From NCBI GenBank assembly GCA_024741835.1, contig JAENRP010000053.1, positions 128,715 through 192,714 on the forward strand: a stretch of 64,000 nucleotides of DNA, written 5' to 3'. Positions 1-64,000 of the stretch are shown here, piece after piece. The stretch comes from Diplocarpon mali. Lineage: Eukaryota > Ascomycota > Leotiomycetes > Helotiales > Drepanopezizaceae. Numbering within the stretch: the first letter of the stretch is position 1; every line of letters begins with the position of its first letter. Under the pieces are notes generated by a model. It was not told where the DNA came from. It did not search any database and worked only from the letters and a program-made list of their open reading frames with translations. Both the position numbers and the translations under genes were made by a program.

Positions 1-1506
1 GGTGAGAGGAGCAGGATGGTACCACTCCGGCAGCCTTATCAGATGGCAGCGGGCGGACCCGTTGAGAGCGAGCAGGATGATGGTGCCTTTCCAGAAACAT
101 TGGGACCTGGTTCGCTACGGGAATACCGACCTAAGAAGCCCCAATATATATATATATATTTTCCTTATTAGTGTCTGACAATTTTCTTTCTGCCCTCGAG
201 CTTCTCCCGGCCCTCGATTGTACGAAATAGTCATGAAAGGCAATAAGCAGGTTCGCAGGCTGAGCCATCGGTGTCCTGAAGTTCAGTGTATTGGAGACGG
301 GTCAAGGCAGTCGAGAGGCTAAAGCAGAGTACAAGCTCACGCCCCCTCCTTACGAGGCAGAGACGTTTCAGCATCGTACATACACATGCCCGATATCCAT
401 CTACAAACCAAGACCGCCGCCCTCTCACGCGTAGCATATTCACTCGGTGTATCGGAATCTCTGAAGGCTGACATCCGAAGGTCGCCTGTCACGATGGAGT
501 AGATCAGACACGCTTCCCTTGACCATATCACAGAGCTGCCCCGAGAAATTCGTTCGGATGCTGCACGCGGGTCGTTGATCCCGGCCGAGAGTCCACCGAT
601 TATCTGCATCGAGCCCCGTACGGTTTGTCGTAGTCGGCAACCTCCCCAGAAACCCCAGCTAGCCTCTGACCATGGCCCTCCCACGCCGACCTCTTCCGTT
701 CTCCCGCCAAGCTGGGAACTCTTTCGGCAAGAGAAAACTGGCCGTCTAGCATCCTGTGGGGAAGAGAAGGCTCGTCAGCGGCGGATTCTCGATCCGGGCC
801 GTCGTCTCATGTCTCATCGCCCAGCTCTCCGTTGGAAGCGTCGCGGTGCCGGTATGCCCGTCGCCTCTTGGTCAGGGGAGTCTCGGGCCCGCAACCTGAT
901 CGTATCTTCTTCGAAGCGCACATTCTGTATCTTCGTGACACGAAAATGCCCAGACACCGCGTTTGCCGACCCGAGATCAGAGCCCTTCTTCTGCGCCTCC
1001 GGAGGCATGACAGCTCATTACTCCCCCTCGCGAGGGGGAGGGTTCTCTTCAAGCTTGCCGCGAGGCGGTCATACTCTCGACCCCCTTGAGCTGGTGCTGT
1101 GAATTGGGATTATGGCTGCCCCACGAGGAGACACGATGCAAAAGGGCTTGGCACCCGAGAAAGGCTCGGCGTGAAAGTCGTGGAAAACCCCGTCGGAGGC
1201 CCCTCCTGACACGGCTCCCTGAATGCCGTAATCGAGCAGCAAGAAGCCGATGTTTATGCCGTGGAGGCCGCGCCGGGGAGCTCTTGTTGCATTCTACTCA
1301 CAACCTCAGGCAAGCAAGGCATCGTTCGTCTGTTCTCGCTTGGCTTCCACAACCTCGGCAAGAGCTTTTGGAAAAGGAATGCCGAAAGAACGCAGGCTGA
1401 GCAGGGAGTAAGTACTTTGGCTTCTACTCCAACTTCAACAGCGGTGTTTGCATTCGAGTGGGGATCAAAAAGCAATTGGAGGTGATGGTGTAAACAAAAA
1501 GACATG
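1..1506. other. Intergenic DNA, no gene seen
   Basis: Open frames here are short, overlap on both strands and match no family I know. There is a short TA run near 147-160 and a GC-rich stretch. The A-runs near 1477-1481 and 1496-1500 are T-runs on the minus strand and lie just beyond the tRNA gene. Confidence 0.5.
1496..1500 (-). terminator. Pol III T-run terminator
   Basis: Five T on the minus strand, six bases after the discriminator base. It suggests that the gene is, or recently was, a Pol III unit. Confidence 0.75.
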
Positions 1507-1517
1507 TGCGTTCGCCG

Positions 1518-1528
1518 GGAATCGAACC
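1518..1528 (-). promoter_or_regulatory. Pol III B box of tRNA-Gly
   Basis: GGTTCGATTCC on the minus strand matches the B-box consensus exactly. The partner A box is split by the D-arm insert. Its 3' half is kept next to intron bases as CCAGAGTGG, a partial match only. Confidence 0.85.
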
Positions 1529-1541
1529 CGGGGCCCATCGA

Positions 1542-1564
1542 GGCTGCGGCGGGTGTGACCCTGA
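1542..1564 (-). other. Canonical-position tRNA intron (anticodon loop, 37/38)
   Basis: This 23-nt insert lies between A37 (1565) and T38 (1541), the standard site cut by the tRNA-splicing endonuclease. The sequence repeats at the junction, so the exact edge could shift by one or two bases. Confidence 0.8.
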
Positions 1565-1587
1565 TGGCAACGATGGATTTTACCACT

Positions 1588-1640
1588 CTGGATCCGCGTT
1601 AGTATCAGTCAGATCAGGTGCTGTTCGTGGGATAACTTAC
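1588..1640 (-). other. Putative spliceosomal intron inside the tRNA-Gly D arm
   Basis: This 53-nt insert begins with GTAAGT (1640-1635), contains TACTAAC (1604-1598) and ends with CAG (1590-1588). The branch A at 1599 lies 11 nt from the 3' end. These are the best possible fungal 5' splice site, branch site and acceptor, at normal spacing. Removing it restores TGGTTT+AGTGG, the conserved tRNA-Gly A box and D arm. It is not at the tRNA-endonuclease position. Confidence 0.8.
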
Positions 1641-1653
1641 AAACCACAAACGC

Positions 1654-2600
1654 TTCTTGTCATTGGTGAATGTAACCTATTCTTATATATGTCCAGTTTC
1701 AAACTTCAAGGGGCAGTAGCCAACTAGCACCTACCAGTTTGCCGATGTCAGCCGGTAGCCACACTGCACGGGTCACCAGGGCTTTTTTTTTTTTCGAGAT
1801 CGGGCGGCTGCCGCATCGTCACTCGAGATGCTGCCCGTCAGTAACAGCAATTGAATCCTCACTACAGATTCCAACAAGCCCATCACGCCAACACCGCGTA
1901 TTTCCTCCTCAGCACACTCCCGCTCCGTCAGCCTGGCTGCATCACGAAGCGAGGCCGCCAGGGCAAGCCCGTCCGTGGGCATGGTAAGCCGAGGCGGTAC
2001 AGTCCGTTGTGAGGATCACGAGATGCCTGGACCGTGCTCGAGGAGAACGAGATTGGATACTGGCGGGCCGGCCTGGGTCTGGATCGCGCCAGGTCGACAT
2101 CTCTGCAACGGCAGAACGAGATGTAAGATCGGGCGTCGTCCGGAATCCGAATCGCCCGCCTCGACCACGGAGAGTCGGCGGAGGAGGGCACCACGATCAG
2201 AACAGTCATGTCTTTCATCCACGCCTGCGTACACCGTACGTGTAGAAACCCTCCCCCTCTTGGCGAGCTGGGCCGCGACGGTCAAACTCCGACGTCAAGG
2301 CGGACCGGAGCATCTTGATCCTGAGAAGTGTCCGAGGCACGACCGCTGCTGGCCGTACGAGAAGGAATTTCATCAAAGAGGAGCGCCCTGATCAACATTG
2401 CAGAACCAAGCTGTCGACCGGGCAAAACTACGCCGAGAGTAATTGATGGGCATGAGCCAACTGCAGTTCGTGTACTCAATTATCCGAATTCAGTAACCTT
2501 CGCTCGCGATCTCGTCAGAACCCGCACCCAGGATGTAATGCAGCAGAATGAACACCCCGCTAGAAACGCCAACCACTCAACACCACCCCCTCCGCAATCA
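1654..2600. other. Intergenic DNA, no gene seen
   Basis: Open frames of up to about 180 codons lie on both strands with low-complexity Arg/Pro/Ser content and no recognisable domain. An 11-base T run sits near 1784-1795. Confidence 0.45.
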
Positions 2601-3814
2601 TTAGGTCACCCAGTCGTGCTCGACCCGCCATGCATCACTCTGCTTCAGACCCATCGCCACAATATCACAATCCCGATGCCCCCACTTCTCCCTGAACACC
2701 CTCTTTCCATGCTCAACCGCCAACCAGATAGCCTGCTCGAAACCCACACTATCTCTATAGAACGGATCTCCTTCTCCCCCGGTTTGACGACCTTGCCATG
2801 TATTCCGTCCGCGCGGGCTCTCGTGCTTGCTCCGCTGCATGGCATCGAGCACCTCTATCAGCTTGAGTAGACTCGGCGAATGGATCTCATCTTCCTCCCA
2901 CTTGAACTTCTTGCCCTTCCTCGAGCCCGGGAGATGCAGCGCCCCCGCTGCATACTCGAGCCAGGCTTCTGTCGACGAATCCGACCCTTCAGCCCGCCGG
3001 GACACGTGCGTTTTATTGTACTCGGTCTCAGCCGCGAGTTCCTTCTCGACGGCATTCGGGTCGACGAATGATGCTTCCGGGGTGTTCTTTTTCCGGTAGA
3101 GGACCAGGAGGTCATCGAGGGAGGACGCGACGTCGAAGACCATCCCGGCCGAAACCTCTTCGATGCTATACTCGGCCATTTCGAGGCGGGCGTCTACCCA
3201 CGGTGTTAGCAGTAGGTGCGAGCCCACTAGTTGTGATTCTGGCGAGGGCGGAGCACTCACGCATATCGCAATCCGTCATGTAAAAGGGGATCGAAGTATC
3301 CCAGCCTCCGACGTCGACGAATGCCGCAACATTGACCAAGCTCAAGCGGTCGTAGGAGAAAAATCGCAACGCCCATTTGATCGGGGTCCCGGTTAGTGGC
3401 ATCGGTGTCGTCACGTTCCGCAGAGTCTCCACGCAATTTGCGTAGACAGACTTGTAGTCAGAGTAATCATGCTTTGGGTCTGAAGGCGGAAGGATCGGTA
3501 GGCCGGACTCCTCGTGCGCGGCAAAATACTGGTCTTCGAAAGATAAGGCCACAACGTCCATGTGGGACCAGAAGTAGTGGGACCATTTCGACTGGACGGA
3601 GTGCCAGAGATAGAAGTTTTGAAGCTGGGCGAAGGTGAAGAGCGTCGGTGTCACGAGGATATTGACGCCGAGGATCTCGAGCCGGGTATGGTTGAGGAAG
3701 AAAGGGTTTTGGAGGGAGAGGCGACCCTGGGCATTGGAGTCCATCACGCCTGTGTTCTCGACGACGTAGATCTTAAATTTTTTCGATCTTCGTTAGCGAG
3801 GGTTGGGACGACTG

Positions 3815-3851
<37 letters not shown>

Positions 3852-4245
3852 ATACGTCTTCTGGAGGCCATCCTGCTGTGATGTACGACACCACGACTTG
3901 CTGCAGCAATGGCCAGTTCCTCGTGAAGCCGATGAACAGCGGGGTATTCTCAGGAACGTGCTTGGAAGGCGGCCGGTTCCATGACGGGATGGGAGGAAGG
4001 TCCGCTGCAGAGCGAGCTGCTGCGGCCAGCGGAAAGTTGTCGACGACTGGACGTGCTTTGGCGGTCGGTCGCGGTTTGTATACTATGGTGTGCTCAGCTG
4101 CCGGCGCTGGAGGCATCTGCGCCACGACGTCTTGGATCCTCTCGGTGATGGAATGGGGAAGCGAGTGGTGAGGGTACACAGTCCAGAAGACGAACAGCGC
4201 GCCGACTGCTGTGAAGAGCGAATATCTCGTCCGCAGGGACCTCAT
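2601..4245 (-). CDS. Putative type II membrane glycosyltransferase
   Basis: Three exons join in phase: 4245-3856, 3771-3261 and 3193-2601, giving 497 aa. The protein starts MRSLRTRYSLFTAVGALFVF, a short basic tail followed by one hydrophobic segment, as in Golgi type II enzymes. A Pro-rich stem follows. The catalytic-like part has LFIGFTRNWPLLQQVV, then IYVVENTG, WSHMDVVAL (DxD-like site) and YMTDCDMHARLEM. The C-terminal third is charged. The pattern is that of fungal GT-A-like proteins in secretory-pathway glycan synthesis; donor and acceptor cannot be read. Both introns have a CTAAC branch site. Intron 1 (84 nt) holds a (CT)10 tract on the coding strand. The second ATG is chosen because it gives the signal anchor at the N-terminus. 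A family 2 or other fungal GT assignment is possible. Confidence 0.75.
3827..3846 (+). repeat. (AG)10 microsatellite in glycosyltransferase intron 1
   Basis: On the coding (minus) strand this is a CT tract between donor 3855 and acceptor 3772, where it could serve as the polypyrimidine tract. Confidence 0.9.
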
Positions 4246-5660
4246 CTTCCCGACTGGAAAAGATGTGATGTCAAGCTTGTCATGCACGGGAAATCCCAGG
4301 GCACACCAGCACATGCCATACAAGTCCGAGAGCGCGAGGACGCGTCGGGCTGAGAGCGTGGGAGCTTCGAGCCGGGATGGGGTGGCGTCGAAGCGAAATG
4401 GGGCAGATTATCACGATGGAACACCGCGAGCGAGAGGTGCCGCCGGAAGTCTCCCAAGCTGGGACAAGGGGATTGTTGATCTTGGGAGGGGGAGAGGAGT
4501 AATACTTTTTGATTCCCGACCCGGCGGGATGGCCTTTGTAGACAAAGCGAAGAGACCTACCTGTCCACAAACCTTTGGCTTTCTGGCTGACAGTCCCCCA
4601 CCCGTTGCTCTCCCCGGAGCCCCAGGTCGTAATAGCTCAGCCGGGTTTCAGATTGATCTGCGCTCCCACCCGGCCTGGTCCACGGTCCAAGGTTGAGCCG
4701 GAAGGATTCACTCGATTCGGGTTTCGAGAAAAAAGCCAAGGTTCAGGGCGCTGGTGCGACTGAGATGTCTCGTCGCTGGCTCGACAGCAGCGCAGCGGTG
4801 CGAGGGTGGGGGTTTCGGGTGGGGTTCTTTGCAAGGCTGCACACACGCAAGAGGGTGGAGTTGGCGGTTGGCCTGCGACGACGTACGTGGGATTTAATCT
4901 TTCCGACACCCGGGGGCGCACGGCAGGCATCGGGGCGCCGTGGCCCGGCGTCACCTCCTACTCCGGGCCGGGATGGGACGGGACGGGATGCGTTGTCCGG
5001 TCGCTGTCGTCGGGCCCGGGCCGCCACGTCGGGACCCCCGGCCCAGGTCTGCGTTGTTGACGGCCTTCTTCTTCTCGCCGGCTCCGGCGCCGCCGACAAA
5101 CCACGGGCCGCTCCCGGGCCGTGCCAGCCGAGCCGAGAGGGCGGCCGCGGCGGTCCCCCCACGGTGCCGAGAGAGGCCCGGTCGGGCCCGGCTCTCGAGA
5201 CCGTCGCGCCATGCCGTCATCGGAAAGAAATGGCAGACGGGCACCCAAGCGGAGGCAGCGCTACCAACCAGACCGAGCTTCTGCGAAGAAACCCAACCCT
5301 GACATACAGGCCATGTCCGAAGCACAGGTCCCGGCCCGGCACGGCGCAGCGACCCAGATTCAGACAGCCGGCTGCCACATGTACACAGAGACCTCCAAGC
5401 ACACATTGGACGAAAGCATGTGGTGTGTGGATTTATATTACTTGTACACGTTTCCCTGCGCAGACATANNNNNNCCCCCAGGACGAGTCGAATCCGTGGG
5501 TGGGTGTCCACGGTCACCGAGGCCCCCGTCTTACCCGGGCCGCGATTTACGTGCGGGTGGTTGAGCCTCTCCGGAGACCCCGCCAGACCCCGCTGCAGCG
5601 TTCATCTCACCTCGCGCCCCCGTCTCGCCCCATCTCCCCTCTCAAGACACCGCTCGACGA
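4246..5660. other. Intergenic DNA with assembly gap (N at 5469-5474)
   Basis: Very GC-rich, with long open frames on all strands but no domain. The longest plus-strand frame runs across the six N and cannot be trusted. Confidence 0.5.
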
Positions 5661-6296
5661 CTAGTTGCCCATCTTCTCGTTCCCCACCTCCTTCGCCTCC
5701 GCCTTCTTGCCCGCCAAGAAGGCCTGCAGCCAGCCGATGGTGTCGCCGGTGACCACCAGGCCGGTCGCGATCGCCGCCTTGCCCCACGTCACGATGCCCT
5801 CGCCGCCGACCTTCTTCACCTCGCCGCCGTAGACGGCCGCGACGTACTCGCGGCCCTCGGAGCCCTTCTTCAGCGGGAACAGCACGAGCGCCTTGCCGCC
5901 CTCGACGAGCTCGCCCGTCGGCTTCCGGACGCCGGGGAACCGCTGCTCCAGGCTGGAGAGCGTGCTGTCGCCCAGCGTGTCGGCCCGCTTGACGTACGGC
6001 GACACGTACTCGTACGGCCGCGAGAGGTAGGGCAGGAGGGGCCCCGCGAGCTTGCTGTAGCCCGTCCGGGTCAGGGAGACGGACTTGGCGCCGTAGGGGT
6101 TGGACTTGAAGGTCGAGATGCCGTCGCTGATGACGGGGTAGGAGATGAGGTGCTGCGGTGGGGGTAGTTAGGCGGGTGCTCTGGTCTTGAGTTGGGTGTT
6201 CTCCGGAGAGGAAGGGGGAGGGAGGGAGAGGAGGGGAGGGAAACGTACGCTGAGGAATGCCGAGGAGGGAGCCTCGCCGTTGACTTGGGGTGCCAT
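5661..6296 (-). CDS. CAP20/perilipin-like lipid-droplet protein
   Basis: Two exons, 6296-6249 and 6152-5661, phase 0, 179 aa. The N-terminal half reads SAFLSHLISYPVISDGISTF, then SNPYGAKS and LLPYLSRPYEYVSPYV, the signature of the fungal CAP20/MPL1 family (perilipin homologues that coat lipid droplets and affect appressorium turgor in plant pathogens). The C-terminal half has GWLQAFLAGKKAEAKE. Length matches the family (about 180 aa). The donor GTACGT and acceptor CAG join S16 to H17 exactly where homologues continue. A pathogenicity role is inference from the family; the organism's lifestyle is not known. The gene stands alone between long GC-rich spacers. Confidence 0.85.
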
Positions 6297-6621
6297 TTCG
6301 TCGTCGTGTGGTGGTTCTATGCCTGTTGAGATGCGGATGGAGTAGATTGGGGGTCGGGTCGGTCGGCAGGAGAATCTGAAGCGTACAGTCAGCTGCGACT
6401 CTTCCCCATCCGCGTACCTGTGCTGTCTTCCCGTGTGGCTCTCTGCTACCGGGCCTGGGCCTGTCCCTTACATCGCCACGCTTCCGACGAGGATCACCGC
6501 ACGAGAGGCACGACCGCGCAAGAACCAGGGCCAGCAACTCACGATGGGTGGATCACACCGTCTCTCCACAAGATGCGGGTTAGCGCAGCCGCTCCACGGG
6601 ATATCAGATTCTGGGTTATGA

Positions 6622-6686
6622 GGTGTGGGTGTGGGTGTGGGTGTGGGTGTGTGTGTGTGTCTGTGCCTGGATGTGTGTGTGTGTGT
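6622..6686 (+). repeat. GGTGTG / (GT)n simple repeat
   Basis: Four or five GGTGTG units pass into pure GT runs, with one short break near 6661-6670. Confidence 0.85.
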
Positions 6687-7229
6687 AAAGAAGGAGAATC
6701 ATCCAAAAGGCGTCGGGTCAGAAGATCAAAGCCAAAAGCGGGACGAGCATTACTCCACGTTCGCGCTCCAGCGAGGGATGGGGATGGGCATGCGCTTTAA
6801 ACACATGGCGTCCCCGTTTCCCACCAACAAGGCCGACACCACCGTCTTGGCCCTGCTCTCCTTCCTCAAACGCATGTGCCTGGGGCACGGGGGTGCGCTC
6901 CGATCTTCCCTACCCCTGTTGGAACCGGCGGCGGGTCTTCGGTACTCCCGGATGCCACCTCAAGCGGGGCGCCTGTCGTCTGTGATTGGGCAATTGGGAT
7001 ACTAGGGTCACGTGGGTACGGTCAGACGAGGGCATCGAGAAAATCACTTGGCACCTCCCACCAGCATGGGACCAGGATGAGAGCTCGCGGAAACGAATCT
7101 GCCCCATGGCGGGTGCATTTGGCTTTTGCATGTGACAGCCGCTGGCGTCATCGCCCGAGACCCTTTTTTTCTTCTTCTTCTTGTTCTTTTGAATTCTCGC
7201 TCCTCCCCCGAAATCTGTGCGTTGCCCCG

Positions 7230-7290
7230 TTTTTTCTTATCTCTCTCTCTCCCTCTCCCCCTCCCTCTCCCTCCCCTCCTCTGCCCTCTC
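7230..7290 (+). repeat. CT-rich pyrimidine tract
   Basis: Near-continuous C/T on the plus strand. Such tracts are common just upstream of fungal start sites, but no gene on the plus strand follows. Confidence 0.6.
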
Positions 7291-8589
7291 GAATCACCAC
7301 AGAACTTGTCATCGCCTCCAGCAGAACCGACGCTCCTCCTCCTCGCTCCTTCAACCCGTCCATCACATGGCTTCGGGGCGGAAGCTTCGAGCAGGATCTG
7401 CATGTGTGAGGGGGCACGTTGGCTGGCGCGGCGCGGATCCAACGGTGCAGCATACAAGGCCTTTCTGCTTCTCGACGGCACCCTCCTGGATTCTGCGACC
7501 CCCGAGTCCCCTTCCAAACGGACAGCGAGCTCGAAGCGTCTGGCAACCTGGACTTTCTCCACGCCTTGGTGTAGGGGACAGTCGGTCCTCCACCGTGGCA
7601 TGGGAACTCGCAACTTGCAGCCCGCAACTCGCCATGCGCAATGCACAATCCCCACACGAAAACCGCCGTCCCGATGCAGCGCCTGCATAGCACAGCAATC
7701 CACGGCATCCCACCGCGCAGCACAGCACAGCAAGAATCGTCCGTTTCCATAGATAAACGCTTTCACATGTCCCCCAGCCTCTTCTTCACCAGCCACACCT
7801 CGTAGCGCCCGCTATAGGACCAAGAAGAAGGCTTCAGGTCCTCCACATGGTTCGCATGTGAAAGTCCCCCCACAACGGGGCGCAGCATGCATCCCATCAT
7901 CACGAACCGCGAAACACCGCACAGCACTCCACGACATACACGAGGCACAGAAAACGGCTCAACACATCCTCTCTGGGCCTCGCCCGACGACTCCTTGACT
8001 CGTGTCAATCAGCACGCCAGCATTCCGCGACCTGCATGTCGCTCTGCATCTACCTATCAAGGTACCAGGTCCGTAGCTTATCCGCCCAGGGGCTAGGTCC
8101 GGCATCTTGGGTACGGACTGGATTGCTGGACCTCGTGTTCAATACGCCGTGTTCAAGCGCCGTCCTCTGCATCCTGCCCTCTGCACTACATTCCCATGGC
8201 ACTCCCCCAATAGCGATGCGTCCTTGGACTTGGTCGGTCCAAGGCTCTTCTCGCCGAGGAACAAATCGCCTTGCGTGTTCGAGGAGCAGAGTGCACGTGA
8301 TGTGCATACACGGACAGACACAAGTGAGTAAATGCATGTGGACACATGCATGTATACACAGGCCTACATGTACACGAGCGAGGCCGGCCTCACGTGATTA
8401 TGCGTGCTGCAGAAAGGAAGCGGAATATGGCCAACGGAGAGATCCATGGAAGAATCACGGGATGGTAGTGAGGGGGAGTGATGAGATGTGGGGTGGGCGG
8501 AGGAGTCGAAATCAGCTAGAACCAGACGAGAAATAGTCTAGAATCAGACGAGAGATGAGAGAGGAGAGGACGAATCCGGACGAGAGGCG

Positions 8590-8623
8590 AGCACAGGGGG
8601 GGAGGGAGAGGGAGAGAGAGGGG

Positions 8624-8656
<33 letters not shown>
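8590..8656 (+). repeat. GA-rich tract with (GA)n
   Basis: A purine tract with about 14 perfect GA units in its second half, just downstream of the HET gene stop. Confidence 0.85.
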
Positions 8657-8770
8657 CCTGGCAACCTGGTAACAGATGGATAGGAGCGCAATGGACCTGT
8701 CCTGCCATCCGCGGCCACGTGCAGACGACCCCCCTCGACGATCCAAGGGGCGAGTATCGTGCAGCTCCTC

Positions 8771-11300
8771 TCAGTCCAGCACAACATCAACCCATCTCTC
8801 CTCTGCCCCAAGCCCCGCGAGCCCTCTTTCCCACGCGCCGCTCCCGATTCTCCCGAGGCCTTTCCTATAAGCCACTCCATCGCGCCGTTCGATCCAGAGG
8901 ACGTTGACGAACTCGTATCCTCGTCCGTCCTTCCCGTTCCCTCGGGTGACGCTGTGCCCAAGGTCAGCGGCAACATCCTCGTCCGCATCCTCGTCTACGT
9001 CCTCGTCCACGTCCTCCCGGAACGGGTGTTCTCTCCCCTTCACCCACGTGCCCCCCCATTTCTCCCCCCCAGCCTGGCGCCTTGGGCAGGCGCCCCGAGA
9101 GACGGCGATAAACTCGCAATCGGAGAAGCGCGAGCCAGGCGGCACATCCACGAGCGTCACGCTGCCGATGCGGAGCCCGGTGGGAGCGAGGGTGTGAGCT
9201 GCGACGGTGGAGTGCGGTTTCTTGCGCCCGTAATCCCGCGTGCAGGTCCCAGAGACGGAGACGGCGAGGTAGAGCCGTTGGGCGCGGAAGTGCAGCGTGC
9301 TGGCGAATTCCGGGCGCGGGCAGCCATGGGCGGGGAGAGGGTGAATAACGGGGTGGCGGTAGAGCAGCCTGTCGTCGTCGCTCTCGGCATCTCTCTGGAA
9401 ATAGTGCCGCGGCAACGGCGCTGGCCAGAACGCAGGGGACGATTTGCGAGACCACCCCTCGCACGCCTCGTCGAGGCCCCGGGAGGAGTGGTACGAGTTC
9501 GCGATGGGGAACTGTCGGTGACAAGCCAAGCAGAGCTTCTGCCATTCCACCAGCGGCTCGACGTGGAAATCGAATCCTGCAAACGGGAGCCGTTTCTCGT
9601 CGCCGAAGATCTCGAGGATGTGGTCCTGGAAGACATCCCACAGGGTGAGATCCAGCTCGCCGTGCCACCCCATCCACGACCAGCTGGGGATTCTCCTACA
9701 GCCAGCCGTGTTCGGGAGACTGCGAGGGCGGAGCGTCGGAGCGGGCTGCCAACACATCGCAAGATCGAAGAACGCCTCGGGCAGCCCAAAATGAAAACCC
9801 CCATAGATCTTCGCGTTCAGCGCCGCGATTCCCAGGAAAGCGTCCGAGACGTCTTCTTCAAACGAGAGATCGCGCTGGTTGTACTCGACCACCAGCTTAC
9901 CCAGGGCTCTGAGGTTGACATGACGCGGATGCACGAGGCCGTACCTCTGGTCCCCAGCGTGGGAAGCCGCCCATGCAACGTCCTCAACAGGGCGCTCGAT
10001 CTCCTCGCGGAACTGCGTGCGTGCGCATATCCACGATGCGAGACCGTCCATGAGCAGGATGCGGGGGGAGAACATCTGCTCCTGCATCGTCCACGCGCGT
10101 CTGCTCCACGCGGGCCGCTCGGCAAACCCCATGCGGGTGAGGAATTTCAGGCGTTTGTGCAGCTCTCGCGAGACGAGCGGCGCGCGTTTCGAGGGCAGGA
10201 TGATGGATGCTGGGACGCGGCGGGGAGACGAGATTCCGGGTATGCCAGCGTTGGCATGGAGTCCAGTAGTGATTGCGAGGGTGAAGCAGGCATGGGCGTA
10301 GATAAAAGGCATGGCGCGGAGATGGTCCTGCTTGACTGCAAGGTCGTCTTGCACTATGCAGAGGGCGTCGACCCAGAGGTAGGGTATCCCGAGGGCGCGG
10401 GTGAGGGTCATGGCATCGAGGACGGTTTGCGGTATCCGCCCTCCGAGCGTGGGCGTAGCGAGGGCGCCTGGGAGACGGAGTGAAGCGAGGTTCGCTTGGG
10501 TTGTTTGGAGCGTTGGGACGAGGCCCCAGACGTAAGAGAGCGCGACGTATCGAGGTGGTGCTGAGAGGGCCACGATACACGATCGTCGCAGGTCGATGTA
10601 CTTGACCGGATTCGTCGGTCCCAGGTCTGTCGACACCAGTGTGTGGGAGCACGTATCAGGGTGTGAGCCCTCGCAGCAAGCGATCCATCTCTTCAGCAAG
10701 TCGTAATCAAGCTTCTCGGGATCACACACCCGCCCGACTTCCCACCTCGGCGGGTACTTTGAGGTTGGTTGGAGATGCAGTCCCTAGCTGCACTGTAAGA
10801 AGCCGTCATCCAGATTCCGTGCGGAAACCTTCAACGGAGGAATACATACATACCGACAACCCCCACGCCGTAATCCTCAACGGCGCCGCCCACGCGTACC
10901 CAACCGTCTGCCTCTCGACCACCAGCTTCATCTCATAGTCGATCTCTCTCCTCTCCGCCCCCCCGCACTGGCCCCTCGACAAGTCAACGTCGTCTGCGTT
11001 GTCGAGATACTCGTCGAAGGCTTGCACGATGGAGGCACAGCCACGGCAGGGCCCGGTCCGAGTGTCGGCACGCGCGACCAGCTCAGAGCGGAGGCCGAGC
11101 CGCGCAGTCGTCGGGCGGGAATACTGCGCCGGGAGATGGCTGCCGGAGGCGAGCATCTTCTCGAATGTCGTGATATAGGTCTCGAGCAGGTGGCAGGCTG
11201 AGCAGAATGCTGGTGGGAGGTGGGGACAATCCGAGGTGTTGGCCCTGGTATCCGAGGTGTTGGCCCTGGTATCCGGGGTGGCGGCTGGATGTTCCTCCAT
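8771..11300 (-). CDS. HET-domain (heterokaryon incompatibility) protein
   Basis: Two exons, 11300-10854 and 10756-8771, joined phase 0 (TTGTCG | TACCCG), 810 aa. The HET domain shows YVALSYVWG and, about 70 residues on, ALGIPYLWVDALCIVQDD, followed by the YAHACFTLAI region: the three usual HET blocks in order. The N-terminal exon has CxxC-type pairs (FCSAC, CRGC) and an acidic linker, common in large fungal HET proteins. The C-terminal 400 residues are rich in Trp, Arg and Pro and match no domain I know. HET proteins trigger cell death after fusion of unlike strains; the partner is unknown. The start gives an acceptable N-terminus with a repeated DTRANTS unit, but an upstream start is not excluded. 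The frame is fully open. Confidence 0.88.
11230..11280 (+). repeat. 21-bp tandem repeat in HET exon 1 (about 2.4 copies)
   Basis: Units at 11230-11250 and 11251-11271 are identical; a third, partial, runs to about 11280. As 21 is a multiple of three, the repeat is coding and gives DTRANTS twice near the N-terminus of the HET protein. Copy number changes would keep frame. Confidence 0.9.
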
Positions 11301-12896
11301 CTGCTCCGAGGGAATGGGAGGAGCAGAGTCGGGGTTGGTCGTCGAGATCGTTGTTGTCTCTCGTCTCTGGCGAGAAGTGGGAGGGACTCTGTCGTGGGAG
11401 TGGCGCTTTTTCCAATGTCTTGGCAGCTGATGCTCTCATCCTCTGCGACACGCCTCGGCACCTATGTAGGATGTACGATACGAGTCTTACCATCGGTATA
11501 CGGACAACCCAATTTTCGATGTGTGTTTTAATCCGTCCGTCGAGGGCTGCCCGAGGCCTGTATTGCCCAGCAGGTATCTATCTCATCGCTGCCTGCTCTA
11601 AAATCATTTGCTTCCGCGCCAGGTGTACACCAAGACGCATCATCTCTCGGGCAGATTCTGGGCCCTCTCTCAGCCGGATTTGAATTCCATGTCCAGAGTC
11701 CAGACGGGAGGGTATGCGCGCCCTTGACGCTTCTTCACGCCGTGGCCTTGCCCACATACGGCCTTGATGTGCGTCCCTTTCTGTCGTCGACAGTGCTGAC
11801 TCTGCGCTGCCGCGTAAAGTAAATTCTGGATCAGCGCCCGTCGGGCTCAGGCTTACAGCATGGCCGGGCCATTTCCGTTCAGCATGTACACTCAATCGAA
11901 GGCGTCGCGAGGGAGGCGCTGTGTTCGGGAGGTAAGTGTGGTGGTAAATCATGATCGTTTTCGCGGGTGTTTTGTTCGTAAAACCAAGGTCTGCAGAAGA
12001 TGATCGATGGCTCGCCAAGACGTCGCTACACCTTGGACTATTGTTTACCTCGCTACCGCAGGTACATCTTGGGCAACAGATTTCCATTTCGGGATGATTT
12101 TTCCGAAGCACAATTCCTTGAACTTCTCTCACCCACAACTGGGTTTTTCAGTAATATAATCACGTAACAGGTGATGCATGGTCGTTCGTTGGCCTTGAAC
12201 AACGTAATTGGGTTAGGAGCCGCTCTTGCCAGGGGATATGTCTCATGTAGGGCCATACTTCTCGCGGGGTCTGTAGGGATGCGACTATTCGATATGCTAG
12301 GAGACGGAAGCTTCATCCTAGGCGGGTTAAGATCATCTCATTAGGGCATAGTACACAGTTGCACCTAGTCCCCCACCGATAGTTCCACGAGATGTTGCAT
12401 CGCAGATGTCGAAATCTATCTGATACCCCCAGTAAATTGGACAAGTGGCTGGAGAGCAATTGCTGTACTGTGCGCTTCAGAAACCCCTGACCACGTGTCG
12501 AGACACGATGGTTGTTCTCACCGAGTCGCGATTCAGCGGCAGAGATCAAAAGGCCTGAAATCACGCCACGGGGCACTTGGTGTTCGAGATGTGGAACAGA
12601 TATTTACTGAGCCTTTGATACCTGTAGTGACATTAGGTGGGGACTGGGCAGTTTCTATATCTCAGCTCCCTCAATCGTCGAGTGCAAAAGCACTGTGCAA
12701 CCTCTGCTAGAGGCTGAAGTGTGGTGGCATTAAACGTGGGCGGCAACACAAAAGGTATTCTGGGACGATGGGAATCATCTGCGAGCACTGGCCAGTACGA
12801 ACCAGGAAGGGGTCCAACGAGAAAGAAGTGTCAATACAAGGTAGAGGGGTGGCGTAGTTCGAAAACAAAGTGCCAACTAACCAAGCGTCATGTAGC
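11301..12896. other. Intergenic DNA, no gene seen
   Basis: A 186-codon minus-strand frame at 11578-12138 has no recognisable domain and odd composition; I do not call it. The rest is promoter of the HET gene and 3' flank of the OS-9 gene. Confidence 0.45.
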
Positions 12897-14347
12897 TCAT
12901 AACTCGTCTAAGAACAACACTTCCTCGCTCCCTTCTTCCTCCTCAGTTTCAGAGTCGTCCACGTCCCCATCCACCACGACACCCAAAACCTCCCTGACTT
13001 GGCCCGGTGCATCAATCACCTCAATCTTCCACCCCTTGCCTTTGGCCATCTTGGTGACTTCTTTCTTCAAGTTCTCAATCATCTTGGGATCCAAATCCAG
13101 CTTTCGCAGATCTTCATCGCTGACCGCCTCCACCTTCCCACCGGCCTCTTGACTCTGCGCCTGAGCAATGATCTCTGTTATTGTCTCTTGCCTGCTGTCC
13201 TGCCCAAAGTTCGCAGGAACCGGCATTCGCTGACCCTCTTTGTTTATCCACTTGCCAGCGCCTAGAATAACACCCCCAATGTTGATCGGCTTTTCCTTTT
13301 CCGCCTTTTCAGGAGCATTGTCCAGTAGTTTCAGTTCGGTGCGATCTGCGATATCCTCTTCGGGAACAACGACGCGGCAGGTAATCTGATTCGCCTTTGT
13401 TTCTTTCGGAGGTTGGAATGCCACGTCGCTGCAGAGTCTTGAAGTGTACACGACCATAACGTATGAGCACGTCGTTACCTCCTTTATGTAGCCTATGCGA
13501 TCTGTGACGTGGGGGTTGCAATGAAATTGTACTTCGACCCGTCTAGGCTTCCCTGTCAGATCGCATATTGTGCCATCTTCCATTTTCTGAACCAAATATC
13601 TGGTGTCACCTCTGATCTGTAACTCATTCTTCTGGGGCTCCCTGGTAGACTTCTCGATCGCGCTGTCTCGCCCGTCTTCCTTGTCTTTCCTCTTCATTTT
13701 GCCCAACACGAATTGCGAAGTAGTAGGGTCGGGTTGAGGTGGAAGCTGAGGCTTTCCCGCCTGGGCAGGGAGTTGGTGGAACTGGGTAATCGAATCTTCG
13801 TAGCAGAAAGCATACGACCACCAGCCGGACACGAAGTAGAGACATTTGCCTTCCAGATCCTGAAGCAATTCCCAGCCGCGGTCCGTCGCGCGCATCAATT
13901 CCTTCTGCTCCGCAGCCCGTGTCTCTGATGTGTCATTCTTGGCCGGAATATCGACGATGGGTATAGTACAAAGATGCTGATCGCCGTTTAGATACATCAA
14001 TTCGTAGGTCTCGTTTTCCGGATCAAAGACATAGTTGGTGGAGGAACCGTCTTGGGAGCTGTCGGTCCTCTTCTCCAGATCTACGCTGTTTGTATTCGAG
14101 CTTCGAGAAGAGGATTTCTGGGCGGCGGAAGAAGCTTGCTCGACTATGAGGCTTGCCTCGACCTCTGAAATGAAGGAGTCGGAGAACACTACTCCATACT
14201 GGGACGATTAGCTTGACAACAGTCCAGGGAGGGGGCCATATTTACTTGTGGAAACGCCAGCACGTCATCGTGGACGCTGAAAACTGTTTGGCTTGCTTGA
14301 ATCGCCTGGATTAAGGATGCCAAAACGGCGAGAATGAGTGGCTGCAT
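12897..14347 (-). CDS. YOS9: OS-9/Yos9 ER lectin, ERAD substrate receptor
   Basis: Two exons, 14347-14246 and 14198-12897, phase 0, 467 aa. The signal peptide is MQPLILAVLASLIQAIQA; the mature start SQTVFSVHDDVLAFPQYGVVFSD is typical of fungal OS-9. The mannose-6-phosphate-receptor-homology domain spans about residues 95-280, with GKCLYFVSGWWSYAFCYE (WW..F.C glycan-binding patch) and cysteine-bearing blocks such as VQFHCNPH and TTCSYVMVVYTSRLC. The C-terminal third is charged and ends LFLDEL, an HDEL-like retrieval signal. The family reads trimmed N-glycans on misfolded proteins and hands them to the Hrd1 ligase for ER-associated degradation. The intron is 47 nt. The start was set at the Met that opens the signal peptide; an in-frame upstream extension would bury it. 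Confidence 0.92.
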
Positions 14348-16971
14348 CGTGCCATTCGATTGGTAGAGGGCGGGATTGATCTTGGGAAGCTGATGGTGAC
14401 GGAGAACTGGCATCATCCTGAAGCCGATTAGATTGATAATGGCCTGAGGCCAGAACGCAGAACTGTGAGCCGCTGAGGGTGTATCCTTCTTCAACAGCAA
14501 CACCCTGAAGTAGCTCACTTTCAAATTACCGAACCCGACCCATTATGATCTGGTTCTGCGACCCTCTCAAGAATTTAGAGGATGCTAAAACTGTAGCTAG
14601 CTCGAGACTCTCAAGAAATCCGAGGTCGCTGCTAGCTGGGAGCTCTTTTACAAAACTCTGCAAAGGACAATTGTGATTGTAATAAGGTAATGTTCAGCTA
14701 CAGTGCCGGTTGATACAACGTAACCATCATCCCCTTGACCCCAAGTTCTTTCCTGCAGTTGTCTTGCGTCGCGTCGCATGGGCGTGCATCTCAGGTAGAT
14801 TTCGGGTTTCCAAGTCCGTTCTCTTTTCTTCGAGTGTATTTCGAAGCCTTTTCCCACGACCTTTCTCAGCAGCATCTTCTTACCCATCGAAGCCAGGCTA
14901 AGATCCGCGGCCTCACTGCCATGTGGTATGCATGTTGTTCCTCTGCCCAGTCTTATGGCAGAGCACCGTACGTTCGCCGACTCTGCTGTCTCCAAAGCTA
15001 GCTCGCTGAAGCCGGTATTTTTATCTCTTCTCGTGATGATTGGCGTTCGTCAAGTCCAGTGTGACGTAGTTGGTTCCCCAGCCTTGCCCGTCGGTGATCA
15101 TTCCACCTGTTTCCCATCTCCCTGGCTATGTGTCTTGGCCAGGGACAATATTGACGTCCTGCGATCCTAGGAAGCTTCGCAAACTCACGGAGCGCTGGAG
15201 ATTTTGTTCTTTCGGCTTTCGGGTTATTTCAGGCATGACTTGGAGGTCGACTCTTCCACACACGGCGTTACCTCCTCGTACTTTTCAGGTCAACACTCAG
15301 CCAAAGTAGTCTCCTTTCAGCCACCTCCAGCCAAGATGTGTTAGGCATCACGGCATGCAAGCCAAGGCGAATCTGAACAGTGTAACCGCCTTTGCAAACA
15401 GGTACCACTTGGTGCGTATGAATGCCTTGCACATGGCTCAGAATGCCCATCTGCCAGGTAGCTTGGACTGGGCTACCGGCCACAGAATCACTTCTTGCGC
15501 CTCGGGTTTGAGGTGTCAATTTCTGTCGGTGTAGAGCGCGTGGACCTCCGACTGGGCGTCGACCAAGAACGTTGCATCCACCCGCCAGTCACAGCATTGG
15601 GGGAACACTGCAGGAAGATTGCGAAGCCTCTTTCTTGCCAGCGAAGGCCCTGGTGGGACATCCTGCGTGCTTCCGGGGACGAGGACCACGAGTCCGAGTG
15701 CTCTTGTTCTTTCGAATCGGCAGCCCGCAGACGAGTGAGGCGGCCAAGCGTGTGCGCGCTGTCTTGCCTCGCGTTTAGGGGATGGCACCGCCGGGGGGGT
15801 GAGTGAATCTTCGTGGCTGCAGACTTTCGCAGACCCCCAAATCCCGGATTACGATGAGTCCTGACATTCGACACTCGGATGGGGTCGTGTTGCATGGGCC
15901 GGTAACTGCCTGGACCAGTCGCCGCCCGGGAGGCACTCGGTACTTGGTTGACCGTTGGTAAGTGGGCTTGTCTCCTGGCTGACAATGCGATAGGTTTGCC
16001 TGCCCGAATCAACGAGGCTTGTTGACTGCTGCATCTCGGCGTGCCGTGTGCTGGTTCCAGCCATTCCCCGGCCTTCCTGGACCCCCCGGCGCCACCAAGG
16101 GCAACGGGAACACAGGATTAAAGCGAAGTCCCCGGGTGCTCTGTTGTGTTGTCCAAGGCCGGACGGCACTGTACAGTACAGTGGTGTGTCGGCTTCACCT
16201 GCAGCGTCGTCGGACCACTGCTGTTCGCCGGCGCTTCGCTGTCACCGCGATGGATCCCGACCCCCAGCTGCGACCATTGAGATGCCTGGAAAAATGCCGC
16301 GTACTGTACGTGTACGGTACAGGTGGAGGTGGAGAAGTGGAGAGGTGGAGAAGGAGAAAAGGAGAGGTGGAGAGGCGGACAGCGAGAATAATGCAGAGCG
16401 TTGCAGGTTTTGATCCAGCACCCAGGAGCTGAGCATCGACGGCTCCCTGTCTCGTCGTCCCCACCCGCGCCCCACCACCAACCGACCACCCCACCCCCCA
16501 CATCCTCGTATCGAGTGTCGAGTATCCTGCCCCAAGCTCCTCTCACATCACCTCCCTCAAGATTGGGTCTGATGGCTGGCAGAGCCCCATCCTCCCCAGA
16601 CCGTGCAGTCTGCGTCCTGATCAATCAAGAATCAATACTTAGTTTTGTCGTTCCTCGCCCACCGTAATCCGGTCCCTTTTCCGCCTTAGTTTGACGAAAC
16701 CACTCCAGCATCGACCAGCTACTGCTGCTCCGTTCTCAAACAACTGCACCAACGAACGAACGACGAAATTATCTCCACCCTCTCTGTATACGCGTGAGCG
16801 CGCTCCTTCGGTCAGTAATGCGGATCCCAAAAGATCAGCGGCCTGCTGCCTTCTAGCACCATGGACACTGTTCGCTGATATCGCGAGGCTGCAGACGTAA
16901 CCGCTCATTTGTCTCCAAGTCGCACCACAATCCCGTTCAGACGCCCGAAGACAGCCCTCTCCCCCCCAAAC
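14348..16971. other. Long intergenic region between divergent genes, no gene seen
   Basis: Likely holds the promoters of the OS-9 gene (minus) and the zinc-finger gene (plus). GGAGAGGTGGAGA-type purine repeats lie near 16322-16380. Frames at 14930-15170 and 15490-16010 show no domain; a non-coding transcript cannot be excluded. Confidence 0.45.
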
Positions 16972-19016
16972 ATGTCTACGAATCTAAGACTCGACACTTT
17001 GATGGGCGTGGATAGTTACAATGAGCAGGAACGGCGACGACAGGTTCTCCTGGCAAAGCGGGCTGCCCTCGACGCAGAACTTGCTCTGCTCCCATCCACC
17101 TCGCAATCCTCCTACCAACCTCCCTGCTCGCCTATACACAAGCGACATCCGCAACGTCGGATCAGCCAGGTCCCCCGCAGCATGTCCAACACCGGAGTGC
17201 CAGCCATCTCGAGGAATCCATCCTCTGTAGGACCTTCCGCTGGCCCTCCCTCCCTTGCTGTCTAACGCCTACATAGGACCGCAAGGAGATTTCGCAACGG
17301 CCCAGAGCCCTCTCGCAACGCTCAGCATCGTCGATGGCACGCGCAAACTCGAGGAGCAACCCGTCCCCGCGCACCAGTGTCCCATTCACCCCCAACGGAG
17401 CCATACCTGCCCCGCTCCACTCCGGCCGGGAGAACCACGCGATTATGGACTGGGTCACTCAAGAGCAACCGTACAACGCGTACACATACTCGCTAGGGCC
17501 CCCGCCGCAACGCTCAGTATTTCAGCTGAACACGGGCTTGGAGCAGGTCCCAGAACTAGAGCATGTCGGAGAGAATCCATCCGACTTCATCAGGCGAACC
17601 ATGGGACAGACGGCTATGTTGCCCTCGGTACCGCTCCCTTCGGCGGCAACCATCAACAACCACCGAGCGTCGACGGGCCCTTTCAACATGCCAACGCCTT
17701 TGACCCCTACGTCTGACTGCCTGACAACTGCAACAACACTCACCAGCGACATGAGTCGGCAAAATAGTCTTTGCAACGGGCTCGAAAGTATGCAGATGAA
17801 GTATCCTCGGAACGACTCTTGTTCCGCTGATCTGTACCACGATCAGCCCATGTATGATCAGGTCACTTCGTTTCCATCTTCTCATCATAGTCGTCGTTCT
17901 TCAGATGAGGAGCAGTCTCAGCTTCTTGTTGGTACTGGTGCAAGTCACGAGTCTCATCTTTCGCATTCTTTTCAATTTCCATCTTCTGCCTCATCTGGTG
18001 AGAAGATGGAAAAGTCTCAGTCCAATGAAAGTACTTTTTCATCTGGTTCGTCGTCCTCGTCCTCGTCGTCGTCATCTCGTAATGTCAAGCGCTTGCAAGA
18101 TCAGATCAATCTGGCGGCGGCACGACCGCTCATGCCCAAGGGAGGCGACGGCATCTCAATGTCGCGAGAGACTTCATCACAGTCGATGGGAGCCAACGAT
18201 GGCCTACAAGACAGAGTGGCTATCTCAAAACCCACCTACCAACGACCGAAACACGAACGAGTCTATTGTAAGCAGTGCGACAGTCATCAAGAAGGGTTTC
18301 GCGGCGAGCATGAACTCCGCCGGCACGTTGATCGCGAGCACAAATTATTGGTCAAGAAATTCATCTGCGTCGAACCGAAAGAAGGCAATCACCCTAAGCC
18401 CATCGTACCACTCTCAAGATGTAAGGCATGTACTCAGCAGCAGAAGAAATACGGTGCATACTACAACGCAGCGGCTCATCTGCGACGAGCTCACTTCAAT
18501 CCCAAGTCCAAGGGGCGATCAAAGACCCAGCCAAGGTCGGATGTCTCGGACAAGCGCGGTGGAAAGGGCGGTGGAGACTACCCACCCATGTCCGAACTCA
18601 AGTTCTGGATGAGGGACGTGGAGGAGAGAGTAGCCAAATACCCCACTGAAGACCAGCAAGACGCGGCCGATGCATCAGATGAGGAGGCCCTTGCCAACAC
18701 TCTCCATGAAAGGCTCTACAATCATCAGGCAACGCCGAGCATGAGCCATCATAACTTCGACGAATTCCTCGCCGAAGATGCGCCGATCATCAACGTCTGC
18801 TCTGCCGCTAATATCACTTGCAGCGACATCTACGGGATGCCTGAATTGCCTCTCGACCTGCCTGGTGCAGACCAGCAGGCTCCGTGCATGGATCCGTCCA
18901 TGTATCAGAACAATTTCACTTTTTTCTCAGACCCTTCTCCGAATGACCCAATGGCATTCCTCGATAATCCTTCTCTCCTCTCCCAAAGTTGCGACGACTT
19001 TGGGGTCTGGAATTAA
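16972..19016 (+). CDS. C2H2-type zinc-finger protein (DUF7896-like)
   Basis: Two exons, 16972-17226 and 17277-19016, phase 0, 664 aa; the 50-nt intron has a CTAAC branch site. Residues 15-40 form a short helix with QERRRQVLLAKRAALDAEL. A long Ser/Pro/Thr-rich middle follows, with a run of about ten serines near 18046-18080. The zinc-binding part has YCKQCDSHQEGFRGEHELRRHVDREH and, about 45 residues on, CKACTQQQKKYGAYYNAAAHLRRAHF: two atypical C2H2 fingers spaced as in fungal DUF7896 proteins. An acidic tail follows. It is probably a nuclear regulator; targets are unknown. The ATG at 16972 is the first in this frame after the leader. Confidence 0.85.
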
Positions 19017-22000
19017 CTGTCCCACCGCGATCAGCTGAATGATCATTTCCTCTCCATCTGGCAATTCTCCTTTTGCCCTTCTCTCATCTGATCCCTTTGC
19101 ATATGGTACGGTATTACGGTGTCTATGATCTCTTCTCTTCTTCTACTTGACCATTCTCTGTGATCAACGTGTTGGATAGATACTCTGCATACGGTTCATC
19201 CAAGGGTGGATGAACCAGGTGTGAGGGCTTATCTCGAGGTGCTTGTTGTATTGTATCTCTCGGGTGGGGTGTTGCGGAACGTTTATAACGATACGATATT
19301 ATGAGAAATTTTGTATGGATACAGGTTATGATTGCTCGGAAGGGCTTTTGGGGCTCGAGGACAGTCCGTCACGTCGAGATACCTTGATCAGGTGTCTTGT
19401 TGCGATCTTATAGTAATGCTATATGAGAACTGCTCTGTGGTATTGACGAATCATCTCAGTCACTACTGAGATACCTAGAAGTTGTATGGTTCTTCGCCAG
19501 GACTGCGGCATGTGGAACCAGGACCGCGACATCATTGTTCTGCGACAGGAGACTATTCTGCGGTACCCGGGAATGGTCTCGATCGGTAAGAGGGTGCCCA
19601 GAGGTTTTCCGATCTGTTGCTAGGGTCTCCTGCGTTCCGTGGACACTGTACCGTCGTGCAAATGGGAGCACAGGGTAGAGAAAGCCCGCTACTTGGCAAG
19701 CCTCCCTGTGTCAACGCAACATCGGCACACCAGCACGCAGTATCGCAGTATCGGTTACCTCCAGCTCCCTCCCCCTCTTCTCTTGTCGCCTGCTAGAGGA
19801 TGTGGTGTTCATGGCTGCCTCTGTGAGCGGTTGGAGTTGGCCGGTTGAGCACAGATGGGACTTTGCATTCCCAGCCTCGATCATTCCTTTCCATGATCTC
19901 ATGGCATCAATTGGGCTTTAGCAGCATCTCAACAGCGACGGTGGTGTAGATATGACAGGGAACCACTACATGCGATCATCGTTGTTCCATGACGGGGCTG
20001 CATGGCACCGGCACGACCTGCTACAACCGGCCTAGTACTGTGTCAAGCAAATACTCGATTAATCCCATGTCGAAGATGTGACGAGAGCCAAAAACAAAAC
20101 TTCTAAAGGCTTGCAGGGCTCGGGCTGTCCCAGGATATCCGCCGCTGCACCCAGAGGCTCACGGAATCAGAGTCTTGACTCTTCTTCCCCATACATATTG
20201 CACCTTTGACTCCGGTATCAGAACGATGCTTGAGACGACCATGATTACCAATCGCATGGTTCCAATCTTGGTAGAAACAATTTATTGCGCGGATATATCG
20301 TCAATACCCCCCTTACAAACTCTCGGATTATGCCTACCGTCGATCGTGCTAAACGAGACTGATTTGATAGCCTATGACCGAGGTAGGAACTCTACCTGGC
20401 GATCAGCGATACATTGGTGCTGTGTGAGCAATTTTACAATTTGGAAAGTCGTCCGTGAGGGCATCTATAGTTTCAGTGAGAAAGCCGTTTCGAGATCTAC
20501 CTCAGCCCAACTCATCAACCGATCCTCATTTACAAAATGCTCAACTGCTTAGAGAGAAAAAACCCTCTCAAGTGACCTCTTGCAACACTCGTACACAGTA
20601 GACGACCGAACGAAAATGCCAAGTCCGTCGACCCCTCGCCACAGGATGGATATATGCCGTACTACAAATGCTAAGCGAAGATCCGCGACTTGGAAGGATG
20701 ATGTCCCTGAGATCATCCGAGACGTCGTCCGAGGCCAATTCAGTCTGGTGGGATTTCGTAAATCCTCACCGGCTTTGGGAATCATGGCTCATCCGATGCA
20801 CCTCCGTAGATGCCTGACTTGTCCGTTAACAGAGGAATGGCTCCTCTTCTTAATATCCGTGAGTCGGGTAAACCTATGCCTGAATACAGATTTGAGCCCG
20901 GCAGCATCCTTAGGGTAACGGGCGTTCTAGTATCCAGGATAGAACGCCGGGAGCCATTGAAACTCGGTATGGACTCCGATGATGCAAAAGCGGCCTCGAG
21001 AGTAGAGATGACTGTCGCGCGGCCAGGGCTTTAGCCTGAAGTGCCTGGAAGGTCTGCGGCTCTCGGGGAAACTCTTTGCTCGGATTCTCTCAAGAACACC
21101 TACACGTCCAAGAGCCCTGAGCGATCCTAAACGATCAGATTAAGGACATATGTTACCTCGTATCCGAATACGGCGAACTCATAGCATCCAATACTCGAAA
21201 GCTCTTGCTCGAGCAAAGCATGTATGCTATGGCCGCTCACTCTCCATAACGACCGAATGGCCACCGAGAAGGGCTGTACCGGGAGGTGTGGAAGTACCCC
21301 GAGGTGCCAGAGTGCTATGATCTTGCGACCCGCCCCGGAGGCTTACCGTCACGATACTCGTTACGGAATAGGTAAAGCTTGCTGCCACAGGTTGATGAGC
21401 AAAGAGGAAATCTTGGGGCCTCTGCCGGCAGGTTCCGAAGAAACTTACTCGGGTTAGATACGCGGCGGGCAATGGGATGTTTCTTGATCGCGAGACAGGC
21501 TACATGCAGCGCGAGGACACAACATTAGGGTAGCTGCCAGAGGGCTGGACGAAGAAAGCACGTGGGAAGGAGGAGCACTGTAACCCGGGTTGCTGATGAG
21601 ACGCAGAACAGAGATCTTCCAGTCAAAGTAGTCCTAGGCTTGATGTCGACGTACTCGTAGCGTCTGGTGTTTTAAACTCGAGATTTTTCCCGGGTACAAA
21701 TCTTGAGGAGCAGGGCGATATCCTCGAGTCCAAGTCTCGCTCTTGTTACACCTGCTATGATCTAGTGTCGCGCAACATCGGCCACGACGCACTATCGAGT
21801 ATGTTGGTTCGCGCAAGAGGCTGTACGTTTGGAGCTGTGGCGGCACCGTTCGGAGTTTCGTACCAAGGAAGCACAACACACCCGCGCAACGTGTGATGCT
21901 CTTCTGTACCTGACGGAAGTGTGCACTTCCACCGCATCTCAGCCGCCCCGAGTCGCCATGGTGCGAGCGGCCCATCCTGATACGTGCTCGCTATCCTCCC

Positions 22001-22670
22001 CACGTGCGACTCCCCATCACTCTGGGGGAGGCCGCTCGAGATGCGGAGGGGAGCCGCGGCAGATACCGGAGAGGCCGGGTGTGAACTGGCAGTTCCGCAG
22101 GAAGCATACCCCCGATGCCGATGCTCGTGCCGCGTCGGGGCATGATGCGGATTCTCCGAGCCCTCGGCCTCGCACCGTTCCAGTCGCCGGCACTGTAACC
22201 TGGATCTGTGGTCTAATAGTAAACACGCGCTTGATCCAGCCACCCCTGCTCAAAGGATGCGCTGCCGGGACCTTGAGATACGTTGGTTGGCTTCTGCCAG
22301 AGGTTTTGTTTACGTTACAATGGGTTGTATGGTCTTATCTCGCCGGTATTTGGAGAGAGTGCAGCTCGACCTGGTGGAGGGAGGAAGAGGCAGCGTTGAG
22401 CGGTGAATCAACCGAATGTTTACCTCGTTTCCGTAGGCTAAGCGAGAACCATCGACAACTTGTCCGTATCTAACGGTATACCGGCTGGCCCTGATTGTGA
22501 CCGCATGCAGCTCAATGGTTTGCAAAAAGGTCCGGATGTGCTCGGGACCCGGGTGAAGAACTAACATCACTATTTAAGACTATTTGAGAAGCTCCTACAG
22601 TCCCGTCCTACACCGATGGACTGATAATAATATGAATCAACCCCGTGTCCACATTTATCCATCACACATC
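19017..22670. other. Gene-poor DNA, probable decayed sequence
   Basis: Only short, broken frames; those near 20175-21034 and 21629-22260 match no family I can name. Stop codons are spread evenly over all frames. It begins a 10-kb accessory stretch. Confidence 0.5.
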
Positions 22671-24203
22671 TCAGTCCTCCTTGGTCGAGTCAGCTCCCTT
22701 TTCGGCAAGAGCATGGACAGCGGCAATAGTGTTGCCGCTGACATATAGCGGGTTAACGCTCGCATCCACAACCCTCAAACCTTTCGTTCCGCCTACCTTG
22801 AGCCCGTCGTCTACCGCGCCGACGCCAGGCGTGCCTATTGATACCGAGCCCAGGGGGCTGTTCTGCGTCGCAATAATACCCCTGAGATAGTTTTCCACCT
22901 GCTTCGAGTCCTCCAGATCAATCTCTCGCTTAGGATGATAGCGCCTCTTGATTTTAGCCTTGAACGGGCTTGTAATCGCCATCTCGTCCACCATTTTCAG
23001 AACAGCCTATAGCATCACGATATCTGCCTGATGCGTCAGATAGACCAGGTCGATAGCTGGATCGATCCTCGGATTGGAAGATGTGATGTGGATGCTTTCT
23101 ACGGATATCGGACCTGCGACGGATGTCGTGAGGCATATACCATGCTTACCGACCATCTCTGGTGGAGACGAGAGCAGTTTTGGCTGGTTGTACGCCTCGA
23201 TTACATCCACACTGGCAGGAATCAGGATGGTTTAGATGCTTCCGTATCTTTAGTCGCCGAAACCTCCTGCGAGCAGCTTCCTCGCTGCGTTGGTGTGGCC
23301 AGATGGTCTGAAAATACCAATACTTGGGTGAATGCTTGTTCTTCAGATGTGGCGATGTCAGCGTACGAGATCTGGGGTGGTGAGCATTGGCAAGAGAATT
23401 GAAAGGAGACAGCGAGATCAGACCACATCGATAGAAAGTCCCGAAACCTAGTTTCAGAGGACTAAATGGGGATTGGGGTGCCATCTGAAATAAGGAACCA
23501 CTTCTGCACTCAGCACTACTTCTTTGTTCCCCTTTGCCCGATGAGTCTCCTCCGCATGGGGAGCTCGACTCCAGACACAAGGCCCGTATCGCTAACAACG
23601 AGTTTCGAAACCAGAGCCTCAGTCAAGAAATGCAGATTTGGTCTGTGAGCATTCGGTAGTATGCACCCGGTAACAGCATAGCTTCACGTGCTTCTTGGAA
23701 TAGGGAAGATCTTTGAGAGACTAACCTGTGTTACCGAGCCTTTCCCACTGGTGGATCAGATATGTTTTTGCAAGGTACTAATTTGATTTTGAACTTCTAG
23801 CTCGACTTATGTTGTCATAGTCAAGTGCATGACCTCGAACGTACATTTGCTGATTGATAGCGCTAGAGCCCCCTGGATCTTTGCCCTATGCTGTTGAAAG
23901 CCGACATTGTTCGCCGAGTTCTGTTTGATTTAGTCAGACTTGATAACTCGTAGGAAAGACTTTGTTGAAACTCACTTGATGCACGCCCATATAGATCCAG
24001 TCGTACTTGGATGTCCCGATGATCTTGGGACAAAGAGCTGGTGTCATAATCATTGGGTCGTCAATAGTGGCTGCACCAGCCTCGAGAACTCCGGTTTCAA
24101 TATTAGGATTCTCGGTCGATCTTACAGCAATGGCAAGACCAGCGGTCTTCCCACTGATGATAATGAGGTCATATTTATGATCGGGAAATCCTCCATAGAG
24201 CAT
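22671..24203 (-). pseudogene. Decayed GMC-family oxidoreductase
   Basis: Pieces of one GMC oxidoreductase lie in the right order on the minus strand. Near 24175 is YDLIIISGKTAGLAIAV, the FAD-binding start, with GxGxxG changed to SxKxxG. Near 23880-23815 is GKDPGGSSAINQQMYVRG, a GMC signature, in another frame than the residues before it. Near 23530 is NKEVVLSAEV, again before stops. At 22671-22850 is GLRVVDASVNPLYVSGNTIAAVHALAEKGAD, the C-terminal substrate-domain end. Between the blocks there are frameshifts and stops that introns cannot explain. The family oxidises alcohols and sugars with FAD. The loss of FAD-binding glycines plus frameshifts make it inactive. The start is approximate. Confidence 0.85.
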
Positions 24204-24393
24204 AGACCAGGGAGAACGCTCGCGTTCGCTATTTTGTGTTGTAAGGAGGTTCTCTGATAGTAAACGTAATAGTAAACTAGAAGAGGGCACAGAAAGTATG
24301 AAGTGCAAACGGCTGTATTGAGTGTCATAAGGTCTAAGAGAGCTCTCTAACTAAGAGCTATTTAAGGTAAGTGCCTTCTTAGCACGGCCACTA

Positions 24394-24454
24394 AGTCATA
24401 TGGCAAGTCATATGACATATTATGTGACAGATCATATGACACACATATGACATG
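24394..24454 (+). repeat. Clustered CATATGAC-like repeats
   Basis: The palindrome CATATG occurs four times within about 60 bp, three times followed by AC, with a diverged copy (TTATGTGAC) between them. Confidence 0.7.
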
Positions 24455-24685
24455 CGTTCTTGCAACATTTTGGTATTGTAATTGGGTTCCAGGAAGTTGA
24501 TATGTATGTTTCTTTGAGTTTGGCAGTGGATTAAGTCCCCTGAAGCAGCCTTGGCTAGTATATATAATCTTTAAACTGTACAATGGAGCCTCCAAACACA
24601 TTCTCTTTGTCGCAATCACTCTTAAATCAAAGCTAGGTGTTTCATCTTTTCTTGAGTGCAACTCGAAAAACACTCAGCATGGATA

Positions 24686-24718
24686 ACTTGCGATGATACT
24701 TGCGATGATACTTGCGAT
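24686..24718 (+). repeat. 12-bp tandem repeat, 2.75 copies
   Basis: ACTTGCGATGAT at 24686-24697 and 24698-24709, then ACTTGCGAT. No gene is seen here. Confidence 0.9.
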
Positions 24719-27620
24719 TTCTGGACATGAATTTCACTGCCGTACAGTTTGCCAAGTACCTCGAGATTGTAAACCGGAAATGTGAGCCTGTAAGCTCTTG
24801 TGAAACTGTGCGCTGAGTAAGCTGTAACTTGGAGGAAAGATCCAGCGCTCGCTTCGAATGTGACAACATGACTCGATCAACATCCGCAATACGCGATACC
24901 TTTGGCCAGACATTGAATAGAGACAAGATATCGAAAGCTGACTGCGGAGTATAGTAGAAAGCATAAAAGCTGCATCCATTGCGAAGAGACCGAAACATAC
25001 GTTCGCCGCAATCATGCATTGGTTCATCCTAGCCAGAGAATCACAACACGGCCACATCTTTTGTCCCGATGCTGATGCTGCGTGAAGATCAAAGAGTAGG
25101 CGGCATCTCCTGTATCCAATAGGGTGGCAGCTCGGGTGAGACTAAAGACAAGTACCGTATGTGCCACATATGCAGGCCTCGTTCGGGTTGACGAATCGCT
25201 GAGTTAGATTTTCAAGCGCCCAGTGTCTCCTTCAAAACTGTCCAACAGGCACTGCGTTGTGGTTCAGATCATCTCTTTGTGTCGTCTATGATCATGCCCA
25301 ATTAGGAAGTAAACACTGTGAACTACCTGGATTTCAACTTTGCTCTTCTCAGGGTGTTGTTCTTACCTTTCTCCTTAGTTTCGTAAATGCGACAATACCT
25401 TTGTTTCAGATTACGAGTACCCTCATCTGTACGGTATAACATTTAGGAAGACTGTGATAAATTCCTTTTGGCCGATTTTCTGCTGATGCTATACTGATTA
25501 ATCGCCGACGACATTGAGCGCATCTGAACGTACTAGTTATGATGTTAACAGATACAGACATCTCGGGTAACAGCAGATGTGAAAACGAGGAAGTGAAATA
25601 ATAATCGGATGATAGGTTTCCTTTGTGAATGTCGAAGAATGGCGCTGGCATAGGCTTTCGGTATGCATTGCCAGCAGCTCTAGCGCCTGGTACCCCACGC
25701 TTTAGACTCTTCAGATCAAGGTTCATGATAACCTCACTACACTGAGTCGATCTGCTTCTCTGGGTCCTATCAGCTACTTGAGAGTCAATTTAGTGCCAGT
25801 ACTATATATCTGCATCTCATCCAGATTCTACCACCTTGTTGACGTGGCCCAATGTCCCACGTTTCAACAGCCATAAGAGCCAGCGACAAGCCAGCATGGC
25901 TCTTTCTCTAGCTCGGCAACTTCCTATGAATTTTTCTAATTGAAGTTGAGGAAGTCAACTACACCGTAACTGAACTCACCGACACACTCCCCGCGTGGCA
26001 TGCAGTTAATCCGTCGGTTGAAAGACTTCGCTGAGCAACAGCGAACAATTTTCAAAACCGCGCGCAGATGGGTGAAGGGACAGAAGAGACTGCCTGTCAG
26101 ATGGTAATTGCAATACGGGAGCGCGTCGAAGAGGTATCAGGAACTGTTCAGCTTATTGAGCGTGAAGTATCGAATTCTCTTTGGGATACAGACGAAAGAG
26201 AAGATACTCAACAAGCAGGAGATATCCAAAGGGAACACCGTCGATAAACAACTCCTGCATCTCGAGCTAAGAATGAAGGCAAGACAAAGTCGGGGAGTCT
26301 TGGATAATGGGTAACGTAGGTAGGATCCAAGTCTTCCGGCAGGTCCCCAGGTAGTTAGGTAATGAATGGTCTTCTTAGCAGCATCGCGTATGCGAGGTGA
26401 CTGTAGTGAGGAACGATCTGATATACTCGTTGTTTGAAGATGCGCAAAAGCATTGGAGACAAACTCAGAACCCGAAGACTCTACGAGTAGGTTCGGGTTT
26501 CTGATAGCTTGGGGTTTGGAAATTTCAAGCCACTGAGACGGCGATGGGTATCTTTCATGGGAGCGAAATCCACGCATCTTTTCAAATCGGGCGACTCCAG
26601 TGAAGAAGAATTGAAAGTATGTCGAGACCACAGATCAACGCAGGTCTGTACTCTGGGCAGACTGAGCACATATTGTGTAGGAGAGGTAAAGTAGGACCCG
26701 GGCCAAAAGATCTCACCGCCCCTACTTGGGCAGAAAACTTGTCCAAGCGCCGGTACTCCTTCGTCACAGGCGAACATACCTGACGGAAGACACAGACCAG
26801 CCCCGAAAAAGGTTTCGACAAACTACGGTTCCGAACTGGTACCGAATAGTACTAGTCATCCTCGCTTCGCATCGCAAAAATCTTGGTATGACAGGGATGT
26901 TTGTTTTGATCTCGACCTAAGCGACTAAGCGACCTGAAGCAGGGCCCGGCTGTTCCTTTGGCCGGAGAGGCCCTTTCCGCCGTTGCATGAGGTACATGGA
27001 TGCTCCTCTTCCTACAGAGCGGTAACCTTGACGAACCAGTCTCGCATGAACCTTCGGGTTCGAAGAGTATGTTGGAAGAATCAGTCAATCGATCGGCCAA
27101 TCCTCCTACTACTCCTCTCAGAATCATCCCAGGCTTTTGAGAGCTCTTCCCGAGAATTTATTCCGTTGATATTGCCTGCTTATCATTATTTGTCTTTTTG
27201 CCACAGGCCGAGAGAGAATGCATTCATTTCGTAACCCGGCTTGGAGCCCTTCCACGCGGTCTTTAACATGTCATGACAAAAGCCTGGTCGCACGCTGAAC
27301 TCAAATATCGGATCAACTTTGACATCCTCGGCATGGATAGATGTCGATTATGCATGGAAGCTTGGCATGAAGCGATTGGAAGAACAGTGATAGCATACCG
27401 TTTGGGAAACACATCTTCAAACTCTCTGGGAGCACCAGGCCTGTCCCGACGCGTTGCAGTAGTGACCAATGCCATGCACACATAAGTATGAGTTTCCCAA
27501 GCTTATATGTGACCAGATCTCTTGTCAGCATCCTCTCCAAGCCACTCACTGCCCTTGCAGCGTTTATTCTTTTCGTCTTTCCGTCTTTCCACCCACAGCC
27601 CTGGAGGCTCATCTTACGTA

Positions 27621-29207
27621 ATGCCTATCTTCAATTCTGCTTCGACTCTCCTCTTTGCTATCTGTACCGTTCTTGGGCCTCTCGCTGCGGCTCAGGATCA
27701 AAATGTTGGGTGGAATCAGGTTGTCAACCTGAATGGAAACGTAATGTCAACACTATCTGCTGCGCTCTCTTGATTGGCTAACGACATTCAGATGCAACTC
27801 AATCGAGTTATATTCCCAGATAACTCTAAGATCGAGACATACTCACAAACCCAACGTCAGATGATTGTCAACCAAAGCCCAAGCACTCTCTCTGCCAATC
27901 ACGTTGTCGGCTCAACGGGTCAGCCATTCGTCCAATTGTCCCAGAATTCCATGACCATTCAAACCAACGGCGCAACCGACCTGGTCGCTGCGCAGATCGA
28001 GCTTCCGATCGATCCAAATGTCATGCAACAGATGAATGTATCTCCCGAGAATACCTTCGTGGCTATGATGTCCCAGGATCGGCAAGCTTGGATTGTTATG
28101 GAAGGTATCAAAGCCGTCAATACGTAAGAGCCGCTTTCCTCTGCTTTGACAACTATCCTAACTCGACCTTCAGTACCGATAATACCGTTCGAATAGTCAA
28201 AATGACTAATATTGACGGCGAATATATGGCTATCGGCCGACAGACAACCGAGACGAGCAATGTCTTGAGTCCCTTTGGGCAGCAAGTGAATGTGTCCGGC
28301 GCTGGGATCCAAGAAATCGAGTTTTCGGATGGAATGAGAATGTCTGTCAAGGCTAGCCAGCCTATGACTATCAATACCAATGTTGTGAACGGTGTAAGCA
28401 CGTCGATGACCGCCGGTGTGGGCGCCCCACTGAGTATGTGTCCGAGTTCAAATGTAGTAAACCTAGCTAAAAAAAACCAGACAACTTCAGATACCTTGTC
28501 ACGAGTAATCTGGGCGGCGTCAACCCTACTCTCAACAATGAAGCGGCAGTTGTGCAGCTCCCTCGTGAGTGCTCCCACCCCACGTCGCGCGTGCGAAAAT
28601 CTGGCTGATATCAATAGTTAATACCAATCGTCTAATGGCAATGGCGAAGCAGATGGGGATTGGAGAGAGTGGATCCGTTCAACTTGGGATCGCTCAGAGG
28701 GGCCTGCTTCAGAACCCAGGAGGTGCAACAGGAAACCTCAACCCATCCAAAAGACAAGACAACAATAATCCGTCTAATACCAACGGCAACAACCCGGTGG
28801 CCACACAACTACTGTTGTCCCCAACCTTCACACCCGTCATGGCTAACACAGTCCTCGACATGAATTCTGGCCGTATTGCGGTACAAGTTCCAAATATCAA
28901 CGGAGAGTTTATCATCACTATGGCCAAGGGGGAGGCTGCTCCAGCCGGGGAGCAGCCGGGGCAAGGTCCATCAGGCCTTAACGGTACATCGACAGGGGCC
29001 GAAGCATCGACTTCTCGAGGGGCTGGTACCACCGTGTCTATGATTGAGCTGAACGGCCTCATCCAGCGACAGAAGAACGGTGGTGTCTTCCTGGCCAGCG
29101 ATATCATGACCGGCTCCATGAAGCAGCAAGGCCAGACTGGACCTACCATCACGGTCAAGGGAAGGGGGGCTGAGGTACTTCGCAGAGCACAGTCATTCTT
29201 TGCTTGA
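27621..29207 (+). CDS. Secreted protein of unknown function, cysteine-free when mature
   Basis: Five exons join in phase: 27621-27740, 27792-28123, 28174-28433, 28481-28564 and 28618-29207, 461 aa. The N-terminus MPIFNSASTLLFAICTVLGP with ..LAAAQ is a clear signal peptide, cleaved near residue 24. The mature part is rich in Asn, Gln, Ser, Thr, Val and Met, with several NxS/T sites. I see no cysteine after the signal peptide. Blocks such as VQLSQNSMTIQTN and IQEIEFSDGMRMSVKAS suggest repeated beta strands. A disordered Asn/Gly/Pro-rich stretch (about residues 300-320) and a Gly/Ser/Thr-rich one (about 375-405) interrupt them. I know no family for it. The keeping of five phased exons inside decayed DNA argues that it is functional. 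It borders the AT-rich desert, a setting where fungal effectors and lineage-specific genes often lie (inference). Confidence 0.85.
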
Positions 29208-30937
29208 TCCTCGGCTGCCAACGCCGTTTCTTATCAAGTGACTCAAGTATAATAATTCCGTGTACTATGATTCTATAGCAAGCATAATAATATCAAGCTA
29301 TTACTTGACTAGATAAATCTTTTTAATGTTATGTCTCATTCAGAGCGCCAAAGCATTCACGTTCTCGTGATATATTAGGTCAGGTATTTTTTGACGATCC
29401 AAAAATGTTATGGTGCTGTAGATGTCAAGAAACCTCAGGGATATTGTCATAACAGCAATGAAATAAGGAAAAAAGGCCAAGATTTGCTCTTCCAGGTATA
29501 TATTGTGTTGAACTGTACATTGTGATTGGTCGTCATGCAACAGTTTATTCCAAAAACCGCACCCGTAAATTGGAGGTGATCTAGCCCTAATACTACAATT
29601 ACTCTAAGCTTTTCCGCTGTGTAGTACATGATGATTGATCACGAATCTCTGATCGCTGGAACGGTTGCGAACTTGAAAATAGTACAACTTCATAAGGTTT
29701 GACAGTCATGATACACCGCAGTGACAGAAACTGTGATGATAATTAACTGCTCTCAATTTTTAGTTGGAGATTGTTTATAATTCTTTCTTTATTTATCGTA
29801 TAGTTATTTGTAAAATTGCCTAGTAGTGAGTTTGGGCGGGCTTTGATAGGGTAATTTCCCTATAATACTGCAAGCTTCATAATAGCATAATTGTTAGACA
29901 TCTAACAGCTGTAAGATACTGCACTAGAAAAAAGTATGAAACTTACTGACAGCCATGTAAGAGATTGGTAATGATATTTCTGCGACGCTTCGTTATACTG
30001 CTGTATAGCAGTGAGTTGAAATTGAGTCTTGGGGGTCGGCGGTCAATTCCCCTACTAGTTAGAGTTCATCTAGCTAGTAGGGATTATATATAAATGCTAA
30101 GATACCCCTTAAAGTACTTTATCAGATAGTCTTATTAAGGTTTTGTACTATTAATATAAACTTTTTAAATAGAAAAAAGGAAAAGGTATACTACATGCGG
30201 AATAGGTGCCTTAGCCTTACGAAGATATGAGGTCTTATAGAGCTATATAGTCTCAGAACTAATTTAGCACGTTAAAAAAACCTATGTCTTTTTATAGCTC
30301 TAGTTTTATAGTAAAGAAAGCTTTTTAGGCTCTAAATTCTCGTTGCTTCTCGATTCGCTTGGATAGACTGTTGATACTCTGCTTTTTCAAACGCACGCTA
30401 TTGGTCGTGTTTGACAAATCCTCCTGAAACGGTTTCTGCTTCTTCAGGACATCTTTGCAGATCTAACAGCTCACATACCCGTGCGCTGTTTCGTGATGAT
30501 TCAAAAAGTACTCGACTCTGGTGTTTCCATCTGATGTTTAGTTCGCGAGAGAAACAGTGTCCTGGACTCACTCTCCGAGTCTCCCGATCGGAATTTGTAA
30601 GCAATAGCTTGTCTCTGCGTCAAACCCACTGATCTAGGCAGTCACTATTCCTTGCTATCGGTCCCGGCGTCGTTTCTTCGCAGGGGAGATGCAACTGGGC
30701 CGCGAGCTTTCTTCTTGTCAGATCTCGATATGCACTTGGAGCCCCACACCCCAGAGCCAAGTCCATGATGCTGTGGCTGAGATAAGCATGCAAACGAGGG
30801 GGCTTCGCATTCGTATTTGGCGGGGTAGAGACTCAGGAACCAAACAGAACCTGTTGATACACAAAGGAAAGGGACGTATGCCAGGTTACCGTTGATCATA
30901 ACTATATATTTATTTGTATGAGAAATATTATATAAAC

Positions 30938-30965
30938 ATATATATATATATATATATGTGTGTGT
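30938..30965 (+). repeat. (TA)n-(TG)n microsatellite
   Basis: Ten TA units run into four or five TG units; more TATA/TGTATA-rich DNA follows to 31070. Confidence 0.9.
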
Positions 30966-31130
30966 ATCATCATATTTATATAATATATTATTATATATAA
31001 TAAAATGTGCATAATATCATGTTCACATTAACCTATGTAATATACTCATATATGTATATATGTATATATAATAACATACTTCCAAGGGAGACGACGACTC
31101 AGCACCTATACGCGGTATCTCCTACGAATC

Positions 31131-31153
31131 TGCAGACTCTTTAAGAGTCTGCA
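31131..31153. repeat. Inverted repeat, 11-bp arms with 1-bp centre
   Basis: TGCAGACTCTT and AAGAGTCTGCA are perfect reverse complements around a single T. Isolated in AT-rich DNA; could be a remnant of an element end. Confidence 0.85.
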
Positions 31154-32288
31154 AAGCCGACATTAAGTCCTTTCGACTACGAAATAATCAAACCCTAAGT
31201 CAAATAAAGCCGAAACTTTCGGAAATATTAGTTTGAAATTTTTCTCTCTCTATTATACTACCTCTTCTACAAATACCCCTTACTTTCGACCTCTACTTGC
31301 GTACTCTAAGATTATCTAAATATATACCAACAATTAAAGGAAAGACTTGTTAAAGAAAGGATACAAGGGGGAAAAGGCAGGTTATATTATATAAGGAGGA
31401 GGAAGAAGAGAGGAAGGAAAAGGATATACTTTAATAATTAAGTATAAAGTCGATAAGAAGAGTTATAATTAAGAGCCGCCGCCGACTATTAAGACGCTTA
31501 ATATAATTAAAAGAATAGCCGCTATCAGCGTAATAGGCTTATATTAGAATAGAGAATCTAAGGCGACTCTATTGTTTCAGGCACCCTCTGAGAATATACT
31601 CGCCTAAGACCTAGAGTTAATAACTATCGACTCCTTATCAAAGGAATCGAGAATCATAGGTATAATAGGCTGTATAGTGGCAAGGAGTTTTTAGGCTAGT
31701 TCTCTTTAAATATAAACCCGACTATAGCGTTTTTCGCTAGTACTATATAGTTTAGATCTAGTACAGCATATTAAAAGGGAAAAAACATACTTATGTAGTA
31801 TGATAACGTGCGTATAATAACATATGTATGGCAGCAGCCATTTGATGCATAGTAAATATGTAATGATATTTGTCTGATAGAGCATTCATAATAACCTATG
31901 CATAACAACGCTGGTGTAATAACATCAGTGTGACAACATGATAATATAGCTCATATAAACCCTTCTCAGCAATCCTGTGGTTGTCTCCAGCGCATCGGGC
32001 AAGGCGTGAATGGCAGTCAAGACCCTGCAGCCCCCTAGCCCCCAACTCGCCTAGCCGCTGTCCGCCCCCGCGTCTGTCAAGCGAAACGCGGGACACAGGC
32101 ATTGGATCAATGGCAACTTCTTGTCTCCTGTCCTCTCTCTCTACCCCTCTCGTATACAGTTTATCTCACTCGCTGTTTCTCTCGCGCAAATCTCCGCTTT
32201 CCGACTTGATGATTTCTCAGCAGCGCAGTACGCTTTTGTGGTTCGGTTTCGGGAGTCAGCAGCGAAAGCGAGAGCGAGAGATGATGGG

Positions 32289-34596
32289 ATGGCGACAGAG
32301 GAGCGGAAACCAATAACAGGCCGCCGCACTGTATGTGATCACTGCCGCAGAAGAAGTGAGTCAACAATGACGGTTCTATCCCCACAAAGTGTGCTGCTAT
32401 GGTACAGATTTTACAGGACAAATCAGGAGAGCTTAAGCACTGACCATGGGATATAGGGATCCGCTGCGACGGAGAGTTTCCCTGTGTCCAATGCTGCAAT
32501 GCGTCGTTAACGTGTAGGAGGGAACACGTTCCTAGGAGAAGAGGGCCGAAGAGGGGCAGTGGGAGAGTGATTAATGAGTTGAGGGCGTTGGATGTGGACC
32601 AAGTTCCTTTGTCTGGAGAGCAGGTACATGTGCCAAGGTCAAATACTACCGGAAGTCTTAGCTCAGGACCATCGTCGTAAGTTTCCATCCTTGAGTCAGT
32701 GCACTTTCTGTAGATCAGAAACTCCTATAAGTGAGAATCTCTTCCATATATATAGATACACAGTGAATTCGAGTCGACTACACGGTCATATCTGCATGCA
32801 TTTCTCGCTCTCCCGACTATCCCCAGTCTCTCCTTAGACCGAATACTCACATGAGTACAGAATCGATCAATGGATCTCCGACAGCGCGGACGCTCGCGCC
32901 TCCGTCTCCCCCACAACTAGTCAGCAAAGATGGCATCCGATGGTCTCTGAATCCCAGCTCACTGAAGAGCCATCCAGCACCTTCACATCCGACCAATTCC
33001 GCCCAACATCCCCCAGCTACTTCCACCTAATACCGGCTTGTATCGATCTATTCCATGAGCATATCTACCCCATAATGCCACTAATTCACATGCCCACGCT
33101 ACGATCCTCCACCACGCGTGTGCTGAACATGTCTGAGAAGAACCTCCTCTACTCGCTGTGTGCCCTAACGTCAACGCACATGTCCGGGAAGAGTATCCTA
33201 GCACCTGGACCCCCATCTTGGGAGACTACTGGACGTTTCTTCCTCGACGAGTGTATTTCCGTACGGCAGAGCTATGACTTTATAGAGGATAAAAGTCTGT
33301 CTGCTGTAATATCGTCTTATTTTGTATCCACGGCATTCTTCGAACTAAATCAGAATAGAAAGAGCTGGTACTATCTCCGCGAAGCCTTGACGATGGGTCA
33401 GGACCTAGGATTACACGATGAGAAATCTTATGCTGGGCTATCACCGGCCGAGAGTCTCTGCCGACAGAGGACCTTCTGGATACTATATGTCACTGAACGG
33501 TACCTCCCCAATTCTCAATTCTCTAAGCGAAAGGAAAAAAAAAAAAAACTGAACCGTACACAGTTCCTTCGCCATCCTCCGCCATAAACCTCTAACTCTC
33601 TCCAAAACGCCAATCTTTCCCAGCTCCCTACATAGCTACGAGTCGCCCAGCATCCACACCGGGTTCATGCATCTCGTGAACTCATACCATCTACTCGATT
33701 CGTCTTTCGTCGACACCTGGAACGAAATAACATCCGCCCCTACATCCACCCTGACATACACCGCCCTACAAAACCAGCTCTCGCAAACGCAGCCCTCGCA
33801 CATCGCACTTCCGGATATCCAGAAAGCCGATATCCTTGTAACGCAGCAATGGTTGCGCCTCATCGTCTGGCAATCCTCCATGCGTCAAGGGCTCCTATCT
33901 TCGACTGCCTCGGATGAGAGCATGACATTCGCTTACCCACTCAAGATCGCCCATTCCCTACTCGGTGTCCTCTCCTCGCTACCAACAACGTCGATAGAAG
34001 TGCATGGTATGGGCATCTTCGAGAAGATATTTGAAATTGGAAACACGATGTTGGACGTGATGCAAGCATGCGGGAGGTCAATCCCGTCTCCGCCGAATGG
34101 GGTGGCGCAAGACCCGTTCTCGGTGTTTGTGAAGACGTTGAGTCAGACGCCGAATAGCCAGCGTCAGTATGCTAATCTGCTACTTGCGAAGGCGGCCGAG
34201 AAGCCAGAGATCCAGAGGTTTGCGCAGCCGTTGGGTGCCGGACTGGGAAGTGGGGTCCCGGATGAGGTGGGCGAGAATTTGTTTGGTTTACAGGACCAGG
34301 CGATGGTGAGGCAATTGAGGGGGAGTATTGTGGGAGAGATCGGGCTTGCTGATCTAGTTAGAAGGAGAAGGGAGGGTTCATTGACGCCTGTGCAGACAAG
34401 ACAGTGGAGAGGGAGTATCGTTGGGGAGATTGGGGAGGACGGTTTGTACAAAGAGCATGACCAGGAGGGTAAGAAGAGGGCATTGCAGGAGGATGAGGAG
34501 GCTGGTTGGACGAACGGGAGTGGGAATGTGGATGTACAAGAGGCGGTATGGCTCACGGATGGTGGAGACGGCGTCTGGATAGGGAAAACGGAATAA
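32289..34596 (+). CDS. Zn(II)2Cys6 transcription factor with fungal-specific regulatory domain
   Basis: Four exons join in phase: 32289-32355, 32457-32676, 32861-33499 and 33564-34596, 652 aa. The binuclear zinc cluster is complete: C16, C19, C26, C32, C35, C42 (CX2CX6CX5CX2CX6C); intron 1 cuts it between R22 and R23. A basic linker RRRGPKRGSGRVINEL follows. The middle-homology domain (about 115-330) has SYFHLIPACIDLFHEHIYPIMPL, YYLREALTMGQDLGLHDE and RQRTFWILYVTER, resembling the MalR/sugar-utilisation branch of the class. The C-terminus carries RGSIVGEIG twice (561-569 and 591-599). It is presumably a nuclear activator; the target pathway is not shown by neighbours. Intron 3 carries an A14 run. 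Confidence 0.9.
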
Positions 34597-35159
34597 AGAT
34601 TCGAACTGGCTTGGATAGGCATGGGTACTATGGGTCATTGGTTTATATCGGTATAAATGGGATCGCTGTTGTTGGCGTTGGAGGACTGGGTGCATACCTA
34701 CTATGCCTTGTACCTAGGTATGAAGTACTACTGTGTTCATACTTCGCATTGTGTCCGTATTTTTACCGGGAATTATTCTACAGCCTATAACGGGTCGAAG
34801 TGTGCCAGGAATAAGTTATTTTGGTCCTTCCAAGCTTGCAGTGTTTTCCTCGGAGAACTTTACAGTATGATATTTTGCTTTGCTTTGAGAGCGGCAACTC
34901 GCTTGGGAGCTATTGTTTACTTGATTTGCATCTGTGTATTATCATCTATTCCACAGCTCTAGCTGGAGCGTTCTGTGGAAGATTTTGTTTATCGTGGCTC
35001 GTAATCTCCGACTTGAAAAGTTGTGCTGAATGTGGAGGATTCGAGCACAGCCAACCAGGCTGGTTCTTGGTACATTCTGTTCGACACGTTGCCTCTGGGC
35101 CATTCGGAATTTACAAGAAAATCAGGAAAGAATCAGTTGTATATACAATCCCTAACCCC
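34597..35159. other. Intergenic DNA between converging genes
   Basis: 3' flanks of the regulator (plus) and the DSC2-like gene (minus). No gene seen. Confidence 0.6.
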
Positions 35160-36084
35160 CTAAGCTCCTCTGAATTGATCCATAAACTGTCTTCCCATAG
35201 TCCTCCTCCGTCCTGGAGATTCGACTCCCAAGCGTCCATCACTACCCGTAGCCACCTGCCCTTCACCAGCGACTCCTCCCTCAGACTCTAATCTACGTCT
35301 TAAGCCCTCAAAATCGCTCCGTCTCCTCCGCTTCTTCTCGCCTACAACCCATCCAGGCACTCTCCATCTCGTGACCCGTCCAGGCAACACTTCATTCCGC
35401 CAGAAATAGCCTACCACCCATCCAACAACCGCAGACAGCAGACTACCAGGGAGTTGAGAAAGCGCAAGCTGGATAGCAGGCAGATAAACGTAGGATTTGT
35501 CCGAGAACGTCAGACCTGTGAAGGTGTTTGGGACGCTGGAGGGCGCGAGATATGGGGATGCTGCGATGCGGTATTTATAGACGTGAGGAATTACGGCATG
35601 GTATTGGGCTAGTAGAGAGAAGATTAGGGGCGTAGAGCCTGCGGGGAGGTAGTTGAATGTGTTAAGGGAAAGGGGGCGGAGGAGGAGGGCGAGGAGCATA
35701 GGTGAGAGAAAGGTTGTTAGGAGGAAGCTTAGGGCTGTGAAGGACTATGGCAACGAATCAGCTTATGCTACCCGATATTACTGGAACCTAGTCGAAAGAG
35801 AAATTCCACGTCTGGCTTACGGCGAATTTCCTACTACCCCAGAGTCTCTCGATAACCCGCATATTATATACCGTCATAGCCGCAAACAGCACCTCGGTCG
35901 AATTAGTGTAGCAGAGCTGGTACGCGAAGATACGCCATAGTTGATGATACCGCCACAGATGCGGGTCGACTTGGATATAGAAGTAATGCTTCGTATCCGT
36001 AATGCTGGCTAAAATAGATGTGCCGACTAGGGCGTAGACAAGGCTGCGCGAGACTGGTGCATTTGCGAAGCCTGTGGAAAGCAT
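35160..36084 (-). CDS. DSC E3 ligase complex subunit 2-like rhomboid-fold membrane protein
   Basis: Two exons, 36084-35821 and 35744-35160, phase 0, 282 aa. The N-terminal half has FANAPVSRSLVYALVGTSIL, then VDPHLWRYHQLWRIFAYQLCYTN, STEVLFAAMTVYNMRVIERLWGSRKFA: the rhomboid-like fold of UBAC2/Dsc2 without the catalytic Ser-His pair. More membrane segments follow (LLALLLRPLSL, PLIFSLLAQYHAVIPHVYKYRI). A Trp-rich GYFWRNEVLPG leads to a basic tail ending GRQFMDQFRGA. Dsc2 is part of the Golgi/ER ubiquitin ligase that cleaves SREBP in fungi and removes orphan membrane proteins. A full C-terminal UBA domain, present in many homologues, is not visible, so it may be short. It starts 434 bp from the divergent cis-prenyltransferase gene. 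Confidence 0.78.
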
Positions 36085-36518
36085 TGGGAATATCCTGGCA
36101 TACAATAGGGGTCTGGCAAGAGTTTATGTCATTGAAGCACTGCTGTCATCGAAGAGAGGGTGCGAGGGTGAGTGATGCCGCCGGCAATAAGTTGAGGTGA
36201 TTGAGAGAGCTGTTGGAAAGGGATTAGTCTCAGCCTCCTCCAGGATGTAGCGTGGCCTGAAGGGAATGACAAGGCTCTCGGCTGCAGGGGCTGTGCGCTA
36301 TGATTTCCAAGCCCAGCCGCGCAACTTCAGCTCTGCACTGCCAGCAGCCAGCCCAGAATGACGAGTATTGCCTTACTGCGCATTTCTTGCCCGCGACACT
36401 CTATTTTCCAGGACAGCCGGCTGCCTTTATAGCTTCTTGAGCGCTCATCTAGAAATTAAAACCATCCTGAATACCGATATCAAAGGCCGACAGTTTGAGG
36501 TGGAAGTACTTTGCAAGA
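36085..36518. promoter_or_regulatory. Shared divergent promoter region (DSC2-like / cis-prenyltransferase)
   Basis: 434 bp separates two start codons facing outwards. No known operator could be pointed out; a shared promoter is inferred from the layout only. Confidence 0.5.
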
Positions 36519-37654
36519 ATGCCTTCACCGCATCTCACACAATTGCGCAAATGGATGCTGGAGTCGCCGCCTGTAGAATGGGGCATCAACCAGGTGAGGG
36601 AAATGTTGATTGGGGCTTTGAGGCAAGGCTCTATACCTCAGCATGTCGCGTTTGTGATGGATGGGAATCGGCGATTTGCCAGGAGCCATAAGATTGAGAC
36701 AGTGGAGGGACATAATTTGGGCTTTGAAGCTCTGGCTAGGGTATTTAAAGTGCCCTGACAATTAATGGACATGGCTAATGGTAACAGATACTAGAGGTCT
36801 GCTATAAATCCGGCGTCAAAGTCGTCACGGTCTATGCTTTCAGCATCGAGAACTTCAAGCGCAGTAAATATGAGGTCGATGCCTTGATGGAGATGGCCAA
36901 GATCAAGCTCTCGCAACTTTCCCAGCACGGTGAGTTGCTGGATCGGTATGGGGCCAGTGTGAGAGTTTTGGGAAACAGGGACTTGCTGCGGCCGGACGTG
37001 CTAGAGGTCATTGATAGAGCGGTGGACATGACGAAGAATAACGGAGGGTAGCTAACCCCTGTCGATTTATTGAATATAACTGACAATACCAGATGCGCCT
37101 TAAATATCTGCTTTCCATATACATCCCGGGATGAAATTACTTCGGCTATAAAATCCACTGTTGAGGACTACTCAAAGCCTCTAGCTACCCACGCCAGACC
37201 TTTCTCGCAAACGCGAATCACGCAAAAAATCCGGTCCAGAAATTTGAGCTCCTCTCCTCTCCGTTCCAGCTCTCCGGCGCCCTCGACTACATCTGACATT
37301 GACGATTCTATCTCTTCAACCACGACTCTTCAGCCAGAATCACCTCCGAATGACGGTCGCGACACATTGTTCCCGGATCCAGAATCAATCACCTCAGACA
37401 CGATAGACGATCATATGTTCACGGCCGGAGACCCTCCGCTTGATATGCTGATCCGTACGAGTGGAGTCAATAGACTGAGCGATTTTATGCTTTGGCAATG
37501 TCACAAGGACACAGTGATTGTGTTCTTGGATGTGCTGTGGCCGGAGTTTGATCTTTGGAGTTTCTTGCCGGTGCTTGTGGAATATCAGTGGAGGCAGAAA
37601 CATGTTGAGGACAAGACATTAGCGAGCTTACCGTTGAAGGCGAAGGTGCGATAA
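36519..37654 (+). CDS. cis-Prenyltransferase (dehydrodolichyl diphosphate synthase, Rer2/Srt1 type)
   Basis: Three exons, 36519-36740, 36788-37047 and 37093-37654, phases kept, 347 aa. It adds isopentenyl units to farnesyl diphosphate to make the dolichol backbone for N-glycosylation at the ER. Motifs: HVAFVMDGNRRFAR (catalytic D48), EGHNLGFEAL, VTVYAFSIENFKRS, LNICFPYTSRDEIT, DMLIRTSGVNRLSDFMLWQC, and FLDVLWPEFDLWSFL. All residues expected for the catalytic subunit are present, so this is not the NUS1 partner. Residues about 190-262 form a Ser/Thr/Pro-rich insert between the TSRDE and IRTSG blocks, much longer than in bacterial enzymes. Start chosen from MPSPHLTQLRKWML, which matches the usual N-terminal helix. 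Confidence 0.93.
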
Positions 37655-38467
37655 ATGGTAGCTAGAGGAGCTGGTATAAGTTTATTACATATCCAGGGAT
37701 TATCAGGCTCTTTACAGGTAAACAGGGGAGTTGAAACTAGGGGGCTGGACACGTTATTTATAGAAGTGCGTGCAAGTAGTTCAAGCTTGACTAAAGGCAC
37801 TGGCGGCACAATTCTAGGATATGTGAGGTTATCCGTTGGTGTCAAGATTTCATTGATGTTTCAGCTTAGAATTGGCACATTTGTTGAAGTCAGAATCATA
37901 TTTACGCAGTTGCGTGTTACTTTAAGACGCACCATGGTCCCAACTTGGAGTCTGTTACTTGTAACATATTCGAATCCAAAATGCTTATCAGATATGTTGC
38001 CTATTTGTAACTTGTACAGAGACCTGGAGATGCTGGTCCTCATTAAGTCTAACGTTTTTCTTCGGACTTACTCGACACAGATTGTCATTGATGTTAATTG
38101 CACATCCTCTCCGAAGAAAAAAAGAGGAAACATGTTTCGAGGCTTCGCATCTCCCGCCTCCCTCACTCGCCGGGATCGGCAATCAGATAAGCGGGACGCG
38201 AAATAGAGCGGCAGAATATATCATTGCCTTCACCGCCTTCCAACCCCAAAGTCAAGCATCTTTGCCCGTACACTCTTGACGCCCCAGCACTCACTCCCAC
38301 GTCTACATACCGTGCCAGTGGGCTTCTCTGCGATAATACTCAATGTCCGCCACGAGCTGATCGCCCTCTGCCAGCTACTTCGAACACTGTTTCCGAGCTT
38401 CGCATACTCCTCGTCGCTCCTCTGCCACTGCCCACCTCCGACGTCGACAAATCCAGCTCTACACGCC
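37655..38467. other. Intergenic DNA; promoter of ING gene
   Basis: The plus-strand frame at 37655-38206 has no domain. The in-frame stretch upstream of 38468 is open but Pro/Cys/Ser-rich and reads as leader. Confidence 0.5.
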
Positions 38468-40613
38468 ATGAAGACTGCAAAGCAGCCCCCCGCCGACCTG
38501 GCATCGAGTCGCAGAGCCCAGCCCCTACGAAATACTCGAACTAATCCTACCAGATCTTCTCACACCAGCTCTCGCAACGCTGGACCTAGAAACTCTCTCG
38601 GCGCTCCTGGGGCAGAAGACGCCCCCATGGAGATCTTCCCCGCGATCACACACTTCGCCGACGCAATCACGGCCCTGCCTAAAGAACTCGTGCGCCACTT
38701 CACATTGCTCAAAGAAGTCGATGCAAAGATTTTCCTGCCGGAGGAAGAACTCGGTCGGCTCGTTACCGCCGCGCTGAACGCCCCTCTTCCCAGGGTAGCT
38801 CAACTTGACGCATATCATGCTCTGGGCCCGACATCTGCTCCCATGAGCGCACAAGGGAGTCTCAATGGCAGTATCCGTAACGGACACCCAGGCCCCCTCG
38901 CATCTGTCGGCGACACGATTGGAGTTCCGAATGCGTGGGATCCTGCCAACATTCCCCGACGACAGCTGTTCCAACACTGCGCCTTTACTATACAAAATAT
39001 GCTGGTCTCGTTAGACGAAAAGAACCACGTAATATCCACAGCGAGTGAGGCCCTCAACAAACAGCTCGCGCGCATCGACGAATGCTTTCCCTACATCGAG
39101 CTCGAGATCAGTGAGGAGGCGCGACACGGCAGCACCACACACTGGGCATATCCTGAGAATAGACAAACGAAGCCACCAGCAGGTATTTCTAGGAGGGAGA
39201 TTGCGGCGGCTCAGAGCTTGTCTGCTGCTGCTCAGCAGCTGGCCGACGAAGCTGCAGCGAGGAGCGAGGCCAGGAAGCAGGCTATGATTGAGCGAAGGAA
39301 GGCTAAGAATCAAAATTTCGAATCAGATTTTGATGACCAGGATATGAGACTCAAGGATAAGAAGTCGCATGGGAATGCCAAAGTCAAGAAAGCGGCTGAA
39401 GCATCAAATGGCGTGAGCCTAGCCATCATGAATGGGACTACAAATGGTAATCCGCCTAAGCGGCGTAAGATCGAGAAAGGTCCTGCTGGTGGATCTGCTA
39501 TGGAAAAATCCTTCAGTTCGGTATTTGGAAGCAATGGAGCAGCCGCGAAGGGGAAAGCTGCCAGTCCACGAGAGACTCCTATCCCCGAAGCAGCGAAGAA
39601 AAAGTCCAGGGCCGCTGCGGCAAATGGACAGACGAGGAAGAAGTATAGTTCACGTGGGAATAATAGAACAACTACTTACGATGACAGGAATAACACGGTT
39701 ACCTCTGCGATGTCTCCGTCCATTGCCTCCTCTCCCATACGAAGTACATTCCCAGAAATAAAGGCAGGAAGGGGAACTTCCCCGCCTACGAATGGCAGAA
39801 CATCTGCAGTAAGAGGAAGACAGAACTCTGCGCAGTCTCTGGTGGATAAAAGACCACAATCATCGGCCTCTAACAAGCCAAACGGAACAAATACCCCGGA
39901 TCTTGCTACAGCATCTGTGGTAACTGGCCGCAGTATCCCGGAAGTCAAAGCCACGATGAAAGAGACTGCAAATAATTCCAAGGAGCACCTGCTGGAGGAC
40001 ATCGACCCAGGGGAAGCTGGTGTTGCAGGTGGGGTGGTTGTCGGGAACAAGAAAGACGCTACAGCCAAACTCGAACCCGAAATAGTTGGCGAGAACCTTC
40101 TCCAAACTATAACTACCAAGTCCGGACGGGCTAGCAAACCTTCTACACCAGCAACACCACAATTCCCTGACCCCGGCCGACCTGCCCGCTCCTCTCGCAC
40201 TGCGGACTCCTCGACAGCCTCTACTACCAAACGCAGCCATAAGAAAGGCGCTGGCCAAGCAACGCAGCTAGTACAGCAGGTCGTAAAGAATGGTGGTGTT
40301 GCGGACGAAGAGGAAGAAGCCGAAGGGGATGGTGAGGTGTTAGAAGATGACGAGCCACGCTACTGTTATTGTGACGGGGTCAGTTATGGGGAAATGGTCG
40401 GCTGTGACAGTGACACGTGTGAAAGGGAGTGGTTCCATTTGGAGTGTGTGGGCTTGAAGGTCGCGCCCGTTGGGAAAGGTATGTTCTGCTATTTCTTTTC
40501 TAAATGCTTCCCCTATACCTCGCACTAGAAATGGTAAAGGCTGACGGATGATAGCGAAATGGTACTGCGACGACTGTAAAGAAAAATTGAAGCAAAAACG
40601 CCTCACTCGGTAA
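38468..40613 (+). CDS. ING-family PHD-finger chromatin protein
   Basis: Two exons, 38468-40478 and 40555-40613, phase 1, 689 aa. The N-terminal ING domain has FPAITHFADAITALPKELVRHFTLLKEVDAK, then NMLVSLDEKNHVISTASEALNKQLARIDECFPYIELEI. A long low-complexity basic linker follows with PPKRRKIEK (nuclear localisation). The C-terminal PHD finger is C4HC3: YCYCDGVSYGEMVGCDSDTCEREWFHLECVGL, continuing over the intron to AKWYCDDC. Intron 2 splits the PHD finger just before its last zinc pair. ING proteins read H3K4me3 and sit in histone acetyltransferase or deacetylase complexes (Yng1, Yng2, Pho23 in yeast). Which one this is cannot be told; Pho23-like by length of linker is possible. Without the second exon the finger would be incomplete. 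Confidence 0.9.
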
Positions 40614-42356
40614 CCCAGATCGATCGAGGCATGGCGTACGGTTGCATAGGGCTAGGCCAGGGACTGGACAGGACTGGACATAGGAAAGGAGAGAAAGGAG
40701 CATGGCGTTCTGATGCTGGCACCTGGGACGACTTGAATTGAATCTGGAAATTATACTGTACATCACTCTCTGGGAACGGGCCAGGGGAAATTTTTGGCCT
40801 GGAGTTCTAGTCGGAGTTGAATCGCGCTTGAAGTGACTGGATGAGCACATGGCTGGATATAAAACATGAGGTTAAGTTATTCTTTGGCGTCCGTCTTTTG
40901 GCACTTGTTTCAGTGCGATAGAGATAAGAGGGGAAATGCGACTGGCGAATAGTTCCAACACGTCTTGATGATGTGACGTGTAAGGATAGATCGTTCTGGG
41001 CGGCGGGCGCAGGCAGAGAACGGGAGAGAGAGTTACGTCAGCGAGTGAGGTGAAACGGGATACGAATACCAAACCTGACCCTGCGTCTGCACCGATACGC
41101 AAAGTATTTGATCCACGTCTCTGCGTTGACCTCTGCTAGTCAGTCATCGTCCTTGCTATTGGGACGCACAGCTGCGGCATCTCCAGATCTCCACCACGAG
41201 GTTTTTAGGTTAGGAATAAAGTGAAAGGCCATATGACATACACTAGATTTTGGACTCCCCCTGTAACCGTGCGACGTCGGGGGGCACTCTGCGATCCCAA
41301 AGCCTCGCAGTGCTGCTGATTCATCACACGTCACGATGGCCAGGCCGAGGGCCACGAGAACAAGGGCTTGGTGTCTCGAGGTTCTGTCCGCCCCTTCTCC
41401 CCATTACCGTTACCGAGCAATATGAATAGCAATGCATTGGATCAATCAGACGAGGACGTGAGATTGAGAAGAGCCAATGACAGGCTGCGATGGGGTAATG
41501 TTTTGTTCACGCAGGAAGCCAAGGGATGGCGAAGAGAGGGGGCATTGACTTGCAGTCCCGTAAGCGAGGCGCGTGACAAACAAAGGACGAAGCTTCCACT
41601 ACCTGGGCCCACGAGATAGATTGTTGCTGGCAAGGAACCAATTAATTGAGGTGTAGAAAGGATCTTCACAGACGGGGGTTTCCGAGGACGAGCGAGAGCT
41701 AAGCAGTTTTGTCTCGTTTCTCTTTTGGCGAACACAAAGAGATAATGGGAAAAGGCTAGTCGGGACCACAGCGGCGTCGGCCTGTCGAGTAGCAAGTGAC
41801 GCCTTAAATGCCTTTCTTTTCTACAATGCGGTACGTCTCGGTCTTCACAATGTTTCTTCGTCGCGCATCCTTTGAAACCACGTTGTCTTGACAAAACTTC
41901 CTCAAGCTCATGAAAAGCTAGATCGATTCTTCATTTGACGTAAATTCTCCTCACCTGACTCCACCACCACACTAGCTTTCTCCCGGCTTCATTGTCCATC
42001 TTACACACAAGGCAAGCCGCAATCCGGGGTAGAGCGGGGAAACTTGCCTCTGGCTTGGACTAAATCGTGTGTCAGAGTCTCCCGCGTTCGAGTTCCATCT
42101 CCATCGTACCATCCTGCGCGGAGGACTCGACATCCGGAATTTCGAAGCGAGGACACGAGTCGCCGCAAATGCAGATTTCTCTGTCGTCGTGAGAGCAGGC
42201 GCACGCTAGTGGATTTCCAATGAGCTACCACGATCAGGAAGCGACGTCGCACCGTATAAACACCTTCGCGGGGCTCTCCAACTAGTTGACAATTTTTTCC
42301 AATCCTTCATTATCTCGAGAGGAAAGGTGACAGTCTCTCCAACTTCCCACGCAAAC
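40614..42356. other. Intergenic DNA, no gene seen
   Basis: Short frames only. A tRNA-like stretch near 42060-42110 fails to fold (see rejected items). Confidence 0.5.
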
Positions 42357-44400
42357 ATGAACGCCATGACGGGAAAAGCGACGCCCTTGCTCTACATGCC
42401 AGAGAAGAAGAAAGTAACCTCAGCGCTACCAACGACCACTCGCGTGGACCGCCCCTCGTTCTCTAGTTTCAAGGAATCGCACTCCGGGGGCGTGGCGCAG
42501 ACTTTCACAGAGTCGAAGACTAGTTCGTACTTGCGCAACCAGTATTCAGGGGTGGACGAGGACGCGCTCGACGATTCATCTTCAGGGTCCAGGACTCCGC
42601 CAGAAGCTCCTGTGAAGGCGGAGAGCAGGGCCATGTTGACGAACCCGCATAGTCTGCTGCATGGCTTTGTGTGCCCGTGTGATGGGTTCAGAGGGTGGAA
42701 GGGGATTAGCCTTGGAGGCAAGATTGCGAGTAAGAGTTCTGGGGATCTAAAGGCGTGGGCGGCGGCGAGATGGGATTGGGATGAAAGGGCAGATGTGGTA
42801 ATGAGTCAGTTGGAAACTGCAAGAGAAAAGGGCTCTGATTCCGCGGGGAAGAGTCCATTGGAGTTACTTCCCATGGAGTTGCTTGGTACGTATTTCGATG
42901 ATGGAGATCACCTTTTGTCATCGATATATCAGCTGGTGCTATACGAACATCTGCTAAGGTATACAGGTGCAATCATTGACAACCTAGCCCTTGATATCCC
43001 ACCCAATGGTTTCACAGCACGCAACATCGATTTGATGTCCCTTCTCCTCACATCACGTAGCATACACGCTGCTACTCTCGCCACCCTCTACGCTCAAGTT
43101 ACATTTCCTCACTCGCGCATCTTCCGCAAATTTCTATCTCATACGCAGGATCACCCAGCTCTTGGTACAATCGTCCGACGGCTGGACTTCTCGCACTTCA
43201 ATCCTACCGGCGCTGGGATGTCAGCTCGCGAGAGAGCTCAAACGCAGAACCTGATCCCAGAGACACTTTCCGAGTGTCTGTCTCTTACCACCAACCTGCA
43301 AGAGTTCCTGGCCCAGGAGCATATCGACGATGAGATCTCTCCCGCTGTCCTCAAGACTCTGCTCTGCGATCTCCCGAAACTGAAAGCTCTAGATCTGTGC
43401 GCTTGCTCCTCGACCTCCTTCCGAGAATCGTTCAACGCTATCATCAGCGCCAACATTCTTCTACCCGTCCTCCCAATCACGCGACTTAGTCTACACGAGT
43501 GCACCATCCTCCCATCATCAGTCTTCGACTCTCTACTCCCACGCATGCCGCATCTGACGCACCTCGACGTAGCACATACGCGCATCACCGATGCAGCCCT
43601 GCACTCCATCCCACAGACAGCACGGCTCACTCACCTAAACCTAAGCAAGTGCTCATTTCTTTCCGGCACCGCCGTTGTCTCCTTCTTAACCAGTCATCCC
43701 GGCGCCAAATCTCTGGTCTATCTAAATCTAGCCATGGATGCCAAGTCCTCCGAAATGCTCTCCTCAGACGAAATCACCGCCCTACTTCCTTCCCTGTCCC
43801 TTTCCCTGCGCTCACTGAATCTGAAAGGCTCGAAGATGGGCAAAGAACACATAGATCTCCTCCTCCCACTTACGAAACATCTCGAAGAGCTAGGTCTAGG
43901 CCGCCACCTCGATCTGCAGCAACTCACCCGTCTCTTCGTCCCGGAATCCAATCTTCCGCTCGAGGAGCAGCTCGCCTGGACACCGCACAGGCTCCGCTAC
44001 CTCGATGTCTCGGACCTAACAATTGCGCAACTCGATCTCGGGACTCTCTTCGGCTCCTCGTGTCCCATTCTCAAGCCCATAGCTGAGCCGCTCGAGGTGC
44101 TGGAGCTCAGCACCGAGGTGCTGAAGCGGCTGGACAAAGTACCAGATGTGAAGCGCGTTGGCTGGTGTATCAAGGAAGCTGGTCGGCGAGGCTGGCTGGT
44201 GAGAGTGCACAAGGAGGGCGAAGCGAAGGATGATGGTGCTAGGGAGTGGAAATGGGGCGCGACGTATTGGGGGATGCGGAAGGTGCCTGTTGCGCGGGCG
44301 GAGGTTGGTGGGATTTATGGTAAGTTTGAGTGCTTCTTCTCTATACCAGGGCATAACTGACCGAATCGTGATAGGACATTACATGTTCAAAAAGAACTGA
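42357..44400 (+). CDS. Leucine-rich-repeat / F-box-like fungal protein
   Basis: Three exons, 42357-42885, 42967-44319 and 44375-44400, phases kept, 635 aa. The N-terminal 170 residues are disordered, with a conserved-looking LLHGFVCPCDGFRGWKGISLGGK. From ELLPMELLGAIIDNLALDIP onward there is an F-box-like helix, then SLLLTSRSIHAATLATLY. Repeats of leucine-rich type follow: LKALDLCACSSTSF, ITRLSLHECTILPSSVF, LTHLDVAHTRITDAALHSI, LTHLNLSKCSFLSGTAVVSF, LRSLNLKGSKMGKEHIDLL. The last exon adds only HYMFKKN. The F-box reading is weak; LRRs are clear. It may be a substrate receptor of an SCF ligase or a scaffold. Intron 2 and exon 3 are supported by the phase and by a GTAAGT donor. Confidence 0.82.
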
Positions 44401-45160
44401 TCCGCCTTGTGTTCGAGTCTTGGAAGACTTTGGCCCAGGCTTTGAAGCATGTGGATATTTCACATTTTGTTCGCGAAGGCGGCTATGTGATGATGATTCT
44501 TGTACCTGCAGCACTCATCATTTATGGCTTCCTATCAGGCGGCGGTTTAGTGCCCAGATTCTCGTGTCTCTTTTCGGGGTTCTCGCATTCGTTATCTCTC
44601 GATGGACGGCTTCTTAGTTTCGGCATGAGCATTAGCGTGCAGGGACGCGCTGCATGTAAAAACAGTACTGCGAATTGGTCCATGAAACAAGAAAGATACA
44701 GAGAGAAAATTCGGCTTAGGAGAAGTGTGACGCAGCGACTCGTTTTTCTCTTGGCCCGTTTTGGCTAGCAAGCGACAAAAAAGCATAGAAAAATGACCTG
44801 TATTCACGAAACCGTTTGCGAGTTTGGTGTATCGGACGTTGGCAGATGGACTTGGCGTAGCAATGCAGTACTACACCGTTTACCACAGAAATCACTTCAC
44901 AGCACAATAGTTTTGAATTGATTTGCTGTTTAATACAATGCGAATATAGTGGGTCTTCCTGTATCTTAAATGCAAAACAATTATCCAATTCATGCCAGTA
45001 CAATCTCAGACAAGGGGATATAATTGCAAGGTGAATGGGGCAACTACCCCTCCTCCAACTCTGATGCCAGCCGATAAGGAGCCGATAAGCTCCACTACGG
45101 TCAACATCATCTCCATCTGCTCTCCTCCTCACAAACAACGAATTGAGAAACTTTTATACA
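44401..45160. other. Intergenic DNA, no gene seen
   Basis: A frame at 44409-44768 with a hydrophobic stretch has no ATG and overlaps the 3' flank of the LRR gene; not called. Confidence 0.5.
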
Positions 45161-46316
45161 ATGGCAGCAATTTTGAACTCTCCAAGGCCAGGAGTAAATA
45201 ACTCCCTCGAAGCCGCTCTCGAAGCCGAGCAATACCTACAATCCCGCCTTTCAAGCACAACTTCCGCCCCTTCGTTTCGGTCAATTCCTGTAATTGACCT
45301 CACAACCTCCTTCTCCTCCTCGATCTCCGACCGGCAAGCCATCGCGAAGAAAATAAGCGATGCCTGTACTAGTGTCGGATTTTTCTTCATTACCGGACAT
45401 GGAATCCCAGGCGGAGTATGCGACGACGTGTTGAACCTCGCGAAGCGGTTCTTCCACGAGCTGTCGCAAGAGTCCAAGGAGGCGATACATGTGAATGAAT
45501 ACTTCCGGGGATACGAACCAGCGGCCTTCTCATCTGCGAATGGTCTCGAGAGCAAGGAGACGAAGGAGGCGTTCAATTGGGGTTATGAGTCCGGATTAGA
45601 CCCGACGGGTGGAGATGGGAAGTATGTTGAGCTTGATGGAAACCCGGAAAGCGCTGTAAATTTGTGGCCAAGAGAAGAGGAGATTCCTGGGTTCTACAAG
45701 GGGATTGCTAAGTATTATGGACATGCGAGTCCATGTTCCATGAGGAATGTATTACTTCTAACTAAGGTAGGTTCTGCAACTCTCAAGGCATCTTTTCCGA
45801 CTTTTTGCCCTCTCGCTCGCTCTCCAAGAAGACTATTTTGATTCCAAAATGACACACCCCGGCGCAATCGCGCGCCTTATTCGCTACCCACCTAGTACAA
45901 ACCCCAAGCCCCTCTCAGAACTCAATGGAGACGAAGAAATCGGACTAGGTGCTCACTCAGATTACGAGTGCTTCACGCTTCTCCTACAGGACTCCAACCC
46001 CGGCCTTGAAGTTTTAAGTCCTGATGGGCGTTGGGTTAGCGCCGAGCCTGTCAAAGGAGCGATCGTGGTCAACGTCGCAGATTTCCTGATGCGCTGGACC
46101 AATGGGATTTATAGGAGTACGATCCATAGAGTGGTGAACAGGACAGACAAGGAGAGGTATAGTATCCCGCTATTCTTCTCGATCAACTATGATGAGAAGG
46201 TGGAGACGTTATCTTCGTGTATCAGTGAGGAGAACCCATCAAAGTATCCACCAATCACAGCTGGAAAATATGTGCTTGATAGGCTGTCATTGACAGTGAA
46301 GACGGGAAAATATTGA
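45161..46316 (+). CDS. 2-Oxoglutarate/Fe(II)-dependent dioxygenase (isopenicillin-N-synthase-like)
   Basis: Two exons, 45161-45724 and 45771-46316, phase 0, 369 aa. The N-terminal DIOX_N part has SIPVIDLTTSF and TSVGFFFITGHGIP. The catalytic part has IGLGAHSDYECFTLLLQD (H250, D252), STIHRVVNRTD (H307) and RYSIPLFF (R317-x-S319, 2-oxoglutarate carboxylate). All iron and co-substrate residues are kept, so it should be active; the substrate is unknown. The only intron that keeps frame and the family blocks KYYGH-VLQLSRHLFRLFALSLAL starts with GC (GCGAGT) and ends TAG, 46 nt, branch CTAAC. Read through without splicing, the frame stops at 45839. Fungal members often hydroxylate or desaturate small molecules. 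Confidence 0.9.
45725..45770 (+). other. GC-AG intron of the dioxygenase gene
   Basis: The sequence starts GCGAGT and ends AAGGTAG, with CTAAC eight bases before the end. No GT donor in the same place gives both frame and the conserved residues. Confidence 0.75.
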
Positions 46317-47983
46317 TATCAGAACATGTAAAATGTAATTTGTATGTCCGAGCCAGGGGAAATGTATGAGCTTAGGAGAGGAGGCCAAAAAAGCAAGTAT
46401 CGGAATATGGATAACGAGTTTTATTGCTGTCTTGGGTCCATCAAAAGCAGTAAACAAGTCCATAAAATATTTCGGCTCGCTTGGTAAAATAAATAAGGAC
46501 ATAGAGTATTGCTTATCTGGTTTGCGTGTTTTTAGCATAGTCACGTCTGTTATCAACCAATACATTTCCACACGCCTCTGGTTGGCAATGCTAGATCCAT
46601 AGCATTTTACAAAGACGCCAACGCACTAGTCCGCAACTCTCTGGCACGTATCTCCTCTTGCATGAAAAATCAGCCCTCTCTCGCATTGATTGTCCAGCTT
46701 GCTGTCTTGCTCGCTCATCCAATTGTCCCAGCCACAAGCCAATCGCCGGCTGCGAATCGCGAGTCCCCCCCGATCCGATCCAAAGACCAGAAAGCTACAA
46801 CGAAGAAAGGTGCTTGAGGGAAATGCTCATAACAAAGCACAACCCTATCCACGCCATCCCGGAAGTCACGCTATCTACGCCACGAAGCCACTCAACGTCG
46901 CCCCTCACAAGAGCCCCGTGATCCAGCCAGTGGACCCTCGCCTCCCCGCCCCCCTCTCCACCCTAAGCGAGAAACAAACATCCGCCCACGCGCCAACCCC
47001 CTACAGAGCCACGAACCAACAAACCCCGATTCGCATCCGGGGGAATCCAGGCCACGGGCGCCGCGAACCACGCGACAGTGAAGCCGCACGCGTGCTGTCG
47101 CTCTTCGCTGGGCCTGACCGCCTGCCACCCTAAAGAAAAGACACTCCCTTCCTCCAGGGACCCACAGCAAGCCTGCGCGACACCCCCTGCCCAGCGTCCC
47201 CAGCCCGCAGCGACCTGCCTGTTGTATCCAGCGCCCCATCTCGGGCCAAGAGGGGCCAAGAGTCTGCCATCTGCCACGGAAAACTCTCCCTGCTCGTGTA
47301 TCCATCCTAGCTCGAGTCCCGTGCTCCTCATTTCGTAAGAGGTCGGGGCTCGCCGCCGACCGGGTATTTGCCGACTAGTCGCACGCGTATAGCACGTACC
47401 AAGTATCTCGGAAGTCGGAATAGAAGTGTACTATCATGAGTCTACCGAGTGCCAGCAGAGGCGGGGTGGGAGTGATAGTGCTGCATGGGCCGGAGGACTG
47501 GTGGGTCGGAACGAAGACCCTTGAATGTGTTTGGATGGAACGGGAGAAGGGATTGTGGGAGGGATGTTGACGATTCCACGAGGAAGAAGAAAGCTGTTAT
47601 GAGGTGACATAAGATTGTTGGTCAACCCGCTTAAAAGCACTTCAGCGTTGGAGACAAGCAACATTGTTGCTCCTGTGGCATCCGTCTCGTCTATGTCTTC
47701 TCGGTGGTGCAAATATACAGCACACTGTGTTATGCCTAGCAGAGTTGTGCCTGCCCACACGAAATTTCCTGTGAGGGAGCGAAAATACACTGTCAAAGAC
47801 GGAAATTTATAGAGAGAGAATCTATATGCGTGGCAAGAGGCCAAGTATCTAGCTAACAACTGGAAAATCCATTGCTCAAGAAACCCGTGTAACGGTTACA
47901 AAAAGCTGTTCAAATCTCGATATCAGACCGTCAACGGCCTCGAGCCAACTTCGGCTTGCAAAGTCGTCGCCTTCAGTAGCCAA
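46317..47983. other. Intergenic DNA, no gene called
   Basis: 46,700-47,330 is C-rich with Pro/His-rich frames on both strands. The minus-strand frame at 47434-47859 has a hydrophobic stretch (LTGNFVWAGTTLLGITQCAV) but no family was recognised. Confidence 0.4.
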
Positions 47984-49928
47984 TTACTCGGAATCGGATT
48001 CTACGCCAGTCAGTACACGAGACCAAGAATGTACGATGGCTCATCACACAGCCGAGAACCGCACACACACTTAGTTCGGCACGAGAAAGGAAAGGCAGAC
48101 TTACCAACAGTAGCATACTTCTTCACCACCCGCTCAATGCCATCCAGCCCCATCTTCAGTGTCTCCATCTTCGGTCCATACGAGAATCGCACAAAATGAT
48201 GACAGGGACTGTCAAACAGATCTCTTCTCTTACTCGGGTTCAAATCGAAGAAGATACCGGGGACAACGATAACTCTCTCTTCGAGGCAAGCCTGGAAGAA
48301 GTTCAGTCCGTCAGAGATCTGACCAGGGAGCCCCTCGAGATCGAGCCACAGGTAGAAGGTGCTGTCGGGGACAGTGGCGATCTTGAATCCCAGGCCGCGC
48401 AGGCGCTCGACGACGTAGTCGCGTTTCTCGCGGAAGTGCAGTTGGAGAGCTTTCATTTCCTCGCGGACTTTGTTCGGCTCCATCATGGCAACTGCCGCCT
48501 CTTGGAAGGGCACATTGGCACCGCCATCGAGATAGGAGCCGCAGGAGCCAATGGCTTGAATGAATTCCTGAGGAGACATCAGCCAAGTCTTCTTTTCTGG
48601 GCGGTTCCGCATCTATCTGCAGCGTGTGGAGAGGAAGGGAATATACCTTGGGCCCGATGATCCACGCGATTCTCCAGCCAGGGAGTCTGAATCGCTTAGT
48701 CAAGCCATCAATGATCAGTACATCGTCCTCGTCCACATCCTCAATATTCTCTGCTGCGCTGATAGTCGTGCCGTCACAGTCGCTCGTGTAGTTGTAGCCA
48801 CCGTAGAACTCATCCATGACCAGCGTAGCTCTATCACGACAGATTTTCTGGATCTCAGCCAACTCGGGGTTCTTGACGACCTTGCCAGTAGGGTTGCGAG
48901 GATTGGAGGTCAAGATGACGGATGTACCGCGGGCAATTTCGTCAGCGATCTTTTCCGGGTTGATATGGTATCCATCTTCCTCGGACAGCGGCGAAGGAAT
49001 GGCTGCGAACTGCACAGCAATCAGCATATATCACTCTACACAGCACGAACGAGCCCCTGCCTAGAAGCGAGGGCAGACTTGGCGAATTCCTCTCCACCAC
49101 GTCGAGTAAATTATAGGTTCCATAAACACTCACATTCTTAAACAGCGACAACATCTCATTGTACGCCGTGTAGTCGGGGATGAAGAAGCCCAGATAAGCA
49201 TTGTTCAAGACAGCCGCAATACGGATCAAGCCCGCGCGGCCTCCGGGCACGATACACACGTTCTCCCAGCTATACTGGCTCTTCTTGCCCTGGCGATGGT
49301 GCACGTTGTACAGGTTGGCGACCGCGGCTCTCAGGCTCTTGATGCCAGCTGTGGGTCCGTACTCACGGCCGGCCATGGTGATGTCGATGTTGTGGGGGCG
49401 CTCAAATGAGCCCGCGATCTCGTCGTCGACTTCGGGTGCGCCCTGGCCTAGGTTGGCCCAGAGGTCGGGCTCTTCGAGGAAGCCATGTTCGTAGGCACGT
49501 TCCGTGCACCAGATCACACCGGTGGAGGCTCGGGTTGGGTCGAGCCCGGCGTGGGGAAGGTGACCTTCGTGGGCGTTTCGGAATTGTTTATGGATTGAAG
49601 AGCTGGTTTCTGCAGGAGGGTTTGTCAGTAAAAGGGCCTCAGATGTAGATATACTTTTCTCCTCTGTGCTCTGGAAACCTCTCAGCAGGATCTGCAAAGT
49701 GAATCCTCTATCCCATGAGACACCTTGTCACTTCCTCTTCTACCGAGAACTGAAAGCCAGCCCTAGACGTGGAGAGTAGGAGACCATACCATTAGCACTA
49801 GGTTCATGCGTGCTAAACCTTCTGGCCGCCTTCGTCGACACCCGCGGGGTTCCCGTGTTACGGTTCATGGAGAACTTGCGATTCTGGAAGGACAAGTTCT
49901 TGATGACCTCGCGTGCGGATTCCGCCAT
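47984..49928 (-). CDS. PLP-dependent class I/II aminotransferase
   Basis: Five exons, 49928-49790, 49609-49134, 49009-48647, 48567-48105 and 48000-47984, all in phase, 485 aa. Fold-type I motifs are in order: TMAGREYGPTAGIKSLRAAVA, then NPRNPTG (241-247; PLP-phosphate side), MDEFYGGY (D271) and GLTKRFRLPGWRIAW with the Schiff-base lysine K310. FYLWLDLEG and FVRFSYGP (substrate carboxylate Arg) complete the site. The N-terminus has a basic, Ser/Arg-rich 40 residues (KAARRFSTHE) that could be a mitochondrial leader, though it starts MAESAR and is not typical. The last exon codes only ESDSE. The amino-acid substrate cannot be told; the DTxxEP region resembles fungal aromatic or MocR-free transaminases no more than others. 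Confidence 0.88.
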
Positions 49929-52002
49929 GTTTGCGGTGTCTTCTGCTGCTTTTCCTTTATCAGAGTGTGGGTAATAATGGCTTGCTGTTGTATCTCTCAA
50001 GAGATTCCGGAAACCAGAGAGCAAAGAAGCAAGATCAATGGAGGGGCAGGGCACAGAAAGAATGCAGAAGCAGATGGATGGGGAGTGGGAGTTGGGAAGA
50101 GATGTGGAAGTATATAAACAATTCAAAATCCCTACGAGACACGGAGGGGTGCAGCGTAGTGCGGTGGGGAGGGGGTGGGATCAAGCTTCCCTCAGTATCC
50201 GGCTGCCCCGCAACAGTGGTGGATCGAACAGCAGGGCAGGTAGCGACCCTTTGTTTTCTTGCCCCTCCCGAGGAATAATCCGGACAACGGTAAACTCTGT
50301 TCTGCTCTCCCACGCACCGGATTCAGATCAACAGGAGCTCCTCCAGAAGATGTACATCGAGAAGCAAAGCATGAGGGTGGACACACGAATCGGATGCGCC
50401 GAAAAACATTCTCGGGGAGTCCCTCACTCCCCGTAGGTACGAGTACTCTACGTAATGTTACCAGGGAATGTTTCGCGTTTCTAACGGTTCCGTTCTTTAT
50501 GGTTCTGATACCCTCTGAACCTGTACTCGAGAAAGCTGAGGGTTTTGTAAAAACTGTATGTAAGATAGATGGCGTAACAAAGAGTGGGCACTCTATTTTC
50601 GCGACCGTATGGTGATAACAGCAAGAGGTCAAAATCCATTGTGCTCGTCTCGGAAATCAGAGGGCTCCTGTGGTATCAAGTTGTGAGCGGTAACATTGTG
50701 GAATAGCGAATGGTACGCTGCTTTCCAACTTTAGAAGCTCAAGAGAAACTGACAAGCATCGATCTCAATCAGGCTTAGTCATCCGACCTGAACGTATTCC
50801 AAGAACTGTATTAAATCCCTCAAATGATCAACACAAAACAGCAAGCTCGTAATTCAAATGATAGCTCAAACGGATTTCTGACAGTCCCTAGAGATTGTGC
50901 CACGGCACCCTTTACACTTATTTCGCAGACACCATAGGTCAGAACCCGAGCAGGTCCTGATAAGAACGCCACTATCCGGGAGAACAGCCACTCCGAGTAG
51001 GGTATCGTACTTTGGGTTTGGATTGGATTTGGGCAGCACTTTAGAATTCACCTCTCAAAAGCTTCTCTAACTCCAAACCCTCGGAAAGTGTCCCACACTC
51101 TGAAACAGTTCCGGTTCTATAGTCTTTGACACGTTCTCAGCCCGGAATTTGACAAGCTGACGGGCTTGACAAAATCATAGTAAATAAGTAGTACGGCGTG
51201 TACGATTACACTTTATACACGCAGGCTTCGGTTCGCAATGAGAAGAGTCAATGTCTCGTTTGGGCTGACGGCTAAATCCAGGTACTATCTCCTTGTCGAG
51301 TTATAAGCGCAGAGGGAAGAAATAGCTGGGACCCTTTCCAGTTTTATATCACGTGGTCTACGACGTAACCCGCGCCCCCGAGTGATTTACGAAACTTTGT
51401 CTTGCCAGTAATTTTAAGGTTTCCAGACTCGGCTTGCTCTCGCTCTCTTGTTTGAGTGGCTGTTTTCCCCTTGCCTATCGGGTGCTGTAGTATCAGCTGG
51501 AGAGGGAAAAAAACGGTGTAATCCCGTCTCGTACCAAGGCGGAGGCCGCTACGGACAAGGCCGTTTGCCCTTCCCGAAACCTACGGCCGCTCCCGTCACC
51601 AGGATTCGGACGTTTCCACCCCTGACAGTGATATGACCGGGAATACCTTTCAGCACGAAGTCTTGGCATCCTATTTCAGGACAGAGGATTTCTTTCTAAA
51701 TCGTTGTATCCTAAATCGTACGATCTCAATCTATAATAACAACATTCTTGCCATCTTATTCAATAGTGCATTTTGCAAAGTTTTGAATTATCTATTTCGT
51801 GGCGATGCTCTCAAATTCTGGTCTGTTCAGCAGACGGTAGACAAATTTGAAAAAGTCAGTACGCAGCTACCACAAGCAGCAGTAATACAACGATACTTCT
51901 ACACGCCACCTTGTACATCCTCTCAGCAGAGGTCACAATCCTACACGCCACGCTGCACAGAAACAAAAGAAAGACAATGGTCAGCTATGGCCAGTCCTGA
52001 GT
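49929..52002. other. Intergenic DNA, no gene seen
   Basis: Promoter of the aminotransferase, then 1.5 kb with short frames only. Phrases like CCGGTTCTATAG... and GGTTCTGATACC near 50490 and 51110 show old, diverged similarity of the kind seen in decayed repeats, but I could not establish a repeat by eye. Confidence 0.4.
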
Positions 52003-54731
52003 CTAACTGATGTCCGCCGCACTCTCGTCTTCTTCTAGCATGGTCCTGAAGTTGAACGGCTCGAACGGAATGCCATCACCCATGAAATGCTTGCTCATAG
52101 CCTCAACCCAGTGCAGGCGCAGCGAGTGCAACATGGCACTGGTGCCCTCCATCACGACCAGGACGGCGACGGAGAGGAAGAACCAGAGGTAGAAGGCAAT
52201 GACGAGGCCAATGACGCCGAGAGGGCCCGTGAGTGCGAGGCCGTTCTGCAGTGTCATGGTCCAGAGGACGACAGAGAGTTGTTGATGAGCGAGGGAGAGG
52301 GCCCAGAGACGCAGATAGGAGGCTGTATGGGAGACGCAGTTGAGGCAGAATTCTGACCTACTGTAAGCGTATACATAACAGGAGGGAAGTGGAGGAGCAT
52401 ACCAATTGTGTGGATAACTTGATGGATCATAACCTCACTAAACTCAAACTCCTCGTGCTCCTCGTCATCTCCAAGGCCCTGGGTAATCATCGCGACACCC
52501 TCACCTTCGCTGTTTAGACTGCTTCGTCCGGCCAGAGTGTTGCTATCCTCATCATCCCCATCCAGAGCGCTGACGCGGGAAGTCTCGCCGATACCTCTGT
52601 ATCCTTTCGCACGGTTCTGGTTGTTCTCCCAGCGAAGGTAGAACGGTTTGAGGAAGAGCAGGATTGGGACTTGGACAAGGGCGATGAGTACCAAGAATAC
52701 CTGGACGCCGGCTTGACCACCATATAGCGGCTCTTCGATTGTACCCGGAGACAGAAACATGTAGATAAGCATGTTGAGAAGTCCAGGGGGCGAGGCTCCG
52801 ATAGCGTACCAGTCGATGGACCATTTGTACACGATGGTGAAAACAAGGTACCCGAAGATAGCCTGGAAGAAGATCATCCCAGGGACAAAGACACCCCAGA
52901 TATCGACTGGGGTCTTGAAGTGACGGGCGTTGATGTACGACAGGCACAGCGAGTATGTCATATGACACCAACCCATCAAAATACTGAGCTTCATCTTGTA
53001 ACTGTTAGAAAACAAGAGATCGTTCTCAGTACCATGCCACATCCAGTCCAGGCCAAACGGATAGCGATAATCGCCCTTCAATGATGCAGTAACGACCTGT
53101 CCCTCTTTCCATCCTTCAGGGACGTCCCATTGCCAGGCGCTGGGGAAGATGGAGAGAGACTTCGAGAATACGTCGTTGTAGATGAGACCAGTGTACATGG
53201 AGAAGATACCCATCATCAGCATGATGTACCGTCCATAGTATGCCATGGAGAACAGCTCGTCGCGGACCTTTTTGAGTGGTTTCTCCCAGTAGATCATGGC
53301 AGAGGCAGCAGCGAACATAATAAATCCGTGACCGAAGTCACCAAACATGACAGCGAACAAGAACGGGAACGTGACGATGGTGGGCAGGCCGGGGTTGACT
53401 TCCTGATACTTGGCTGTTCCGTAGGCATTGATAATGGTCTGGAAACCCTCAGTAAATCTGTTCGTCTTCTGGTATGTGGGCGGCGTCTTATTCGTCCGGA
53501 TTTCATTGATAATCGAGGGTACCGAGAGTCCGGCCCTGTTGTTGACATCATGGAGAGTCGACTTGATCAGAGGCAGCGAGTTGGTGGGGCACCACGCCTC
53601 AGCAATCAGCGTCTTCCTGGCGTGGTCATACGAGAACAGATTCAGCGTCTGGTAGACCGCCTTCTCCTTCTTGATGATGACCATCCAAGCAGCCAAGCTC
53701 TGTGCAATCTGGCCCAGTTCTGCACCAAGCGTCATCTTCGTGTTATTCAGCACGTTTCCCAGATCCCCCAAACGTGTGTTGACTTCATGGATCTGGTCTC
53801 TCCTCAGGTCACTGTTCTCGTCCACACTGTACAGATCCGCACCCAACGACTCGGAGATCTTCCTGATCTTCGCAATAAGCTCCTTTCCGTGGGCGAAGAT
53901 AACAAACACGTTCTTGTTGACGGCCTCATTGTTTGCAGGGTCGACGAGCGGCTCCGGGATCTCGGATTGGTTCATGTAGAGGTTTCCTCTCAGTGTCCGC
54001 CACAAGATGCGTTCGAAAGCAGCGACTCTGTCCCGAGGAATCACACCAGCCACGAAGCCAATGTTCATGACGGAGAACGAACGCTCCGCATCTCCATTCT
54101 GGACAGGCTGCTCAACGTCCTGCAGGAGAGGGGCGTCGTCGTCGTCATTCGAGGTCCGGATCCCCTCGACATTGCCGTGTGCCCGGTCGAAGAACCCACC
54201 CGCCTCCCTTAACACCCATCGCCATTCCGTCAGCTCCACCTCCCGCTTCTTCAGCGTCTCGTAGCTGTCATTGAGCGATGCGACTCGTTTCTCGAGACTC
54301 TCGCTGCGGGCGGCCAGTTCGTCGATCTCGGAGGCGGAGGGCGCGGCCAGCGTGTCGACGTCGAGATCAATCTTGCGGAGAGGGATTCCCGCCTTCTCCA
54401 TCTGCGTGTGGAAGAAGCCTGCCCACCATCAGCTAGCTGTCAGTATCGTCGGACTTATGGGAACCTACGAAGCTGCCTCTCCACATTATCCAATCTCCTA
54501 ATCTCTTGGGTGAAAGTTCGCTGGAAAGCAGTCACATCCGAATTGAGCTACCCCATCATCAGCACCAGCTCCTCCCACTCGCCGCATGACAAGTATACGC
54601 ACATCTCTGAATTGGATCTGCCCAAGCTCTCCCAGTGCGTTGACAATCTCGCGCCCGATTTCGTTGGCGATGTAGAGCTGGACCATGCTCATGTCCGCAG
54701 ACCGAAACATGGTATCTTCGTGTTGCACCAT
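52003..54731 (-). CDS. VPH1: V-type ATPase 116-kDa subunit a (Vph1/Stv1)
   Basis: Four exons, 54731-54603, 54547-54469, 54418-52403 and 52352-52003, phases kept, 857 aa. The N-terminal cytosolic half opens [39 protein letters not shown] and NVERQLR. Coiled coil: [18 protein letters not shown]. The membrane half starts near [20 protein letters not shown] and has the usual eight hydrophobic segments, with [20 protein letters not shown] and [17 protein letters not shown]. The last exon begins [22 protein letters not shown], which carries the essential arginine of proton transport. The protein forms the proton half-channels of the V0 sector at vacuole or Golgi. Vph1 or Stv1 cannot be separated; most filamentous fungi have one, called Vph1. 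Length is as expected. Confidence 0.95.
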
Positions 54732-57700
54732 GGCGGAGAGGAAGGGTCTGCCCGGATCTCCTGCGATGGTTGGTAATTGCTTCACAAGCTTCGTGATGCG
54801 GTTGAGATGGTTTGCAGCCTATGTCGAGGGCATCGAGCTTTCCAGGTCGTCATCTCGCTTTATGTCATGTGACTATCTACCAGCTTGGCATTGCGACATG
54901 GGTCTCGCCACGCCCCACGGCGTCCGGTTCCAAGGTTGGGTCTTCAGCGATGGCAAAGGCGAAGCGTATGATCTTTGCGCAGTCAAATAGAGGAACGATC
55001 AAGTAGCGTTGACACACCTCTCTACTCTATAGCTAGCTAAACTCTTCACTACCGCACTCTCAGCCATGTGATTCATAGACTTGTTGCTGTACAGTTGTTA
55101 AACGACATGCGGAGAGCGAGTATAGTTGAGCGAAATCGTTTCTATTCCAACAGACCGTAGTAGGACTCCCGAATTTTTTCATTTCCATCATGGTAAATCG
55201 CTAACCCTACCGACGAGCACTCTACTACCGAGGAAAGAAGGGCATATTACGAAGATGAAGTATCAACAGCTACACAGCTAGGAATCCGATGCACCGTAAG
55301 CGAGAGAAAATCTACTTTGACGTGAGAAAGCCACATTTCTTTCAACTATCAATACTGTTACTAAATACCAAGGCTTCACCAGAGCCGTCTTGCTCACTGC
55401 GCTTGCTATTCCGAAGTATTGGATTTCTCACGCTTTGGTTGACTCCTGCCCTGTTTTTGATCCTGGATCCTCTGTATTTGAAGTAAGCGAAAATCGGGGG
55501 GGGAGGGGGAGGGTTTATCCGCGTTGACAAACTGTCGTTATAGAAAATATTTCTAGCCGTGAATCCATGATATATTTCTGTGCTGCTTGCCTGCTGTTAT
55601 CCTTACAACTAAGTCATTTTTCCTCATTCGTTTAGATCCTCTATTGATATACACCTGTATAGCTTGGCTTCTGTAGCACTACGCCAATTCGAAGTCTGAC
55701 AGAAGTCATACTCTCAGCCCTTGAGAAGGGCCTCCTGACGCCGAGTTAGAATGAAGCACCTTCCTCACAACTCTTGAAAAACACCACCTATTCCAGATGC
55801 CCAAGGCGCATGAAATCTCCCAGCCTGCAGCCTGCAAACTGAGTCTGCAATTTCCGTGCTAGCAAGCATCTAATTCTCATCATACACACTAAAGTCGATT
55901 TCCAACACTATATTATGGTTGATAAACACTCTTATCTAGTCACGTTCCCTCTCGGCTTGCAAAGCTGTACTCCCGCCTGCTTGTGACGAAGACTATACCC
56001 GTTTTCTAACTACGTGCAATCATTCAGCGCAGCTAGCAAGAGATGTAAAGGGGATCGATTACTCGCACACGAATTCGCATGACTGGTGCTGACCGACAAA
56101 CCCTTCTTTCTTCTTCCTCTTCTTTGCAATAGCGACTACTTGTCTATGAAGTCTATCCCTAAATGTTGAAATACCTTGACACACTACGTTGTTTAACCTG
56201 CCGTGGGCTGCTTTAGTCATGGCAACTAACCTCCAAAAACAGGTATGACTGCGATTTAAATGTCCCCATAATAGTTAGCAAACAAAGGCCCGAGTAGCGA
56301 GCGGAATAAAAACTCCTCATCAGAGAACAGTAACTCTCCGTGACCTCTAGAGTTCTGTAGAATCATAAAGCATCGAGGAAAAGAGGCGAGTCACAAGTAA
56401 CCCGCCGGGTAATAAATTACGGATCGGAAGATCCATATACACGCTTCAACACTCTCGATTACGATTGGCCGAGCTAGAGCTTACATACTAGCTTGATATC
56501 CCCTATATATTTCAAACTTGCATCATGCGTCTAACAGTTCACAGTCCTTTGTATGGTATAATGCCTCAAACTCTTCGAGCATTTCTCCCTAGCAAGCCGC
56601 AGAAGGCCGCTCTTGTACCGACTCACAATCACACGCCCTAGCTGAAGGCATCTTCCAAAATCGGGCCGTGTTTTGTACATAGTCCCCCAACCTAACGCAT
56701 TCACGTACACTAGATGGCATACTAAATGGAAATTTGTTTATGACAGAAATTTAGTAGCACCAAGTACAGGAAGAGAGCAGGAGCATAGAGCTCAGGGAGA
56801 AGTATTTCTACGTAGGTATCCTTAGAAGTTCTTGTGTAATCAAGATAGTCGGTCGGGCGGTGCAAAGCTGATTCTGATTCTCTGAAGCGGCAAACATCAG
56901 TTGACCAGGACCGTCGCACGCGGCGTGAGACGGAGATCACGACGACCTACTTACCTACCTACCCACTGACAACAACGCTCCCTTTCCCCCCCGTCCTACC
57001 AGCCCATACCTATCTGCAGCCGCCGAAGCGCCCTACCTCTGGCGTCGTCACAGCTACGCCCCCGTCTTCCTGTAAGTCCTAGTCTAGAGCCCCTACCGCC
57101 ACTTCCTAAGCTTGTCTTTTTGCCTGCAGATCACTCCGCGCAGTCAGGAATCTGTCTCGGAAACAGGTAAACTACATACGTAGATACGTACCCACGTATC
57201 AAACCCCCTGATTCCAAGAAGACACCCCCTCCCCCTCCGCTAGCAAGTCCATGGAGGGGGAAAAAAACATCTCGTCCAGCTCTGCGAATCCCTCTTTTCT
57301 ATATCCCATTCATCTGTTCATCTATCCATCCACTCATGCCCTGTTATATCTCCTCGCTCCCGGTACACATCACCACCCCCTTACCAGGAATAACAAGTGC
57401 GACAGAGGCAGTAGTTTCTCGCTAAACCTACCCGCTACGCCCCATCACCTCCTCCTCACCTCTCCAGCACCTCGTACACGCAGAGCAACGTACCGCCCTC
57501 CCTGCCTTCTATATCGAAACTTACACTGCACATCCAAAAACTCAACAGTCGACAAGTCCGATTTCAAAAATGAAATCGACGCTGTCAGACCAGTTTTCAT
57601 CCCCAGAATCTCTCCCGGACGCCTATCCATCGAGAGCATCTCCTCTGTGCTAAGCAATCATCATAAGGGTCCATACCCTCCTACCCTCCGCTCCCAAAGG

Positions 57701-58110
57701 CCTACCTGCCTTGGCAGCTCAGACTCACCAACCCACATCTACCCTCCCTGTACCCCCCTTTCATATAGGTATGCAGCAGCCTCTTCGAAGCATGGACATT
57801 CAGAATCACGGAACAAGAACAGTTGGATTTAGATATATCACAATCACGCTATGGCACTCTATCCTACAAAGGATGACCACCCTCTATCCCATCTCCTCGC
57901 TTACGTCCCATCCCACAAAAGAAAGGGTCGATGTAATTCTATGCTGCGGCTGTCTCTTCCCAGGCCACCTCCCAGGCACCAACAAGTAGCACAAATTTTG
58001 GGGTTATCGCACATATCAAATTTCTCCAGAACGCCCTCCTGGGGACAGTCAGATCGCCATCCCCAGAGGTTGGCACTTGTAATGAGCAGTGATTGTCTCT
58101 CTCTCGCCTC
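54732..58110. other. Long intergenic region, no gene called
   Basis: 55.0-56.9 kb is AT-leaning with no coding frames. 57.2-58.1 kb is pyrimidine-rich with plus-strand frames of up to 190 codons (for instance from 57570 and 57851), but without domains or clear introns; they may be the leader or exons of a small unknown gene. A run of G at 55496-55511 is a homopolymer-like oddity. Confidence 0.4.
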
Positions 58111-60514
58111 TCAGGCCACCGCGCCTCCAGCAGGGGGTCCCTTATCCGCCGGCTTCTCGGGCTGACTCCCTGGAATCGGCGGGAGATCTGGGAGGTTTCC
58201 TCCGGAAATTGGTCCGACGTCAGGGATTTTAAGAGGAGCCTTCGGTAACAAGACCTTACCCTGAAGCTTCTCGCCCTTGATGACTTTGAAAGCCTCGTCG
58301 CGGTCGAGAGTCTCGTACTGGACGAGGGCTTGGGCAAGGAGATCGAGCTCCTTGCGCTTGCTGAGCAGGAGCGCCGTGGCGCGCTCGCGGCCCTCCTCGA
58401 TCATGCGACGAACTTCGGCTTCGATGAGCTCGCGTGTGCCAGCCGAGAGCTTGCTGTAGTTCGACGCGAGGTCGACATTGCCGAGCTTGTCCGACATTCC
58501 GTAGCGGGTCACCATGGCATAGGCGATCTGGGTTGCTTTTTGGAGATCCTGCGAGGTGATGTCAGTGCTGGTGATGTACGGGTGGGAGCGGGACACTTAC
58601 GCTAGACGCACCGCTTGTCACTTTCGTAGCGCCGTACCTGATCTCCTCCGCGACCTTGCCTCCCATACAGACATCAATATGGCTCTGGAGTTCCGTCATG
58701 TCCTCGGAGTATTTGTCCATCTTTGGTAGGTGCATGGTCAGGCCTAATGCCTGGCCTCGTGGCATGATGGTGATCTTGTGGAGAGGGTTGAAGCCGGCAG
58801 TGAACATGACGATCAAGGCGTGGCCAGCTTCGTGGTATGCCGTCGCTTCCTTCTCTGCTTCGGTGATGAACATGCCCTTCTTCTCGGCACCCCACATGAT
58901 CTTCTCCCGGGCCCATTCGAAATCAAACATGGAAACAACTTGAGCCTTCGCCTTGCTGGCATGGACTGCAGCTTGGTTGATGATATTTTCGAGTTCGGCT
59001 CCAGAGCATCCGGGAGTCGCAGCAGCGAGCACCTCAAGACTGACGTCTTTCGCAGTAACGACGTTCTTCATGTGGTGCCGCAGGATAGCCATTCTTCCAC
59101 GGACATCAGGCAAGCCCACAACAACATTTCGGTCGAATCGTCCAGGACGGGTAAGAGCCTTGTCAAGCAATTCGGGGAAATTGGTAGCGGCCAAGATGAT
59201 GACGCCACTATTTTGTTCGAAACCATCCAATTCGGTGAGCAGCTGGTTGAGGGTTTGCTTGACATAAGCCGCATCCTTGGCGTTTCGCTTGCCACCTATA
59301 GCGTCAAGCTCATCAATAAAAACAATCGCCGGAGATTTTCCCTTGGCAGCAGCGAAGAGCTCGCGGACTCTCTTGGCTCCAACACCAACGTAGACCTCGT
59401 CGAACTCAGATCCGGACATGAAGAAGAAAGGAACCCCGGCTTCGCCGGCAACGGCACGAGCAAGGAGCGTCTTTCCAGTCCCAGGAGGGCCAACGAGCAG
59501 GACACCCTTGGGGAGCTTTCCGCCGAGGGTCGAGAATTTGTCGGGATTCTTCAAGAAGTCGACCAGCTCCTGCAGCTCCTCTTTCGCCTCGTCACATCCG
59601 TGGACGTCGCTGAACCGGACATTCTGGTGCTCGGCTTTGGCCTCGTTGCCGTTCTTCCCAGGCGATATCTTCTTGAGTCCTTGGAAGGCTTCAATGATCA
59701 TCGTTACGATAATCAGGCTGAGATATGTCGCGAGACCAAAGTAGAGAAGAAACTTCGTCCATTTGAAAATGATGCTGCCGATCGTTTCCTCGACAACGAC
59801 ATGGATGGGCCCTTCCTTGCCTCCACTGATCGTCGCTCCGTGGGAAGTAGCCAGATTGGCACCCTTCGTCTTCGCAGCGATTGCTTGTCCAATGACCTGT
59901 AGTTGAGAATTGCTAAGATTACTGTCCTGGGCGCCGAAGTTGGTCGTTTTGACATCACCGCCTTCGGATCTCCCCAACATCCCCAGCGCGACATGGTACA
60001 AATTCTCGGAGGCCTGGTTTTCGGCAAAGCGTTTGCTCGAGTACCTATCAACAACGATGGCCGGCATATCGGCACGGATGAGGGCTTGGTAAAAGGCGTA
60101 TTGTGAGGTGGCGCTGTTTGGGTTCTTGTTGGCTATCTCCTCCAGATGCGCAAGTGTGTTCCGGGACGTGACGCCACCAAAGATGGATCTCCTCTGCAGT
60201 CTGTTTATTGCGCCAAGCCGAGGCTCGGTTTGCTGAAATTGACGTTGAGAGAGTCTTGTAGAAATGTGCCGGGTCGGGGAAGGAGAGAAGGTGGAGCGGG
60301 CGACGGGGTTCGCAGTCCGGAAGGTGCCTCTCGGCATCGCGGCAGCCATCTGACGAACGATGAATGGTGCTCGCGGCATGGCAAAGAATATCTGAGAAGC
60401 GATTGCTGAAGAAGAGAACGTGGGCAGCTCTCGCCGACGATCGGGATACTCGACACGGGCTGACTGAAATGACGGCGTTAGCATCTCTCTCTGCGTGTAT
60501 TTCGACGCCGACAT
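58111..60514 (-). CDS. YME1: Mitochondrial i-AAA protease (Yme1/FtsH family)
   Basis: Two exons, 60514-58601 and 58548-58111, phase 0, 783 aa. A basic mitochondrial leader is followed by one transmembrane segment near residues 253-275 ([20 protein letters not shown]), the i-AAA arrangement. The AAA module has Walker A GPPGTGKT (342-349), Walker [11 protein letters not shown] (397-406), and RPGRFDR (456-462). The M41 peptidase site is HEAGH (561-565). It degrades misfolded or surplus proteins of the inner membrane from the intermembrane space as a hexamer. The C-terminal tail is Pro/Gly-rich. The 5' end is unsure: the ATG at 60514 gives 45 extra residues, while the ATG at 60379 ([20 protein letters not shown]) gives a better leader. 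Confidence 0.93.
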
Positions 60515-62202
60515 ACCAGAGATAAAGAATGTGCCGCAGGCCTAACATCTTGAGCTCGTCGCTCGCTGGATCTCGGTCTCGCGGTACGCACCGCTTGCTG
60601 GCCGAATCCTATCCTCCACGGCGCCGCCATCGCGTTCGACGCCATCGGCCACATCCCCGTCGTCGCAGCCGCCAGTCTCTGCACCCGGTTGTCAGCCGTC
60701 ATCCACATCACCCATCTCCGGGACATCCTGACGTCCCCCCGAATACATACCGGCGAGGCAGCGGTGGGAAAGGCCATGGTCACACGCAGCCCGGGACAAG
60801 ATCAACACGTCCGCCTCCTTGCACGCCCTCAAGAACAGGACTGCCGGCCCGTGATGTGCAGAATATTCCGGATACAGAGGTAAGGAATGTACAAAGATGC
60901 TCGGTCGGCCTCGAGCTCCGAGGTGTGCGGTGGCGAGACCAGATGCTGTAGACAGCACGGGTGATGCCGTTCGGGGCTGTGAGGAAGTTGACGAGAGTGC
61001 GCTAGTCCATATACGGGAAGCGTGGAAATTTTGCCGCGTGTCCCCGACGTCAAGATTCTGGCTCTGCCGTACAGGTACAGTCCTGCATCGAAGGCGTGCG
61101 ATTAAAGTTATATCCACAGCAGTCGGGAGCAACCGGGTGGAGACGATCAAACCACAGATAGTCAGATCTAGAGGGTTGTCGCAAGTGCCCGAAACCTCAA
61201 CTTGACGATTTCTCCAAACTCGCTCGGGGGAATCAAGGATCGGGCCAGCACTTGGGCTTCTGCTGCTTGGGTTTCCCGCGCGAGACAAGAGCCGGTAGTT
61301 ACGTACCCCCGAGGCTATTCACTTTCCTATCGCTCGCTCTGCACTTACTTTCATCCTCACAGTCACATTCAAGTCCAGTGGCCGCACCAGCGTTAGTTAT
61401 TACCGTTTTTTTGCTTACTATTGCTACAAGTACATTGCCTATCCCTTATGTATCCAACGTGAAAAGGATTTCCGAGATGATTACCCAGCTATTTCTTCGC
61501 ACCACTCATATCGCATGCTCAGTACAAAGAAGCTGATGCTCAACCTGATATTTGGGTACTTTTCCCCAAAATCGGTTGGAAACCTCCACGGCGGTCTCAT
61601 TGCAGACCTACAACACAATCGGAAAAAAAAAGAAAAAAAAAAAAAGACAGGAATGGGTGCTGATTAAAAATACATCGAGAGACTGATGGGCCATGAGCGA
61701 GACAGAACAGAAAACTAGGAGCGAAGCAGACGAACGCCCTGTCGCGCAGTGGAAATGAAGAGAAAAGGACGCCCCGACCCCGTGGGGGGATGTGCGGCTC
61801 TCGGACGCTATTATGGTCTGGTGATTCGTCAAAGACGTGTCGGCTTGCGAGTGTATTATGCAACGGATACGTCGTGATCAGGTCGGAACTTGTGGGGAGC
61901 GTCAAGCAAGTGCGTGTGTGCACGTGTCTGTGAGTGATTGCTTCGTCGACGTGGTCAAGGTGCCGGCGAGACGAAGCGGGGTGAGTCTTGCGGACGCGCC
62001 GGCGTGTGGATTCCCGTCGCTACGAGTCCCTGCACGATGTTCTGAGGGGAGCGGTTCTGTGAGTCCCGCATCTCAGTCTTGGGGTATAAGCTGCCGGTTC
62101 TATAATACAAAGTCGCTGGCGGCGACACGAAAAGAGAGCCCCTGGCTGCAGGTGCTGGAAGCCCGCTCGTCGGCAGTGTTGGAGCATACGCATGGGAGCG
62201 GT
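60515..62202. other. Intergenic DNA, no gene seen
   Basis: Promoter of the i-AAA gene and 3' flank of the C2H2 gene. A-rich homopolymer runs at 61622-61646. A 198-codon minus frame at 60692-61288 has no domain. Confidence 0.5.
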
Positions 62203-63619
62203 CTACAGGTTCTCGATACGAGCGCTCGGCATCTGTAGGGATGGGTCGTCGAAGTTCTCAACCTTCCACGGGTCGTGGAAGACGTGGACTTGGGGGTAGG
62301 CCGGCATCTGGCTCACGACTTCGATGGAAGGTTGGTAGGCAGCTGTGTTGTCGTACCATTGCCCTTCTTGCGGCGGCGCAGGGTGGTGATACGGCTCCGG
62401 GACTTGAGGCTGGTTGATGGGCGCGGGTGGCAAGCTGGGGTGCTGCAGGTGGTGGGGGATTGGATGCGGGTACTGGATCAAGGGCTGCTGCTCACCAGGA
62501 GACGAGCTCTGGAGGGCGTAGGTGGCGGCTTGCGCAGGCGGGTGGTGCGTGTAGAAGGGTTCTTGCGATACGGGGCTCGCTCGCGAGGCGGTCGAGTAGC
62601 TGCTGGGACTGCTCTGAAGAACCTCCAGTCTTTCCAGTTGGCGCGGAATCTGATACGTCTGAAGGGGCGCGGGATTGGTGTTCATCGTGGCCACCCCTGG
62701 GTTGTTCTGCTCTGGGACGTAGTAGGACGCGTGGGCTGGGAGGCTCGGGGCTCGGTGCACAATGTGATGGTGAGGGTGCAGGTGCTCTTGGAGGGGGCCC
62801 GGGTAGTGCGGCGGGCCTCCTCCCGACATACTGTGGCGGTGGCTGGCGAACTGCTGTTGCATGGGAAAGGCCTCAATCTGGTGGTGACCAAAGTCCGCAA
62901 ACGAGTTTGCGCGGTGCATGTTGTGGGCGTGGGGAGCGTGCTGTGAGACATGCAAGCTCTGAGGCCACTGCACCGAGCCCGGGTGCTGTGGGGTGGAAGG
63001 CGACTCTCCCGAGTCCGAGTCCGAGGTATCACCATCATCCAGTTCCGACGAGTGAATCCCTCGCTGGTGTGACCGCCGCTGGTGCTTCACCATGGTCGTC
63101 TTCCTGCAGAAACTACGAGGTGTGAGTGACGATCCCAGCTGGGCGAGTCCGCGGCACGAACCTTTTGAGACACCCGTCGTGGGCACACTTGTAGGGCCGT
63201 TTCCCCGTATGGATTCGTCGATGACGAGCCAGACTCGAAGACTGGTTCTCCATTAGCAGCTGCCCAACCAACCGAGAACACCGAGGAGGGTCTTACATCG
63301 GAGAATCGCTTGCCGCAGCCGATGTGTTGACATTGGTGAGGCTTCTCCCCAGTATGCGTCCGGATGTGGACAGTCAGGGCGCTTCTCTGGATGAAGCTCT
63401 TCCCGCACCCCATCGTCATACAGGAGTAGGGGCGCTCGTTGGTGTGGATGCGGTAATGTCTCTGGAGGTCCGATTTCCGGTTGAAACTCTGGAGAAGCGC
63501 ATTAGCTGGCCGTTCGGCCCTCGTTCTGCTGGTCGAAGGCTCACTTTGCAGCACGTTTGCCAGTCGCACTGGAAGGGCCTGGCGTTGGGCTCGTTCTCAA
63601 CCAATTCCATGACGTCCAT
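62203..63619 (-). CDS. C2H2 transcription factor with four zinc fingers
   Basis: Four exons, 63619-63545, 63488-63297, 63241-63162 and 63112-62203, all in phase, 418 aa. Fingers: C18/C23-H36/H40 ([20 protein letters not shown]), C48/C53-H66/H70, C78/C83-H96/H100 and C108/C113-H126/H131, joined by TNERPYS, TGEKPHQ and TGKRPYK linkers. Each of fingers 1, 3 and 4 is cut by an intron. The rest is His/Pro/Gln-rich, with an acidic [21 protein letters not shown] segment after the fingers, as in known fungal members of this Krueppel-type group. It is a nuclear DNA-binding regulator with unknown targets. The gene ends 381 bp from the window edge; a further 5' exon beyond the edge is possible, but [16 protein letters not shown] gives a plausible start. 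Confidence 0.9.
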
Positions 63620-64000
63620 CCTGACTCTCCTTCACAGAGTCCCCTGGCTCAAAAGGTCTCTGCGCAGTTGGCGGAAGGTGGCGGCCGACGTTCTCGTTGT
63701 TTTGTCGAGATGAGACACGAGAGAGTGTACGGCTCGATTCGGAGAAGCCTTGACGGGCCCACGTTCCAAGAAGCGATATGCTCCGAGGGTAATGGGGGGA
63801 GGAAGTTCCGAAGACTCTTGATGCGAAGAGGGAAATGCACAAACCCGATGGTGTGCGCTGAAGCAGACTGGGCCAGGCGAAGATGTGTCGCGACACGTGG
63901 TAGAGGCGTCCAGCGCGGTGCTGAAGGCAGCTGAGCGTTGGACGGCGACGTAGGGTAGGATGCCGAGTCGGATGCCGAGTCGGATGCCGAGAGAGGGGGG
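63620..64000. other. 5' flank of the C2H2 gene, with tandem repeat at the window end
   Basis: No further exon identified. The last 42 bases hold a 12-bp tandem repeat (see next entry). Confidence 0.5.
63959..63991 (+). repeat. 12-bp tandem repeat GATGCCGAGTCG, 2.75 copies
   Basis: Full copies at 63959-63970 and 63971-63982, then a partial copy; it may continue beyond the window. Confidence 0.9.

What the first reader, a model, noticed from the sequence alone, without database searches (positions are those of the whole stretch)
1507..1653. tRNA-Gly gene carrying a spliceosomal-type intron in its D arm
Seen: removing 1588-1640 and 1542-1564 gives a perfect 71-nt tRNA-Gly(GCC) with 7-bp acceptor, full D arm, anticodon arm and T arm. 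The 53-nt D-arm insert has GTAAGT, TACTAAC and CAG at normal spacing. Known: nuclear tRNA introns sit at 37/38 and are cut by the tRNA endonuclease, while mRNA-type introns in small Pol III RNAs are known from fungal U6. I know of no tRNA with a spliceosomal intron. If processed, this RNA would need two splicing machines, or Pol II transcription. The acceptor-stem pairing (1653-1647 with 1514-1508) reaches across the insert, which argues against a chance join.
Basis: partly seen in the sequence, partly recalled or inferred. Interest (0 to 1): 0.93.

Follow-up and report, generated by a model that had tools for sequence, protein, structure and literature searches.

The report
Spliceosomal introns in fungal tRNA genes
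A fungus related to Cadophora appears to carry ordinary messenger-RNA-type introns inside many of its transfer-RNA genes, including every complete copy found for some essential tRNAs, so making those tRNAs would need the mRNA splicing machinery, which is not known to process tRNA.

Summary
Window 1653-1507 (-) is a tRNA-Gly(GCC) gene with a 53-nt GT..AG insert between tRNA positions 13/14 and a 23-nt intron at 37/38. In the genome (49.4 Mb; Helotiales judged from one protein) I read 67 nuclear tRNA genes, an incomplete census; 18 have such inserts, at ten positions (8/9 to 55/56) in ten amino-acid families. All 18 have GT..AG ends and a YTRAY branch-site motif 9-14 nt before the 3' end; 17 of 18 start close to GTRAGT; lengths are 48-65 nt. 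Four Gly(GCC) genes encode an identical 71-nt tRNA, yet both of their introns are unrelated between genes. Every complete gene found for Gly(GCC), His(GTG), elongator Met and Tyr is interrupted. ARAGORN reads the expected tRNA in 17 of 18 after removal. U6 carries the same kind of intron. BHB motifs are not enriched. Best explanation: Pol III pre-tRNAs spliced first by the spliceosome, then by the tRNA endonuclease. No RNA data were available, so splicing is inferred. Ten searches of open-licence papers listed no precedent; U6 and U3 are the nearest known cases.

The parts
1507..1653 (-). tRNA-Gly(GCC) gene, 147 nt, with two introns
   Evidence: joined exons give a 71-nt tRNA-Gly(gcc) identical to those of three other loci
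1641..1653 (-). exon 1: 5' acceptor strand (1653-1647), T8, G9 and 5' D-stem strand
   Evidence: pairs with 1514-1508
1588..1640 (-). 53-nt spliceosomal-type intron between tRNA positions 13/14 (numbering is my reading)
   Evidence: GTAAGT, TACTAAC, CAG; same position but unrelated core sequence in L010 and L011
1635..1640 (-). 5' splice site GTAAGT
1598..1604 (-). branch-site motif TACTAAC; presumed branch A at 1599, 11 nt before the intron end
1588..1590 (-). 3' splice site CAG
1565..1587 (-). exon 2: rest of D arm, 5' anticodon stem, anticodon GCC, A37
1542..1564 (-). 23-nt intron at canonical position 37/38 (tRNA endonuclease type)
   Evidence: lengths 23-27 nt in the four complete Gly(GCC) genes
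1507..1541 (-). exon 3: 3' anticodon stem, variable loop, T arm (box B), 3' acceptor strand, discriminator A
1496..1500 (-). TTTTT on the minus strand, Pol III terminator-like, 6 nt after the gene
1682..1689 (-). TATA-like element TATATAAG starting 36 nt upstream of the gene

Best explanation
The insert is a genuine spliceosomal (U2-type GT-AG) intron in a working nuclear tRNA-Gly(GCC) gene, one of at least 18 tRNA genes in this fungus interrupted in this way. Shown here: the anatomy, the conserved splice signals in otherwise unrelated insert sequence, conserved exons, and absence (within the searches made) of any uninterrupted gene for Gly(GCC), His and elongator Met; one Tyr gene was seen, also interrupted, without a dedicated search. 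Inferred: (1) Pol III transcribes the gene, ending at the T-run, helped by the intact B box (or the intact A box where the intron lies in the T arm) and an upstream TATA-like element; (2) the spliceosome removes the body intron from the nuclear pre-tRNA, as it does from fungal U6; (3) RNase P and RNase Z trim the ends, and the tRNA endonuclease and ligase remove the 37/38 intron once the tRNA fold exists. The body intron must leave early, because it separates the strands of the acceptor, D or T helix that those enzymes recognise.
For: 18 of 18 inserts: GT..AG and YTRAY with its A 9-14 nt from the 3' end; 5' sites G18 T18 A14 A15 G17 T16 of 18; background for GT..AG plus branch 1.2e-4 per segment. 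The loci were located by T-arm and acceptor pairing, tRNA covariance hits or similarity, without splice-site criteria; borders were then placed by eye. Four Gly(GCC) genes: mature tRNA identical 71 of 71, while insert cores are no more alike than shuffled sequence and the 37/38 introns differ too. Two His genes, both interrupted; two elongator-Met genes, both interrupted at different places. Compensatory changes read by eye: L057 versus L135 acceptor 7:66 A-T to T-A and D stem 13:22 T-A to G-C; L093 versus L111 acceptor 6:67 C-G to T-A. After in-script removal ARAGORN gives a tRNA in 18 of 18, expected isotype in 17; unspliced, 13 give nothing, 4 a wrong isotype, 1 Met. Interrupted Glu(TTC) and Ala(AGC) genes have uninterrupted relatives with matching exons. 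U6 holds a 51-nt intron with the same signals (read by eye). Two host V-ATPase mRNA introns of 55 and 50 nt, read by eye, look alike. T-runs and TATA-like sequence resemble those of uninterrupted genes.
Against: No RNA reads, lariats or expression data were available. The tRNA census is incomplete: I recognised no Asp, Phe or Val gene at all, so an uninterrupted gene of an unusual form could have been missed. Box A is broken in the D-arm cases and box B in L135 and L100, which should weaken Pol III recruitment. No related fungal genome could be searched. Two loci (L013 Gly-like, L102 Lys-like) have no convincing 5' part and may be dead copies. L096 has a weak 5' site (GTACTT) and AAG at its end. 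A third V-ATPase intron was not resolved. Relatives of the interrupted Gln, Leu and Lys genes differ at several exon bases, so they define those borders less exactly.
Confidence: 0.9

Rival explanations
1. The inserts are non-canonical introns cut by the tRNA splicing endonuclease, as in the red alga Cyanidioschyzon, nucleomorphs or Crenarchaeota, and the splice-site look is incidental.
For: Non-canonical tRNA introns in D and T arms exist elsewhere (passages of PMC4090602, and PMC3978253); ARAGORN reads an anticodon-loop intron of the usual kind in 17 of these 18 genes after removal.
Against: A BHB-like central 4-bp helix is possible in 4 of 17 inserts, against 16% for random placement (L100 was found later and not tested). 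GT..AG plus branch motif in 18 of 18 would be unexplained, as would the U6 intron with the same signals.
Confidence: 0.04
2. The introns are spliceosomal, but the interrupted genes are transcribed by RNA polymerase II, or read through from Pol II units, so that splicing is coupled as for mRNA.
For: Splicing is normally coupled to Pol II (general knowledge); the introns break box A or box B in most of these genes.
Against: TTTT within 45 nt downstream in 14 of 17 interrupted against 39 of 42 uninterrupted genes; TATA-like sequence in 9 of 17 against 25 of 42. Some of the 17 were found with a T-run pattern; among ten genes found without one (L009-L012, L057, L096, L100, L101, L129, L135) nine have a T-run within 45 nt. 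U6, a Pol III RNA, is spliced in fission yeast (passage of PMC10484740).
Confidence: 0.12
3. The interrupted genes are dead copies with chance insertions; intact genes supply the tRNAs.
For: A review says D- or T-arm insertions in eukaryotic tRNA genes are mostly presumed pseudogenes (passage of PMC4090602). L013 and L102 look damaged.
Against: Exons identical 71 of 71 over four loci with unrelated introns, compensatory stem changes, conserved splice signals, and no intact Gly(GCC), His or elongator-Met gene found.
Confidence: 0.03

Closest known systems
mRNA-type introns in fungal U6 snRNA
   Same: Spliceosomal intron in a short structured Pol III RNA; this genome's own U6 has one of 51 nt with the same signals. 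[quoted passage not shown]
   Different: U6 is itself part of the spliceosome and one locus above cut-off was found here; here many tRNA genes of ten amino-acid families are interrupted, at ten positions, and 17 of 18 also carry a second intron of another class.
Spliceosomal introns in fungal U3 snoRNA genes
   Same: Normal spliceosomal introns in a small structured RNA. PMC5832005 (passages) says U3 and U6 are so far the only small structured RNAs known to be often interrupted by an intron.
   Different: U3 introns sit almost exclusively in one 5' stem-loop (same passages); these lie in tRNA, from 8/9 to 55/56.
Canonical nuclear tRNA introns (37/38, tRNA endonuclease and ligase)
   Same: 17 of the 18 genes also hold one by ARAGORN; in the window gene it is 1542-1564.
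   Different: The finding's insert is elsewhere in the tRNA, carries GT..AG and branch-site motifs, and shows no BHB enrichment.
Non-canonical tRNA introns of Cyanidioschyzon merolae, nucleomorphs and Crenarchaeota
   Same: Introns outside 37/38, including D and T arms, sometimes with a second intron in the same gene (passages of PMC4090602, and PMC3978253).
   Different: Those are linked to the endonuclease and BHB motifs, or (Guillardia nucleomorph) are 3-24 nt long with unknown mechanism; these are 48-65 nt with spliceosomal signals.
Spliceosomal introns in ascomycete 18S rDNA
   Same: mRNA-type introns in a non-coding RNA of filamentous ascomycetes; I saw only a reference title (Rogers et al. 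1993, in the list of PMC11782384), the rest is recalled.
   Different: rRNA is a Pol I transcript; no tRNA is involved.

Membership tests
Spliceosomal U2-type GT-AG intron | GT..AG ends | tested here: met
   18 of 18; borders placed by eye, sliding by 1-2 nt possible in some
Spliceosomal U2-type GT-AG intron | 5' splice-site consensus GTRAGT | tested here: met
   At least 3 of 4 of positions 3-6 match AAGT in 17 of 18 (16 of 17; L100 GTACGT); the exception is L096 GTACTT
Spliceosomal U2-type GT-AG intron | branch-site motif (YTRAY) close to the 3' end | tested here: met
   18 of 18 at 9-14 nt; background 3.3%
Spliceosomal U2-type GT-AG intron | length and motifs like the host's mRNA introns | tested here: inconclusive
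   48-65 nt; only two V-ATPase introns of 55 and 50 nt, read by eye, were compared; a third was not resolved
Spliceosomal U2-type GT-AG intron | removed by the spliceosome through a lariat | not testable with these tools
   No RNA data
Functional nuclear tRNA gene | cloverleaf after intron removal | tested here: met
   ARAGORN 18 of 18 give a tRNA, 17 the expected isotype
Functional nuclear tRNA gene | exons under constraint | tested here: met
   71 of 71 identical in four Gly(GCC) genes with unrelated introns; compensatory changes in Met and Gln pairs, read by eye
Canonical tRNA endonuclease intron | position 37/38 | tested here: not met
   The insert is at 13/14; the second, 23-nt intron does meet it
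Non-canonical BHB intron | bulge-helix-bulge at the exon-intron borders | tested here: not met
   Central helix possible in 4 of 17, against 16% at random; a simple test of one helix, not a full BHB search
mRNA-type intron in a Pol III RNA | Pol III gene signals | tested here: met
   T-run within 45 nt in 14 of 17 (39 of 42 uninterrupted genes), TATA-like 9 of 17 (25 of 42); some of the 17 were found with a T-run pattern

The most novel reading that the evidence does not exclude
In this lineage a wave of spliceosomal-intron gain, perhaps by reverse splicing into Pol III transcripts as proposed for U6, entered tRNA genes at many positions and became obligatory: decoding of Gly GGC/GGU, His, Met (elongator) and Tyr codons would now depend on the spliceosome acting on Pol III pre-tRNAs that must pass through two unrelated splicing machines.
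Probability: 0.6. Interest if true: 0.97.

Novelty: new variant of a known kind. Interest (0 to 1): 0.93.

Why it matters
tRNA introns and spliceosomal introns are treated as separate worlds with separate enzymes. Here one gene would need both, and some essential tRNAs seem to exist only in that form. It would show that the spliceosome can act on very short Pol III precursors with a first exon of as little as 8 nt plus leader (L012, L101), would make intron gain in non-coding RNA directly testable (ten positions, unrelated introns, uninterrupted paralogs), and would mean that tRNA finders can miss such genes: ARAGORN gave nothing, or a wrong isotype, for 17 of 18.

Tried and rejected
Chance motif match: rejected by 18 of 18 against 1.2e-4 background, with the reservation that borders were placed by eye. 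Introner or transposon copies: BLAST of the window gene, the L115 His gene and the L057 Met gene found only tRNA relatives, so 3 of 18 inserts were tested and none is repeated at that sensitivity; insert cores are mutually unrelated, 136 pairs of the 17 then known, mean z 0.16, best z 3.4. Terminator avoidance: 0 of 18 introns contain TTTT, but 11% of random segments do, so about 2 are expected and the absence is not significant. BHB: no enrichment. Upstream TATA as a substitute promoter specific to interrupted genes: not enriched. Recalled fungal Gly(GCC) probe with up to 3 mismatches: no hit. D-arm look-alikes (15 places): six are tRNA genes already listed (L012, L035, L038, L039, L058, L075); of the other nine, four shown (L120-L123) do not read as tRNAs and the scan of L124-L128 gave no T arm with matching acceptor strands. 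The RF00005 scan is incomplete: it missed uninterrupted genes such as L061, L089, L095 and L103. The B-box pattern has its own chance level: 35 matches for the pattern read backwards against 101. Rfam and ARAGORN on the window itself found nothing, as expected for a gene broken in this way. For L013 and L102 only loose 6-of-7 acceptor matches lie 193-228 nt upstream; I did not follow them.

Full report
Observation. The window lies in contig C53 of a 49,369,952-base, 676-contig genome. A V-ATPase subunit in the window is 91-92% identical to proteins named for Cadophora, Rhexocercosporidium and Mollisia, so the organism is probably a helotialean fungus; this rests on one protein and recalled taxonomy. 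With both inserts left out it is a 71-nt tRNA-Gly(GCC) with a 7-bp acceptor stem (one G-U), D arm, anticodon arm and T arm. ARAGORN reports nothing for the unspliced gene and tRNA-Gly(gcc) with a 23-nt intron once 1588-1640 is left out.

Relatives in the same genome. BLAST of the gene found four other places and no more at E <= 10. L010 and L011 have an insert at exactly the same point, 50 and 52 nt long, starting GTAAGT, with TTACTAAC or TCTAAT, and ending TAG or CAG. L012 has its insert at 8/9 instead, GTAAGA..CCTAAC..CAG. L013 keeps the 3' half but no convincing 5' half. The mature sequences of L009 (the window gene), L010, L011 and L012 are identical over 71 of 71 bases, whereas the cores of the body introns are no more alike than shuffled sequence and the 37/38 introns also differ. 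BLAST alignments end within 3 nt of the gene ends, so these are not recent duplicates; the simplest reason for identical tRNA is that it is used.

Other tRNAs. The Rfam tRNA model gave 45 matches, read one by one. A B-box plus T-run pattern (100 of 101 places listed, not all fetched) followed by a search for matching acceptor strands, which used no splice-site rule, weak tRNA-model matches and two BLASTs brought the interrupted set to 18: Gly(GCC) L009, L010, L011 at 13/14 and L012 at 8/9; Gly(CCC) L075 9/10; Glu(TTC) L092 12/13; Gln(CTG) L093 20a/21 and L111 20/20a; Lys(TTT) L101 8/9; Leu(CAG) L062 and Leu(TAG) L114 20/20a; His(GTG) L073 and L115 12/13; Ala(AGC) L096 15/16; Ser(TGA) L129 9/10; elongator Met L057 46/47 and L135 55/56; Tyr(GTA) L100/L130 52/53. 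That is ten positions and ten amino-acid families. Position numbers and borders are my reading; sliding the cut by one base gives the same product in 7 of 17 (one way) or 3 of 17 (other way). Uninterrupted nuclear genes read: 42 plus seven from the pattern search (L061, L089, L095, L103, L107, L112, L113), so 18 of 67. Left out of this count: L013 and L102, which lack a convincing 5' part, and L040, which looks mitochondrial. The census is a lower bound; I recognised no Asp, Phe or Val gene.

Splice signals. All 18 inserts begin GT and end AG and have YTRAY with its A 9-14 nt from the end. Counts at the 5' site are G18, T18, A14 (G2, T2), A15, G17, T16; at the third-last position T9, C8, A1. 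In 1,997,400 random segments of the window GT..AG plus such a branch motif occurs at 1.2e-4. Lengths are 48-65 nt. ARAGORN gives a tRNA in 18 of 18 after removal, with the expected isotype in 17 (L111 is called Pyl cta); unspliced, 13 give none, 4 a wrong isotype, 1 Met read as one long intron. Interrupted Glu(TTC) and Ala(AGC) have uninterrupted paralogs with matching exons; the relatives of Gln, Leu and Lys differ at several bases. Stem changes are compensated between L057 and L135 (7:66 and 13:22) and between L093 and L111 (6:67), by eye; the acceptor pairs reach across the introns.

Are intact genes missing? For Gly(GCC): BLAST, 5 places including the window; 30-nt 3' end with up to 3 mismatches, the same 5 places; GGTTCGATTCCCGG, 5 places: four Gly(GCC) and one Gly(CCC), all interrupted; uninterrupted D-arm pattern with one mismatch, 15 places; the only Gly(GCC) among them is L012, which matches because its intron ends in G; none an intact Gly(GCC) among those read. 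For His and elongator Met BLAST found two genes each, all four interrupted. L100 is the only Tyr gene I saw; no dedicated search was made. If these are truly the only genes, the cell cannot translate without removing the introns.

How it works. The T-run and upstream TATA-like sequence are like those of the uninterrupted genes, so Pol III is the likely polymerase. A box and B box lie at tRNA positions 8-19 and 52-62 (passage of PMC3978253); introns between 8/9 and 15/16 cut the first, the L100 and L135 introns the second, and no gene read here has both cut. The same genome's U6 gene carries a 51-nt intron of the same design, so its spliceosome is likely to accept Pol III RNAs. Because the body intron parts the strands of the acceptor, D or T helices, I infer that it leaves before RNase P, RNase Z and the endonuclease act. 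Splicing itself is not shown; no RNA was available.

Comparison. A 2014 review (PMC4090602, passages) puts most eukaryotic tRNA introns at 37/38, treats D- and T-arm inserts as mostly presumed pseudogenes, and lists nucleomorphs and Cyanidioschyzon as exceptions; a word search of its main text for 'spliceosom' gave none. PMC5832005 (passages) says U3 and U6 are so far the only small structured RNAs known to be often interrupted. Ten paper searches were answered, in open-licence PMC papers only; none listed a spliceosomal intron in a tRNA by title or abstract start, and passages of the likeliest papers did not mention one. Subscription papers and preprints were not covered, so novelty is likely, not proven. 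I rate it a new variant of a known kind: a known intron class in an RNA class where it was not known.

Verdict. Confidence that these are spliceosomal introns removed to make working tRNAs: 0.9.

Noticed in passing
L136 (G000:C67:136807-136959 +): The U6 snRNA gene has a 51-nt GT..AG intron (..AGCATGGC^GTGAGT..GCTAATG..CCAG^CCCTGCACTAAGG..), a known kind in fungi.
   Followed up: partly
L038, L039, L096 (Ala-AGC) and L073, L115 (His), 3' flanks: A second T-arm-like hairpin with a B box lies within 70 nt downstream of the three Ala(AGC) and two His genes found, and of no other of 58 genes checked; the stems differ in sequence but keep pairing by eye. Its role (extra TFIIIC site or trailer structure) is unexplained.
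   Followed up: partly
L135 (G000:C27:112128 -) and L100/L130 (G000:C36:19209-19354 -): Introns inside the T loop (elongator Met) and T stem (Tyr) break the B box itself; how Pol III finds these genes is unclear.
   Followed up: partly
L013 (G000:C2:258788 -) and L102 (G000:C13:15845 -): Gly-like and Lys-like 3' parts without a convincing 5' exon within the 300 nt searched; perhaps dead copies or longer introns.
   Followed up: partly
G000 contigs C6, C9, C13, C15, C110, C114, C243, C245, C281, C568: A repeated element with the B-box-like text GGTTCAATTCCTYTARTTTCC turns up in many copies in the pattern search.
   Followed up: no
window 52006-54731 (-): V-ATPase subunit a gene; two of its introns (55 and 50 nt, CTGAT near the end, read by eye) resemble the tRNA introns.
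   Followed up: partly
window 8771-10729 (-): A 652-aa reading frame that looks like a HET-domain (heterokaryon incompatibility) protein by eye; not tested.
   Followed up: no
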